Assembly: GCF_017068395.1 (NCBI RefSeq)
Contig: NZ_CP070619.1
Location: forward strand, 4,278,001 to 4,342,000
DNA from: Rhodococcus pseudokoreensis
GTDB lineage: Bacteria > Actinomycetota > Actinomycetes > Mycobacteriales > Mycobacteriaceae
Length of the DNA: 64,000 nucleotides
Reading direction: 5' to 3'
The notes under the pieces are model-generated. The model ran no database searches and was not told where the DNA came from. It saw only the letters and a list, made by a program, of their open reading frames with translations. The position numbers were made by a program, and so were the translations under genes. Shown here piece by piece: positions 1 through 64,000 of the stretch (position 1 is the first letter of the stretch; each line of letters opens with the position of its first letter).

Positions 1-42
1 CTCGACCCGGACCTTCCCCTACCGGCCCCCGGCGACCTCCGC

Positions 43-86
43 ACGTGAGTGGGAAAGCGTCCCGGAACACACTTTGCCGCTCACGT
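43..86. terminator. Terminator-like hairpin after the thioesterase gene
   Basis: Arms ACGTGAG (43-49) and CTCACGT (80-86) pair, then AAAG (54-57) pairs with CTTT (72-75), with mismatched positions between. The hairpin overlaps the stop codon of the minus-strand thioesterase gene. No clear T-run is seen, so it could equally be a dispersed stem-loop repeat. Confidence 0.45.
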
Positions 87-530
87 ACGGGACCAGCGGG
101 CCAGGTACTCGCGCTCGGTGGCGGTGATGCGGCGTAGCCGCTGGGCGTCGACATCCGCGACGGCCATCTGCGTGGTCGCGGTGACGGCCGGCGGGTCGGT
201 GATCGGGGTACGCGCGCCGCGGACCTCGTAGCCGATGGTGAAGTCGACGGCCCGGTGCTTCGCGATCCACATCGTGACCCGGAGCGGGCTGTCGGAATGC
301 CGCAACTGTCCCCGGTACCGCACGTGGATGTCGGCGATGAACGCGCTCGTGATGAGCGACGAGTTCTCGCTGCCCTCGCTGAGCAGCCAGTCGATCCGGG
401 CCTCTTCGAGCAACGTCACCATCCGTGCATGGTTGATGTGCTGAAAGGCGTCCATGTCGGACCACCGGACGGTCACGAAGGCGTCGTAGCCGACGACGGC
501 GGCAGGGGAGTCGGTCACGATGGACATCAT
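81..530 (-). CDS. Acyl-CoA thioesterase (hotdog fold, 4HBT type)
   Basis: A protein of 149 residues, the normal size for a single-hotdog thioesterase hydrolysing acyl-CoA to free acid and CoA in the cytoplasm. Near the N-terminus it has VRWSDMDAFQHINHARM, the 4HBT-type segment with the usual Asp and H-x-N, followed by a helix rich in Glu and Ile (LLEEARIDWL). Two ATG codons lie side by side at 530 and 527; a GGCAGGGG stretch just upstream does not decide between them. It follows the cutinase gene by 22 bases on the same strand, so the two may share a transcript. The exact acyl substrate cannot be told. Confidence 0.8.
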   Translation of the reverse strand: MMSIVTDSPAAVVGYDAFVTVRWSDMDAFQHINHARMVTLLEEARIDWLLSEGSENSSLITSAFIADIHVRYRGQLRHSDSPLRVTMWIAKHRAVDFTIGYEVRGARTPITDPPAVTATTQMAVADVDAQRLRRITATEREYLARWSRT

Positions 531-552
531 CCCCTGCCGCCGTCGGCGGAAC

Positions 553-1473
553 TCACGCGATGTCGCGCAACCAGTTCTTCAGCCACGTGGTGGCCGGCGT
601 ACCCGAACCGTCGACCGCGTAGCTGGTGTAGTCCTGGTGGGCCTGCGACTTGTAGAACTGCTCCAGTTCGTCGATCCGCTTCTCGTTGTGCTGCTCGTCC
701 AGCTGAGCCATCAGCGCGGGCACACCGCCGACCGCGAGGATGTCGTTCCAGATCGCCAGCGCTTCCTGCTGGTAGCGGCCGAACAGGTTCGGCGTCGGAT
801 CCGACGTCTGCGCGAGGAACCCGGCGAGCCGCGTCACGAAGTCTTCCTTCGGCGTGGAGCAGTACAGGTCGCCGTACGCGCAGAAGGTGCGCGTGTTCTG
901 GCTGACCCAGCCGAAGCCGCCGATGCGGGGACCACCGGCACCGCTGCCTGCGACGGCGGGGCCGACGAGGGCGTCGGTCGGCGACCGCCGCGGATCGGAG
1001 ACGAGTCCGACGGCCGCGATCTTGTCGGCTGGGACGACACCGAGGCCGGTGCCGATCTCCGAGGCGAGATCACCCGCGGCGTCGGCGCCCTGGCTGTAGC
1101 CGATGATCGACAGCTTGGTGTCGGGGCACTGCTGCGCCATCGACGACAGCATGCCCTTGGCGTTGGTGACCGCCTGCGCCTTCGAGCGCCCGTACACCTC
1201 GGACTCCCACGGGAAGGCCGTTGCAGCGTACGTGACGTAGTCGGTGCGGATCGACGACGGCAGACCGTTCGTCACCGCGGACAGCAGACCCGGCGTGGGC
1301 CGGACGTTGTCCTTGGTGGACGTTTCCCACGTCCCCGGAATCGCGACCACGTACAGGCTCGGGCAGGGGTCCGCATTCGCTACTGCGCTCGTACCCACCA
1401 CCCCCGACGCCACCGGGATGGCCGCGGCAGCGGCCACTGCGGTCAAGAATGCGATAACCCGTCTCATTGCCAT
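553..1473 (-). CDS. Secreted cutinase-family hydrolase (cutinase-like / culp)
   Basis: A 306-residue exported serine esterase of the cutinase family, members of which cleave lipid or polyester esters outside the cell. The start chosen is the ATG at 1473, giving M-A-M-R-R and a hydrophobic signal peptide of about 33 residues ending in Ala-x-Ala. The nucleophile motif GYSQGA lies near residue 120 and the second family motif C-x3-D-x2-C (CAYGDLYC) near residue 205; a His follows near the C-terminus (SQAHQDY). Cysteines at the start of the mature chain (ADPCPS) and before the nucleophile (QQCPD) fit the usual disulfide. A GGGGAGAA ribosome site sits about 14 bases upstream, rather far, so ATG 1467 remains possible. 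Confidence 0.85.
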   Translation of the reverse strand: MAMRRVIAFLTAVAAAAAIPVASGVVGTSAVANADPCPSLYVVAIPGTWETSTKDNVRPTPGLLSAVTNGLPSSIRTDYVTYAATAFPWESEVYGRSKAQAVTNAKGMLSSMAQQCPDTKLSIIGYSQGADAAGDLASEIGTGLGVVPADKIAAVGLVSDPRRSPTDALVGPAVAGSGAGGPRIGGFGWVSQNTRTFCAYGDLYCSTPKEDFVTRLAGFLAQTSDPTPNLFGRYQQEALAIWNDILAVGGVPALMAQLDEQHNEKRIDELEQFYKSQAHQDYTSYAVDGSGTPATTWLKNWLRDIA

Positions 1474-1549
1474 GGCATCAACCTGTTCTCCCCTTCGCCG
1501 TCCAGCAGACGGGATGCTGCCAGGACGACGTGACCTAAAGATGCACGAT

Positions 1550-1568
1550 CGGTAAATGAACGTTACCG
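1550..1568. promoter_or_regulatory. Small dyad upstream of the cutinase gene
   Basis: CGGTAA and TTACCG arms separated by 7 bases lie in the gap between gltD and the cutinase gene. Two copies of ACGTGACCT (near 1529 and 1574) bracket it. This could be an operator for the cutinase promoter; no regulator is identified. Confidence 0.25.
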
Positions 1569-1598
1569 ACCGAACGTGACCTCCGCACGATAAACCGA

Positions 1599-1626
1599 CA
1601 CCCCGGTAGGAAAACCTACCGGGGTG
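1599..1626. terminator. Terminator hairpin of the glt operon
   Basis: A perfect 12-bp stem CACCCCGGTAGG / CCTACCGGGGTG with an AAAA loop sits 22 bases beyond the gltD stop. On the minus strand it is followed by a weak T-rich stretch (GGTTTAT). It separates gltBD from the cutinase gene. Confidence 0.75.
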
Positions 1627-1648
1627 CGGATTGAACTGGCGGTTACAG

Positions 1649-3092
1649 CTACCGCTGCGGGGCGGTGGTGGTCTCGATCGGAGACGGCAGCGACGTCTTG
1701 CCCTCGAGGTACGCATCGACCGCTGCGGCCGCGGAGCGACCCTCGGCGATGGCCCACACGATCAGCGACTGTCCGCGTCCCATGTCGCCGGCCACGAAGA
1801 CGCCGTCGACGTTGGTGGCCCACTTCGCGGAGCGGGCGACGTTGCCGCGCTCGTTGAGGTCGACGCCGAGATCGGTGAGCAGGCCCGGCTTCTCGGGTCC
1901 GGTGAAGCCCATCGCCAGCAGGACGAGGTCGGCCTCGAGCTCGAAGTCCGAGCCCTCGACCTTCTCGAAGCGACCCGACTTCATCTCGACCTCGTGGGCC
2001 TTCAGCGCGGTCACCTTGCCGTCGGCACCGACGAACCGTTCGGTGTTCACGGAGAAGAGGCGTTCGCCGCCTTCCTCGTGAGCGGACGCGACGCGGTACA
2101 TCAACGGGTACGTCGGCCATGGGGTGTGCTCGGCGCGGGTCTCGGGCGGTCTCGGCATGATCTCGAACTGGTAAACGCTCTCGGCACCCTGACGGTGCGA
2201 GGTGCCCAGGCAGTCCGCGCCGGTGTCGCCGCCACCGATGATGACGACCTTCTTGCCCTCCGCGGTGATGGTCGGCTGCTCCAGATCGCCGAGCTGCACG
2301 CGGTTGGCGATCGGCAGGAACTCCATCGCCTGGTGGATGCCGTCCAGCTCGCGGCCGGGGATCGGCAGGTCGCGGGCCTCGGTGGCACCGCCGGCCAGGA
2401 CCACGGCGTCGAACTGCTCGCGCAGTGCGTCCGCCGTGATGTCGACACCCACGTTGACACCCGTCTTGAAGACGGTGCCCTCGGAGTTCATCTGGTCGAG
2501 ACGGCGGTCGATGTGCCGCTTCTCCATCTTGAACTCGGGGATGCCGTACCGGAGGAGCCCGCCGATGCGGTCGGCCCGCTCGAACACGGTGACCATGTGC
2601 CCGGCGCGCGTCAGCTGCTGCGCTGCAGCGAGACCCGCGGGTCCGGAACCGACGACGGCGACCTTCTTGCCCGTCGAACGCGTCGGGTGCACCGGCTTGA
2701 CCCAGCCCTCGTCGAAGGCGCGGTCGATGAGCTCGACCTCGACCTGCTTGATGGTGACGGGGTCCTGGTTGATGCCCAGGACGCACGACGCCTCACAGGG
2801 TGCGGGGCACAGCCGCCCGGTGAACTCCGGGAAGTTGTTGGTCGCGTGCAGGCGCTCGATGCCGTCGTGCCACCGGTCCTTGTACACCAGGTCGTTCCAC
2901 TCGGGAATCAGGTTCCCCAGCGGACAACCGTTGTGGCAGAACGGGATACCGCAGTCCATGCACCGGCTGGCCTGAGTCTTCAGGGTGTCCGACGAGAATT
3001 CCTCGTAGACCTCGTTCCAGTCGAGCAGGCGCAACGGCACCGGCCTGCGAACCGGAAGTTCGCGTGACGTGTGCTTCAGGAAGCCGCTTGGA

Positions 3093-3100
<8 letters not shown>
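1649..3100 (-). CDS. gltD: Glutamate synthase (NADPH), small subunit
   Basis: A 483-residue beta subunit that passes electrons from NADPH through FAD and iron-sulfur clusters to the large subunit for glutamate synthesis from glutamine and 2-oxoglutarate. The N-terminus has two cysteine clusters ([13 protein letters not shown] near residue 42 and CPAPCEASC near 95) for [4Fe-4S] centres. An FAD-binding [13 protein letters not shown] follows near residue 150 and an NADPH-binding [11 protein letters not shown] near 290; the GDMGRGQSL motif near the C-terminus closes the FAD site. Its ATG overlaps the end of gltB by 8 bases, indicating coupled translation. Length and motifs are normal for the family. 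Confidence 0.97.
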
Positions 3101-7691
<4,591 letters not shown>

Positions 7692-7997
7692 ACCTAGCCT
7701 TCGTATGCCAAAAGATGCACCGACGACCAGCAGCGCTGATGGCCATCAACTTGCAATGCAGGTGCCGTCACGACGTGCTCGGCACCACCGATCGGCTATC
7801 GCCCTTTTGCAGCACGCTGGGTGTGGTCCTCGCACCAGGCGACGTGGCTTTTCGGTCGGGTCGGACTTTCGTGGGTCCAACGTGTAACGAAAACGATAAT
7901 TCAGAACCCCTGACGAAACACAACTTAGGTTGGCCTATTAACCCTCTGAACTGGGCATTGTCGAGGGCGGACCTCGTCCGACTGCACTGAGTACATG
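7692..7997. other. Intergenic region with the gltB promoter
   Basis: No gene is seen in these 306 bases. They are AT-richer near 7885-7960 and contain GTAAC-n6-GATAA (from 7883), loosely like half of an actinobacterial GlnR site, and TTAGGTT near 7926, loosely like half an IdeR box. Neither match is good enough to call. The promoter for gltB on the minus strand must lie here; the TetR gene ends at its right edge. Confidence 0.4.
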
Positions 7998-8546
7998 TTA
8001 AGTGAGCGCGCGGAGGACCGCTGTAATTCCCGCAGTCGGATCGAAATCGAGATCCGGGACGGTCAGTTGATGAAGGATCAGACCGTCCAGGTAGTCGGTG
8101 ATCACGACGGCGTCCGAGGCGGGATTCTTCGAACCCACACGTTCCAGCATGTCCGCACCCCATTCCACGAGGGCGCGCCGGGCCGATCCGATCTTCGCGT
8201 CGAGCCCCGGCGTGACGGAGGCCTCGACGAACAGCGAGTAGCGCGCGCTCGTGCGGACCCGGTCCGGACCGGTGGAAAATCTCACAAAGGCGACCAGCGC
8301 AGCGATCAGCGCGTCCGTGCTGTCGGGTCGGAGGTGCGCGAACTTCTCCCAGTCCTCCCGGTCACGTTCGACGAGCCGTGTGACGATCCCCTCGAGCAGC
8401 GTGCCCCGGCTGCGGAAGTAGTTGGACGTGGACCCTTGCGGCATTCCGGCCCGCTCGTCGACGCCGCGGTGCGTGAGGGCCCGGACCCCCTTCGTGCCGA
8501 GAAGCGCGATGGCGGCGTCGAGCACCTGCTCCCGTTTGTCTGCCAT
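7998..8546 (-). CDS. TetR-family transcriptional regulator
   Basis: A 182-residue regulator. The N-terminal 50 residues form the TetR helix-turn-helix (LDAAIALLGTKGVRALTHRGV then MPQGSTSNYFRSR, the recognition helix and tyrosine motif). The rest is a divergent ligand-binding domain. It is divergently placed against an FAD monooxygenase gene, with two short dyads in the 55-base gap, one lying just upstream of its own start. It most likely represses both itself and the monooxygenase until an inducer binds; that is inference from layout. The ligand is unknown. Confidence 0.88.
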   Translation of the reverse strand: MADKREQVLDAAIALLGTKGVRALTHRGVDERAGMPQGSTSNYFRSRGTLLEGIVTRLVERDREDWEKFAHLRPDSTDALIAALVAFVRFSTGPDRVRTSARYSLFVEASVTPGLDAKIGSARRALVEWGADMLERVGSKNPASDAVVITDYLDGLILHQLTVPDLDFDPTAGITAVLRALT

Positions 8547-8555
8547 AACACCGAC

Positions 8556-8569
8556 ACTACATCGGTAGT
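8556..8569. promoter_or_regulatory. Putative TetR operator 1
   Basis: ACTAC-atcg-GTAGT, a 14-bp dyad 10 bases upstream of the TetR start codon. It is one of two matching sites whose left ends are exactly 20 bases apart. Confidence 0.65.
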
Positions 8570-8575
8570 AAATTC

Positions 8576-8589
8576 ACTACACCCGTAGT
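8576..8589. promoter_or_regulatory. Putative TetR operator 2
   Basis: ACTAC-accc-GTAGT, a second 14-bp dyad with the same arms as operator 1, ending 12 bases before the monooxygenase ATG. The two sites are about two helical turns apart, so two dimers could bind the same face. Confidence 0.65.
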
Positions 8590-8601
8590 ACCGTGGTATT
8601 C

Positions 8602-9624
8602 ATGACGCACTCCGCAGCAGTCCTCGGCGGTGGCATCGGCGGACTCGCCGTCGCCCGCTACCTGCACCGCGCCGGCTGGCACGTCGACGTCTTCGAGCGT
8701 GCCGACGCCCTGCCCACGTCGGGCACCGCGCTCGGCATGTGGCCGCAGGCCCTCGACGCGCTGGACGCGATCGGCGCGGGCGACCGGGTCCGCACCCTGG
8801 GGTCACCCCAGCACCGCGGCTCGCTCCTGCGCCCCGACGGATCCGTGATCGGCACCATCGACAACCGCGACCGCACCGCCTACCTGCTGTCGCGGCCCGC
8901 CCTGCTGGCGACGCTCGCCGAGACGCTGCCCGACAGCATGATCTCGTTCGGCACCCCCGCTCCCGCCCTCGACGCGCTGACTGACCGCGACGTCGTGATC
9001 GGCGCGGACGGTCTGCGCAGCCCGACCCGCACGCAACTGTTCGGCGACAAATTCGAGCCACGGTATGTAGGAGCCACCGCCTGGCGCGGCTGGGTGCCCG
9101 GACATCGCGACACCGTCAGCGAAACCTGGGACGCAGACGCACTTTTCGGCATCACCCCGCGCGACGGCGACCTCGTCAACTGGTTCGCGTGCATCCGCAC
9201 CGACGCCGGGCACCCCGGCGGCCTCGACTTCCTCCGGTCCCGGTTCGGGGGCTGGCACGCCGACGTCCGGGCCGTCCTGGAGGCCGCCACCCCCGACGCG
9301 ATGCTCCACCACGACCTGTACGAGTCACCGGCCCTCGCGTCGTACGTGTCGGGCACCACGGCGCTGCTCGGCGACGCCGCCCACGCGATGGCGCCGAACC
9401 TCGGCCGCGGCGCGTGCGAAGCCCTCGTCGACGCCGTCACACTCGGCCGATTCCTGACCGCCGACACCGACATTCAGACGGCGCTGCGCCGCTACGACCG
9501 CACGCGTCGGCCCGCCACCCGGCGGCTGGTGCGCGGATCGCGCGCCATGTCCGCCGTCGCGATGACCGGCCGTCTCCGCCCGCTGCGCGATCTGACGGTG
9601 AAGCTGGCCGCGGGCCTGGCCTGA
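8602..9624 (+). CDS. FAD-dependent monooxygenase
   Basis: A 340-residue flavoprotein of the group A aromatic hydroxylase type, which uses NAD(P)H and oxygen to hydroxylate a small molecule. The N-terminal Rossmann motif GGGIGGLAVARYL binds ADP of FAD; the DG motif appears as IGADGLRSPTR near residue 135 and the GD motif as LLGDAAHAMAPNLGRGACEAL near residue 257. All three family fingerprints are intact. The ATG at 8602 is preferred over the GTG at 8593 because it starts directly on the conserved fold, but no strong ribosome site is visible and the mRNA may be nearly leaderless. Control by the divergent TetR protein is likely. Substrate unknown; inactivation of an antibiotic is one possibility for this family. 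Confidence 0.88.
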   Translation: MTHSAAVLGGGIGGLAVARYLHRAGWHVDVFERADALPTSGTALGMWPQALDALDAIGAGDRVRTLGSPQHRGSLLRPDGSVIGTIDNRDRTAYLLSRPALLATLAETLPDSMISFGTPAPALDALTDRDVVIGADGLRSPTRTQLFGDKFEPRYVGATAWRGWVPGHRDTVSETWDADALFGITPRDGDLVNWFACIRTDAGHPGGLDFLRSRFGGWHADVRAVLEAATPDAMLHHDLYESPALASYVSGTTALLGDAAHAMAPNLGRGACEALVDAVTLGRFLTADTDIQTALRRYDRTRRPATRRLVRGSRAMSAVAMTGRLRPLRDLTVKLAAGLA

Positions 9625-9913
9625 CCGGAATCCGGGGGCGCGGGAACGGTTGCCCGTCTGGTACTTTGCCGCGGTAGGGGGAAGAGAAAGAACCGGGGGC
9701 GGTCATGGGGGCGATGAACGACGGCTGCGGCAGTGCGCCGGCAGCACGGACGGATCTCATCGGGGAAACAACACATCCACCGTGTCGGTGGAGGCATTCT
9801 GCTGTGCTCGCTTCCCTCTTTCGGTGCCTCTGATCTGCATCTCTCGTGCGTTTGCTTCGTCAGCACCAGTCCGTTCGATCAACCATGTCCGTTCGACTTC
9901 AGGAGTCAAAGAC

Positions 9914-10795
9914 TTGAGAATCCGCATGCACGCTCTGGCCGCCGCGATCTCGGTGTCCGCCGCCGCACTGCTCGGGGCCGCGGCCGCACACGCCGCTCCG
10001 GCCACCACCCCGCCGTCGACGTCGCAGCCGGGCGTCACCGACCCCTCGGCGGCGCCCACCACGTCGCAGCCCGGCGTGACGGTCCCGTCCACGCCGCCGA
10101 GCACGTCCCAGCCGGGTGTCACCGACCCGGCGGCCCCGACCACGACGACACCCGCTCCCCCGCAGGCGCCGCTGGCCGTCCCGGGCGCCGAGACGGCCGC
10201 ACCCGCCGCACCCGATCTGGCGAAGGACGAGGCTCCGGCGGAACCGGCACCCGCGGCGCAGTCCGTGCCCGCCGAGCAGGCCGCCCAGCCCGCGACCGTG
10301 TGGATCGACCCCGACGACATGCCGAAGTCGCACCAGGCACCCGTCGCCCCCGCCCTGCCCGTGCCGAAGCCGGTGGTCGAGGTGAATGCGGCCGCCGACA
10401 CGCTGGTCGGTGCGGTGCCGGTGGCCGTCAACGGCCGCCAGTACGGCAACCCCGAGGGGTACGTCGGGACCATCGGCTGGCGCGTCGGTGACGCCACCGG
10501 AACCGCGGGCATCGCCGTCGACCCGTCCTCGCCGACCGCCGCCACCGTCTCCGCGTTCTCGGCCGACTCCAACGCCGAGCACCCGACGAACTGGTCGGCA
10601 CCCGTCGACGTCACACCCGTCGCCGCCGCGATCGCGGACGCCGCCGTCCGGTACCCGGCGTTCGGGCAGCTGGTGCAGACGATCGCGTCCCTGCCCGCAC
10701 CGCAGCTCCCGCAGCTGCAGTCGACCGACAGCGGTCCGGCGACCACCACCATCGGCGGCGTGAACGTGCGCAGCCAGGCGACGCTGCACGTGTGA
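9914..10795 (+). CDS. Secreted Pro/Thr/Ala-rich protein
   Basis: A 293-residue protein starting at TTG 9914, chosen because AGGAG lies 8 bases upstream; ATG 9926 is the alternative. It has a signal peptide of about 30 residues ending AAAHA-AP. The mature part opens with three copies of a TSQPGVT repeat separated by Pro/Ser/Ala spacers, continues through an Ala/Pro-rich linker, and ends in a folded domain of about 140 residues beginning near NGRQYGNPEG. No enzyme motif is recognised; a cell-wall-associated role is only a guess. A 19-bp hairpin follows the stop directly, and two further genes continue in the same direction. Confidence 0.75.
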   Translation: MRIRMHALAAAISVSAAALLGAAAAHAAPATTPPSTSQPGVTDPSAAPTTSQPGVTVPSTPPSTSQPGVTDPAAPTTTTPAPPQAPLAVPGAETAAPAAPDLAKDEAPAEPAPAAQSVPAEQAAQPATVWIDPDDMPKSHQAPVAPALPVPKPVVEVNAAADTLVGAVPVAVNGRQYGNPEGYVGTIGWRVGDATGTAGIAVDPSSPTAATVSAFSADSNAEHPTNWSAPVDVTPVAAAIADAAVRYPAFGQLVQTIASLPAPQLPQLQSTDSGPATTTIGGVNVRSQATLHV

Positions 10796-10799
10796 TCCG

Positions 10800-10846
10800 A
10801 TTCCCCCGCGCGGAGCCCGTCAGGGGTGGGCTCCGCGCGGGGGAAT
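10800..10846. terminator. Perfect 19-bp stem-loop between two genes
   Basis: Left arm 10800-10818 and right arm 10828-10846 pair perfectly (ATTCCCCCGCGCGGAGCCC and its complement) around a 9-base loop. It lies 5 bases after the secreted protein's stop and 8 bases before the ribosome site of the next gene. There is no T-run, so it could stop transcription or protect the upstream mRNA end. Confidence 0.7.
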
Positions 10847-10866
10847 GAGGTGTGGAGGATTCAACT

Positions 10867-11544
10867 GTGACAGAACCGCCGAACAGGGCACCCCTCGACC
10901 GCTTCTCACACTGGTACCCGCCCTTCCCGTCGGCCGCGGCACCGACGGTTCCCGTCGTGGAGCCCGAACCCGAACAGCTGCCCCCTCCCCCCGCACCGAC
11001 ATGGCTGACGCCGGGCGACGAACCCGATCCCACCCCGCCCGTCCGGGACGGTCGCGGCAAGCGGAAACTCGCGGTCTCCGGAGCCGCCGCCGCGGTGGTC
11101 GCCGTCGTCGTCGGTGTGGTCGCCGTGTTCACCTCGACTTCCGGTGACGCGAGCGGAAACCCGGTCGCCGCAGGTTGGTGCGCCGCATCCCGCGACGGTG
11201 CGACGGTCGTCGGCAACGGTCCCGGCGGGACCACCGACGGCGTCGCCGCGATCCTGGCCTTCGACCACGCCTACTACGTCGAACGAAGCGGCGCGAAGGC
11301 CCGCGAGGTGGTCGCCCCCGACGCGCCCCTGGGGTCCGCCGAGACCATCCAGGGCGGCATCGACTCGCTGCTGCCCGAAGGCACCGAGCACTGCCTCGCC
11401 ATCACCGAAACCGAACCCGGCCACTACGCGGTGACGCTGTCGGAACTGCGACCGGACGGGTCGACGAAACGGTACGAGCAGGTCGTCACCACCGCGGACC
11501 GCGACGGTCGCACGTACATCACATCCATTGGAGACGCGAAGTGA
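10867..11544 (+). CDS. Single-pass membrane protein with Pro-rich N-terminus
   Basis: A 225-residue protein starting at GTG 10867, with GGAGG exactly 8 bases upstream (GTG 10852 in the same frame lies before that site). About 60 cytoplasmic residues rich in Pro are followed by a transmembrane helix (residues about 67-90, Ala/Val-rich) and an external domain of about 130 residues carrying two cysteines (AGWCAASRDG and EHCLAITE) that could form a disulfide. Its stop overlaps the start of the next gene (GTGA), so the two are translationally coupled. The pairing with a ParA/MinD-like protein suggests a cell-envelope or export complex, but no family is recognised with confidence. Confidence 0.75.
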   Translation: MTEPPNRAPLDRFSHWYPPFPSAAAPTVPVVEPEPEQLPPPPAPTWLTPGDEPDPTPPVRDGRGKRKLAVSGAAAAVVAVVVGVVAVFTSTSGDASGNPVAAGWCAASRDGATVVGNGPGGTTDGVAAILAFDHAYYVERSGAKAREVVAPDAPLGSAETIQGGIDSLLPEGTEHCLAITETEPGHYAVTLSELRPDGSTKRYEQVVTTADRDGRTYITSIGDAK

Positions 11545-12317
11545 CCGACCAACTGCAGCAAGCACTTCCGGTGTCGACCCTGGTTCTCGGGGCGTGCGGA
11601 GGAGCAGGTGCCACCACGACGGCGCTGGGGCTCGCCAACACCGAGGCGGCACGCGGCGGCGCCGTCGTCGCCGTCGATGCGACCCCCGCGGGCGGCGATG
11701 TCGCCGAACGCGGGGCCGACGCCGTGCTGTCCGTGAGCGGCCTCGAGCAGCTGGTGGCGTCCGCGGTCGCAAGCCCCGTCGCGGACGACGTGTTCGACGG
11801 ATATTGCTCCCGCACCAGCGCCGGGACCCGCATCCTGAACCGCATCGGGAACCAGACCGCGTCGGACCGTGAATTCCACACTCTCACAAGCTCACTGCGC
11901 GCCCGCCAGGTCAGCGCCGTCCACGACCTCGGCCACCGGCTGCGTGCCGCGTACCTCGCGCCGCTGCTGACCACACCCACCCCCATCGTCCTCGTCGTCC
12001 CGTGCCGCGCCGACGCGTTCAACCGCCTCCGCTCCGCACTGCAGTCGATCGGTGACACCCTCGGCGAACCCGGACTGGCCCGCACCGTCGTCACCGTCTC
12101 GAACCAGGACGCCACCGGCTGGCAGGTGGACCTCGACCTCCTCCGCGAATACCTGGGCGGACAGGTGTGGGGCGTCCAAACCATCCCTTACGACGAACAC
12201 CTCGGCATGGGAATCGTCATCGAACACGCCAAGCTCGCACCCGAAACCCGGGCGGCGTACCAACGCCTCGCCGCCGCCGCATCGGCCGTCGCCGAAGGTC
12301 GTGCGGAACGGGTCTGA
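11541..12317 (+). CDS. ParA/MinD-like protein with altered P-loop
   Basis: A 258-residue protein with the fold signature of ParA/MinD (SIMIBI) ATPases: an N-terminal strand, then ACGGAGATTTALGLA where the deviant Walker A K-G-G-x-G-K-T-T is expected, then VVAVDATPAGGDVAE where the D-x-D-P-Q region is expected, and a later hydrophobic strand IVLVVPCRADAF. Both signature lysines are absent (Cys and Ala instead), so it may bind nucleotide weakly or not hydrolyse it. The GTG start overlaps the stop of the upstream membrane protein, indicating a shared complex. It could be a degenerate partner of a secretion or envelope system; this is inference. Confidence 0.75.
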   Translation: MTDQLQQALPVSTLVLGACGGAGATTTALGLANTEAARGGAVVAVDATPAGGDVAERGADAVLSVSGLEQLVASAVASPVADDVFDGYCSRTSAGTRILNRIGNQTASDREFHTLTSSLRARQVSAVHDLGHRLRAAYLAPLLTTPTPIVLVVPCRADAFNRLRSALQSIGDTLGEPGLARTVVTVSNQDATGWQVDLDLLREYLGGQVWGVQTIPYDEHLGMGIVIEHAKLAPETRAAYQRLAAAASAVAEGRAERV

Positions 12318-12377
12318 GCCCGGCACGTCCAGTACCCTTCCGGGCCGGGAGGACATTCGACAACAAGGAGCTGTTAG

Positions 12378-12674
12378 TTGAGGTACCTCAGACTGTCAGC
12401 CGACTACATGAATCCATCGTTGATCGACCAAATAGGTGGATCAATTAGCCCCTCAGAACTGAATCTGTCGGCGGAATTACAGAGCGTGATTGCTGAGTGG
12501 AATTGCGCCTACCAGCCGATTATTCCGTTGGACATGACGGAACGGTCAGACGACGAATGGAGATCCACCATCCACAGATTGGATACTCGGGGCCTCTATC
12601 TCGCGCAAATGATCGCCGATGAATTGGCCGATGAAGCGAAGGTCGAATACTACAGCGAAGGCCTGCTGGGATGA
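12378..12674 (+). CDS. Small protein of unknown function (immunity-type)
   Basis: A 98-residue acidic protein. TTG 12378 is the start because AAGGAG lies 7 bases upstream. No signal peptide or membrane segment; it looks cytoplasmic. It is the first of a run of small, AT-richer genes with 4-base overlaps, a layout typical of immunity genes of polymorphic toxin systems. I do not recognise the family, and the immunity idea rests on context only. Confidence 0.65.
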   Translation: MRYLRLSADYMNPSLIDQIGGSISPSELNLSAELQSVIAEWNCAYQPIIPLDMTERSDDEWRSTIHRLDTRGLYLAQMIADELADEAKVEYYSEGLLG

Positions 12675-12934
12675 AATTCAGCGACACACTGGTATCGACG
12701 ATATTCCGTTATTCGATCGGAATCGAGGAAGACTCCGGCCAGCACTACCTGTCGTTCCCCGTGAGCAATGGCATGGTGGACTATGAAGAGCATTACAAGA
12801 TCGATGTCGAGAGCTACCACCAGTTTCTGTCGGACACCGCGTCTGCGGTCGCATTTGCAGACGAATGTCGGGACCGGAAGAGGGATGACTTACTCATACT
12901 GAAGCCCGGAAGGTTTCGGGGAATCCCGAGTTGA
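12671..12934 (+). CDS. Small protein of unknown function (immunity-type)
   Basis: An 87-residue cytoplasmic protein, beginning at an ATG that overlaps the previous stop by 4 bases (ATGA). It has a compact alpha/beta look: an FRYSIGIEEDSG-type strand pair, a VDYEEHYKID motif, and a C-terminal LLILKPGRFRGIPS tail. Similar-looking short proteins are often found beside toxin genes in actinobacteria, from memory; no named family is assigned. The stop overlaps the next start (TTGA). Confidence 0.65.
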   Translation: MKFSDTLVSTIFRYSIGIEEDSGQHYLSFPVSNGMVDYEEHYKIDVESYHQFLSDTASAVAFADECRDRKRDDLLILKPGRFRGIPS

Positions 12935-13194
12935 AGACAAACATGGTCGCCCTGATGCCCAGCGAGGTCCACACTAGAGAGGAATTCATCGAGTTCATTC
13001 GCAATACCGCAGCGGAAGTGGCGGATAAACCGGAGAACTTCGAGAATCTCAGGACCCATGACTACCTCTTCGCAGCAGCGGCGTGGACTGTGGATATGGA
13101 CGGCTACTTCGGAAATTTGGGTCTGCCCATGCCGACAAATCAGAACTGGAACTTCATCGCCACAATTCTCGCCGCGGCGCTTCACTACGAATAG
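12931..13194 (+). CDS. DUF7660-like small protein
   Basis: An 87-residue protein starting at TTG 12931, overlapping the previous stop. The sequence T-R-E-E-F-I near residue 12, then AAWTVDMDGYFGNLG near residue 50 and a closing FIATILAAALHYE match my memory of the DUF7660 pattern (EEF..F, DMDGYY.N.G, final YE). Members are common among immunity-like gene clusters. An ATG five codons downstream (12943) is an alternative start. Function unproven. Confidence 0.65.
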   Translation: MKTNMVALMPSEVHTREEFIEFIRNTAAEVADKPENFENLRTHDYLFAAAAWTVDMDGYFGNLGLPMPTNQNWNFIATILAAALHYE

Positions 13195-13224
13195 GATGGA
13201 ATCCAAGGACTCAATGGATAACAA

Positions 13225-13467
13225 ATGAACGACGAGATCATCGACGAATTCCTGAAGGTCGAATGCGACAGCGCGACGCGCAATCTGCTCCTCGGAATTA
13301 TCGACGATAGTCCACTAAATTCCACCCGCACAGTGACACTGAATGCGTTCAATGTCCTTATCGATACACATCAGAAAGTAGTCGTTATTGAAGACGAACT
13401 CGATGCCGAAAAATCGACCGAACTGCCGCTGGCCCGGATGCGTGCAATTCTCACATCTGCGCACTGA
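13225..13467 (+). CDS. Small acidic protein of unknown function
   Basis: An 80-residue acidic protein with no recognised domain, starting at ATG 13225 with only a weak ribosome site (GGA 8 bases upstream). The last five codons and the stop lie inside the left arm of a 71-bp palindromic repeat (13453-13523), so the natural C-terminus may have been altered by the repeat. It belongs to the same small-gene island. Confidence 0.55.
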   Translation: MNDEIIDEFLKVECDSATRNLLLGIIDDSPLNSTRTVTLNAFNVLIDTHQKVVVIEDELDAEKSTELPLARMRAILTSAH

Positions 13468-13523
13468 TTGGCTACTTGCAGCAGCAATTGCGTGAGCGGA
13501 TGACTATTCGATGTGCGGATGTG
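13453..13523. repeat. 71-bp palindromic repeat, copy 1
   Basis: Runs from ACATCTGCGCAC to GTGCGGATGTG and aligns without gaps to copy 2 at 13905-13975 (54 of 71 bases identical by hand count). It covers the stop codon of the upstream small gene and the apparent start region of the next one. Its palindrome is less perfect than that of copy 2. Confidence 0.75.
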
Positions 13524-13889
13524 TCAAGATCACCTTTCGTGCACAGCCAATTCGAAATACCCACGTCGGATGAGTTAACAAATTTTCATCAGCTGACGTC
13601 CGAGCCATTGCCGGATGCGCCTGGCGGCTACGTCCTCCGTGCGGCAGCGAGTCGGGAAGATATCGAACTGGCCGTCGATCCGCTGGGCCGCTCCATCAGG
13701 CTGAGGCTTTCGGTCCTCTCACAGCTGGTCCTCGACGTCTTTCGCGAAGGAGCAACCACACTCCGATTCACCGAAACCGATGGTTCGCTGGTCGTTGCAA
13801 TTGAATTCGAGGCGCACGGAATCGCCGGGACCTTGCACATCGACATCGGTAGCACAATCAGCGTCAGGGACTCACTCTTCCTTCGGTGA
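13500..13889 (+). CDS. Hypothetical protein, start inside a repeat
   Basis: About 129 residues from ATG 13500; the frame extends back to TTG 13476, and GTG codons at 13521 and 13539 are other possible starts. The first eight codons from ATG 13500 are repeat-derived sequence, so the true start is probably later or the gene has lost its original 5' end. The body is a plausible alpha/beta protein with a C-terminal GIAGTLHIDIGSTISVRD strand region. No family recognised. It may be a truncated immunity-type gene. Confidence 0.45.
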   Translation: MTIRCADVSRSPFVHSQFEIPTSDELTNFHQLTSEPLPDAPGGYVLRAAASREDIELAVDPLGRSIRLRLSVLSQLVLDVFREGATTLRFTETDGSLVVAIEFEAHGIAGTLHIDIGSTISVRDSLFLR

Positions 13890-13904
13890 GGACACCGCAG
13901 CACG

Positions 13905-13975
13905 ACATCCGCGCACGGATTTGCCACCTGCGCACGCAATTGCGTGGGCTTCTGACCAATCGGTGCGCGGATGTG
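13905..13975. repeat. 71-bp palindromic repeat, copy 2
   Basis: An imperfect palindrome centred between 13939 and 13940. The core CACGCAATTGCGTG is perfect, and the outer arms ACATCCGCGCAC.GATT / AATC.GTGCGCGGATGT differ at one position. It lies between two gene ends and shares length and layout with copy 1. Likely a dispersed REP/MITE-like element of this genome. Confidence 0.75.
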
Positions 13976-14013
13976 CCCGGCGCACGCACAAACGGCGGCA
14001 AAAAACGCGCGCC

Positions 14014-14409
14014 TCACGCCTCCAGCAACCCCTTCAGCTTCTGGAGGTCGGCGGTGACGGCTGCGGCGTCCTGCGCGAATTCTTCGGCGCTCACGCCGTC
14101 GCGTCGGCGGATGGTGAAGAGGACTTCGCTGTGGTCGCCGTCGGGGATGACGCGCACGGGGTTGTAGACGATGTCGCCGCTGGGGAGGGTGACGTCGTGG
14201 TCGAGGATGCCGTAGTCGTTGGCGGGTGCGAAGGTCACCGCGACCTGGCCCATCGGGGAGTCGGCGAGCCAGCGGTCGCCGTCGCGGGTGATGGTGCTGC
14301 TGAGGCCGGCAGCCCAGGCGGGGAGGTTGGCGGGGTCGCTCGCGTAGGCGTACACGTCGGCGGCAGTCCGGGCGATGAACACACTGACATGGGTTGATTC
14401 GGTGGTCAT
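14014..14409 (-). CDS. SRPBCC-family (polyketide cyclase-like) protein
   Basis: A 131-residue START-type fold protein of the SRPBCC superfamily, which binds small hydrophobic ligands. The sequence opens with a strand, then TAADVYAYASDPANLPAWA, the helix and W motif typical of the family, and ends with a long helix (AAAVTADLQKLKGLLEA). The ATG at 14409 fits the fold; ATG 14421 would add four residues. It is divergent from a glyoxalase-like gene, sharing the short control region between them. Ligand and pathway cannot be told. Confidence 0.8.
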   Translation of the reverse strand: MTTESTHVSVFIARTAADVYAYASDPANLPAWAAGLSSTITRDGDRWLADSPMGQVAVTFAPANDYGILDHDVTLPSGDIVYNPVRVIPDGDHSEVLFTIRRRDGVSAEEFAQDAAAVTADLQKLKGLLEA

Positions 14410-14523
14410 GGCTCCCAGCATGGCCGCTGCACGACCCGGGTGATTGAAGAAATCGGACCCGCGTGGCGCCAGATGTCCGAAACCTTCAATGCGGGTCCGT
14501 CCCAGATCGTTAGCGTTCTGGAC

Positions 14524-14919
14524 ATGACCGCAACATTCAGTGCCATCGAACTGGTCGTCCGCGACCTGCCCGCGTCGCTCGCGTTCTACCGGCGGCTCGG
14601 ACTCGACATTCCGGCCGACGCCGATCAGGCGCCGCACGTCGAATTCGAACTTCCAGGTGGGGTTCGCCTGCTGTGGGACACGATCGAGACCATCCGCTCG
14701 TTCACTCCCGACTGGACCGAACCTGCCGGAGGGCATCGCATCGCGCTCGCCTTCGACTGCGGGACCGCTGCCGGCGTCGACAGCCTCTTCGACGAGATCA
14801 CGGGCGACGGCTACAACGGCAAGAAGAAGCCGTGGGACGCACCGTGGGGGCAGCGCTACGCCACCGTCGACGACCCCGACGGCAACTCCGTCGATCTCTT
14901 CGCCGCGCTCACGCCGTGA
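14524..14919 (+). CDS. Glyoxalase/bleomycin-resistance (VOC) family protein
   Basis: A 131-residue single-subunit vicinal-oxygen-chelate protein with two beta-alpha-beta-beta-beta modules. The first module begins at AIELVVRDLPASLAFYRRLGLD and the second ends with RYATVDDPDGNSVDLFA, both family hallmarks. ATG 14524 is chosen because it starts directly on the fold; no ribosome site is seen, so the mRNA may be leaderless. Its 3' end overlaps the convergent AraC-type gene by 11 bases. Members include lactoylglutathione lyase-like enzymes and antibiotic-binding proteins; the metal ligands are not clear enough to choose. Confidence 0.85.
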   Translation: MTATFSAIELVVRDLPASLAFYRRLGLDIPADADQAPHVEFELPGGVRLLWDTIETIRSFTPDWTEPAGGHRIALAFDCGTAAGVDSLFDEITGDGYNGKKKPWDAPWGQRYATVDDPDGNSVDLFAALTP

Positions 14920-15592
14920 CCAGCTGACCGAAGGTGCGGCCCGTCAAGTCCTGGGCCTCCCGGATCAGGTGGGCCTGGTCGGCGAACCCGGCCATGCCGG
15001 CTGCCTGCGCAGCGGGAACGGCCGACCCCGCCAGCCCGACCGCCGACTGCAACCGCAGGATCCGGGCCAGCATCTTCGGCCCGTAACCGAACTGCCGTCG
15101 GCACAAACGGTGCAGTTGGCGCTCGCCGACACCGATCCCGTCCGCGACGTCGCGGACGGACGCCTGCTGCTCCAGAAGTCGCACCACCGCGGGGATTCTG
15201 CCGTCCGGCGGCAGCCCGAGGAGCCTGCGTGACCGCGCGAACTCCTCGAGCGCCCGGCCGGGGTCGGCGGCGTCGGCGATCCTGCCGAGGAATTCTGCGG
15301 TGACGCGGTCGCTCAGCACGTCCGCGAGCGGCACCCGCTGATTGATCAACTCCTCGGCCGGGGTTCCGAGGAGGTCGGGCAGAGTGCCCGGGGAACAACG
15401 CAATCCGACGTAGCGGTCGCCCTCCCGGCTGCGAGTGAGATACGGGCGGGAATCGGGGCCGGCCACGACGACGTCGCCGTTCATCCAGATGAGGTCCATG
15501 CAGCCGTCGGGCAGGATCGCGGCTTCACCGCCGGCCGCGGTCTTCTGCCACACGACGGCGCCGGGGAACACCGACCGCCGCTCCGTGTACAT
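14909..15592 (-). CDS. AraC-family transcriptional regulator
   Basis: A 227-residue regulator. The N-terminal part has the ILPDGCMDLIW motif seen in AraC proteins with a small cupin-like sensor (DUF6597 type), and the C-terminal 100 residues carry two helix-turn-helix units (VRDVADGIGVGERQLHRLCRRQFGYGPK and the later MAGFADQAHLIREAQDLTG). It is a probable one-component regulator of nearby genes; the convergent VOC protein is a candidate target, by position only. Confidence 0.85.
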   Translation of the reverse strand: MYTERRSVFPGAVVWQKTAAGGEAAILPDGCMDLIWMNGDVVVAGPDSRPYLTRSREGDRYVGLRCSPGTLPDLLGTPAEELINQRVPLADVLSDRVTAEFLGRIADAADPGRALEEFARSRRLLGLPPDGRIPAVVRLLEQQASVRDVADGIGVGERQLHRLCRRQFGYGPKMLARILRLQSAVGLAGSAVPAAQAAGMAGFADQAHLIREAQDLTGRTFGQLVTA

Positions 15593-15638
15593 GACCCCAT
15601 GCTAGGCAGCCACTACGACACTCTGCAGGGATGCGAGG

Positions 15639-16100
15639 TCAGGTTTTCGGCTCGCCGACGTGCAGATCGGGCTCCCAGTCGTAGACGACGGCGGTGCGCA
15701 GCAGGATGTCCTGCAGGGACCGGCGCCTGCCGTCGACCGCCGCCCACAGCAACCCGAACCCGAACATCACGCACAGCAACGCCCGGAGAAGGGCGCGGAG
15801 CCAGCCGATCAGTTCACCGTTGCGGCTGACCACCCGCAGCCCCATGGTCACGGCGCCGACGGTGCGGCCGCTCACGGCCCAGCACGCCGTCAGGTACAGC
15901 ACCGACACGCCGATGAACATGCTGACGGAGAGCAGCGCACTGGCGTCGGGAAACGTGAACTCCTGCGGGGAGAACAGCAGCCGCACGAACAGTGCGCCCA
16001 CGTAGATGCCGCCCATCACGGCCATGACGATCGCCAGATCGATGCTGCTGGCCAGACCCCGGGTGACGATCCCGGCCGCACGATGCGCGGGCGCGCTCAT
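15639..16100 (-). CDS. RDD-family membrane protein
   Basis: A 153-residue inner-membrane protein with three to four hydrophobic segments and the start GIVTRGLASSIDLAIV, the position where RDD proteins have their Arg-Asp motif. The segment GAVTMGLRVVSRNGE and the final DILLRTAVVYDW also follow the family. Its ATG overlaps the stop of the upstream repeat protein by 4 bases, so the two are probably made together. Function in this family is poorly known; transport roles have been proposed for some members. Confidence 0.82.
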   Translation of the reverse strand: MSAPAHRAAGIVTRGLASSIDLAIVMAVMGGIYVGALFVRLLFSPQEFTFPDASALLSVSMFIGVSVLYLTACWAVSGRTVGAVTMGLRVVSRNGELIGWLRALLRALLCVMFGFGLLWAAVDGRRRSLQDILLRTAVVYDWEPDLHVGEPKT

Positions 16101-16750
16101 GCATCGTCCGGTTCGTGCCCGCGCCCGAACAACTTGCCCACGAACCCGGCGACGGCGTCGTCGGCCTGCATGCCCTGGGTGCGCACCCCGCGGACCGCCT
16201 CGTTCGACATCGAGTCGGTCGATTCACGGATGATGCGCGGGAGGTCGACGCCCTCGATCACGGTGTCGGCGAGCACCACCAGGTCGACCCGTCCGATGAC
16301 GGAATCCACGTCGACGCGGTCGACGATCGCATCCACGTCGATCCGCGCGGCGACGGCGTCGATGTCCACGCGATCGAGGATCAGCGGAATGTCGACCCGG
16401 GCGGCGATCGCGTCCACGTCCACCCGGTCGATGATCCGCTGGATGTCGATGCCCTCGGCGACGACGTCGAGGTCGACGTGATCACGCACGATCGCGGTGA
16501 GGTCCACCTCCTGAAGAGCGACCTGCACGACCTTCCGCAGCACCGCGTGCAGCACCCGATCCGCAAGTTCGTCGGCGCCGCGAAGTGTCTCGGTGCCACG
16601 TTCCTCGAGGGTGACGAGTACCGGGTCGACTCCCGGCAGGCGTCGCGCCGTGTCGATCCCGAATCCGATCACGCGCTGCAACGCACCGGCTGCGGTCGCG
16701 GCGGCGCCGGCCGCGAGGCGCAGCGGATCGGGGGCTCTCCTGCCGTCCAT
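16097..16750 (-). CDS. Protein built of 9-residue VD-repeats
   Basis: A 217-residue protein starting at ATG 16750. Residues about 82-170 are a tandem run of a 9-residue unit [VI]-D-[VIL]-x-x-[IV]-x-x-R/D, with seven or more copies in exact phase (VDVDAIAAR, VDIPLILDR, VDIDAVAAR, IDVDAIVDR and so on). Such short, regular hydrophobic/Asp spacing suggests a solenoid or an extended amphipathic structure. The flanks are an Ala-rich N-terminal helix and a charged C-terminus. It overlaps the RDD membrane protein by 4 bases, which suggests a complex at the membrane. No named family is recognised. Confidence 0.75.
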   Translation of the reverse strand: MDGRRAPDPLRLAAGAAATAAGALQRVIGFGIDTARRLPGVDPVLVTLEERGTETLRGADELADRVLHAVLRKVVQVALQEVDLTAIVRDHVDLDVVAEGIDIQRIIDRVDVDAIAARVDIPLILDRVDIDAVAARIDVDAIVDRVDVDSVIGRVDLVVLADTVIEGVDLPRIIRESTDSMSNEAVRGVRTQGMQADDAVAGFVGKLFGRGHEPDDA

Positions 16751-16804
16751 ATTCGCTATCCAAGCCGGTCGACGCCGGGGCCGCACGGGTTCTCGCGAAC
16801 TGGG

Positions 16805-17200
16805 TCACCCGCGAGGAGCGCCGGGGCCGTGCACGATTCGCGGGGCAGGCTTTCCGGTCGCCCGCTGAGGGGCCCAGCCGGCGAGTTCGGTGAGCATCTC
16901 GGCGACCCGATCCGAACACCGTGCGGGATCCGGGGCCGGTCCCAACCCGAGTGCCTCGACCACCAGAACGTTTCCCTGCGAGAGTCCGTGGACTCCGAGC
17001 GACCACCCGAAGTGGCGGTTCCAGGCCAGGACGGCCTTCCGGCCACGGTAATAGGGGATCTCGCTGGAAAGGGTCACGACCACGTCGAACGCCGGGGTGA
17101 ACCACCAGTCGACCGACAGGGCGTCCACCATCGTCGCGACGGAACCGACGTACTCACCGACATTCGCCGAGCTGGTGGCCCGGACCTGGCTGATGCTCAT
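16805..17200 (-). CDS. DUF6292-like protein
   Basis: A 131-residue protein resembling the DUF6292 pattern: VGEYVGSVATMVDAL at the N-terminus, a strand pair, then AVLAWNRHFGWSLGVH, and a C-terminal segment PARCSDRVAEMLTEL. Its ATG begins immediately after the TAG of the upstream reading frame, suggesting coupled translation. The following repeat-protein gene starts 54 bases on. The function of the family is unknown; members are frequent in actinobacterial accessory regions. Confidence 0.65.
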   Translation of the reverse strand: MSISQVRATSSANVGEYVGSVATMVDALSVDWWFTPAFDVVVTLSSEIPYYRGRKAVLAWNRHFGWSLGVHGLSQGNVLVVEALGLGPAPDPARCSDRVAEMLTELAGWAPQRATGKPAPRIVHGPGAPRG

Positions 17201-17452
17201 CTACAACCCACTCTCGACGTTCGCAGTAACCGAGCGGAAGAAGCCGGACGGCAGGTTCACACTCGAGTCATTCGTCACGAACCGCCGAGGGGACGGGTTC
17301 CGGTCCGGAAGGGCCGGAGGTTCGCGACGAGGCTTCCACTTCATCGTCGGGCCGCGCGGGCTGCCGAGGTAGGCACCCTGGGGTGGGGATGACACCACCC
17401 AGACCCGAAGAAGCACGTGGTGAGAGGTCGGCGTCTCGACGGGTGCGTACAT
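17201..17452 (-). CDS. Hypothetical protein coupled to DUF6292-like gene
   Basis: An 83-residue frame from ATG 17452 to a TAG that directly abuts the next gene's ATG. The frame stays open further upstream, to the tRNA-Leu terminator, with GTG 17482 as another start. The composition looks coding but no ribosome site or domain is recognised. The main support is the exact stop/start junction with a likely real gene. Confidence 0.45.
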   Translation of the reverse strand: MYAPVETPTSHHVLLRVWVVSSPPQGAYLGSPRGPTMKWKPRREPPALPDRNPSPRRFVTNDSSVNLPSGFFRSVTANVESGL

Positions 17453-17541
17453 GACCTGCGGACTGCCGGAGGGGATCGTCACGTACGTCAGCGTCGGCTG
17501 CGATCCGATCCGCGCCCAGTAGGCACTGATACCGCCGACGA

Positions 17542-17579
17542 AACGAGGCCACGAACTCCGTAGAGTTCGTGGCCTCGTT
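17542..17579. terminator. Terminator hairpin after tRNA-Leu
   Basis: A perfect 17-bp stem (17542-17558 with 17563-17579) around a CGTA loop, 24 bases past the 3' end of tRNA-Leu on the minus strand. It is followed there by TTCGTC rather than a long T-run. Confidence 0.75.
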
Positions 17580-17603
17580 GTCGCGATTCCGAAGAATCGC
17601 CTG

Positions 17604-17689
17604 TGGTGGGCGAAGGGGGACTTGAACCCCCACGTCCCGAAGGACACTGGCACCTGAAGCCAGCGCGTCTGCCATTCCGCCACTCGCCC
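17604..17689 (-). tRNA. tRNA-Leu (CAG)
   Basis: An 86-base type II tRNA with CCA encoded. The acceptor GGGCGAG pairs with TTCGCCC, the anticodon stem CTGGC/GCCAG encloses TTCAGGT (anticodon CAG), a long variable arm follows, and the T-loop is GTTCAAGTC. It marks the end of the fhaA-pknB locus, as leuT does in Mycobacterium. Confidence 0.96.
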
Positions 17690-17943
17690 GAGCGACCCGG
17701 AAACATTAACACGAGGTCGCCAAAAATCACGATTCGTACAGGTCAGGCCCCGAAACGGCGACAAAAACACCCGTCCAGGCAAAGACCGATATCATGCAAG
17801 GGCGTGGACCCGTGTCTTGGCTCGAGGCAATGACAGTACCGTGGGATACGCGTACGGCAGCGGCGCGACACGGACGTGTCTCGTCACAGCCACCGCGCAC
17901 GAGGACAGAAGGCCCGACCGACAGGCACCGTGAGGAGGTTCCG

Positions 17944-19242
17944 ATGGGGATAGTTCAACGTTTCGAGCGGAAGCTCCAGGGAGCCGTTGGCGACGCGTTC
18001 GCCCGGGTCTTCGGCGGCGGCGTGGTGCCGCAGGAGGTGGAGGCCGCGCTTCAGCAGGAGGCCTCCGACCGGATCCAGCAACTGGACGGTGGGCATCTGC
18101 TCGCGCCGAACAGCTATGTCATCGCCATCAACAACTCGGACCACGAAGAACTTGCCGCCGACCGCGAGTTGACGGTCAAGGCCTTCGCCCGACACCTCGA
18201 AGACTTCATTCGCGACCAGGGCTGGCAGACGTATGGTCCCATTCATGTCGCGTTCGAACCGTCGCCTTCACTGCACACCGGGCAGTTCCGCACCCGGGGT
18301 TCGGTGGATCCGGACGCAGGCCGCCAGGGTGCGGCCACGCCGGGGCGACCCGAACCGCCACGCGGTCCCGCACCGCGACCACAGGCACCGTTTGTACCCG
18401 TCACGTCGAATCCAGGAGCTGGCCCCATGACGCAGAACTCAGGCTACGACCCCAGCCGCGAACCAGCGGGCAACCGCAATCCCGACCAGCAGTACGCGCG
18501 CAACGGTCATGCCCATGCAGGTCAGGACCAGCGGTACCCGCAGGGCTACCAGAACGGTTACGACCGCGGCGGCTACCAGCAGGGCGGCTACGACCAGCAG
18601 CAGTACCCCGACGACCAGCGCGGCGCGTACCCCCAGGATCAGGCCTACGGTCAGGCGTACGACCAGGGCGCGCAGGCTCCCGGCTACGAGCAGCCCGCGG
18701 ACGCCGGCTACGACTACCAGCAGGGCGGCTACCAGCAGGACTACCAGGGCGGCTACGACCAGCAGGCTCCCGCGCGCCACCCGGACGGTTCCTACGCCGA
18801 CGCCGGCTACCAGCAGGCGCAGGGCTACGACCAGGGTTACGACCGCGGCGGCTACCAGCAGGGCGGCTACGACCAGCAGCAGTACGACCAGCAGGGCTAC
18901 GCCGACTACGACCAGGGCGGCTACGGCCAGCAGGCCTACGCACCGGACGGGCACACGTTCACGGCGACTCTGCAGCTCGAGGACGGCAGCGGACGCCACT
19001 TCCAGCTGCGCGAGGGCAACAACATCATCGGCCGCGGCCAGGAGGCGCAGTTCCGCCTGCCCGACACCGGTGTGTCGCGCCGCCACATCGACATTCGCTG
19101 GGACGGTCAGGTCGCGATGCTGTCCGACCTGGGTTCCACCAACGGCACCACCGTCAACGGTGCGCCGGTGCAGGACTGGCAGCTGGCCGACGGAGACATC
19201 ATCCGGGCCGGTCATTCGGAGATCCTGGTCCGAATCCTCTGA
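17944..19242 (+). CDS. fhaA: FHA-domain protein FhaA
   Basis: A 432-residue cytoplasmic protein starting at ATG 17944 with GAGGAGG upstream. Residues 1 to about 120 are the DUF3662 domain (GIVQRFERKLQGAVGDAFARVF...), a long Gly/Tyr/Gln-rich linker of about 190 residues follows, and residues 338-432 form an FHA phosphothreonine-binding domain with GRG, SRRHIDI and LGSTNGTTVNG signatures. In mycobacteria FhaA binds phosphorylated MviN/MurJ and is a PknB substrate, restraining peptidoglycan synthesis. It is the first gene of the plus-strand kinase locus, followed after 256 bases by fhaB. The linker carries internal duplications of YDRGGYQQGGYDQQQY. Confidence 0.95.
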   Translation: MGIVQRFERKLQGAVGDAFARVFGGGVVPQEVEAALQQEASDRIQQLDGGHLLAPNSYVIAINNSDHEELAADRELTVKAFARHLEDFIRDQGWQTYGPIHVAFEPSPSLHTGQFRTRGSVDPDAGRQGAATPGRPEPPRGPAPRPQAPFVPVTSNPGAGPMTQNSGYDPSREPAGNRNPDQQYARNGHAHAGQDQRYPQGYQNGYDRGGYQQGGYDQQQYPDDQRGAYPQDQAYGQAYDQGAQAPGYEQPADAGYDYQQGGYQQDYQGGYDQQAPARHPDGSYADAGYQQAQGYDQGYDRGGYQQGGYDQQQYDQQGYADYDQGGYGQQAYAPDGHTFTATLQLEDGSGRHFQLREGNNIIGRGQEAQFRLPDTGVSRRHIDIRWDGQVAMLSDLGSTNGTTVNGAPVQDWQLADGDIIRAGHSEILVRIL

Positions 19243-19432
19243 GGCCCCACCGAGTTGGGACCCCGAGGACACAGCGCCGATACCCGAACCCGAACTCCCT
19301 CGCCGAGACACAACCGAGACGGCTTCGATACTGGACCGACATCGCGTCGGAGCCCGTGTCGGACGTAACACGGTGGGGACTCCGTATCGTTGTGGGCTGT
19401 CCGTATCCTGATCGCAGGGTGCGGGTTGCCCC

Positions 19433-19438
19433 TATGAT
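19433..19438 (+). promoter_or_regulatory. Possible -10 element before fhaB
   Basis: TATGAT lies 60 bases upstream of the fhaB start in the 256-base gap after fhaA. The matching -35 (TGATCG at 19409-19414, 18-base spacer) is weak. It could drive the fhaB-pknB operon. Confidence 0.35.
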
Positions 19439-19498
19439 GCTGCGAGAAAAAGACGCCGGAATCTCGACTGTTCCGGCCACAGAAGGAGGTGGACTGCC

Positions 19499-19963
19499 GT
19501 GCAAGGTTTGATTCTGCAACTCACACGAGCAGGTTTCCTGCTTCTGCTGTGGCTGTTCGTCTGGACCGTCCTGCGGGCGTTGCGAGGCGACATCTACGCC
19601 GGCTCCGGCGTACGTGTGCCGCCCCGATATTCGCGCAGCGGCAATGTTCTGCCGTCGCTGGGCAAGACGAAGACGGCCAAGTATCTGGTGGTGACGCAGG
19701 GCGGCCTCGCCGGCACGCGCATCACGCTCAGCACCCAGCCCGTCCTCATCGGCCGGGCCGACGACTCCACGCTCGTCCTCACCGACGACTACGCGTCCAC
19801 CCGCCACGCTCGGCTCTCCCCGCGGGGCGCCGACTGGTACGTCGAAGACCTCGGCTCGACCAACGGCACGTATCTGGACCGCGCCAAGGTCACCACATCT
19901 GTCCGCGTGCCGCTCGGTACCCCCGTACGGGTCGGCAAAACGGTAATCGAGTTGCGCCCGTGA
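19499..19963 (+). CDS. fhaB: FHA-domain protein FhaB (FipA)
   Basis: A 154-residue protein with an N-terminal transmembrane helix (residues about 7-27) and a C-terminal FHA domain (IGRADDSTLVLTDDYASTRHARL, then DLGSTNGTYLDR). GTG 19499 is supported by AAGGAGGT 8 bases upstream. In mycobacteria FipA links FtsZ and FtsQ through PknA-dependent phosphorylation. Its stop overlaps the pstP GTG (GTGA), so the phosphatase is coupled to it. Confidence 0.94.
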   Translation: MQGLILQLTRAGFLLLLWLFVWTVLRALRGDIYAGSGVRVPPRYSRSGNVLPSLGKTKTAKYLVVTQGGLAGTRITLSTQPVLIGRADDSTLVLTDDYASTRHARLSPRGADWYVEDLGSTNGTYLDRAKVTTSVRVPLGTPVRVGKTVIELRP

Positions 19964-21444
19964 CCCTCGTACTCCGCTATGCCGCCCGCAGCGATCGTGG
20001 CCTCGTCCGTTCCAACAACGAAGATTCGGTGTACGCCGGGGCCCGCCTGCTGGCGCTCGCGGACGGCATGGGCGGTCACGCGGCCGGTGAGGTCGCGTCG
20101 CAGTTGATGATCGCGGCCCTCGCGCATCTCGACGACGACGAGCCCGGCGAGGACCTGCTCGGCAAGCTGGAGGCCGCCACCCGCGAGGGCAACGACACCA
20201 TCGCCGATCACGTCGAGGAAGACCCGGAACTCGACGGCATGGGCACCACGCTCACCGCAATCCTGTTCTCCGGCAACAAGCTCGGGCTGGTCCACATCGG
20301 TGACTCCCGCGCCTACCTGCTCCGCGACGACTCCCTCGCACAGATCACCCGCGACGACACGTTCGTGCAGTCGCTGGTCGACGAGGGCCGGATCACCGCC
20401 GAGCAGGCGCACACCCACCCGCAGCGCTCGCTCATCATGCGCGCCCTCACCGGAAACGAGATCGAACCGACGCTGACGGTCCGCGAGGCCCGCGCCGGCG
20501 ACCGTTATCTGCTGTGCTCCGACGGACTGTCGGACGTGGTCAGCGACGAAACCATCGAAAACACGATGCGGGAGGGCTCACAGGACGAGTGCGCCGACCG
20601 GCTCATCGAACTGGCGCTGCGCAGCGGCGGCCCGGACAACGTGACGGTCGTCGTCGCCGACGTCATCGACCTCGATTACGGGCAGAGTCATCCCATCGTG
20701 GCCGGTGCCGCGTCCGCCGACGACGAAGAGGACACGCCGCCGCCCAACACGGCTGCGGGACGTGCCGCGGCGATGCGCCCGCCGCGTGCCACCCCGAAGC
20801 GGGTGGTCCCGCAGGTCGAGGAACCGCCGACGAAGAAGAAGCGTCACCGCATGTGGTGGGCTGCACTCGCGCTCGGTCTGATCGTCGTGGTCGCCGTCGC
20901 TGCCTTCGTGGGGCGGGCTCTGGTCCGCAACAACTACTACGTCGGCGCCGACGGCGAACGCGTCACCGTGCTGCGTGGAGTTCCCGGTTCGGTGCTCGGA
21001 TACTCGCTGCAGGAGGCGAATCTCGTCGGCTGTGTCAGCGATTCCGGCGACCTGACGTTGATGTCGCCGACCGAATCGCCGAACGGGTGCACCATCCTCG
21101 AGGTCGACGACCTCCAGCCGTCCGCCCGTGAGCAGGTGCGTGCCGGGCTGCCCTCGGGCAAGCTCGACGACGTCCGCAACCAGATGACACGGCTCGCGCA
21201 GAACGATCTGCTTCCGGTGTGCGAGTCGGAGACGGCCACCACCACGACGACCACCCCGGCGCCGAGTCCCGCTCCGACGCCGGCACCCGCGCCCGTCCCG
21301 GAGACCACGCCGCCGCCCGCTCCCGCACCCGCTCCGCCGGCAGCGTTGCCGGCACCGGAGACGCCTGCACCCCAGACCCCGACCGCCACCCCGGCGCCGA
21401 CCGTGACCCAGGTTCCCGGTCAGAACTGCAGGACGGCTAGCTGA
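19960..21444 (+). CDS. pstP: Ser/Thr protein phosphatase PstP
   Basis: A 494-residue PP2C-family phosphatase opposing PknA and PknB. The cytoplasmic catalytic domain (residues about 5-235) has [39 protein letters not shown] and [10 protein letters not shown], giving all the metal-binding aspartates. A juxtamembrane linker, one transmembrane helix (near residues 297-318) and an external domain follow. The C-terminal tail is rich in Pro, Ala and Thr. It starts at GTG overlapping fhaB and ends in TGATG overlapping rodA, so it sits in a tightly coupled operon. Confidence 0.96.
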
Positions 21445-22898
21445 TGTCGGTCGCAAGTGCATCACCGGGGGCGCAGTTTCCCAGTCCACCCGGCGGGTTC
21501 GCGCCAGCCCCCGTCCAGTCGACGCGCCGGGGCACCGAGCTGATCCTGATCGGTTTCGCGATCCTGATCACGACGATCTCGCTGGTGCTGGTGGAGGCCA
21601 GCCAGGAACAGAGCATCACCTGGGACCTCGCCAAGTACGCCGCCACCTACTCGGCGCTGTTCCTGATCGCGCATCTCGCGGTGCGCCGGTTCGCGCCGTA
21701 CGCCGACCCCCTGATCCTGCCGATCGTCGCGCTGCTCAACGGCCTCGGCCTGGTGCTGATCCACCGGCTCGACCTCGCCGACGCACAGTCCGCCGCCTAC
21801 TTCGGGCTGCCCGTCCCGTCGCCGGACGCCAACCAGCAGGTGCTGTGGACGACGCTGGCCATCGCCGGTTTCGTGGCCGTGCTGGTGCTGCTCAAGGACT
21901 ACCGCCTGCTCGCCCGCTACAGCTACACCCTCGGACTCGCGGGACTGGTTTTCCTCGCCATCCCGGCGATCCTGCCGTCGAGCTTCTCCGAGGTGAACGG
22001 CGCGAAGATCTGGATCCGTCTCCCCGGCTTCAGCATTCAGCCCGGCGAGTTCGCGAAGATCCTCCTGATCATCTTCTTCGCGTCCGTCCTCGTCGCGAAG
22101 CGCGACCTGTTCACCACCGCGGGCAAGCACGTGTTCGGTATCGACCTTCCCCGTGCCCGCGACCTCGGGCCCATCCTCGTCGCGTGGATGGTGTCGGTGG
22201 GGGTGCTGGTGCTGGAGAAGGACCTCGGCACGTCGCTGCTGCTGTTCAGCACCGTGCTCGTGATGCTCTACATCGCCACCGAACGCGTCGGATGGCTGCT
22301 GATCGGCGTCGGGCTGCTCGGCATCGGTTTCTTCTTCGCGTACCAGCTGTTCGGTCACGTCCGGGTCCGGGTCAGCACCTGGCTCGACCCGCTGGGCGAC
22401 TACAACAACACCGGCTACCAGATCTCGCAGTCGCTGTTCGGGCTCGCGACCGGCGGCGTCGCGGGGACAGGGCTCGGCAGCGGCAGACCCGCCCAGGTGC
22501 CGTTCGCGAAGACCGACTTCATCGTCGCGACGATCGGTGAGGAACTCGGACTCATCGGTCTCGCCGCCGTCCTGATGCTGTTCCTGATCCTCGTCATCCG
22601 CGGTCTGCGCACCGCGCTCGCCGTCCGCGACAGCTTCGGCAAGCTGCTCGCCGCCGGTCTGTCGTTCACGATCGCAGTGCAGGTGTTCGTGGTGGTCGGC
22701 GGCGTCACCAAGCTGATCCCCCTCACCGGTCTGACCACGCCGTTCATGTCGTACGGTGGGTCGTCCCTGCTCGCGAACTACCTCCTCCTCGCGATCCTCA
22801 TCAAGATCTCCGACGCCGCCCGTGAGCCGGCCGTCCCGAAGAAGAAGGGGCCCGCACCCATCGCCGACGCCCCGACGGAGATGGTGCCGCGCTCATGA
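21444..22898 (+). CDS. rodA: Peptidoglycan glycosyltransferase RodA (SEDS family)
   Basis: A 484-residue polytopic membrane protein of the FtsW/RodA/SpoVE family that polymerises lipid II for side-wall growth. It has around ten to twelve hydrophobic segments. The extracellular loop between them holds [13 protein letters not shown] and a later [12 protein letters not shown], and the C-terminal [21 protein letters not shown] matches the SEDS signature. It starts by a 1-base overlap with the pstP stop, and its partner PBP (pbpA) overlaps its own stop by 4 bases. Confidence 0.96.
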
Positions 22899-24382
22899 AC
22901 ACACCTCTGCGTCGTGTCGCGATCGCCGTCATGGTGATGGTGGTCGCGCTCCTCGCCAACGCCACCTACGTCCAGGTCATCAAGGCGGACAACCTGCGGG
23001 CCGATCCGCGGAACTCGCGCGTGCTGCTCGACGAGTACTCGCGTCAGCGCGGCCAGATCTCGGCGGCCGGGCAGGTGCTCGCGGCGTCCGTGCCGACCGA
23101 CGACCGCTACAAGTACCTGCGCACGTACCCGCCGAACCCGGCGGCGCCGTCGAGCCCGCTGGCCAACGCACCGGTCACCGGTTTCTACTCGATGCAGTAC
23201 GGCAGCACCGGACTCGAGCGGTCGGAGGACCCGGTCCTCAACGGTTCCGACAACCGGCTGTTCGGGCGTCGCTTCTTCGACCTCGTGTCCGGACGCGACC
23301 CGCGCGGCGGCAACGTGGTGACCACCATCAACCCGGTCATGCAGCAGGTGGCGTACGACCAGCTGACGGCGAAGGGCTACACCGGTTCGGTCGTGGCGAT
23401 CGAGCCGAGCACCGGACGCATCCTCACGATGGTGAGCACCCCGAGCTACGACCCCAACTCGCTCGCCAGCCACGACGGCACCGAGACCACGCAGGCGTGG
23501 GAAGCGCTGAACGCCGACCCGGAGAAGCCGCTGATCAACCGCGCGGTGTCGCAGACGTACCCGCCCGGTTCCACGTTCAAAGTGGTGGTCACCGCCGCGG
23601 CGCTCGCCGCCGGAACCACCCCCGACACCCAGCTGACCGCGGCCCCGCAGATCACCCTTCCCGGCACGTCGACGACGCTCGAGAACTACAACGGCTCCAC
23701 GTGCGGCGGCGCACCCACCGCGTCGCTGCGGGAGGCGTTCGCGCGGTCCTGCAACACGGCGTTCGTCGAACTCGGCGTCAAGACCGGAGCCGACGCCGTC
23801 GGCGACCAGGCCAGTGCACTCGGCATCGGCGGGCAGATGCCCGGCGTCCCGTTCCCCGTCGCCGACAGCACCATCGGGTCGATCCCCGACGACGCCGCGC
23901 TCGGCCAGAGCAGCATCGGCCAGCGTGACGTGGCGCTCACCCCGCTGCAGAACGCGATGATCGCGGCTACCGTCGCCAACGGTGGAGTGCGCATGCAACC
24001 CCAGCTGGTGTCGGAACTGCAGAGCCCGGACCTGTCCAACCTCGCGACCACCAACCCGGTGTCCGAAGGCCAGGCGATGTCGTCTCAGGTGGCGGCTACC
24101 CTGACCGATCTGATGATCGGCTCCGAGAACAACACCAGCGGCGAGGGCAAGATCCCGGGCGTGCAGATCGCGTCCAAGACGGGCACCGCCGAGCACGGAA
24201 CCGACCCACGGAACACCCCGCCCCACGCCTGGTACATCGGATTCGCACCCGCCCAGAACCCGACCGTGGCCATCGCGGTCATCGTCGAGGACGGCGGAGA
24301 TCGTGCACTGGCCGCAACCGGCGGCTCGGTGGCTGCACCTATCGGCCGTGCCGTCATCGCAGCCGGACTACAAGGGGGCTGA
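22895..24382 (+). CDS. pbpA: Penicillin-binding protein A (class B PBP)
   Basis: A 495-residue transpeptidase with an N-terminal signal anchor and no glycosyltransferase domain. Active-site motifs are S-x-x-K in [11 protein letters not shown]-x-N in SCNTAFVE and KTG in SKTGTAEHG, correctly spaced. It should cross-link peptidoglycan made by RodA; in mycobacteria it is a PknB substrate. The ATG overlaps the rodA stop (ATGA), and pknA begins 2 bases after its stop. Confidence 0.96.
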
Positions 24383-24384
24383 TT

Positions 24385-25773
24385 GTGGCACTGAACAACG
24401 GCGCGCTGATCGCCAATCGATACCGCCTGATCCGGCTCATCGCCACGGGCGGAATGGGACAGGTCTGGGAAGCGACCGACAACCGGCTCAACCGTCGTGT
24501 CGCGGTGAAGGTGCTGAAGTCCGAGTTCTCGTCCGACCCGGAGTTCGTCGAACGGTTCCGCTTCGAGGCGCGCACCACCGCGCAGCTGAACCATTCCGGC
24601 ATCGCCGGGATCTACGACTACGGCGAGGTCCGCGACGCCACCGGCGACTCCACCGCCTACCTGGTGATGGAACTCGTCAACGGTGAGCCGCTGAACGCCG
24701 TCCTCGCGCGGGTGGGCCGTCTCGCGGTGCCGCACGCACTGGACATGCTCGAGCAGACCGGGCGGGCGCTGCAGGTGGCGCACGACGCCGGAGTCGTGCA
24801 CCGCGACGTGAAGCCGGGCAACATTCTGATCACCCCCACCGGTCAGGTGAAGATCACCGACTTCGGCATCGCCAAGGCCGTGGAGAACTCGCCGGTGACG
24901 CGCACCGGCATGGTGATGGGCACCGCCCAGTACATCGCGCCCGAGCAGGCGCTCGGCCAGGACGCCACCGCGGCCAGCGACGTGTACTCTCTCGGCATCG
25001 TCGGCTACGAGGCGCTGTCGGGACGGCGCCCGTTCATCGGCGACGGCGCCATCACGGTGGCGATGAAGCACGTGCAGGAAGCGCCGGCACCGTTGCCGAA
25101 CGACCTGCCACCGAACATCCGCGAGCTCATCGACATCACGATCGCGAAGGATCCGAGCACCCGCTACGCCAGTGGCGGAGAGTTCGCCGACGCGGTCGCG
25201 GCGGTCCGGGCGGGCAGGCGGCCTCCGCCGCCGGGCGTGTCGGGTACCGGGGCGGGGCGGGTGCTGCCCCCGCCGATGACCGGTGCAACCCAGATGATGC
25301 CGCCCTCACAGACCGCGTACGCGGGTCCGGTCACCGGGCAGGTGCCGCCGGACGACCCGAACGGTGACGGCAAGAAGGGCGGGTTGACCAGCGGCCAGAA
25401 GGCCATTGCCTGGGGTGCAGGTGGTTTGATCCTGCTGGCGGCGATCATCGCGCTCGCACTCGTCCTGTTCGACGGTGGTGACACGAAGGAACCGACGTCG
25501 CCGGCGGTGACCTCGTCGCTGCGGACGATCACGACGACACCGCGGCCGACGACCACGACGACGACCGAGGAAGAGACGACCACCACCGAGCCGCCGTACA
25601 CGACGACCACCACCACCGAGCCGCCGTACACGACGACCACCACCACAGCACCCACCACCACGACGACAGAGCCGACGACGACTACCACCACGACCACCAC
25701 CGCACCCACGACGACGACCACGACGACCACGTCGGAGGAGTCAACTACTCCGACCCCACAAGGACAGCCATGA
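24385..25773 (+). CDS. pknA: Ser/Thr protein kinase PknA
   Basis: A 462-residue membrane kinase. The kinase domain (residues about 13-275) has the glycine loop [21 protein letters not shown] (catalytic Lys), [20 protein letters not shown] and [10 protein letters not shown]. After a juxtamembrane segment comes one transmembrane helix near residues 340-362. The extracellular tail of about 90 residues is almost only Thr with Pro, Glu and Tyr, containing a 30-base tandem duplication. There are no PASTA domains, as in mycobacterial PknA. Its stop overlaps pknB (ATGA). It phosphorylates cell-division and wall proteins in related bacteria. Confidence 0.95.
25579..25640 (+). repeat. 30-base tandem duplication in the pknA tail
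   Basis: Two adjacent copies of a 30-base unit encoding [10 protein letters not shown]. It lengthens the Thr-rich extracellular tail of PknA and probably varies in copy number between strains. Confidence 0.7.
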
Positions 25774-27689
25774 CGACACCGCGCAACCTCTCCTCACGCT
25801 ACGAGCTGGGTGAGATTCTCGGCTTCGGTGGCATGTCCGAGGTCCACCTCGCCCGGGACGTCCGGCTCAGCCGCGATGTCGCGATCAAGGTCCTGCGTGC
25901 CGACCTGGCCCGCGACCCCACGTTCTACCTGCGGTTCCGCCGCGAGGCGCAGAACGCGGCGGCGCTGAACCATCCGGCGATCGTGGCCGTCTACGACACC
26001 GGCGAAGCGGAAACCGAAGCGGGACCGCTGCCGTACATCGTGATGGAGTACGTCGACGGCGACACGTTGCGCGACATCGTGCGCGGCGAGGGCCCGATGG
26101 CGCCGCGCCGGGCGATGGAAGTCATCTCGGACGTGTGCGCGGCGCTCGACTTCAGCCACCGCAACGGCATCGTGCACCGCGACGTGAAGCCCGCCAACGT
26201 GATGATCAACCGTGCGGGTGCGGTGAAGGTGATGGACTTCGGCATCGCGCGGGCGATCTCCGACGCGTCCAGCCCCATGACGCAGACGGCCGCCGTCATC
26301 GGCACCGCCCAGTACCTGTCGCCCGAGCAGGCCCGCGGCGAGCAGGTCGACGCCCGATCCGACGTGTACTCGCTCGGGTGTGTGCTGTTCGAGATCCTCA
26401 CCGGCGAACCCCCCTTCAAGGGTGACTCCCCGGTCGCGGTCGCGTACCAGCATGTGCGGGAGGACCCGCAGACGCCGTCCGTGGTCAACCCGGACATTCC
26501 GCGTGAGCTCGACTCGGTGATCCTCAAGGCGATGAGCAAGAACCCCGCCAACCGCTACCAGACCGCCGCAGACATGCGCAGCGACCTGGTCCGGGTTCTC
26601 GGCGGGCAGCGCCCCAGCGCGCCGATGGTCATGAGCGACGAGGACCGCACCACGATCCTCGGTGCCGTCGACTCCGGCGCCGGGAACTACCGCCGCCAGC
26701 AGACCAACACGCAGACCGCGGCGTCGAAGACGGACGGCGGCGAACCCGACAAGAAGAAGAACCCGATGCGGCTGGCGCTGATGGCGCTGGGCGCCCTCGT
26801 CGTCGTCGGCATCGTCGGCGCGTTCCTGTGGTCCGTGGGCCCGGGTTCGAAGGCTGATCAGGTGACCATGCCGGACGTCACGAACCAGGCCGCGGACGAC
26901 GCCGAGACGACGCTGCAGAACCTCGGTTTCCGCGTCTCCCGGCAGCAGAAACCCGACGCCGTCGTGGCGACCGGCAACGTCATCACCACCCGGCCCGTCG
27001 GTGGTGTGCAGGTGGACGAGGGCAGCACGATCACCCTCGAGGTGTCGTCGGGCCCCGAACAGGTGAAGGTCCCGCGGCTCGCGGGCCTGACGCAGCAGGA
27101 AGCCCAGCAGGAACTGAATGCGGTCGGTCTGCGGCTCGACACCGCCGTCGCCCGCGCCCCGTCCGACCCTTCCGACGTCGACAAGGTGATCCAGCAGGAC
27201 CCGTCCTCCGGGGCGAGCATCTCCCTCGACTCCGAGGTCGCCATCACGCTGGGTACCGGACCTGAGCAGATCCGAATCCCCGACGTCACCGGCCAGAAGG
27301 TCGAGGTCGCGCAGGCGAACATCGAGGGCGCCGGTTTCAAGGCGCAGATCCAGAACATCGACTCCGGTGCGCCGAAGGGCGAGGTCGTCTCCACCGATCC
27401 CGTCGGCGGTTCCACTGCCGCCAAGGGCGACACCATCCAGATCCGGGTGTCGAACGGCAACAACATCGAGATGCCCGACCTGACGGGCAAGACGGTGTCG
27501 CAGGCGCTCGCGGCGCTGCGCAGCGCCGGCTGGAGTGGGTCGTCGGCTTCGGTGAATCAGACGCAGACGTCCACACTGGACCCGGAGATGGTCGGCAAGA
27601 TCATCAGCCAGGAACAGCCGCCGGGATCGGAGATCACCAAGAACGGTGTCGTCTCGGTCGGTGTCGGCGCGCTCGGCATCCCGCGGTAG
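25770..27689 (+). CDS. pknB: Ser/Thr protein kinase PknB
   Basis: A 639-residue receptor kinase. The kinase domain (residues about 12-275) has [42 protein letters not shown] and the activation loop [20 protein letters not shown] with two Thr that are autophosphorylated in mycobacteria. One transmembrane helix lies near residue 340. Four extracellular PASTA domains follow, starting at [24 protein letters not shown] and IEMPDLTG, which sense peptidoglycan fragments or lipid II. It is the last gene of the operon and is followed by a bidirectional hairpin. Confidence 0.97.
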
Positions 27690-27699
27690 GCGCTCCGCG

Positions 27700-27745
27700 C
27701 CCGTGCGCCTTTCTGGTTGCTCCAGCTACCGGAAAGGCGCACGGG
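27700..27745. terminator. Bidirectional terminator between pknB and trpG
   Basis: Arms CCCGTGCGCCTTTC (27700-27713) and GAAAGGCGCACGGG (27732-27745) pair perfectly around an 18-base loop, 10 bases past pknB and just before the convergent trpG stop. Confidence 0.75.
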
Positions 27746-27747
27746 GG

Positions 27748-28401
27748 CTATGCCCCTAGAGCTTGCGCGACCTCGGCTTCGAGCGTGGCGACGAGGGATT
27801 CCTTCGGGGCGTCACCGCAGACGGTGAGCCAGTTGGCAAGCATGCGGTGCCCGCCCTCGGTGAGTACGGACTCCGGATGGAACTGGACGCCGTGGATCGG
27901 CAGTTCCCGATGCCGCATCGCCATGACGATGCCGCTGTCGGTGTGAGCGGTGACCTCGAGTTCGTCCGGGATGGTGTCTTCCAGGACGGTCAGCGAGTGG
28001 TAGCGCGTGGCGGTGAACGGGTCGGGCAGACCCGCGAGAACGCCCTTGCCGGTGTGGTGGACGACGCTGGTCTTGCCGTGCAGGAGTTCGGGGGCCCTGT
28101 CGACGGTCGCGCCGAACGCGGCGCCGATCGCCTGGTGTCCGAGGCACACGCCGAGGAGCGGCGTGCCTGCCGCGGCGCAGGCCGTGACCAGGTCCATCGT
28201 CGCCCCTGCGCGCTGCGGTGTGCCGGGGCCGGGGCTCAGGAGGATGCCGTCGAACTCGGCCGCTGCGGCCGCGATCGCGTCGGGCCCGGTGAGGTTCGGA
28301 TCGTCGTTGCGCCAGACCACGGCCCGGGTTCCCAGCTGTCCGAGGTACTGGACCAGGTTGAACACGAAGCTGTCGTAGTTGTCGACGACGAGAATCCTCA
28401 T
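27748..28401 (-). CDS. trpG: Glutamine amidotransferase (TrpG/PabA type)
   Basis: A 217-residue class I amidotransferase that supplies ammonia for anthranilate or 4-amino-4-deoxychorismate synthesis. It starts MRILVVDNYDSFVFNLVQYL. The nucleophile motif GVCLGHQAIGAAFG holds the catalytic Cys near residue 84, and HGVQFHPESV the His-Glu pair. The position next to pknB matches Rv0013 of M. tuberculosis, annotated trpG there; the protein probably serves one or both synthases. ATG 28401 is the family start. It follows the DUF881 gene by 65 bases on the same strand. Confidence 0.93.
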   Translation of the reverse strand: MRILVVDNYDSFVFNLVQYLGQLGTRAVVWRNDDPNLTGPDAIAAAAAEFDGILLSPGPGTPQRAGATMDLVTACAAAGTPLLGVCLGHQAIGAAFGATVDRAPELLHGKTSVVHHTGKGVLAGLPDPFTATRYHSLTVLEDTIPDELEVTAHTDSGIVMAMRHRELPIHGVQFHPESVLTEGGHRMLANWLTVCGDAPKESLVATLEAEVAQALGA

Positions 28402-28466
28402 GGGAGCAGGGTATTCTGCCCGCCCCGACCCTCGCACGGCCGGGGACGGTTCAGCGTCGGTTCGGA

Positions 28467-29168
28467 TCAGTGGCCCGCGTACCCGGGCACGGACAGTTGG
28501 CCGGACGCGGCCTCCGAATAGCCGAGGCCGAACCGCGTCGCGTACTGCTTGAACACGCGGATTCCGGGTTCGTTGGCGAGTGCCGCCTCCAGTCGCGCCG
28601 GATCCCCGATCGCCGACATCACATAGGGCGGGCTGTACGTGCGGCCGTGCAGCAGCAGGGTGTTGCCGATGCAGCGCGGCGCGGACGTGTTGACGATCCG
28701 CTGGTCCTGCATGCCGACCGCCTCGGCGCCGCCCACCCACAGCGCGTTCAGCACACTCTGGACGTCCTGCTGGTGAACGACGAGATCGTCCGGCGACGCG
28801 TCGACGGGGTATTTGCCGTCCGCGTCACGGGGGGCGTCGGTGAGGGTGACGGTGACGCCCGGACCGGTCATCGGTGTGAGCCCGGCGTCCGTGGCGAGCG
28901 CCTTGCTGTCGGCGAGGGCCTGCGCGACACCGCTGTCGGACGCCGCCGCGTCCTGCTGCAGCGACTCCACCTGGGCCGCCAGATCGTCGCGGGCCTCGGC
29001 CACCTGGTCGGTCTCGGACTGCGCGTTCCGCACGAGGTCGGACAACCGGGTGGAATCACCGGCCCGGATCTCGTTGCCGTGCGACACCTGGCGGGTGGTG
29101 GCCACCAGCAGACCGGCCACGAGACACACCACCAGCACCGCGATCCGCCAGAAGATCGACCTGGTCAC
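28467..29168 (-). CDS. DUF881-family membrane protein
   Basis: A 233-residue protein equivalent in position to Rv0012. It has an N-terminal transmembrane helix (residues about 7-25), then a coiled-coil-like segment (RLSDLVRNAQSETDQVAEARDDLAAQVESLQ), and the DUF881 domain beginning near TGPGVTVTLTDAP and including ALWVGGAEAVGMQDQRI. It should sit outside the membrane, probably in envelope or division complexes; the exact role is unknown. It is divergent from crgA. Confidence 0.9.
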   Translation of the reverse strand: MTRSIFWRIAVLVVCLVAGLLVATTRQVSHGNEIRAGDSTRLSDLVRNAQSETDQVAEARDDLAAQVESLQQDAAASDSGVAQALADSKALATDAGLTPMTGPGVTVTLTDAPRDADGKYPVDASPDDLVVHQQDVQSVLNALWVGGAEAVGMQDQRIVNTSAPRCIGNTLLLHGRTYSPPYVMSAIGDPARLEAALANEPGIRVFKQYATRFGLGYSEAASGQLSVPGYAGH

Positions 29169-29287
29169 CGGTGTTTCCGTCCCCTCGTCCTCGCCGCACG
29201 AATCGCGGCTACGTTAGCGTGTACACACGCAGGTATTTCCGAATCTACCTGCCCACATTCCCGTAGAGCCGCACGAACGAGGACGTC

Positions 29288-29551
29288 ATGCCGAAGTCGA
29301 AGGTCCGAAAGAAGACCGATTACACGATCAACCCTGCGAGCCGCACCCCGGTGAAGGTGAAGGCCGGCCCCTCGAGCACCCTGTACGTCTCGGTGATGCT
29401 CGGGTTCATGCTGGTCGGCCTGGTGTGGCTTCTCGTCTACTACCTGGCCGCCGACCAGCTCGAGTGGATGAACAACCTCGGTGCCTACAACTTCCTCATC
29501 GGGTTCGGCTTCATGGTGGTCGGGCTGATCATGACGATGCGCTGGCGTTGA
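29288..29551 (+). CDS. crgA: Cell division protein CrgA
   Basis: An 87-residue protein with two transmembrane helices (residues about 32-55 and 66-84) after a basic N-terminus [16 protein letters not shown]. It matches CrgA in size and in the [24 protein letters not shown] segment. CrgA recruits and stabilises the septal machinery (FtsQ, FtsI, CwsA) in mycobacteria and blocks premature septation in Streptomyces. Its place beside the DUF881 gene is conserved. Confidence 0.95.
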
Positions 29552-29624
29552 CGATCACAATTACACGCATGTCATTCATCCCCAATGTGGACAACCCCTG
29601 TGGATAGCCGCAGGTCGAGTGCCG

Positions 29625-30077
29625 ATGTCTGCTGACGAGGCACCGCTGGAGTGGTCGACGCCGCTCGGTGCGGTGATCGCTCTGGCCGTGGGCGGGCTCG
29701 CGTTGGGGGTCGCGGGACTTTCGGTGTCGATCGAGCCTGCGGGTCGTGTACTCGTGTGTGTCGCCGCCCTCGGGCTGCTGCTGACCGCTGCGTCCGCACT
29801 CCGGCAGCGCCCACGCCTGGCCGTCGACAAAGAAGGCGGCGGGATCGTGGTGCACCGGCTGACGGGCCGCCACGAGTACTCCCGCTCGCAGATCGACCGG
29901 GCGCGTCTGGTCCGGTACCCGCGGCTGGGCCGCCGGGTGCCGATGCTCGAGATCGACGTCCGCACCGAGGACGGCACCGAACGCCTCCTGATCTTCGGCC
30001 GCTGGGATCTCGGCACCACTCCGGAGGACGTGTTCGATGCCCTCGCGGTGCACCGTCTGGTGGGCCGGGGTCAGTAG
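29625..30077 (+). CDS. PH-domain membrane protein (Rv0010c-like)
   Basis: A 150-residue protein with two N-terminal hydrophobic segments and a C-terminal bacterial PH-type domain (RLAVDKEGGGIVVHRLTGRHEYSRSQI... and MLEIDVRTEDGTERLLIFGRWDLG). ATG 29625 is used; GTG 29619 is also in frame. It sits where Rv0010c lies in M. tuberculosis, but here on the same strand as crgA. The 3' end overlaps the convergent rhomboid gene by 7 bases. Confidence 0.8.
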   Translation: MSADEAPLEWSTPLGAVIALAVGGLALGVAGLSVSIEPAGRVLVCVAALGLLLTAASALRQRPRLAVDKEGGGIVVHRLTGRHEYSRSQIDRARLVRYPRLGRRVPMLEIDVRTEDGTERLLIFGRWDLGTTPEDVFDALAVHRLVGRGQ

Positions 30078-30988
30078 CCGAAGCTCGCACGCAGCTGCAG
30101 GGTGCGGACCGCGATGACGGCCAGCGGCACCAGCACCACGACGCCGAGGCAGATCCAGCCGACGGTGACGGCCTTCTCCCGGTTGTTCCCGGCGCCCAGC
30201 AGCTGGGGCCCGTAGAGGATGGCCGCGGTGGCCGCGGCTCCGGCGACCAGGCCGCCGAGATGCCCCCACAGTGAGATGCCGGGGATGGTGATGCTGATGA
30301 TCACGTTGATGGCGATCACCGAGATCACCGGCGCCGGGCTGCGCCGCAACCTCAGGAGGATGACGGCCTGCGCTCCCATCAGTCCGAAGACGGCGCCCGA
30401 CGCGCCAGCGGTGACCGCGTGCAGCTGGAACAGCATCACCGCGGCGGAACCGCCGAGGATCGACGCGAAGTACACGAACGCGTAGCGGGCGCGGCCGAGG
30501 ACCAGTTCGGTGTCGCGGCCGATGATCCACAGCGCGAACATGTTGACGGCCAGGTGGATGAGACCGAAGTGGAGGAATCCGCTGCCGACCACACGGACGA
30601 GCTGACCGTCCACGACAGCGGGTGGGAACAGCGCCCAGTCCGCGAAGAGCGTCGATCCCGCCTGGTTCTGCATGATGCTGCGGGACTGCGCCGCGGTGAT
30701 CAGGAAGATGCCGACGTTCGCGGCCATCAGGATGTACGTCACCAGCGGCACCGCACGCTGCGTCGTCACGGCGCCCGCGACGTTGCGGACCGCACGGACG
30801 TCACGCTGCCCGGCGGCGACACAGTCGACGCACTGGTAGCCGACTGCGGCCTCGCGCAGGCATTCGGGACATGCGGGACGACCGCACCGATTGCACGACA
30901 GCGCAGTGGGACGATCGGGATGGCGGACGCACCGCGGCTGGGGCGGAGTGCCCTCGTTCGCGGCACCGCCCCAGCCGGGGTTGGTCAT
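30071..30988 (-). CDS. Rhomboid-family intramembrane serine protease
   Basis: A 305-residue membrane protease. An N-terminal zinc-ribbon or B-box-like segment has four C-x2-C-type cysteine pairs (CVRHPDRPTALSCNRCGRPACPEC and QCVDC). Six transmembrane helices follow. The active-site serine is in GASGAVFGLMGAQ, and the catalytic His is in SLWGHLGGLVAGA. It lies 13 bases downstream of ppiA on the same strand, probably in one transcript. Substrates are unknown. Confidence 0.92.
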   Translation of the reverse strand: MTNPGWGGAANEGTPPQPRCVRHPDRPTALSCNRCGRPACPECLREAAVGYQCVDCVAAGQRDVRAVRNVAGAVTTQRAVPLVTYILMAANVGIFLITAAQSRSIMQNQAGSTLFADWALFPPAVVDGQLVRVVGSGFLHFGLIHLAVNMFALWIIGRDTELVLGRARYAFVYFASILGGSAAVMLFQLHAVTAGASGAVFGLMGAQAVILLRLRRSPAPVISVIAINVIISITIPGISLWGHLGGLVAGAAATAAILYGPQLLGAGNNREKAVTVGWICLGVVVLVPLAVIAVRTLQLRASFGY

Positions 30989-31001
30989 GTGCTGCGGTTC
31001 C

Positions 31002-31529
31002 CTACGCGATGGTGACGCTGTTGATCACGACCGGCTCGAGCGGACGGTCCGCGCGGTCGGTGGCCGTGGTCGAGATGGCGTCGACGACCTTCTTCGACTC
31101 CTCGTCGACGACCTCACCGAAGATGGTGTGGCGGCGGTTGAGGTGCGGCGTCGGGCCGGTGGTGATGAAGAACTGCGAACCGTTGGTTCCGGGGCCCGCG
31201 TTGGCCATGGCCAGGATGTAGGCGCGGTCGAACTGCAGTTCCGGGTGGAACTCGTCGCCGAACTTGTAGCCCGGGCCGCCGGCGCCGGTGCCGGTGGGGT
31301 CGCCGCCCTGGATCATGAATCCGTCGATGACGCGGTGGAAGACGGCGCCGTCGTAGAACGGTCCGGAGTTGGTGCCACCAGCGTTGGCGGTGCTGTAGTC
31401 CTTCGAACCGTCGGCCAGGCCGACGAAGTTCTCGACGGTCTTGGGCGCGTGGTTGCCGAACAGCGCGATCTTGATGTCGCCGCGGTTGGTGTGCAGCGTT
31501 GCGGTTGCGGTCTGATGAGGTGAAGTCAC
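31002..31529 (-). CDS. ppiA: Peptidyl-prolyl cis-trans isomerase A (cyclophilin)
   Basis: A 175-residue cyclophilin-type isomerase with [25 protein letters not shown] (catalytic Arg) and [23 protein letters not shown], the core cyclophilin signatures. No signal peptide is present, so it acts in the cytoplasm. GTG 31529 gives the usual short N-terminus ([18 protein letters not shown]). It corresponds to Rv0009 at the same place near the origin. Confidence 0.94.
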
Positions 31530-31629
31530 ACCACCATGTTGCCATTGTGCGGTTCCGCGTGGTTCCGCCGCCGTGACTCGAGTACTTGGGATCGGTTCGT
31601 GCTGCCGGTTCTTGTGACAAAGTGGGGTC

Positions 31630-32169
31630 ATGACACGAGCGACGGAGTCCCTCACGAATCTGCTTCCGACCGAACGCGCCGAGCACCTGCAGGAGCAGGT
31701 GTCCGAACGAGTCGAGACCGCGCTGGCCCACGTCGAGGATTCGGCTGTTCGGGTCAAGGAATCCGAGGCTGTCGATCAGGCCCTGCGCTGCGCGCGTTCG
31801 GCTGCGCTCGCCGCGGCCCGCGGCGCCGGACAGGTCAGTGTGTTCCTCGGCAAGCAGGGGGCGTCGCTGGCGAAGAAGGGCTATGAACGCGCCCGGACCG
31901 TACCGGTGAAAGAGGTCGCCCAGGACGTCGTTCGTCCCCTGACCTCGGCTGTCGCGCCGGTCGAGGAGAAGAAGTCACGGAAGGGCCGTCGCATCGCGAT
32001 CGTCGTGCTGATCGGTGCCGCTGTCGCCGGGGGCGCGGTGTTCTTCAAGAGCCGCCGCCGGGAGCAGCCGCGGGTGGCGTCCGCTCCCCCGAACCTGCGC
32101 GACCTCGACAGCGCAGACGCGCAGGACGCCACGCCGCCGACGGCGACGAAGCCCCTCGCCGCCAACTGA
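31630..32169 (+). CDS. cwsA: Cell wall synthesis protein CwsA-like
   Basis: A 179-residue protein with a long helical, charged N-terminal part, then a transmembrane segment near residues 117-138 ([20 protein letters not shown]) followed by a basic stop-transfer KSRRRE and a disordered tail. Position next to ppiA and this layout match CwsA (Rv0008c), which interacts with CrgA and Wag31 to control polar growth. Overall sequence is divergent, so the assignment rests on synteny plus the C-terminal membrane segment. Confidence 0.75.
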
Positions 32170-32308
32170 TCCGTCACTCCCGGCCGGCGCGGCGCGCACG
32201 CGCGCGGTGTCGCCGGGCGTACGGTCCTGTCTTCGTTTCACGGCTTGTACCACGGGTATCCCGCTGGCAGATGCGCACCAGCGCGAGGATCCGTTCCGAG
32301 GAGCAGAC

Positions 32309-32773
32309 ATGACCGCCACACGTATCGCCCACTGCATCGCCGTTGTCGCGTTTCCGCTCGCCGCCACCGCGGCCCTCCTGACGGCCGGGCCCGCCGGCGC
32401 CGACCCACCCCATCCCTTCGGCGGACCGGCCCTCACCATCGGATGCCCGAATCAGGGCAGTCTGATGTCGTTGACGGCGCTCACCGGGCAGTCCGGGCCG
32501 GAGGCGGTCCCGCCTATCGCCGACGGCGACATCCGCTTCGAGTCGCACCCCGCCGCGCCACCGATCCCGGCAGCCGCGCAGGTCACCGTCGCCTGGGTCA
32601 ACACCGACAGCGGACGCTCGGGGATCGTGAACCTCGGCGGCGTCTACCCGTTCCTGTCCGCGACGGTGAACACCGGCGTCGGAAACGTGGTGGCCACGGC
32701 GTTCGGATCGATCAACTTCGGCAGCAGCCCGATCTGCCAGGCGAACCCGGCCATCGGAACATTCATTGCGTGA
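32309..32773 (+). CDS. Small secreted protein of unknown function
   Basis: A 154-residue exported protein from ATG 32309, with GAGGAG about 6 bases upstream. The signal peptide of about 31 residues ends GPAGA-DPP. The mature domain (about 120 residues) has two cysteines, IGCPNQGS near the start and SPICQANP near the end, likely disulfide-bonded, and a beta-rich pattern (QVTVAWVNTDSGRSGIVNLGG). Its design recalls small mycobacterial envelope proteins, but no family is certain. The 3' end overlaps a convergent regulator by 11 bases. Confidence 0.78.
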   Translation: MTATRIAHCIAVVAFPLAATAALLTAGPAGADPPHPFGGPALTIGCPNQGSLMSLTALTGQSGPEAVPPIADGDIRFESHPAAPPIPAAAQVTVAWVNTDSGRSGIVNLGGVYPFLSATVNTGVGNVVATAFGSINFGSSPICQANPAIGTFIA

Positions 32774-33734
32774 GTTCGGCCGTGTGGCAGCCGAACCGGC
32801 GCCGGTAGTCGCCGGGCGCGACGCCGACCACCCGGTTGAAGTGGTGGCGCAGTAGCGCACCGGATCCGAATCCGGTGCGTCTCGAGATCGCCTCGAGACC
32901 GAGGTCGGTGCCCTCGAGTAGCTGCCGGGCGTAGAGGACCCGCTGCGTCGTCAGCCACTTCACCGGAGTGGTGCCCGTCTCGGCCGCGAACTTGCGCGCA
33001 AACGTCCGCGTCGACATCGACGAGCGGGCCGCGAGCTCGTCGACCGTGTGCGGCAAGTCGAGGTTTTCGCTCATCCACGCCATCGTCACGCTCAGGCTGT
33101 CCGACGTACACGCGACCACCGGCTGCTCGATGAACTGCCGCTGCCCGCCGTCGCGTTGCGGCGGCACGACCATCCGGCGGGCGATCGTGTTGGCCACCGC
33201 GGAACCGAGTTCCCGGCGGACCACGTGCAGGCAGGCGTCGATGCCGGCCGCGGTGCCGGCACTGGTGACGAGGTTGCCCTCGTCGACGAACAGGACGTCG
33301 GGGTCGACCACCGCGGTCGGGAACCGGTCGGCGAGTTCCTCGACGTACCCCCAGTGGGTGGTGCACTTGCGCCCGTCGAGCAGTCCCGCCTCGCCGAGCA
33401 GGAACGCACCCGAGCACAGGCTGAGCACCGTGGCACCGGCCTCCGCGGCCGCCCGCACGGCGTCGAGCGCCTCCTCCGGGAAGCCGGACTGCGCCCCCGG
33501 CGGCGGCACCACGACGAGATCCGCGTCGCGCAGCGCGTCCAGCCCGTATCCGGCGGAGAGCGTCAGTCCCGGAGTGACCGACGTGAGTGGTTCGCCGGGG
33601 CGGATTCCGCAGATCCGGAAATCGAATGCCGGCACGCCGTATTCGGTGCGGTCGATTCCGAACACCTCGCACACCACACCGAACTCGAACATCGACACCC
33701 GGTCGAGGAGGAGTGTCGCGACCTTGGAGATCAT
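32763..33734 (-). CDS. GlxA-type transcriptional regulator (DJ-1 + AraC)
   Basis: A 323-residue regulator. Residues about 5-175 form a DJ-1/PfpI-like class I amidotransferase-like domain with the elbow cysteine in LSLCSGAFLLGEAGLLDGRKCTTHWG. The C-terminal 100 residues hold the AraC double helix-turn-helix (VDELAARSSMSTRTFARKFAAETG and LEAISRRTGFGSGALLRHHFN). It probably senses a small metabolite and activates nearby catabolic genes; targets are unknown. Confidence 0.92.
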   Translation of the reverse strand: MISKVATLLLDRVSMFEFGVVCEVFGIDRTEYGVPAFDFRICGIRPGEPLTSVTPGLTLSAGYGLDALRDADLVVVPPPGAQSGFPEEALDAVRAAAEAGATVLSLCSGAFLLGEAGLLDGRKCTTHWGYVEELADRFPTAVVDPDVLFVDEGNLVTSAGTAAGIDACLHVVRRELGSAVANTIARRMVVPPQRDGGQRQFIEQPVVACTSDSLSVTMAWMSENLDLPHTVDELAARSSMSTRTFARKFAAETGTTPVKWLTTQRVLYARQLLEGTDLGLEAISRRTGFGSGALLRHHFNRVVGVAPGDYRRRFGCHTAELTQ

Positions 33735-33784
33735 GCCCCGAGTCTAGTTGGCGAAATCTTGCCGGACCATGTCGAAACGGCCAG

Positions 33785-34375
33785 TCATTCGCGGACGGCG
33801 CCGCAGATCGACACGAGCGCGCGGGCCAGCGTCGCCTGATGCAGTGCGTCGAGGTGCTGTTCGGCCGCCACCGCGACCGAGGCGTCGACGAGAGCGGGCA
33901 CGCAACCCGGACCCGCGAGCACGTCCTCCTGTTCACGCAACTGCAGGAGGATGTCCGTGTTTTGGCGGTCGATGACCGGGCGAACCTGCGTCAGGTCGGG
34001 CCGGACCGTGGGCGCCGCACCGGGCGCGACACTCCACCAGGAGAACAGCGCGCGCTGCACCGCCTTGTTGGCCTCGATCTGATCCCGGAAGATCTGCTGC
34101 ACCCGCGCCGCGCTGAGGCCCTCGTCGGCGGCCTGGGCGGCGACCGCGCCGAGGACCTGCGCCTCGCGCGCGGGATCGTCGATCGGCGACGGCGTGCCCC
34201 ACTTGGCGGACGCCACCGTGTCCGCCGTGGCGAGGCGCAGCGACACCGCCAGGGCGATCGGTTGCAGCGGGCGGGTCTGCGCACTCGCGGGCGCGACACC
34301 GGCCGCCGTCAGCATTCCGAGCATCGCCGCGGCGACGACCGCTCGGCGGGCGAGTGCGGGCCGGACCGTCGTCAT
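33785..34375 (-). CDS. Secreted chorismate mutase (AroQ gamma type)
   Basis: A 196-residue exported enzyme converting chorismate to prephenate. The signal peptide of about 32 residues ends APASA-Q. The mature helical domain has LAVSLRLATADTVASAKWG, then PAREAQVLGAVAAQAADEGLSAARVQQIFRDQIEANK, matching the secreted mycobacterial enzyme (Rv1885c type), including Arg, Lys and Gln/Glu positions of the active site. Two cysteines (GPGCVPAL and SICGAVRE) fit its C-terminal disulfide. Why actinobacteria export this activity is unresolved. Confidence 0.9.
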   Translation of the reverse strand: MTTVRPALARRAVVAAAMLGMLTAAGVAPASAQTRPLQPIALAVSLRLATADTVASAKWGTPSPIDDPAREAQVLGAVAAQAADEGLSAARVQQIFRDQIEANKAVQRALFSWWSVAPGAAPTVRPDLTQVRPVIDRQNTDILLQLREQEDVLAGPGCVPALVDASVAVAAEQHLDALHQATLARALVSICGAVRE

Positions 34376-34394
34376 GGTGCGAGTGTAGGGCCGG

Positions 34395-35228
34395 TCAGTC
34401 GTCCAGACCGGCGACTCCGCGTTTCCAGTAGCCCGTGAACAGCGACTCCATCCGGTCCTTGCTCCACGCGCGCAGCGGCTTGATGTCGTTCGCCTCGCCG
34501 GCCGCGAACAGGAACGTGCGACCCTCGGGCAGCGCGAGCGCCTGCACCGTCGACGCCAGGGCGGACTCGCTGCCGTCGCGAACGAGCCACGTCACGTCAA
34601 CGTTGGCGCGCGCGGCCAGCGGGTAGCCGTGCTCGACGGCGTCGTCGGTCTCGATCACGACGTGCGCCGACACGTCGGCCGGGGACTCGTCGAGCCACCG
34701 CGCGACCGCGGGCAGCGCGGTGGAATCGACCGCGAAGACGTAGTGGTCGAAGTTGTGGGCGAACGCCTTCGCGCCGGGCGGGCCGGCGATGGTCACGTCG
34801 TCGCCGATCTCGACCGTCGTCACCCAGGACGACGCCAGCCCGCCCTCGTGCAGCACGAAGTCCAGGTCGAGTTCGCGGGCGTCGGAGTCGTAGCGCCGGA
34901 CGGTGTACTTCCGGCTGGTCGGGAGCGGTCGCGGCCAGTCGAGCATCATGGCGTCGTTCACCACCGGGATGCGGCGGGTGCCGTCCGCGTCGGGGAACAC
35001 GATCTTGACGTGATCGTCGGCCTGATAGGTGTGGAACCCGTCGAGTCCGGGACCCCCGATCGTCAGGCGCACCATGCGGGGCGTGACGTACTCGCGCGCG
35101 CGGACCGTGACCGTGCGGACTCCGATCGGGTAACCGATCCGCGCGGTTCCCTCCCCCGTCCGGTGGTGGGACGCCACGCGGCTGCGCGGGTCGAGACGGT
35201 CACGGGCTCCGGGATCGAGTGCGGTCAT
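34395..35228 (-). CDS. Siderophore-interacting protein (ferric reductase, ViuB type)
   Basis: A 277-residue NAD(P)H flavin reductase that releases iron from ferric siderophores. The FAD-binding part has TSRKYTVRRYD (the R-x-Y-T-V/I-R motif) and an N-terminal beta-barrel; the C-terminal SIP domain has the FAVDSTALPAVARWLDESP and TWLVRDG segments. The start codon lies within a good IdeR/DtxR-like iron box, implying iron repression. It is followed by the chorismate mutase gene on the same strand. Confidence 0.92.
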   Translation of the reverse strand: MTALDPGARDRLDPRSRVASHHRTGEGTARIGYPIGVRTVTVRAREYVTPRMVRLTIGGPGLDGFHTYQADDHVKIVFPDADGTRRIPVVNDAMMLDWPRPLPTSRKYTVRRYDSDARELDLDFVLHEGGLASSWVTTVEIGDDVTIAGPPGAKAFAHNFDHYVFAVDSTALPAVARWLDESPADVSAHVVIETDDAVEHGYPLAARANVDVTWLVRDGSESALASTVQALALPEGRTFLFAAGEANDIKPLRAWSKDRMESLFTGYWKRGVAGLDD

Positions 35229-35246
35229 GAAGTAAGGGTAACCTCA
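35228..35246 (-). promoter_or_regulatory. Putative IdeR/DtxR iron box
   Basis: On the minus strand TGAGGTTACCCTTACTTCA matches 14 of 19 positions of the iron-box consensus TTAGGTTAGGCTAACCTAA, including the AGGTTA half-site. It touches the first base of the siderophore-interacting protein gene. Confidence 0.55.
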
Positions 35247-35268
35247 CCCATTCCGGGTCCGCACAGCA

Positions 35269-35302
35269 GTGTGCCCCGGACTCTTCCGAATCCGGGGCAC
35301 AC
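35269..35302. terminator. Hairpin after the tRNA-Ile/tRNA-Ala unit
   Basis: Arms GTGTGCCCCGGA (35269-35280) and TCCGGGGCACAC (35291-35302) pair perfectly. It lies 20 bases beyond the tRNA-Ala 3' end on the minus strand and also just upstream of the siderophore-interacting gene promoter. No long T-run. Confidence 0.65.
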
Positions 35303-35321
35303 CGTTACTTCTATTTTCTTG

Positions 35322-35394
35322 TGGAGCCTAGGAGATTCGAACTCCTGACATCTGCCTTGCAAAGGCAGCGCTCTACCAACTGAGCTAAGGCCCC
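35322..35394 (-). tRNA. tRNA-Ala (TGC)
   Basis: A 73-base cloverleaf with acceptor GGGGCCT/AGGCTCC, anticodon stem CTGCC/GGCAG around TTTGCAA (anticodon TGC), T-loop TTCGAAT. CCA is not encoded. It equals alaT of the mycobacterial gyrA locus. Confidence 0.96.
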
Positions 35395-35486
35395 GTTACC
35401 TCGTGCCACACCTCGTTGCCGCGGAGCAACTTGGTCAGTCCGATTGCCACCAGCACTCCGGCTCCCACGAACAGGAGGACCTTCAT
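35385..35486 (-). CDS. DLW-39 family mini-protein
   Basis: A 33-residue protein from ATG 35486: MKVLLFVGAGVLVAIGLTK, a single hydrophobic helix, then LLRGNEVWHEVTGP. The K-V-L-L start, one membrane segment and an acidic -VW-E-T- end match the pattern of DLW-39 family proteins, which carry D-L-W-x-E-x-T. AGGTCAGTC precedes it only weakly as a ribosome site. Its TAG stop lies within the 5' end of tRNA-Ala (first 10 bases of the tRNA are the last codons), so the mini-gene and the tRNA share sequence. It lies between tRNA-Ile and tRNA-Ala. Function of the family unknown. Confidence 0.65.
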   Translation of the reverse strand: MKVLLFVGAGVLVAIGLTKLLRGNEVWHEVTGP

Positions 35487-35514
35487 GCGACTGACCTTTC
35501 ACCGGCACCAGGAG

Positions 35515-35588
35515 TGGGCCTAGGAGGACTTGAACCTCCGACCTCTTCGTTATCAGCGAAGCGCTCTAACCGCCTGAGCTATAGGCCC
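35515..35588 (-). tRNA. tRNA-Ile (GAT)
   Basis: A 74-base cloverleaf with acceptor GGGCCTA/TAGGCCC, anticodon stem CTTCG/CGAAG around CTGATAA (anticodon GAT), T-loop TTCAAGT. CCA is not encoded. It equals ileT of the mycobacterial locus. Confidence 0.96.
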
Positions 35589-35646
35589 CTGAAGTCCGGA
35601 AACTCATCTCGCGCAGTTCCCTGAACCGAGTCGGAAGATTACCCCA

Positions 35647-35676
35647 CCGGACCGGCAACTACCAAAACCGGTCCGG
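35647..35676. terminator. Hairpin after the DUF3566 gene
   Basis: CCGGACCGG (35647-35655) pairs with CCGGTCCGG (35668-35676). It lies in the 131-base gap between the DUF3566 gene and tRNA-Ile on the minus strand, 44 bases past the stop. Confidence 0.5.
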
Positions 35677-35719
35677 CGAGACGCTCTTTTCCCAGCTCAG
35701 TCCCTATCGTTTTTCGCGT

Positions 35720-37119
35720 TCAGTCCCGGTCCGCGAGCGTCACTTCGACGCCCCCGACGAGGTCCGAACACAGGTTGTAGATGAACGCGCCGATCGTCGC
35801 CAGTGCGGTGAACAACACCATGTTGGCGAGGCCGATGACGGCGGCGTATCCGAAGACCTGCCCGGCCGTCACGAGCCCGTCAGAGCTCGACTCGGCGACG
35901 ATATCGGTGAACGCGTTGTTCAGCCGGTCCCACACGCCCATCCCGTCCAGGACGACGTACAGCAGCCCGACGGCCACCATCCACACGAAGAACAGCGACA
36001 CCGAGATGACGGACGAGATCTTCAGCGTCGACCACGGGTCGATCTTGCGGACCTGCACCGTCGCGCGGAGAGCCTCACCCTCCTCGACCCGTTGCGGGGC
36101 CACGGCGATCTTCGGCTGCTGACCGGTGGCCGCCGCCCCCGGCAGGGGGTGCTTGGCCTCGGACAGGTCCGGCATGTCCTTGGGGAGCACGTCCCGGTTG
36201 ATGTGCCGGGTGGGTCCGTCGATCGCGGACGCCTTCGCCTTCGCGGCCTCCCGCTGCGTCACGGCACCGGCCGCGGCTGCACCGGACACCGCACCGACCG
36301 CCGCGGTGGCGGCCGTCGGGGAGGCTGTGCGATTGGTCTCCTGCTTCTGCGCGGGCTGACCGTTGGCCGGCGCCGACGAGTTCGCTGCAGGCGACTTCTG
36401 CGTGGACACGGCCTGGGTGGGCACCGCCTGGGTCGGAGCACCCGAGTTCTGTCCGCCCTGCGGTCGCTGCGCCTGGGGCGCACCCTCGGGCTGCGACTTC
36501 TGCGGCGAGGTGGTCTGCGAACCGCCCGCAGCCTTCGCTGCCGCGGCACCCGCAGCCGCTGTTCCCGCACCGGCGGCCGGGTTCTGCCCCTCCGGGCGCG
36601 AGGCCTGCTTGGCTCCCGCCCCGCCCTGCAGGGGCCGCTTCAGGTTGGTCTGCGGCTCACGCTGCATTCCCCGCTGCCACGGCGGCGCCTGATTTCCCCG
36701 GATCGACTCGGTGGGCGCACCCCCCGCAGGCGCCCGGTTGCCGGGAGCCTGCTGCGGCGGGGCCTGATGCCCGGGAGCCTGCTGGTTCGGAGCCTGACCC
36801 TGCTGCGGCGGCACGGACCGGCCCTGCGGGGTCTGCGTGCGCGGACCCTGATGCTGGGGCGTCGACGGAGACCGGGCCGGATCGGCCGGAGCCTGCCGAT
36901 CCGGTCTCGCGTCGGGAGCACCGCCCGGCCGGGCAGCCGGCCCCGCCTGAGCGGGACCACGACCGGCTGACGCCTGCGGCCCCTGCGGCGCGGAACCCTG
37001 CTGCGGGTTCGGTCGCGCCGACCCGTTCTCGGGCGCGCGGGAGGCCTGCTGCTCGGATCGCGCCTGATTGGCGGAACCCGGGTTCTGCCGGTCACTGCCT
37101 GGCTGGTTGGGAGTGCTCA

Positions 37120-37120
<1 letters not shown>
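35720..37120 (-). CDS. DUF3566 transmembrane protein (Rv0007-like)
   Basis: A 466-residue protein. About 350 N-terminal residues are disordered, rich in Pro, Gln, Ala and Gly (PQQG, NQAPG-type runs), and the C-terminal 110 residues form the DUF3566 domain with two membrane helices ([19 protein letters not shown] and [21 protein letters not shown]). GTG 37120 shares one base with the gyrA stop (TAGTG) and has AAGGAG upstream, so it is coupled to gyrA, as Rv0007 is in M. tuberculosis. The disordered part is longer than in mycobacteria. Function unknown; a membrane role is likely. Confidence 0.9.
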
Positions 37121-39642
<2,522 letters not shown>

Positions 39643-39717
39643 GAGCTCCTTCTTCTACTCGGCTTGACGTCTCCTCGCGGACTCGCGGTCCAGCACGACG
39701 TCGCGCAACCACCCGAG

Positions 39718-39723
39718 TCTATA
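39718..39723 (-). promoter_or_regulatory. Possible -10 element of gyrA
   Basis: On the minus strand TATAGA lies 76 bases before the gyrA ATG in the 151-base gap after the MHYT gene. A fitting -35 is not clear (TTCACC at a 19-base spacing). It suggests gyrA has its own promoter. Confidence 0.35.
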
Positions 39724-39793
39724 GGTGCAGGTCAGCTATGAGGGTGAAGGACTCGGGTGCGCCCGGGAATCGTTGCCGCAGGAGCCGCCTCAA

Positions 39794-40636
39794 CTACTGG
39801 AGTTCGAGCTCCCTGCCCTGCGTTTCGGCGGCGAGGGATTCGGCGGCGAGCATGTCGGCCTCGAGTTCGAGCTCGGCGGCGACACGGTCGGGCGCCATCA
39901 ACAGGGCGGTGATCGGGATCGTGACCACCAGCATGCCCAGCACGAAGACGGGGAACAGGATCGAGAACACCTCGAGTCCGTCCGGGCGCGCCACGGACTG
40001 GTCGACGGTGGCGCTCAGCCCGAACACGCCGGTGTAGTGCATGGCCACCAGTCCGACCGCCACGACCACCGACGCCACGAGTCGCAGCGTGCGCGACTCG
40101 AGGGCCGAGATGGACCACATGATTCCGGCGCCGACGACGAAGCCGATCGCGGCGGATGCCGTGGTCAGCACGATGTCGGAGTTCACCGCACCCTGGATTT
40201 CGAGGGAGGCGACGATCGCGAGGTCCATTCCGGTGAATCCGATGCCGAGGAGCACCGCACCGCCTGCGAGGCGACTGATCTCCACCGACGTGCTCGGCCG
40301 CCGGTGTTTCGTCGGCGGCGGGCTGATGATCACCAATGCCACCGCGGCGGCCGCGACGGGCACCACGAACGAGATCGCGATCCACAGGACGTCGTAGCGC
40401 ACCACGCTGCCGTAGACCTCGAACCCGACCATCGCGATGTAATGCGGCAGCCAGGCGCCGAAACCGCCGATGGACAGCGCACCCCACGCCAGCCACAGGT
40501 ACCGCTGCCTCGGGTTGGGCGCGGTCATCGCCTTGCGGGCGCTGGCGATACCGACGAAGACGCCGATGAACGACGTGACCGCCGCGAGGGCGACGATCCA
40601 GGTGCCCATGGAGAAGTGCTGCAACTCGTCCGACAT
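39794..40636 (-). CDS. MHYT-domain membrane sensor protein
   Basis: A 280-residue protein with about seven transmembrane helices. It holds two of the characteristic motifs, GAWLPHYIAMVGF and GLVAMHYTGVFG, plus FTGMDLAIVAS, whose Met/His/Tyr residues are proposed to bind copper and sense oxygen, CO or NO. No GGDEF, EAL or kinase domain is attached. ATG 40636 has GAGGA upstream and begins 11 bases after the GTPase gene, making it the last gene of the conservon operon and a possible sensory or output partner. Gas sensing is family-level inference. Confidence 0.88.
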   Translation of the reverse strand: MSDELQHFSMGTWIVALAAVTSFIGVFVGIASARKAMTAPNPRQRYLWLAWGALSIGGFGAWLPHYIAMVGFEVYGSVVRYDVLWIAISFVVPVAAAAVALVIISPPPTKHRRPSTSVEISRLAGGAVLLGIGFTGMDLAIVASLEIQGAVNSDIVLTTASAAIGFVVGAGIMWSISALESRTLRLVASVVVAVGLVAMHYTGVFGLSATVDQSVARPDGLEVFSILFPVFVLGMLVVTIPITALLMAPDRVAAELELEADMLAAESLAAETQGRELELQ

Positions 40637-40647
40637 GTTTCGAATCC

Positions 40648-41232
40648 TCAGTACGCGGCCGTGTGGAGCTTGGTCAGTGCGTATTCGGTGATCGCGACCA
40701 GGGCGCGTTTCGCCGATTCCCGGTCGCGCGCGTCGATCGGGATGATCGGCACGTCCTCGGAGATCGCGAGGGCAGCCCGAATGTCCTCGATGGGGTAACG
40801 CGGGGCGTCGTCGAACTCGTTGATCGCGACGAGGAACGGCAGCTGCCGGGCCTCGAAGAAGTCGACCGCCGCGAAACTCTCGTCCAGCCGGCGCGTGTCG
40901 ATCAGGACGATCGCCCCGATCGCACCGCGGATCAGGTCGTCCCACATGAACCAGAACCGGTGCTGACCGGGCGTGCCGAACAGATACAGCACCAGGTCGT
41001 CGGCCAGGCTGATGCGACCGAAGTCCATGGCGACGGTGGTCGTGGCCTTCTGCGGCGTCGCAGCCAGGTTGTCGACGCCGTCGCTGGCGTTGGTCACGAG
41101 CGCCTCGGTGCGCAGCGGGACGATCTCGGAGACAGCCCCCACCAGCGTGGTCTTGCCGACACCGAACCCGCCGGCGATCACGATCTTGGTCGAGGTCACC
41201 CGATTGCGGGGATCAGATTTCGCGAAGTCCAC
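40648..41232 (-). CDS. Conservon small GTPase (CvnD/MglA-like)
   Basis: A 194-residue Ras-like GTP-binding protein. P-loop GGFGVGKTT near residue 19, switch II region LFGTPGQHRFWFMWDDLIRGA, and NEFD in place of NKxD. GTG 41232 is chosen since it overlaps the DUF742 stop by 20 bases and gives the usual V/M-DFAKSD start; a longer frame reaches 41265. In Streptomyces conservons this protein works downstream of the sensor kinase and roadblock protein in a G-protein-like switch. Confidence 0.92.
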   Translation of the reverse strand: MDFAKSDPRNRVTSTKIVIAGGFGVGKTTLVGAVSEIVPLRTEALVTNASDGVDNLAATPQKATTTVAMDFGRISLADDLVLYLFGTPGQHRFWFMWDDLIRGAIGAIVLIDTRRLDESFAAVDFFEARQLPFLVAINEFDDAPRYPIEDIRAALAISEDVPIIPIDARDRESAKRALVAITEYALTKLHTAAY

Positions 41233-41587
41233 TGAGGACCCTTTCGATGAGTTCACGACGTTCAAAGTCGGTCGAGTCTTCCTTCAGGGTGGCCAGGATC
41301 TGAAGATGACCGGCCTCGACCAGGTCGGCGACCAGGACGCGTGCCACTCCGAGGGGCACACCCACCCGGGCGGCGATCTCGGCGACCGACGGCGACTGCT
41401 GACACAACGCGACGATGGCCGCGTTGACGTCGTCGAGTTCCCACTGCCGGTCCACCGACTGCGGCAGTGCCTGAATCAACGCTTCGAGCGCGAGCTCGAC
41501 CGCGGGCCGGGTCCGGCCCGACGTCAGCGAGTACGGGCGCACGATGTTCGGGCCCGGCTGCTCCGAGTGGTGGTCGTTCATGGGCAT
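41213..41587 (-). CDS. Conservon DUF742 protein (CvnC-like)
   Basis: A 124-residue winged-helix-like protein with the DUF742 pattern VRPYSLTSGRTRP near the N-terminus and VAEIAARVGVPLGVARVLVADLVEAG in the middle. It is the third member of the conservon, 7 bases after the roadblock gene and overlapping the GTPase gene. Its role may be DNA or protein binding. Confidence 0.92.
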   Translation of the reverse strand: MPMNDHHSEQPGPNIVRPYSLTSGRTRPAVELALEALIQALPQSVDRQWELDDVNAAIVALCQQSPSVAEIAARVGVPLGVARVLVADLVEAGHLQILATLKEDSTDFERRELIERVLSGLREI

Positions 41588-41594
41588 GGGCTGG

Positions 41595-42011
41595 TCAGAG
41601 ACCCTGCGGGGTGCGGGCTGTGGCCTGCACCGATGCGCCGACGCGGTCGACCAGGATCGCCATCTCGTAGCCGACCTGGCCGATGTCGCACTCGGCGTCC
41701 GTCAGGGTCGCGAGGTGCGAACCGTCGCCGACGCTCATGAGCAGCAGGTAGCCGTGCTGCATCTCGACCACCGACTGCAGCACGCCGCCGCCTTCGAACA
41801 GCCGGGACACACCGGCCGACAGGCTGGCGAGCCCCGACGTGACCGCGGCCAGCTGCTCGGCCCGGTCGATGGGGAGGTGGGCGCTGGCCGCCATCAGGAG
41901 ACCGTCCGCGGACACCAGCACGGCATGCGAGACACCGGGCACGTCACTGGCGAAGTTCGACACCAACCAGTCGAGAGGTCGCGTGACGTCGGATCCATGA
42001 GCGGTGTTCAT
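41595..42011 (-). CDS. Roadblock/LC7-domain protein (CvnB-like)
   Basis: A 138-residue dynein-light-chain-like protein, with [28 protein letters not shown], the roadblock signature, and the [19 protein letters not shown] helix. It probably acts as the regulator of the GTPase encoded two genes on. Its ATG overlaps the kinase stop (ATGA), so the two are coupled. Confidence 0.93.
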
Positions 42012-44857
42012 CGGTCTCCTTCAATGCTGTTACGTTCCGCGAGCCTCGTGGCCCTGCCGTTTCGGACGCCCTGCTGGTGACGACTGAGATTGGCGCGAAT
42101 TGTCTCAGGGTCGCGCACCCGGCGCAGGGTCCCCGTATTGTGCGCGCCCTCGACCGTGCCGGGAACCAGCCGGTCGCCGGGACGCCGCTTCGGCAGTCCG
42201 ATCTCCGGGTCGACCTCGACGGGGGTCTCGCTGATCCGTTCCGCGGCGGACCATCCGGCGTCGCCGGCGGAGTGCCAGACGCCGGGTGCGCCCTCGGTGC
42301 CGGTCGGGTCGGTCAGCCAGTCGGACACCATGTCGGAGAAGATCGGGGTGCCGCCGCCGGGCCGCGGGGCCGCCTCGGCCGCGGGCGGATCGATCCGCGA
42401 CTGGAAGAACGACGCGGTCTTCGCCGAGTTGGTGCGGTAGCGGTGCCGGACCGGGCTCTGATCGTCGCCGTTCGACGACGGGGGCGCCGGCTGGTCCGCG
42501 GTCCGTGCGTCGATGCGGTTCTCGCTGCGTGGTGCGTGCGGCGCGTGCTGCGGCTGCGATTCCTGGGTTGGCGTCTCCGGGGCCGCGGCCGCCGAGGTCG
42601 CCGCCTGCGGCCGCCGCACAGGCAGCTTCGGCATCGCTCCGGATCCGCGGACGTTGACGGTGTCCTGGGACTGCGCGGCCGGGACAGCGACCGACGATCC
42701 CGCGCCGGCTGCGATGCCACTGGCACCGGGCTGTCGCCGGGGCAGGCTCGTGCCCGACGCCGTCGCCACCGCACCCGCGGGAGCCGGGCTCGGCGCCGGC
42801 GGAGGCGTGGACGGGGTGCGGGTGGGCAGTCCGTTGCGGGTTGCCGGCAGCTGCGGGCCGTCCTTGCGCGGTGCGGGGGCCGCGGGAGCCGGGATGGCGG
42901 TCCGGACCGGTGCCGCGGGAATCTTCCGCTGCGATCCGGTGTCCTGCCGCGCGGCCTGCGACACGATCAGCGCATTCGGGATGTGGATGCTGACGGTCAC
43001 ACCCGGGTTGCGGGCGGTGTCGAACGTCGACCGCAGGCGCACGGTCAGACCGTGTCGCTTCGCGAGCCGGCTGACGACGAACAGGCCCATGTGACGGGCG
43101 GTCTCGGGACCGACCTCGCCACCCGACGCCAGGCGTTCGTTGACGGCACGCATGTCGTCGGCGGGGATACCGATGCCGCGGTCCGCGATCTCGAGCAGCA
43201 CTCCGCCGTCCACGGCGCGAGCGAAGCTGAACGTCACCGACGTGTCCGGCGGCGAGGCGCGCAGCGAGTTGTCGACGAGTTCGGCGAGCAGGTGCACGAC
43301 GTCGGTGACGACGGTGCCGCTGAGTGCGCCTTCGGGGGTCGCACCCATCTGGACGCGCTGGTAGTCCTCGACCTCGGAGATCGCGGCACGCAGCACGTCG
43401 CCGAGCGGGATCGGCGCCGCCTGCGACCGACGCACGCGGGTGCCGGCCAGAATCAGCAGGTTCTCACCGTTCCGGCGCATACGCGCGGCCAGGTGGTCGA
43501 GGCGGAACAGGCTCTCGAGCCGCTTCGGATCCTTCTCCTCGAACTCGAGGTTCTCGATCAAGCCGAGCTGCTGGTCGACGAGCGACTTGCTTCGGCGGGC
43601 GAGCGTTTCGAACATGTCGTTGATCTGCAGGCGCAGTTGGGCCTGCTCACCGGCGAGCTTGAGTGCCTGTCCGTGGATGTCGTCCACGGCGCGGGCGAGC
43701 TGGCCGATCTCCTCGGACGAGTGCACGGCCACCGGCTCGAACGACAGTGCCCTCGGATCGTCGCTGGCCTTGATCTGCTCGATCGCGTCCGGAAGGTCGC
43801 GGCGGGCGGCCTTCAGGGCGCCATAGCGCAGGCGGCGGATCGGGCCGATCAGCGACCGCGACACGAGGAGCGCGAGGACGAGCGCGGCGAGCAGCGTTCC
43901 GAGGACGATCGCCGTGTCACGCAGCGCGGCGGACCGGGTCTCGGCCGCGCGGACCTGCACGGTGGACGCGATGTCCTTCGCCGCCTCGCTGGTCAGCTCC
44001 TGGTAGACGTCGCGGCTCGCGATGAGGGAGGAACGCAGCTGCAGGATGGGCAGCACCCCGCCGCGCGCCGCGTCGGCCAGACCCCTGTCGATGAGGGCGT
44101 TGCGGTCGTTGATGTTGTTCCGCAGCGTCTGGAGGCGCTCGTCGCCCTTCGGGTAGTACCGATCGAGGACGTCGAGGAGGCTCGATTCGGCGCCGGCGGC
44201 CGCGACGACTGCGGAAGTGGGAATGTTGCCCGTGCGGGCCATCTCCCGTCCTTCGGGACTGGCGTACACGTCCTTCACGATCACGAGACCCATGGCCTGT
44301 TCGAACAGGCGGCGCTGCGCCTGCCAGGCGTTGGTCAGCTGGTAGCCCTTGTCGACGACCTCACTGTCCTCGATGGGACGGACGATGTCGTCGACTTCCC
44401 GGATGAAGTCCGCGGCGAACGCGCGCTGGCGTTCCGCGAGCAGATCGGTGGCGACACCCGGGGAATCCATCAGATTCAGGAGGGCCCGGCCGTCGGAGAC
44501 GGTCTGGTTGATGGAACTCGCGACAGCGGGATCCAGTTCGGGGTTCCGGGCCTGTTCGGACACGTCATTCATCAGGGATTCCGCGGCCGCGCGGTCGTCC
44601 TTGGTGAGGGTGCCCGAGGCGTAACCACTGGTCACGGTACCCATCGAGGCCTCGAGGGCCACGATGTCCGGGACGACGACGATCTGGTCGGCGGCCTCGG
44701 TGAAGTGGACGGCGTTGCTCAGCTCGCCCTGCACGCGGAGCCCGCCGAGCACCATGGCGACGGTGACGGGAACTGCGAGAACCGCAGTGACCTTCCACCG
44801 CAGACCCCAGCCCTCGATATCCCAGAACTTTGCCCGGGGCGGCGAATCGTCGCTCAT
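42008..44857 (-). CDS. Conservon sensor histidine kinase (NIT-HAMP-ATPase)
   Basis: A 949-residue membrane kinase. From ATG 44857 (AAAGGAAG upstream) come a short cytoplasmic start, a transmembrane helix near residue 20-40, an extracellular all-helical NIT sensor domain of about 290 residues, a second helix ([19 protein letters not shown]) and a HAMP region. The dimerisation segment [20 protein letters not shown] is followed by an ATPase domain with [28 protein letters not shown] and [15 protein letters not shown]. The last 270 residues are disordered and Pro/Ala-rich. It starts the five-gene conservon lying between gyrB and gyrA. Confidence 0.94.
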
Positions 44858-45282
44858 CCCACGCTTCCTTTCCAACCACTCATAGCTTGTCGCTCTGTGC
44901 TCGTGACCCCGCCCGCGAGAGGGCAGCCGTACCGGATCGGACGACACGCGTCGACAGAGGAAAGTGATCGATCAGTTGCGCTGTGCGCAGCGCTGCCCGA
45001 CGCACCGATTTCCGAATGTAACGAGTTCATCACATCCCCATGGGGAACGTTCTTACCACAGAAATTCCCCGATCCTTACTTCCAAGTAACATGCGCACCA
45101 CTGATCCCAGACATTGCCGTCACGGGGTGGATCAGCCGACCAGGCTACACAGAATCGCCGTTCACAGTCGAGGACGGAATTCCGCGCCGCCCGCTCCCGC
45201 AACCCGCCCAGACAGATGCAGCCACCGGGGTCTTCCGACCACCGGTGGCTGCACCAGATCCGTATTCTCTTGTGCCGGATAC
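44858..45282. other. Intergenic region with conservon promoter
   Basis: No gene is seen. The frame of the kinase extends 30 codons upstream of its assigned start but without a ribosome site. The right end carries the gyrB hairpin. An AT-richer stretch around 45005-45100 (for example GGGGATGTGATG on the minus strand) is the likely place for the conservon promoter; no clean -35/-10 pair is visible. Confidence 0.4.
45217..45253. terminator. Terminator hairpin after gyrB
   Basis: TGCAGCCACCGG (45217-45228) and CCGGTGGCTGCA (45242-45253) form a perfect 12-bp stem with a 13-base loop, 30 bases past the gyrB stop. It implies gyrB does not read through into the conservon. Confidence 0.7.
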
Positions 45283-47418
<2,136 letters not shown>

Positions 47419-47522
47419 CTAGTTACCTCGGCCATCTTACTGGTACGTCTGGCCCAGGAGCGGGCTATGACACCCCTGAGCGCCCCGTAGGCGAATTTTC
47501 AGGGCGCTTCGGGAGTGAAAAC

Positions 47523-48461
47523 CTAGGCCGACGCGCTCTCGGACGGACCGTCCGGGGCATTTCCCCACTGCCGGTCCTCGACGTCCAGCACGAACTCCGC
47601 GGCGAGTTGCGCGATGTCCTCGGCGTGGGAGATCGGCGACCAGTGACCGGCGTCGACCCCTCGACGGCGCAGGTCGGGTGCCCACTTCTCGGTGTCCTCG
47701 TACCCGACGGGCCGCACCGCCTTGTCGTTCTCGTTCAGGATCAGCTGGACGGGAACGTCGGTGTACCGCTCCCGTGGCTTGAACAGGCTGGTCCGGATGT
47801 TCGCCCGGTACAGCTTGAGACCGTTGACCATGTCGTCCGCCAGCGTCGGCGCCGGACGGACCAGAGCGGGGTCGAGGCGGTCGAAGAACTTCAGGAACGC
47901 CGGCCAGTGCCGGGAGAACCACAGCCGCAGCGGCAGCGTCGCCAGGCCCGGAATCTGGAACAGGACGGTGTAGCCGGACGCGACGGCCTGCGCGAGCGGC
48001 CCACCGAAGCTGCGGTCCGAGATGCGGCGGCGCATCCACTTGCCGAGGTGGTCGAGGTTCGGCCCGGAGACGGACGTGAACGACGCGATCCGTGTGCGGG
48101 CGCCCGGTTCGCAGACCGCCTCCCACGCCTCCACCGACCCCCAATCGTGCGCGAGCACGTGCACCGGCCTGCCCGGGCTCACGGCGTCGATCACCGCGAA
48201 CAGGTCGCTCGCCAGGGCGGGCAGCCGGTAGTCCTCGACCCGGGTGGGCACGGTGCTCTCACCGGCTCCGCGGCTGTCGTAACTGACCACCCGGAACCGT
48301 TCCGTCAGGAACGGCACCACCCGGCTCCACAGTTCGTGGGTGTCGGGCCAGCCGTGGACGAGCACCATCGTCTCGCCGGCGGGATTGCCGTCCTCGAACA
48401 CGGCGAGGTCGACGGAACCGTTGGTGATCCGCCGTGCGGTACCGGACGTGGATGAAGTCAT
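47523..48461 (-). CDS. Alpha/beta-fold hydrolase
   Basis: A 312-residue hydrolase. The oxyanion region is VLVHGWPDTHELW, the nucleophile elbow LAHDWGSVEAW (an Asp nucleophile, as in epoxide hydrolases and haloalkane dehalogenases), and the catalytic His is in DAGHWSPISHAED near the C-terminus. This pattern favours an epoxide-hydrolase-like reaction, but the substrate is unknown. ATG 48461 is preceded by AGAGGAC. It is the last of a three-gene operon with an oxidoreductase and a metal-dependent hydrolase. Confidence 0.9.
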   Translation of the reverse strand: MTSSTSGTARRITNGSVDLAVFEDGNPAGETMVLVHGWPDTHELWSRVVPFLTERFRVVSYDSRGAGESTVPTRVEDYRLPALASDLFAVIDAVSPGRPVHVLAHDWGSVEAWEAVCEPGARTRIASFTSVSGPNLDHLGKWMRRRISDRSFGGPLAQAVASGYTVLFQIPGLATLPLRLWFSRHWPAFLKFFDRLDPALVRPAPTLADDMVNGLKLYRANIRTSLFKPRERYTDVPVQLILNENDKAVRPVGYEDTEKWAPDLRRRGVDAGHWSPISHAEDIAQLAAEFVLDVEDRQWGNAPDGPSESASA

Positions 48462-48502
48462 GGGTGTCCTCTGGTCGTCGTTCGGGTGCGGGAATCTGCG
48501 GT

Positions 48503-49621
48503 TTACAGGTCGAGGACGAGACGGCCGCTGTCGGCGCGGGACACGCAGATCAGCATCTCGTTCTCCTGCTCGGCGTCGGTGAGCCGGGTCTCGCGGTGGT
48601 CCGGGGTGCCGGACAGCACCTTGACCCGGCACGTCCCGCAGAATCCCTGCTGGCACGAATACCCGACTCCGGGCATCGTCTTCTTGATCACCGTGAGCGC
48701 GGATTCGTCGGCGGGCACGGTGAGCACCTCACCGGTACTGACGAGCTGCACCTCGAATTCGGTCCCGTCGAGCACCGGCGGCGCACCGAATCGCTCGAAA
48801 TGCAAGGCGGTGGCCGGGCTTCCGGGAAACGCGCGGCGCACCGACTCGAGCATCGGCGTCGGCCCGCAGCAGTACACGGCGCCGCCGGCCGCGGCACGCT
48901 CCAGCAACTCCTCGGCGGTGGGAAGTCCGAACTCGTCGTCGGGACGGATGAAAACCCGTGACCGGTCGAATGTTTCGATCTCGTCGAGAAACGGCATCGA
49001 CTCCCGCGACCGGCCCGAATACACGAACTGCCAGTCCATCCCGAGATCGCGCGCGGCGCGCACCATCGCCAGGATCGGCGTGATGCCGATACCACCGGCG
49101 ACGAAGAGGGCACTCCCCTCGCCCACGAACGGAAATCCGTTGCGCGGACCGCGAACCGTCACCGACGCCCCCGGCTCGAGGGCGTGCATCTCGAGGGATC
49201 CGCCGCCGCCGTCGTGGATCCGGCGGACGGCGATGCTGTAGCCCGTGCGATCGGACGGGTCGCCGCACAGCGAGTACTGGCGTCGCAGCCCGGACGGCAG
49301 GTGGAAGTCGAGGTGCGAACCCGGCTGCCACGCAGGAAGTTCCGCGCCGTCCTCGGCCTCGAACCGCAACTGCACCACGTTGTCGTCCAACGCGACGACG
49401 TCCCGCTGGGAGACAACCATTTTCATCGCCACGTCGGGGTTGTGCCCGGCGACGCCGGGGTCGTACTCGTACGCGGTGAGAACGCGGAGATACTTGGCAG
49501 CCACCGCCTCGGTGAGGCGCATGGCGCGGTCGGGACGCGGGCGTCCCTTGATGTCCGGCGGCGCGTCGTAGCGGGGCAGCCCCTGCCCGGTGAGCACCTC
49601 CCGAACCTGGGACAGCCTCAT
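48503..49621 (-). CDS. Ferredoxin-reductase-type oxidoreductase (PDR/VanB-like)
   Basis: A 372-residue electron-transfer protein. After an N-terminal stretch of about 65 residues come a flavin-binding barrel (HLPSGLRRQYSLCGDPSD, the R-x-Y-S-L motif), an NAD-binding domain (LFVAGGIGITPILAMVRAA, then VYCCGPTPMLE) and a C-terminal plant-type [2Fe-2S] ferredoxin domain (CQQGFCGTCRVKVL and a last Cys in LICVSRA). It would deliver electrons from NAD(P)H to an oxygenase, none of which is encoded nearby. Its ATG overlaps the upstream stop by 4 bases. Confidence 0.92.
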   Translation of the reverse strand: MRLSQVREVLTGQGLPRYDAPPDIKGRPRPDRAMRLTEAVAAKYLRVLTAYEYDPGVAGHNPDVAMKMVVSQRDVVALDDNVVQLRFEAEDGAELPAWQPGSHLDFHLPSGLRRQYSLCGDPSDRTGYSIAVRRIHDGGGGSLEMHALEPGASVTVRGPRNGFPFVGEGSALFVAGGIGITPILAMVRAARDLGMDWQFVYSGRSRESMPFLDEIETFDRSRVFIRPDDEFGLPTAEELLERAAAGGAVYCCGPTPMLESVRRAFPGSPATALHFERFGAPPVLDGTEFEVQLVSTGEVLTVPADESALTVIKKTMPGVGYSCQQGFCGTCRVKVLSGTPDHRETRLTDAEQENEMLICVSRADSGRLVLDL

Positions 49622-50526
49622 CGCTCGGCCGCCTGTGCCGCCGGCGAGGACGCCAGGTATTTCACGGCCTGCGCCGTCGAACCCTCGTTGCTCGGGTGGT
49701 ACGCACGCGTGAAATACGTCGACATCCGCTTGCCGAGCTCCCGGGCCGTCGGGAGGGTGCCGCGCTTGCCCGCCGCGAAGAAATCGGTCAGGTGCGGCTT
49801 GCGGCGGTGCGCCGACCACTGCGCGAGCTCCGGATCGTTCCGCATGAGGAATCGGGTTCCGCGCACCCACAGCCACACGATGACCGGGGTCACGATCAGC
49901 TGGGTGCGGATCCGCCGCGACTCCCGCTTGTCGAAGTACCGCATGACGTCGTACGCCACCGACCGGTGCTCGACCTCCTCGGCGCCGTGCCAGCGCAGCA
50001 GGTCGAGCATCGTCGGATGCAGCCCCGCGCGGTCGAGGCCCTCGGCGTTGAGCACCCAGTCGCCGAGGAACGCGGTGATGTGCTCGATGGCGGCGATGAC
50101 CGCCAGTCGCTCGATCAGGTAGTTCTTCTCACGCAGACCGGTCAGCGGTCGCGGTCCGAGGATCTTGGAGAACGTCCATTCCATCTGCTCGGTGAAGGGT
50201 GTCGGATCGAGACCCTTCTCCTTGAGGTGCACCAGCACGCCGGTGTGCGCGTTGGCATGCATCGCCTCCTGGCCGATGAACCCGACGACGTCGTCGCGGA
50301 GCTGCTCGTCCTCGATCAGCGGCAGTGCCTCCTTGAACGTCTCGACGAACCACTCCTCGCCCGCGGGCAGGAGAAGGTGCAGGACGTTGAGGACGTGCGT
50401 GGTGAACGGATCGCCCGGGATCCAGTGCATCGGGAGGTTCGACCAGTCGAACTCCACATTCCTGGCCTGCAGGAGGATGTGGTCCGGTTCGGGGATCGCG
50501 TTCCGGGGTGCAGTCGGGGCGGACAT
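49618..50526 (-). CDS. Metal-dependent hydrolase-like protein (PF10118 type)
   Basis: A 302-residue helical protein with conserved acidic and His residues in the pattern of di-metal enzymes: FIGQEAMHANAHTG, AAIEHITAFLG and WHGAEEVEHRSVAYDVM. These E-x2-H motifs resemble diiron oxygenase-like folds, although the family carries the name metal-dependent hydrolase. ATG 50526 has AAGGAG upstream. It is the first gene of the operon. An oxygenase-like diiron role served by the adjacent reductase is an attractive inference, not shown. Confidence 0.85.
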   Translation of the reverse strand: MSAPTAPRNAIPEPDHILLQARNVEFDWSNLPMHWIPGDPFTTHVLNVLHLLLPAGEEWFVETFKEALPLIEDEQLRDDVVGFIGQEAMHANAHTGVLVHLKEKGLDPTPFTEQMEWTFSKILGPRPLTGLREKNYLIERLAVIAAIEHITAFLGDWVLNAEGLDRAGLHPTMLDLLRWHGAEEVEHRSVAYDVMRYFDKRESRRIRTQLIVTPVIVWLWVRGTRFLMRNDPELAQWSAHRRKPHLTDFFAAGKRGTLPTARELGKRMSTYFTRAYHPSNEGSTAQAVKYLASSPAAQAAER

Positions 50527-50650
50527 CTCACTACTCCTTCGTGCGGCGGCTGCGCCACGACGAAGGCTTGTGGCACAGTTCACTCGATGACTTGGAGTAA
50601 CTGTAACACCGGGTAATAGACAAAACTAGGGACCGAACGCCCGCTCCGGC

Positions 50651-51214
50651 CTATCCGTAGGTGTCGCGGGGGCCGCGCCCCCGGATGTGCCGTTCCCCTT
50701 TTCGCCAGCTCGGCGCGGTCGGACCGGTAATGCGCAGCGACTTCACGACGCCGTCACCGACGGCCGCGGCGATCTTCGCGAGAATCTGCGACTGCATCAT
50801 CCGGAGCTGGGTCGCCCAGGCCGTCGACTCCGCGGAGACACTCAGAATCCCGTCCCGCAGCCCGGTCGGCTCGGCGTGCGCGGCGATGTCCTCGCCGACC
50901 ACCTGCACCCACCGCCCGAGGACGGTCCCCTCGGACACCTTGGGCGACCAGCCGCGTTGTTTCGCGAGCGCGCTGGTGAGCGCACCGAACGGCTGAGGAT
51001 CGCGGTCGTCGGGCCCCGGGCCGGACCACCCACGTCGGCGTCGGGCGCGCAGGGCCCGCACACCGGTCCCGGACCGGCGGCCCTGCCCGACGGATTTTCC
51101 ACTCGCCTTCGCCGCGGCCCGCGCCTCCTCGAGGGCACGCCGGGCGAGGTCGATTCCCTTCACCTCCGGTTCGGGGGCCGCCGCGGGCGCGGTGGGTTCG
51201 GCATCATCCGTCAC
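50651..51214 (-). CDS. dciA: DciA-family DUF721 protein
   Basis: A 187-residue protein equivalent to Rv0004. The basic, disordered N-terminal half ([20 protein letters not shown]) leads to the DUF721 domain with [17 protein letters not shown] and [25 protein letters not shown]. DciA proteins load or operate the replicative helicase in bacteria without DnaC/DnaI. GTG 51214 overlaps the recF end by 11 bases, the usual coupling at this locus. Confidence 0.93.
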
Positions 51215-52436
51215 GGCGGTCCTCCGTCTCTTCCAGGATGTGTGAAATTCGTCCTCGATCGGTGTCGCGGGCCTCCACGCCGAATTGGACGGCGTCGAGT
51301 TCTTCCGGTACATCTTCCGCCACCGCGGCCGTGATCAGCACCTGTTCGGCGTCCAACGCCACCTTGGCGAGGGCACTGCGACGCTTGCGGTCGAGTTCGG
51401 CGAACACGTCGTCGAGCATGAGGACCGGATCGCTGCCGTCCGAGCGCAGCAGGGCGAATCCCGCGAGCCGCAGCGACAGCGCGAACGACCACGACTCGCC
51501 GTGACTCGCGAATCCCTTGGCCGGGGTGTCGCCGAGTTGTAGTTCGAGATCGTCACGATGCGGTCCGACGAGGCACACACCCCGCTCGATCTCCTTCGAG
51601 CGCATCACGGACAGCTCCTGGAGGAACCGCTCCTCGAGGAACGCGATGTCGCCGGACTCGGGCGCTCGCGCGGGCTCGGTGAACTCCGGCGGCAGCGACG
51701 ACCCCAGACTGGATCGGTAGCGGATGCTCGCGGGCCTCGACTCGGGCGCCAGCGACTGGTACGACTCGGCCAGGTGCGGCGCCAGATCGTGGACGAGATG
51801 CAACCGCCCGGCGAGCAGCTCGGCGCCGTGCGCGGCGAGGTGTCCGTCCCAGACCTCCAGTGTGGCAAGAGCACTCGCACTGTCCTCGCTCGGCTGACCG
51901 CTGCCCCGCGAAGACCGTCGCAACGCTCCGCCCGCGGTCTTGAGCAAGGCCGACCGCTGCCGCAGCACCCGGTCGTAATCGGCACGCACCGCCGCCATCC
52001 GGGGGATCCGGGAAGTGAGGAGTTCGTCGAGGTAGCGGCGTCGATCCCCCGGATCCCCGCGGACCAGCGACAGATCCTCCGGCGCGAACAGCACCGTCTG
52101 CAGAATCCCGAGAATCTCCCGCGGCCGCCGGGTGGGCGACTGGTTGATCCGGGCCCGGTTGGACTTGCCGTCGTTCAACTCGAGATCGACGGTCAGTTCC
52201 CGGCCGGTGTTGACGACGGTGGCCCCCGCGAACGCCTGAGCCGTCCCCGTCCGGATCAGCGGGGCGTCCGAGCTGACCCGGTGCGACGAGAGCGTCGACA
52301 GGTAACCGAGCGCCTCGAGCACATTCGTCTTGCCGTGCCCGTTGGGTCCGACGAAGACGGTGCAGCCCGGACGCAGGTTCAGACCGAGGGCGTCCCAGGA
52401 ACGGAAGTCTCTGAGCGAGAGTGCGCGAACGAACAC
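51204..52436 (-). CDS. recF: DNA replication and repair protein RecF
   Basis: A 410-residue SMC-like ATPase that helps load RecA at gaps. Walker [15 protein letters not shown] near residue 30, the central arms, an ABC signature region ([16 protein letters not shown]), and Walker [13 protein letters not shown]. The GTG at 52436 follows the gnd stop with no gap. Everything expected is present. Confidence 0.96.
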
Positions 52437-53348
52437 CTACGTTCCAGAACCGGCTTCTGCCTCGCCTGCCGCCTTCTTCACGGCGTGACCACCGAACTGG
52501 TTGCGCAGCGCCGAGACGGCCTTCATCGCGGGGGAATCGTCCTGACGGGACGCGAACCGCGCGAACAGTGCGGCCGAGATCACCGGCGCTGGCACGGCGT
52601 GGTCGATCGCCTCCAGCACGGTCCAGCGGCCCTCACCGGAATCGTCTGTGTAACCGGAGATCTCGGCGAAATCGGGATCCTCACCCAGCGCCTTGACGAG
52701 CAGTTCCAGCAGCCACGACCGGACGACGGTGCCGTTGGTCCACGCGCGCAGGACACCGTGGACGTCGGTGACGAGGTCTTCGGCCTCGAGCAGTTCGTAG
52801 CCCTCCGCGTACGCCTGCATCAGTCCGTACTCGATGCCGTTGTGGATCATCTTCGCGTAGTGGCCTGCGCCGACCGGGCCTGCATGGACGAAGCCGTCCG
52901 CACGCTCGCCCTCGGGGCGCAGTGCGTCGAAGATCGGCAGCGCCCGCTCGACGTCCGCGGCCGACCCGCCGACCATCAACCCGTAGCCGTTCTCGAGCCC
53001 CCAGACCCCACCGGACACACCGCAGTCGAGGTAGCCGATGCCGTGGGAACCGAGCAGCTCACCGTGAATCTTGTCGTCGGTGTATCTCGAGTTGCCGCCG
53101 TCGATCACCAGGTCGCCGCTCTCGAGCACCGACGCCAGCCCGGTCACCGTGTCCTGGGTGATCTTCCCCGCCGGAACCATCACCCACACGACGCGCGGAG
53201 ACTCGAGTCGCTGCGCGAGTTCCGCCAGCGACGCCACATCCGTGACCTCGGGGCGGGGGTCGTAGCCGACCACCTCGTGCCCGTGCGCGCGCAACCGCTC
53301 GCGCATGTTGAATCCCATTTTTCCGAGCCCGACCAACCCGATCTGCAT
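52437..53348 (-). CDS. gnd: 6-phosphogluconate dehydrogenase (short, NAD-type)
   Basis: A 303-residue enzyme of the short form, oxidatively decarboxylating 6-phosphogluconate to ribulose 5-phosphate. The dinucleotide motif GLVGLGKMGFNM is at the N-terminus, and the substrate motif DGGNSRYTDD and the catalytic HNGIEYGLMQAYAEG region follow. It lies between dnaN and recF, as in many actinobacteria. Short forms usually prefer NAD; that is family knowledge. Confidence 0.94.
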   Translation of the reverse strand: MQIGLVGLGKMGFNMRERLRAHGHEVVGYDPRPEVTDVASLAELAQRLESPRVVWVMVPAGKITQDTVTGLASVLESGDLVIDGGNSRYTDDKIHGELLGSHGIGYLDCGVSGGVWGLENGYGLMVGGSAADVERALPIFDALRPEGERADGFVHAGPVGAGHYAKMIHNGIEYGLMQAYAEGYELLEAEDLVTDVHGVLRAWTNGTVVRSWLLELLVKALGEDPDFAEISGYTDDSGEGRWTVLEAIDHAVPAPVISAALFARFASRQDDSPAMKAVSALRNQFGGHAVKKAAGEAEAGSGT

Positions 53349-53409
53349 CGTGATCTCCGTCCACTCGTGAGATATCTTGCGGCAGTACTGGTTTCGCTTC
53401 CGCGAACCG

Positions 53410-54594
53410 TCAGCCCGGCAGACGCACCGGCATCAGCAGGTACGTGTACGCGCTCTCCGGTGCCGCGAAGTTGCCGGAATCGTCGGGCTCGATCTCTTCT
53501 TCGGTGGCCGGACGCAGCACCGCGGGGCGGCTGGGGGTCGTGAAGCCGAACAGCACCTGCTCGCTGTGCAGCGAGGACAGCCCGTCGATCAGGTAACCGG
53601 GGTTGAAGGCGATGGTGAGCGGCTCGCCCTGGAACATCGCGTTCAAGCCTTCCTCGGCGCGACCGGCATCGTCGCCGCCGGCGGAGAGCAGCAGCCCCTC
53701 GGTGGAGAACTGCAGGCGGACCTGTGCACCGCGCTCGGCGACGAGGGCGACACGCTTGATGGCCTCGACGAGCGGAGCGATCTCCACGGTGGCCAGCGCG
53801 GTGTGCTCGGACGGCAGCAGCTGCCGGAACTTCGGGAACTCGGCGTCCAGCAGTCGGGTGGTGGTGCGACGGCCGTCGTTGACGATGCCGAGAAGGCCGT
53901 CGTTTCCGACCGCGGAACCCGAACCGAGAGCCAGCTCGACCGGCGAAGTGGCATCTCCCGCAAGCGTTTTCGCCGATTCGGAGAGCGTCTTCGCCGGGAT
54001 GAGCACGGCCGCGGTGGTGTCCGGGTTCGCCGGCGACCACTCGAGTTCGCGAACCGCGAGACGGAACCGGTCGGTGGCCGCGAGCACGATCGCGTTGCGT
54101 TCGATCTCGACCCGGATGCCGGTGAGCATCGGCAGGGTGTCGTCCTTGCCCGCCGCGACAGCCACCTGACTGATCGCCTCGGAGAACAGGTCCGCGGGAA
54201 TCGAGCCGGTCTGCTGCGGCAATTGCGGAAGCTGGGGATAGTCCTCGACCGGCATGGTGGGCAGGGAGAACTTGGCGCTTCCGCAGGTGATCAGCACGCG
54301 GGTGCCCTCGAGTGTCACGTCGACGGGCTTGTTGGGGAGCGACTTCGTGATGTCGGCGAGAAGCTTGCCCGAGACCAGGACCTGACCGACGCTACCGACC
54401 TCGGCCCCCACCCTGACCTGGGCCGACACCTCGTAGTCGAATCCGGAAACCGTCAACCCTTGCTCGGTCGCGTCCAGGAGAACTCCGCCGAGGACGGGGA
54501 CAGGAGGCCGCGACGGCAGACTGCGAGCGACCCATGCCACTGAATCAGCGAATTCTTCCCGGGAGACACGAAACTTCAGGCTTCCAAGCTCCAT
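53410..54594 (-). CDS. dnaN: DNA polymerase III sliding clamp (beta subunit)
   Basis: A 394-residue clamp made of three similar domains, forming a ring dimer round DNA. It starts [19 protein letters not shown] and has the usual [12 protein letters not shown] and the C-terminal [12 protein letters not shown] that shapes the peptide-binding pocket. ATG 54594 is the family start with GAGAGGA about 11 bases upstream. It begins the dnaN-gnd-recF-dciA unit leading away from oriC. Confidence 0.97.
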
Positions 54595-54777
54595 CGCCGG
54601 GTTGTTCCTCTCGGTAGGCACGGTTGTTCGCCACGGTCGGGCCGTGACCACAGCACTGCAGTCTTTCACAGAGCGGCGATGCATAACCGTATGCCCTCGA
54701 GGACGAACTTGAAAGCGGAACGCTTCCGTCCTCGAGTCTCAGGCGGAGGCCTGTGAACGGACGCGATCCCCAACCCT

Positions 54778-54821
54778 GTTTTCAAAGAGTTTTCTATAAG
54801 AATTAATGAGAAGTACTATTA
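54778..54821. other. AT-rich stretch, candidate DNA unwinding element
   Basis: The run from GTTTTCAAAGAG through TTTTCTATAAGAATTAATG to AGTACTATTA is by far the most AT-rich part of the oriC region, directly next to the first DnaA-box-like sites. Confidence 0.6.
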
Positions 54822-54835
54822 GGTCCTGTGGAATC

Positions 54836-54844
54836 TGTGGACGA
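54836..54844 (-). promoter_or_regulatory. DnaA box (8 of 9)
   Basis: TGTGGACGA on the plus strand; differs from TGTGGACAA by one base. Confidence 0.55.
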
Positions 54845-54923
54845 ACAGCTGTAGACGCTGGTCCCTCCGCCTACCCGTATGGGGAATTCTCGAGGACAAA
54901 CTCGAGGACCGATTTGCCACCCG

Positions 54924-54932
54924 TGTGGACTA
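54924..54932 (-). promoter_or_regulatory. DnaA box (8 of 9)
   Basis: TGTGGACTA on the plus strand, one base from TGTGGACAA, abutting a CTCGAG hexamer at 54933. Confidence 0.55.
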
Positions 54933-54960
54933 CTCGAGGTTGTTCAAAGTTCTGCACGTT

Positions 54961-54969
54961 CTGTCCACA
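54961..54969 (+). promoter_or_regulatory. DnaA box (8 of 9)
   Basis: CTGTCCACA; one base from TTGTCCACA. Confidence 0.6.
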
Positions 54970-54992
54970 GAGATTCCACCTCATCCCCACAC

Positions 54993-55001
54993 TTATCCAC
55001 A
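54993..55001 (+). promoter_or_regulatory. DnaA box (perfect)
   Basis: TTATCCACA, an exact consensus DnaA box in the middle of the origin region. Confidence 0.85.
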
Positions 55002-55078
55002 GGTGTGCATGCTTTATCCCAGGTCCAGGCGTCGGCGTGTTGCCCCGGTGTGTCGCGCCGGCGGGGGTTCGTGCGGGC

Positions 55079-55156
55079 CTCGAGTAGACCCTCGAGCGGT
55101 ACCTCGAGGACCCGCTCGAGCCCACCCTCGAGGACCGGCTCGAGGAGCCCCTCGAG
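55079..55156. repeat. Seven CTCGAG hexamers at 12-bp period
   Basis: CTCGAG begins at 55079, 55091, 55103, 55115, 55127, 55139 and 55151, each exactly 12 bases after the last, with six variable bases between. The same 12-base step links two more copies at 54889 and 54901, and single copies lie at 54696, 54731 and 54933. Each hexamer is a perfect palindrome. The array sits between the DnaA boxes and the dnaA terminator, so it is iteron-like. Confidence 0.9.
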
Positions 55157-55199
55157 TTGCTCGCGGCGGCGGAGTCGGGCCACAACCCCCGTGAAACGA

Positions 55200-55236
55200 C
55201 CTGTGCCCCCGGTAGCCGAGCTACCAGGGGCACAGG
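55200..55236. terminator. Terminator hairpin after dnaA
   Basis: CCTGTGCCCC and GGTAGC (55200-55216) pair with GCTACC and GGGGCACAGG (55220-55236) with one C/A mismatch. It is 19 bases past the dnaA stop; on the minus strand GTCGTTTCAC follows. Confidence 0.75.
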
Positions 55237-55254
55237 AGAGACGGGGGCGGGCGA

Positions 55255-56844
55255 CTACCTCTTGGAACGCTGCTTGATCCGGGCGGTGAGCTCCTGGACC
55301 TGGTCGTAGACCTTCCGCCGCTCCGTCATCTCCTTGCGAATCTTCTTGTCCGCGTACATGACGGTGGTGTGGTCGCGGCCGAACGTCTGCCCGATCTTGG
55401 GCAGCGACAGATCGGTCAGCTCACGGCACAGGTACATGGAGATCTGGCGGGCCGAAGCCAGCGGACGCGCCTTGCCGGGCCCGCACAGGTCGTCGATCGA
55501 CATGTTGAAGTACTCCGCGGTGACCGCCATGATCGTCGCCGCATTGATCTCGAGACTCGACGAGTCCGGCATCAGGTCACGCAGCACCACCTCGGCGAGC
55601 GTGAGATCCAGGGGTTGCCTGTTCAGGGACGCGAACGCCGTCACACGGATGAGGGCACCCTCGAGTTCCCGGATGTTGCGTTCGATCCGGGAGGCGATCA
55701 ACTCGAGGACGTCGTCGGGCACCTCGAGCCGGTCCATTCGGGCCTTCTTGCTGAGGATGGCGATGCGGGTCTCGAGTTCAGGGGGCTGAACGTCGGTGAT
55801 CAGGCCCCATTCGAACCGGGTACGCAGGCGTTCCTCGAGTGTCGCCAGCTGCTTCGGCGGCCGGTCGGAGGAGACGACGATCTGCTTGTTCGCGTTGTGC
55901 AGGGTGTTGAAGGTGTGGAAGAACTCCTCCTGGATACCTTCCTTGCCCTCGATGAACTGGATGTCGTCCACCAGCAGCACGTCGGTCTCGCGGTAGCGAC
56001 GCTTGAACGCCACCTTGCGGTCGTCACGGAGGCTGTTGATGAAGTCGTTGGTGAATTCCTCGGTGGAGACGTACTTCACGCGCATCCCCGGGAACAGCCG
56101 CTGGGCGTAGTGGCCGGCGGCGTGCAACAGGTGCGTCTTGCCGAGGCCGGACGCACCCCAGATGAACAACGGGTTGTACGCGCGCGCCGGGGCCTCGGCG
56201 ATGGCGACCGCCGCGGCGTGGGCGAACCGGTTGGACGAGCCGATCACGAACGTGTCGAACGTGTACTTCGCGTTGAGGCTGTTTCCGCCCGTCGCCGCAG
56301 GTGCGGGGCCCGCGGGCGGCTTCGTGAAGTACGACGGCCAGGATTCGTGGACGCTGGCGAGGGCCTCGCTGTCGTCGTCCACCTCCTCGAAGTCAGTGGT
56401 GTCCGAGTAGGGCTGGTCTTCGCCGGAGCCGAAGCGGCGCCTGCGGAACGTGCCGGAACTGGTGACGGAAGGTTCGAGGTGGCGAGGGGTGTGGACCACA
56501 GGTTCCGGGTCGGGCCTGCGCTCCCGGCTCGGGGCCTCGGATTCGGGTTCGTCGTCGACCGGGGCGGCGATGCGCACACCGAGACCCTCGACCTGCTCAC
56601 CGAGATGGCGGCCCAGCGCGTGGAGGATCGGCTCACGCAGATCCCGTTCGATCGCTTCCTGCGCGAAGGGTGACGGAACGGACAGGAGCGCGAAGCCCTG
56701 TGCGAGCGTCAGCGGTTTGACGAGCGCCAACCACGCCTTCTGTCCCCTCGTCAACGGCGGCAGATCGCCGCCGGGCGAATCGGATGTGAGGTCGGCGACG
56801 ACGTCGATCCAGATCCGTGCGAGCGCATTCGGATCGTCGTTCAC
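55255..56844 (-). CDS. dnaA: Chromosomal replication initiator DnaA
   Basis: A 529-residue initiator. GTG 56844 has GGGGAGGA upstream. Domain I (residues 1 to about 90), a disordered domain II to about 190, the AAA+ domain III with Walker [14 protein letters not shown], Walker [12 protein letters not shown] and the arginine finger region, and DNA-binding domain IV ending with [14 protein letters not shown]. It is transcribed towards oriC. Two good DnaA boxes lie about 155-175 bases upstream of its start, pointing to autoregulation. Confidence 0.98.
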
Positions 56845-57583
56845 GTGGTTCCTCCCCAGTGTGTTCGCGGACTCGGCGCGTGCGGTGCCGAGTCCAGTGT
56901 CGGTGCCGTCGTCGAGGCGGAAATGGGAGCTTCCCCGACCTGAGGATGGACCCCGTACGGACCTACGAATATGCCATCTGAACTGTGTTTCCACACAATT
57001 ATCCACAGATGTGGACAAACCGCAGACGCCGTTTGTTTGGGCGTTGTGGCACGGCGAGGAGTCCAGATTGAGCGCGCTGACCTGCGCTTATGCATACGAA
57101 ACCTGGATGGGCGGGTTCGGGGACCCGAGAAGTGAAGGGCGTCAGGAACCCTCGTGATGATCCGAAGCGGGACACCATCTGTGCCCTGTGGATGAATTGT
57201 GGTGAATGTGCAGATGAGAACGGTGAAGTCGAGAGCTGGGCACTCGATCAGGGTTCATCGGCGAGACCATGCTATAGACGCTAGCAACAGTGTCGGCAAG
57301 CTCACAGCGGTTTGGCACATTGGAAGTTGGGGTGCAAGCATTTGTCGATCCTCGGCGTGTCGGTCAGCCGATTCGCGGGGGAATCGCAGGTGAGCGAGTT
57401 TGACCTGACCGGGAGTGGTAAGTACTCTCGAACAGTCACCCTGTGGTGAGGTGGCGGTTTCGTGCTGGCTCGAGTCCAGTTTCGAAGTCGTTTCATCCCC
57501 ACCTGTGGATGAACACCTGAGTTTTCGCCAATGTTAGATCCATGACGCCGGGAGGCGTCGATGAACTTCGAGGAGTGTTGACC
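56845..57583. other. dnaA-rpmH intergenic region
   Basis: A 739-base gap without a recognisable gene, containing the divergent promoters of dnaA and rpmH. Two DnaA boxes lie at 56999-57018 and near-matches TGTGGATGA at 57187-57195 and 57504-57512; the last is the right arm of a short dyad (TCATCC / GGATGA, 57494-57512). Short frames on both strands lack ribosome sites and family features. Confidence 0.6.
56999..57018. promoter_or_regulatory. Pair of DnaA boxes upstream of dnaA
   Basis: TTATCCACA (56999-57007) and, inverted, TGTGGACAA (57010-57018), both perfect consensus boxes separated by two bases. Likely sites for DnaA autorepression and possibly part of the origin. Confidence 0.8.
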
Positions 57584-57727
57584 GTGGCCAAGGGCAAGCG
57601 GACGTTCCAGCCGAACAACCGACGCCGCGCGCGCGTTCACGGCTTCCGTCTTCGTATGCGGACCCGTGCGGGTCGTGCAATCGTTTCGGCGCGTCGCCGT
57701 AAGGGCCGCGAATCCCTCACCGCCTGA
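57584..57727 (+). CDS. rpmH: 50S ribosomal protein L34
   Basis: A 47-residue, strongly basic ribosomal protein: [20 protein letters not shown] then [25 protein letters not shown] 57584 gives the normal length, with GAGGAG about 10 bases upstream. Standard first gene of the rpmH-rnpA-yidD-yidC-khpB-rsmG order. Confidence 0.97.
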
Positions 57728-57754
57728 TCCCGACACTGGGTTCGGGAGCTCGGG

Positions 57755-58132
57755 GTGTTGCCTGAGCCGCACCGATTGCGTCGTCATTCAGATTTTTCGT
57801 TGACTGTGCGACGTGGTCGTCGGATGGGGAGACGCGACCTGGTTGTGCACGCTTTCGACCGTGCGCAGACAGATGAGCTGGTGAGTAGCGGCGGTCCGCG
57901 ATTCGGACTGGTTGTGAGTAAGGCTGTCGGGCCGGCGGTGATTCGACATCGAGTCGCACGCCGGCTTCGTCATATCTGCATCGACCTCGTGGACGTGGTT
58001 CCACGGGGAACCGATGTGGTGATTCGCGCTCTTCCGGGAGCTGCGACTGCAAGTAGCCGGGACCTGGAGAAGCAACTCCGTGCAGGTCTCCTTCGATTGG
58101 ACCTTCTTGCGCCCGTGAGTAACTCCACATGA
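57755..58132 (+). CDS. rnpA: Ribonuclease P protein component
   Basis: A 125-residue basic protein that assists RNase P RNA in maturing tRNA 5' ends. The start LPEPHRLRRHSDFSLTVRRG and the RNR-like segment AVIRHRVARRLRHI (with VSKAVGPAVIRHRVARR) are the family signatures. GTG 57755 is used. It overlaps yidD by 4 bases. Confidence 0.95.
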   Translation: MLPEPHRLRRHSDFSLTVRRGRRMGRRDLVVHAFDRAQTDELVSSGGPRFGLVVSKAVGPAVIRHRVARRLRHICIDLVDVVPRGTDVVIRALPGAATASSRDLEKQLRAGLLRLDLLAPVSNST

Positions 58133-58494
58133 AAAGCGCACTCCACGAGTCGCGCGCCGACACGGCCGAGGGCACGTCCTCGGCCTCTTCGGCGTGGAAG
58201 TCGGTCCGTGCGTTCCCGGCGCGCACTCTCATTTTCTTCATTGAGCTCTACCGGACGTATGTGTCGCCCCTGCGGTTGCCGACCTGCCGGTTCATGCCGA
58301 CCTGTAGCGAGTACGCGGTGGAATCCCTGCGTACCCACGGGGCGATCAAAGGCCTTCTTTTGACGGTGGTTCGGTTGGCGAAGTGTGCCCCCTGGCACCC
58401 TGGAGGGTGGGACCCGGTCCCTGCCCGTCACGACCGTCATGCGGGTAGCCGTCGTTGCTGTCCGGCGAACGTGGACGAACAGAGGAGTACATAG
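58129..58494 (+). CDS. yidD: Membrane protein insertion efficiency factor YidD
   Basis: A 121-residue protein. The core is [20 protein letters not shown], then [20 protein letters not shown] and [13 protein letters not shown], the invariant YidD pattern with its cysteines. The N-terminus is about 30 residues longer than usual. ATG 58129 overlaps rnpA (ATGA). It stands next to yidC, whose insertase function it supports. Confidence 0.95.
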
Positions 58495-58498
58495 AGCC

Positions 58499-59602
58499 GT
58501 GCTCGACTTCATTTACTATCCGGTGTCCGGGATCCTGTGGGTCTGGCACAAGGTTTTCGGTGCCATTCCCTTCCTGGGTCCGGACAGCGGCATCACGTGG
58601 GCGCTCTCCGTGGTGTTCCTCGTGTTCACGCTGCGTGCCGTGCTGTACAAGCCGTTCGTCAAGCAGGTCCGCACGACGCGCCAGATGCAGGAACTTCAGC
58701 CGCAGATCAAGGCTCTGCAGAAGAAGTACTCGGGTGACCGCCAGCGTCAGGCCACCGAGATGCAGAAGCTCCAGAAGGAGCACGGGTTCAACCCGATCAT
58801 GGGCTGCCTCCCGGTTCTCGCGCAGGCGCCGGTCTTCATCGGCCTGTTTCACGTGCTTCGCTCGTTCAACCGCACCGGCACCGGTATCGGTCAGCTCGGC
58901 ATGTCGGTCGAGGCCAACGCCAACACCCCGAACTACTTCTTCAGCGTCGAGGACGTGCAGTCCTTCCTGAGTGCCCGCCTGTTCGGTGCCCCCATCTCGG
59001 CCTGGATCACCATGCCGAAGGCGCAGCTCGACGCGTTCGCCGCATACGGTCCCATTCCCACCGTGTTGAACATCGCGGTTGTCGCGGTCCCGCTGATGGT
59101 CATCGCCAGCATCGCAACGCACTTCAACTCGCGTGCCTCCGTCGGGCGTCAGAGCCCCGAGGCTGCCGCGAACCCGCAGTCGGCGATCATGAACAAGCTC
59201 GCACTGTGGGTCTTCCCGCTCGGTGTTCTCGTCGGTGGTCCGTTCCTCCCCATCGCGATCCTCCTGTACTGGGTGAGTAACAACATCTGGACCTACGGGC
59301 AGCAGCACATCGTCTTCCGCCGCATCGACGCTGAAGAGGAAGAGAAGAAGCAGGCTGCCATCGCACGGCGCGCGGACAACGCTCCGAAGCCCGGCGCACG
59401 GCCCGATCTCACCAAGAAAAAGAAGAAGTCCGCGACCGCAACGGACGGTTCTCCCTCCGACAGCGAATCGGAGATCGTCGAGGGCGTCATCGAAGGCGAC
59501 GTCTCCGATCAGCCGAATGGTGACGGTTCGGCGTCGAAGCCGAAGCCCGGTGCCCGCCCCCAGTCCAACCGCGGAAAGTCCCCCAAGCGCAAGCGGCGCT
59601 GA
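58499..59602 (+). CDS. yidC: Membrane protein insertase YidC
   Basis: A 367-residue insertase of the short type with about five transmembrane helices, starting [19 protein letters not shown]. The conserved core [10 protein letters not shown], and the groove helices with QAPVFIGL and [23 protein letters not shown] are present. The C-terminal 90 residues are charged and disordered with Lys-rich runs (KKKKKS and KSPKRKRR) that likely touch the ribosome. GTG 58499 has GAGGAG about 11 bases upstream and follows yidD by 4 bases. Confidence 0.96.
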
Positions 59603-59621
59603 TTCAGAAAAGAGAACGAGC

Positions 59622-60176
59622 ATGGCTAGTGAGCCTGACATCGCAGTGGACGGAGATGAGACAGACGTGACTGCACCGACGCAGAACCCGGACACCGAGG
59701 TGGATTCCGATTCTGACGACTACCTGATCGAGGAAGGGGAAATCGCCGGCGACTACCTGGAGCAGCTGCTCGACGTACTCGACTTCGACGGCGACATCGA
59801 CCTGGATGTCGAGGGCGACCGCGCTGTTGTCAGCATCGACGGTGGAGACGATCTCACCAAGTTGGTCGGGCGCAAGGGTGAGGTGCTGGACGCACTTCAG
59901 GAGCTGACTCGCCTCGCCGTGCAGCAGGCGACGGGCGAACGCAGTCGACTGATGCTGGACATCGCCGGATGGCGTGCCGGCCGTCGCGCCGAACTGACCG
60001 AGCTGGGTTCCTCGGCAGCACGTCGCGTACTCGAGAGCGGTGAACGCGAGGAGCTCGCTCCGATGACACCGTTCGAGCGCAAGATCGTTCACGACGCAGT
60101 CGCGAAGGTCGACGGCGTATCGAGTGAGAGCGAAGGCGCCGAGCCGTCGCGTCGCGTGGTCGTCATCAAGGACTGA
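59622..60176 (+). CDS. khpB: KhpB/Jag-family RNA-binding protein (KH-R3H)
   Basis: A 184-residue protein. An acidic N-terminal tail of about 45 residues is followed by a KH-type domain with VGRKGEVLDALQELTRLAVQQ and an R3H domain (ERSRLMLDIAGWRAGRRAEL, later PMTPFERKIVHDAVAKVDGVSSESEG). This is the Jag/KhpB family, which binds RNA in partnership with KhpA and affects cell elongation in other bacteria. It is the last gene before a strong terminator. Confidence 0.94.
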   Translation: MASEPDIAVDGDETDVTAPTQNPDTEVDSDSDDYLIEEGEIAGDYLEQLLDVLDFDGDIDLDVEGDRAVVSIDGGDDLTKLVGRKGEVLDALQELTRLAVQQATGERSRLMLDIAGWRAGRRAELTELGSSAARRVLESGEREELAPMTPFERKIVHDAVAKVDGVSSESEGAEPSRRVVVIKD

Positions 60177-60193
60177 TCCACACACGCACCACC

Positions 60194-60236
60194 AAGGCGG
60201 GGCTCCCGGATTCACCTCCGGGAGTCCCGCCTTTTT
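60194..60236 (+). terminator. Rho-independent terminator of the rpmH-khpB operon
   Basis: AAGGCGGGGCTCCCGG (60194-60209) pairs with CCGGGAGTCCCGCCTT around ATTCACCT, followed by TTTTT. The clearest intrinsic terminator in the window. Confidence 0.92.
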
Positions 60237-60289
60237 CTACGCGTAGTCGCGGGAGTCGATGTGCCGGTTAGTCACTTTGGGTTCGTTTC

Positions 60290-60303
60290 GTTTCACGTGA
60301 AAC
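60290..60303. promoter_or_regulatory. parS site (perfect)
   Basis: GTTTCACGTGAAAC, an exact 14-bp ParB-binding palindrome, 113 bases past the khpB stop. Confidence 0.9.
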
Positions 60304-60307
60304 ACAG

Positions 60308-60327
60308 ACCCCTCCCCTCCCCCACCG
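60308..60327 (+). repeat. 20-base pyrimidine-rich repeat, copy 1
   Basis: ACCCCTCCCCTCCCCCACCG, identical to 62297-62316. G-rich on the minus strand with three runs of four or five G. Confidence 0.7.
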
Positions 60328-60673
60328 AGAGATCCGTGCCCGGCTCCGTCGCGCAGCAGATGTAGACGCGGCGGCACGTGATCTCGAGTTCGACCTCCCG
60401 CGCGCCGATCCCGACTCAAGTAGGTCGGGAGGGGCGACGGGATGTCGTCGGTGGAAGGTCGGGCCGAGACTGGGCACCGGCGGACCGGGTCGAGATCGAC
60501 TGGCACGTGATGCTCGCACTGCCGCCGGTGCCGCCGATGCGGGACGACGCTGCTTGCCCGCAGCCACTACGCCCGTCTCGAGTCTCACGACGATTAGGTG
60601 CACCCGTCGGTGATCGACCGGCGGATTCGTAGTCACCGTCGTGGCTGGGGTGCGGGTCGGCTGCACCGGCACC

Positions 60674-60757
60674 CTCGTCGCGGCAGAGGAGGTCGCCCGC
60701 CTCGTCCACCACGTCGTCGTTATTTCCCTCGAAGGCGATAGCTACCGCCTCAAAAGT
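60674..60757 (+). pseudogene. IstB-like (IS21 helper ATPase) C-terminal remnant
   Basis: One frame reads LVAAEEVARLVHHVVVISLE then GDSYRLKS, which resembles the C-terminal end of IstB-type ATP-binding proteins (RLVHRAEVI..EGDSYRLK pattern, from memory). About 28 codons are recognisable; no ATPase motifs and no istA are seen nearby. It suggests an old IS21-type insertion now mostly lost. Confidence 0.45.
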
Positions 60758-61166
60758 TGGAACTCTGGCCGTGTGGTGGACTCGGCAGACATGCCACCGC
60801 GGAGGCGGCGGTCGCGAACGGCATCCCGCCGACGATCATCCCGACAGGAGACGGAATCGGATCGCGGCCTCGACCGCCAGATGGGTCTTCGGGCGCGGGG
60901 CAGTCAGTGAAGCAGCGCATTGTCTTTCGCGGGTCCCGAGACCGCGCGGCCCTGGCAAGTGCTCGAGTCCCGCTCGAGTCCGCGGGCGTCGCCAAAGTTT
61001 GAACTCCTCGAAATGCAATGCGGGCCGGAAGTCGCGCCGGTGGACAGGCTCTGCGCCGGGTGCCTACCCGACGGGTGCACCGAGCCGGCGATGAGTTTCG
61101 AGACGTTCCGAAGTCCACATCTTCCAAGGGGCCGAACCGGGGCCCGTCAAGTGGATGGAGTGACTG

Positions 61167-61568
61167 ATGGGCGAGGACGAACAACAGATCCGGAATCTGA
61201 TCGACCGCTGGGCCGAGGCCGTGCACGGTGGCGACATGGCTGGGGTCCTCGCGGACCACTCCGACGACATCGTGATGTTCGACGTGCCACCACCCTACGA
61301 AGGTGCTCGCGGGATCGATGAGTATCGCGAGACATGGCCACCATTCTTCGAATGGCAGTCGAGTGGTGCCAGGTTCGAGTTGGTGTCATTGGACGTAACC
61401 GCGGGCGAGGATGTTGCCTTCGCCCACGCGCTCCTCCGGTGCGGAACGGAAGCGGAGCTCGCCGACGATCCGGAGAACCGTCTTCGGCTTACTGTCGGGT
61501 TGCGGAAGGAAGACGGACGTTGGCTCGTCGCTCACGAGCATCATTCCTTCCCCGACACCAGTGTCTGA
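61167..61568 (+). CDS. NTF2-like (SnoaL/SgcJ-type) protein
   Basis: A 133-residue single-domain protein of the cystatin-like NTF2 superfamily. It begins EDEQQIRNLIDRWAEAVHGG then VLADHSDDIVMFDVPPPYEGARGIDEYRETW, the helix-strand order of YybH/SgcJ-type members, and ends with GRWLVAHEHHSFPD. Such proteins act as small-molecule isomerases or binding proteins; the role here is unknown. The ATG at 61167 has GGAG 6 bases upstream (GTGGATGGAGTGACTG). It is the only intact gene in a decayed 2.2-kb stretch. Confidence 0.85.
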   Translation: MGEDEQQIRNLIDRWAEAVHGGDMAGVLADHSDDIVMFDVPPPYEGARGIDEYRETWPPFFEWQSSGARFELVSLDVTAGEDVAFAHALLRCGTEAELADDPENRLRLTVGLRKEDGRWLVAHEHHSFPDTSV

Positions 61569-61659
61569 CGGGCGGTCGAAATGGGTCGGCGATGGTCATA
61601 TTTTTGGGATATTTCGGGCGAACTTAGGTTGTAGTTTCACCCACCCAACCACACCCGGG

Positions 61660-61688
61660 AGTTTCGTCACTGTGATGATTACGAAACT
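61660..61688. promoter_or_regulatory. Dyad AGTTTCGT-n13-ACGAAACT
   Basis: Perfect 8-base arms around a centre containing TCACTGTGA, located just before and over the 12-codon Rossmann-type remnant. It could be an old operator for that lost gene. Confidence 0.35.
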
Positions 61689-61713
61689 GGGAATCATCGG
61701 TGCGACAGGGTGA
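61675..61713 (+). pseudogene. Truncated start of an NAD(P)-binding Rossmann gene
   Basis: ATG 61675 encodes MITKLGIIGATG and then TGA. GIIGATG is the typical first strand and glycine loop of NAD(P)-dependent reductases (G-x-x-G-x-x-G), cut off inside the loop. No continuation is found downstream in another frame. Confidence 0.45.
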
Positions 61714-61764
61714 GTCCGATGGAAGTGCGGGCGGCAGTCGGAAACAGGCATTCGCACGAAGTCT

Positions 61765-61778
61765 GTTCAACGTGAAAC
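61765..61778. promoter_or_regulatory. Degenerate parS-like site
   Basis: GTTCAACGTGAAAC matches 12 of 14 parS positions, 25 bases before a better site. Confidence 0.45.
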
Positions 61779-61789
61779 ACCGCCCCGAT

Positions 61790-61803
61790 GTTCCACGTGA
61801 AAC
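61790..61803. promoter_or_regulatory. parS site (13 of 14)
   Basis: GTTCCACGTGAAAC, one base from the consensus GTTTCACGTGAAAC. Confidence 0.8.
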
Positions 61804-62013
61804 TGCTCGGCACTCAATCGGCGCGGTGAACTCTTGTCGTCGAAGGCGACGCGGGGGCGGGACGGGTAGACATGAGGCTGCCATGTCGCGGGTGGGGCAC
61901 CGCGACCTCGCCGTGACAGGATCGATTGGCTCGTCCGCTATCCGGATGTCATCTCCGTCGGGGCGACAGCGCGAGGGGTGCAGACTTCCCGGCGGCTGCG
62001 CGCTCGCTCGGCG

Positions 62014-62027
62014 GTTCCACGTGAAAC
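62014..62027. promoter_or_regulatory. parS site (13 of 14)
   Basis: GTTCCACGTGAAAC, with the same single change as the site at 61790. Confidence 0.8.
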
Positions 62028-62084
62028 ATGCCGTGGGCGACGTCGATGCGGTGTCCGCGGTGCCCCGTTCGTCAACGGCTTATA

Positions 62085-62275
62085 GGCACTGGGAACCGCG
62101 GAGAGGACCGAGTACTGGACGGCGATCGTCTGATCCTCGCGGTCCCACTCCATCGTGAAGTCGACGGCACCGGACAGCGAACGGGTCGCAGCGGCGAACG
62201 CGGGCATGTCCTTGCCGTCGAGCGTGGTGATGACGTCGCCAGTCCTGACGTCCGCGGGCTCCGCGAGGCTAGGCC
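62085..62275 (-). pseudogene. PDZ-domain gene fragment
   Basis: On the minus strand one frame reads LAEPADVRTGDVITTLDGKD followed by a strand VDFTMEWDREDQTIAVQYS. A-x-V/L-x-x-GDVI-x-x-DG-K is the core of PDZ domains of trypsin-like and S2P proteases. The frame has no protease part and continues into parS-derived codons, so it is a remnant. Confidence 0.5.
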
Positions 62276-62296
62276 GGGCGGGCGTTGGAGCGCCCA

Positions 62297-62316
62297 ACCC
62301 CTCCCCTCCCCCACCG
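62297..62316 (+). repeat. 20-base pyrimidine-rich repeat, copy 2
   Basis: Identical to 60308-60327; lies at the upstream edge of the PDZ-like fragment. Confidence 0.7.
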
Positions 62317-62433
62317 GAAGGGGTGCGGCTCGACACTGTCCGGCGTTGCGCGTTCGAGTTGAGGGACATAGTCGCGGGCGAGGGCGGATAATGGAGAGGC
62401 TGTGTTTGTTGATTTCGCGTTATTCGCGGGAGG

Positions 62434-63117
62434 ATGTTTCACGTGGAACCGAATGCTGGAGAGCCGGCCGAATGGGACGAACAAGCGGCGGCACGCCAGG
62501 TGTTCGGTGAACGATTCGATATTGCGGAGCGCTACTACAAGTCGTTGGCGACCGACGGTGTCGAGCGGGGGTTGATCGGACCGCGGGAGGTTCCGCGACT
62601 CTGGGAACGTCACCTTCTCAACTGTGCCGTCGTCGGCGAGTTGATCGCTGAGGGCGAGTCGGTCGTCGATGTCGGAAGCGGGGCTGGACTGCCCGGTATC
62701 CCCCTGGCGATCGCCCGGCCCGATCTCCGCATCACGTTGGTCGAGCCCCTGCTGCGCCGGTCGGTGTATCTCGCGGAGTTCGTCGAGTCGAACGGGCTGG
62801 ACGTGCTCGTCGTCCGTGGCCGTGCCGAGGAGTCCGGTGTTGTGAAGGAAGCCGGCGGCGCGGACGTCGTCACTTCCCGGGCGGTGGCGCCGTTGGAGAA
62901 GTTGGCCAAGTGGTCGCTGCCGCTGATCCACGAGCATGGGAGAATGCTCGCATTGAAAGGTTCGAGCGCCGCCGAAGAGATTTCCCGTGATCGCGCTTCC
63001 CTGACTCGGTTGGGTGCTGGCAAGCTGGATATCGTGGAATGCGGGGTGGGCCTGCTTCCTGTCCCCACCGTTGTCGTTCGGGCAGAACGTTTGCCGAAAC
63101 GCCGTCAGCGTCGATGA
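62434..63117 (+). CDS. rsmG: 16S rRNA (guanine527-N7)-methyltransferase RsmG
   Basis: A 227-residue SAM-dependent methyltransferase modifying G527 of 16S rRNA (loss gives low-level streptomycin resistance). SAM-binding motif [20 protein letters not shown] near residue 77, with the WERHLLNC segment before it and [13 protein letters not shown] after it. Start choice: ATG 62434 (MFHVEP) abuts a GGGAGG ribosome site directly, while GTG 62443 is 9 bases from it, so the shorter form may be the real one. The first codons of the longer form overlap a parS site. Confidence 0.95.
62436..62449. promoter_or_regulatory. parS site at the rsmG start (13 of 14)
   Basis: GTTTCACGTGGAAC, overlapping the first codons of rsmG, which explains the FHVE sequence there. 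Confidence 0.8.
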
Positions 63118-63186
63118 CGATGAGCACGGTGGACCAGGGAGTGAGTATGTCGAGTAACGAGCGATTCCCAATTGAAGGAGTAGTCA

Positions 63187-64000
63187 ATGTCGGGTGGGCC
63201 TGAATCCGCCGTTTCACGTGAAACAGTTTCACGTGAAACCGACCATCAATCCGACCAGGCGACGAGCTCAGGGAACGGAGACGACGGATTCACTGCCCCC
63301 TACAACGGAATCTCCGTCGAGGAGACTCCGATAGGAGCCGCCGCGCACCGCGCGAGTCAGGTGCTGCACCCGCACTCGGTATCCCTGCCGAAGCCGCCAG
63401 AACGGCGAATCCTCACCATCGCGAATCAGAAGGGCGGCGTCGGCAAGACGACAAGTGCCGTCAACCTCGCGTCCGCTCTGGCGGTTCAGGGACTGACCGT
63501 TCTGGTGATCGACCTCGACCCTCAGGGCAACGCCAGCACCGCGTTGGGCGTCGCCCACCACTCCGGTGTGCCGTCCAGCTACGAGCTCCTCCTCGGTGAG
63601 GTGACGGCCGCGGAAGCGATCCAGAAGAGCCCGCACAACGACCGGCTGTTCTGCATTCCCGCCACGATCGACCTTGCCGGCGCAGAGATCGAACTGGTCT
63701 CCATGGTCGCCCGCGAGGGACGGCTGAAGGGTGCATTGTCCGAGAAGGCACTCGGCGAGGTGGATGCCGACTTCATCCTCATCGACTGCCCGCCGTCGCT
63801 CGGACTGCTCACGGTGAACGCCATGGTCGCCGCCAAGGAGGTGCTGATCCCGATCCAGTGCGAGTACTACGCACTCGAGGGTGTGGGACAGCTGCTGCGG
63901 AACATCGAACTGGTGCAGGCGCATCTCAACCCCGACCTTCACGTGTCGACGGTCCTTCTCACGATGTACGACGGCCGCACCAAGCTGGCGGACCAGGTGG
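63187..64000 (+). CDS. parA: Chromosome-partitioning ATPase ParA (partial, runs off the end)
   Basis: The first 271 codons of ParA; the C-terminus and parB lie outside. ATG 63187 has GAAGGAG 6 bases upstream. A disordered N-terminus of about 75 residues starts with SGGPESAVSRETVSRETDH, where the repeated VSRET comes from two parS sites. Then come deviant Walker A QKGGVGKTTSAVNLASAL, Walker A' DLDPQGNAS and Walker B LIDCPPSLGLLTVNAM. It moves ParB-parS complexes toward the cell poles; in mycobacteria it interacts with Wag31. Confidence 0.96.
   Translation, partial: MSGGPESAVSRETVSRETDHQSDQATSSGNGDDGFTAPYNGISVEETPIGAAAHRASQVLHPHSVSLPKPPERRILTIANQKGGVGKTTSAVNLASALAVQGLTVLVIDLDPQGNASTALGVAHHSGVPSSYELLLGEVTAAEAIQKSPHNDRLFCIPATIDLAGAEIELVSMVAREGRLKGALSEKALGEVDADFILIDCPPSLGLLTVNAMVAAKEVLIPIQCEYYALEGVGQLLRNIELVQAHLNPDLHVSTVLLTMYDGRTKLADQV
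63211..63224. promoter_or_regulatory. parS site in parA (perfect)
   Basis: GTTTCACGTGAAAC within parA codons 9-13, read as V-S-R-E-T. Confidence 0.92.
63226..63239. promoter_or_regulatory. Second parS site in parA (perfect)
   Basis: GTTTCACGTGAAAC, in phase 15 bases after the first, so it encodes a second V-S-R-E-T. Confidence 0.92.

Follow-up and report, generated by a model that had tools for sequence, protein, structure and literature searches.

Phased CTCGAG sites in the dnaA–dnaN gap of Rhodococcus pseudokoreensis and its relatives, and a candidate methyltransferase that accompanies them

Introduction

The gap between dnaN and dnaA in Rhodococcus pseudokoreensis holds 12 copies of the palindrome CTCGAG, seven of which follow one another in exact 12 bp steps. 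What maintains such an arrangement in a replication origin? A preliminary description, made from the 64,000-nucleotide stretch analysed here (the window; positions 4,278,001 to 4,342,000 of contig NZ_CP070619.1, assembly GCF_017068395.1), knew of no such element in described mycobacterial or streptomycete origins and proposed the site of an unknown origin-binding factor, a structure that aids unwinding or plasmid-like control.

The element does have a precedent. Clusters of CTCGAG between dnaA and the polymerase III gene were reported in Nocardiaceae and linked to an orphan CTCGAG methyltransferase by Blow et al. (2016; PMC4752239), who framed them by reference to Dam and CcrM, which exert control through fully and hemi-methylated DNA. 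The hexamer, the dnaA–dnaN gap, the family and the correlation with an orphan methyltransferase are the same here; the terms spacing, SeqA and Rhodococcus are absent from the main text of that paper. The cluster and its methyltransferase link are therefore already published; new here are the 11/12 bp phase, the register with the DnaA boxes, the pairing of a C5 enzyme with Vsr and the lineages that carry the enzyme without the cluster. No report of the phase, the register or a reader of the sites was found in the open-licence literature or by term search in a 2026 review (PMC13076061).

Materials and methods

With dnaN as the query, the gap was extracted from 77 of 80 named relatives (the other three had no dnaA in the stretch) and from 77 of 79 additional genomes, to which were added loci recruited by the array pattern. 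Spacing was analysed in 31 cluster gaps chosen to represent distinct architectures, with 293 CTCGAG sites, against a null in which sites were jittered by up to 15 bp. A gap was scored as carrying a cluster if it held four or more CTCGAG and showed a spacing of 10–13 or 22–24 bp. The orthologue survey covered 401 genomes, 168 of which match at 1e-40 among the matches listed; an orthologue was a match with E below 1e-180, and genomes outside the matches listed were counted as being without one. Five methyltransferase profiles were searched in 26 genomes, 13 with clusters and 13 without.

Results and discussion

The CTCGAG sites and their surroundings

The starts of all 12 hexamers given in the preliminary description are exact (54696, 54731, 54889, 54901 and 54933, then 55079 to 55151 in 12 bp steps), as are its extended copies, the plus strand reading CTCGAGGAC at five sites (54696, 54889, 54901, 55103 and 55127). 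The location is non-coding, as had been stated: the gap, of 663 bp, is flanked by the reading frames of dnaN and dnaA, both on the minus strand, and holds all 12 sites, in agreement with the clusters of Blow et al. (2016). The expectation of well under one CTCGAG also stands, since a dinucleotide model predicts 0.38 per gap compared with 12.2 observed, the latter figure coming from 12 gaps picked because they carry the array. The window as a whole is rich in CTCGAG (82, versus 36 in dinucleotide shuffles). The gap is nevertheless an exception in density, because the sequence flanking it in 27 loci of cluster lineages has CTCGAG at only 1.17 times a fourth-order Markov expectation. The pattern CTCGAG-N6-CTCGAG-N6-CTCGAG occurs at a single locus, oriC, in the 9.87 Mb genome and on no other contig. 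The features are listed in Table 1.

Table 1. Features of the dnaA–dnaN region in window coordinates
Feature	Position	Strand	Remark
dnaN coding sequence (open frame to 54684)	53410..54591	-	Used as query
Two CTCGAG 35 bp apart, dnaN side	54696..54736		Sequence and relatives' alignment
DnaA box TCGTCCACA, 8/9	54836..54844	-	
CTCGAG core pair, 12 bp apart, minus strand ggtcCTCGAGtttgtcCTCGAGaa	54889..54906		Present in cluster-bearing Rhodococcus gaps compared
DnaA-like 9-mer TTGTCCTCG, 7/9 to TTGTCCACA	54891..54899	-	Overlaps CTCGAG 54889-54894
DnaA box TAGTCCACA, 8/9	54924..54932	-	Adjoins CTCGAG 54933
CTCGAG directly abutting DnaA box 54924-54932 (minus strand: CTCGAG-N3-TCCACA)	54933..54938		Same in all 10 opacus-like gaps aligned
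DnaA box CTGTCCACA, 8/9	54961..54969	+	
DnaA box TTATCCACA, 9/9	54993..55001	+	
Seven-CTCGAG array, exact 12 bp step, six variable bases between	55079..55156		Conserved in opacus-like relatives
dnaA reading frame, whose true start is probably internal	55255..57018	-	Named from sequence; also used as query

The gap contains other elements. A conserved AT-rich stretch at 54790-54845, reading CCTAATAGTACTTCT on the minus strand, adjoins DnaA boxes; we take it to resemble the DnaA-trio unwinding element. At 54988-55007 the TTATCCACA box spans a short inverted repeat, CACACTTATCCACAGGTGTG, with seven pairs (one of them G–T) and a loop of six; a scan called it terminator-like, shuffles averaging 0.5 calls. 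The dnaA terminator of the preliminary description is an inverted repeat near 55200-55236; it has no T run, and the terminator scan made no call there. No Rfam family matched within 54000-56000.

Conservation and spacing in relatives

When nine opacus-like gaps were aligned with that of the window, the hexamers were kept and the spacers drifted, the outcome that the preliminary description had set as a check of its reading. Identity to the window was 96% in the array hexamers and 100% in the other hexamers, compared with 71% in the array spacers and 86% in the remainder of the gap. The array varies from six to nine copies among opacus-like relatives.

The number of CTCGAG per gap is 10–15 in opacus-like Rhodococcus (two metagenome bins included), 8–10 in Prescottella, 7–9 in the erythropolis group, 16 in R. 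rhodnii, 8–9 in the CH91 group, 6 in Aldersonia and 4–10 in Nocardia (29 gaps). It falls to 0–2 in fascians-type Rhodococcus, R. oryzae, R. spelaei, Antrihabitans, Williamsia and Tsukamurella, the exceptions among the fascians type being two gaps with four scattered sites (L047 and G036). The core pair has decayed in R. fascians, and Antrihabitans retains one of the two sites.

In the 31-gap sample neighbouring sites are 11 or 12 bp apart in 97 cases, whereas 300 jitter trials gave 16.7 such cases on average (standard deviation 3.7, maximum 28). Opacus-like gaps prefer 12 bp; Nocardia, G081 and G175 prefer 11 bp, together with 22 or 23. The combination of kept hexamers, drifting spacers and 11/12 bp steps supports the view, expressed in the preliminary description, that helical phasing is under selection inside oriC. 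In a scan of 345 genomes of the class, a three-copy match at 11–12 bp turned up in 12 from outside the family. The 13 loci read from these are all situated within open frames 208 codons long or longer, away from dnaA and dnaN, a negative that covers tight arrays only, as the pattern misses looser clusters of the Nocardia type.

In 27 gaps without CTCGAG clusters we found no convincing replacement palindrome, the best of several hundred patterns having an uncorrected p of 3e-5. Where the array would stand, one Rhodococcoides fascians gap (L031) shows by eye a run of five GATTC/GAATC units spaced at 11 bp, and several relatives show weak enrichment of GAWTC or CGRWYCG; this run may be another motif that occupies that lattice. 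We note also that a contig titled Acidobacteriaceae BOG_194 (L063), with a dnaN 78% identical to that of the window, is probably a mislabelled bin of the window's family (G207).

Register with the DnaA boxes

The hexamers hold a fixed position relative to the DnaA boxes. CTCGAG-N3-TCCAC is present in 28 of the 31 cluster gaps, with 66 instances, the next most frequent distances being 14 (18 instances) and 15 (16). Since TCCAC follows after exactly three bases, hexamer and nine-base DnaA box are immediate neighbours. Of the 404 offsets from CTCGAG to TCCAC[AC] that are no longer than 60 bp, 216 equal 2 modulo 11 and a further 76 equal 1. The vector length of this lattice is 0.68, maximal at period 11 among the nine periods tried, a value inflated by descent, which relates the rows of the lattice, phase and co-occurrence comparisons so that their counts are not independent; with one genome per lineage it is 0.61–0.67. 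When the sites were shifted rigidly within each lineage, none of 500 trials reached the observed fraction of 0.535, the null maximum being 0.395. The phase lies between 1.2 and 1.9 in seven of eight lineages; Prescottella is about 2 bp out of phase, and in g27 the lattice is weak (vector length 0.36, with 17 of 57 offsets on the residue). Among 19 control words the median was 0.35, but pieces of the DnaA box reached 0.59. The DnaA boxes are therefore themselves periodic, which leaves a smaller margin than one would suppose from a uniform expectation.

Within the window, all TCCAC[AC] offsets of up to 60 bp fall on residues 1 or 2 modulo 11. The TCCCCA core at 54880 has offsets on these residues too, but those at 54767 and 54984 do not fit the lattice. 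The register places CTCGAG at the position nnnTCCTCG of a DnaA 9-mer with a 2 bp gap to the next, for example TTGTCCTCG, the one place in the gap outside the array where a CTCGAG overlaps a 7/9 DnaA-like 9-mer by sequence match. In this 11 bp register nnnTCCTCGAG could be read as a weak DnaA-like 9-mer. The preceding TC is common in Nocardia and weak in the opacus group, with a modest asymmetry (53 versus 39 of 87). The bases that follow CTCGAG are G and A on 73% and 70% of sides in Nocardia and on 58% and 34% in the opacus group.

The seven-copy array stands apart from this pattern. No DnaA box is found within 60 bp of it, its step is 12 bp and not 11, and it is not an array of DnaA boxes, none of its units scoring at least 7/9 against TTNTCCACA.

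A candidate methyltransferase

The four adenine or N4 methyltransferase families considered as the CTCGAG enzyme (PF07669, PF01555, PF02384 and PF02086) gave no match in the genome of the window at E 0.001. The fifth profile, PF00145, identified an enzyme of about 390 residues in 13 of 13 cluster genomes and eight of the 13 others. In the genome of the window its gene is about 567 kb from the array, and a Vsr mismatch endonuclease gene comes after it. In the neighbourhood of the enzyme a Vsr gene is seen in 15 of 21 enzyme-bearing genomes; there is no Vsr in the stretch around the enzyme in the other six, which include one cluster Rhodococcus and one Aldersonia. A Vsr fits a C5 enzyme.

The window's genome has a second PF00145 gene (L177). 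This gene cannot explain the cluster in all genomes, since in six of the 13 cluster genomes the shared enzyme is the single PF00145 match. Because the four other families are absent from the window's genome and the enzyme co-occurs with the cluster, we assign this dcm-like C5 methyltransferase as the candidate CTCGAG methylase; it may be the enzyme of Blow et al. (2016) or another.

The co-occurrence was followed in the 91 genomes whose gap could be read. The orthologue accompanies the cluster in 41, among the matches listed, so that 41 of the 42 cluster genomes carry the C5 orthologue; the one cluster genome without an orthologue among the matches listed is an assembly 66% complete. Neither an orthologue, among the matches listed, nor a cluster is present in 34, of which 28 have no homologue and six a distant one. 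The remaining 15 of the 56 orthologue genomes, again among the matches listed, have no cluster (seven in g6, four in g16 and one each in g26, g28, g30 and g31). Fisher's test gives p = 5e-12, a value that ignores descent and the recruitment of 14 of the 91 genomes by the array itself. Four genomes were left out of the table. G213 and G207 have no dnaA in the stretch, G207 having the orthologue and one CTCGAG in the 944 bp before dnaN; G272 has dnaN at a contig end and G290 was omitted from the dnaN search, and these two, 74–75% complete, have no enzyme among the matches listed. Genus g22 provides a comparison within a genus: in four gaps, with two more genomes of the genus outside the comparison, CTCGAG is missing from those of the three genomes that lack the enzyme, whereas the gap of the sole enzyme-bearing genome has ten, mostly in 11 bp steps.

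An altered target-recognition region in the non-cluster lineages finds no support, as no column there separates enzymes with a cluster from those without (21 versus 12 rows); the sole separating column in the enzyme is K/R at alignment column 97. By eye, the enzyme tree broadly tracks the species groups. As to a mutational footprint of m5C, CTCGAG is undepleted in the gap flanks, and the small number of near-miss hexamers allows no conclusion. The ratio of observed to expected CTCGAG there, for classes in which enzyme status was partly assigned by clade, is 1.17 with enzyme and cluster (27 loci), 1.12 with enzyme only (13) and 0.97 with neither (eight).

Two side observations concern the enzyme family. 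In four genomes of genus g23, probably Nocardia (G392, G164, G340 and G305), the methyltransferase frame is recorded with one inner TGA. An Antrihabitans genome (L211) has a second C5 methyltransferase copy, 49% identical, besides the orthologue.

Proposed mechanism

CTCGAG is kept at about one-turn spacing in a fixed register with the DnaA boxes, and clusters are restricted, among the matches listed, to genomes with one C5 methyltransferase orthologue, with one incomplete exception. We lean slightly towards regarding the hexamers as target sites of a conserved orphan methyltransferase, set into the DnaA-binding lattice of oriC as slots open to methylation in the manner of GATC, Dam and SeqA. 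The C5 enzyme would methylate CTCGAG, probably to m5C, and the sites would be hemimethylated just after passage of the fork. Hemimethylation would then alter occupancy of the lattice, either through a SeqA-like reader that blocks weak DnaA-like sites or through a change in the binding of DnaA itself, and the origin would thereby fire once per cycle. On this view the seven-copy array would be a further platform, next to the DnaA region, on which proteins could bind cooperatively.

In E. coli, weak DnaA sites are clustered 2 bp apart (PMC6070618); several contain or are overlapped by GATC, and once initiation has occurred they are blocked by SeqA bound to the hemimethylated GATC (PMC8488378). 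Here too palindromic, putatively methylated sites are crowded in oriC, where they would lie in or over weak DnaA-like sites separated by 2 bp, and it is because the geometry is the same in kind that we suggest that methylation of CTCGAG controls access to part of the DnaA lattice. The differences are the hexamer itself, an enzyme that is probably C5 rather than N6, and a seven-copy array away from the DnaA boxes. Together with CTCGAG, Blow et al. (2016; PMC4752239) mention the TTAA clusters and orphan methyltransferase of Arthrobacter; this too is an actinobacterial origin rich in the site of an orphan methyltransferase, although the motif is another and the modification m6A.

Could a dedicated protein bind CTCGAG at one-turn spacing whatever its methylation, the methyltransferase link being incidental? 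This extends the idea of an unknown binding factor, and the strict 11/12 bp phasing with drifting spacers is what it would lead one to expect. So are the 15 genomes with the enzyme but no cluster, among the matches listed, because of which the enzyme alone does not explain the cluster. On the other hand, clusters go with the enzyme even inside genus g22, among the matches listed, the association of clusters with an orphan CTCGAG methyltransferase is published (PMC4752239), and there is no candidate protein; we judge the proposal unlikely. A binding factor is still likely, and the two proteins to which the evidence points are DnaA and the methyltransferase. DnaA might itself be the reader, CTCGAG marking low-affinity nnnTCCTCG sites at which methylation directly shifts DnaA binding with no SeqA-like protein. 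The register, which yields a DnaA-like 9-mer with a 2 bp gap, and TTGTCCTCG in the window speak for this. Yet the TC before CTCGAG is missing from most of the seven-copy array and CTCGAG is stricter than weak DnaA sites need. Moreover, a comparison of DnaA domain IV by eye (12 cluster versus 17 non-cluster rows) revealed no separating residue, Nocardia having three changes in the helix–turn–helix stretch, so that DnaA leaves the cluster-lacking lineages unexplained. We regard DnaA as sole reader as quite improbable. The absence of the cluster is better explained by a missing partner or a dispensable system. The sole reader profile searched, SRA (PF02182), matched in none of the 26 genomes, and the control was silent too.

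That the array is a hairpin or cruciform aiding unwinding, as the preliminary description also proposed, now has little in its favour. Each hexamer is self-complementary, an RNA fold of the array's minus strand is better than those of dinucleotide shuffles (z -4.05), and with DNA parameters three of 12 arrays (L096, L016 and G175) beat spacer shuffles. With the hexamers fixed and the spacers shuffled, however, nine of the 12, including that of the window, fold no better than chance, and the array is GC-rich and separate from the AT-rich stretch; a structural role seems very improbable. Some plasmid iterons and centromere repeats likewise consist of short sites at about 11–12 bp, which suits cooperative binding, and a tandem repeat finder called period 12 with 4.6 copies, in a tract whose copy number varies among the opacus-like relatives. 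A neutral tandem repeat is contradicted by the conservation and phase results, in that six of twelve bases are constant while the variable half drifts and hexamers outside the array are also invariant in opacus-like relatives. A plasmid-type iteron set, contradicted by the same results, fits poorly with a chromosomal array confined to oriC, in which half of each unit varies and whose flanking genes are dnaA and dnaN. The absence of the triple array from every other contig leaves plasmid-like control unsupported, and we find either of these origins scarcely credible.

Returning to the methylated lattice, we put forward tentatively, and as rather doubtful in its full form, a specific version in which the C5 methyltransferase and Vsr mark slots of an 11 bp lattice, whose m5C state is read there by DnaA or a filament-forming partner, as an origin clock and an independently evolved counterpart of Dam and SeqA.

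Significance

The proposal bears on how initiation is limited to once per cycle in actinobacteria of this group. Given a candidate enzyme, a fixed geometry and the natural absences in genus g22 and among the fascians group, the idea of a methylation-timed origin lends itself to direct tests in harmless Rhodococcus strains. If the proposal is true, it would represent a cytosine-methylation counterpart of Dam and SeqA that evolved on its own.
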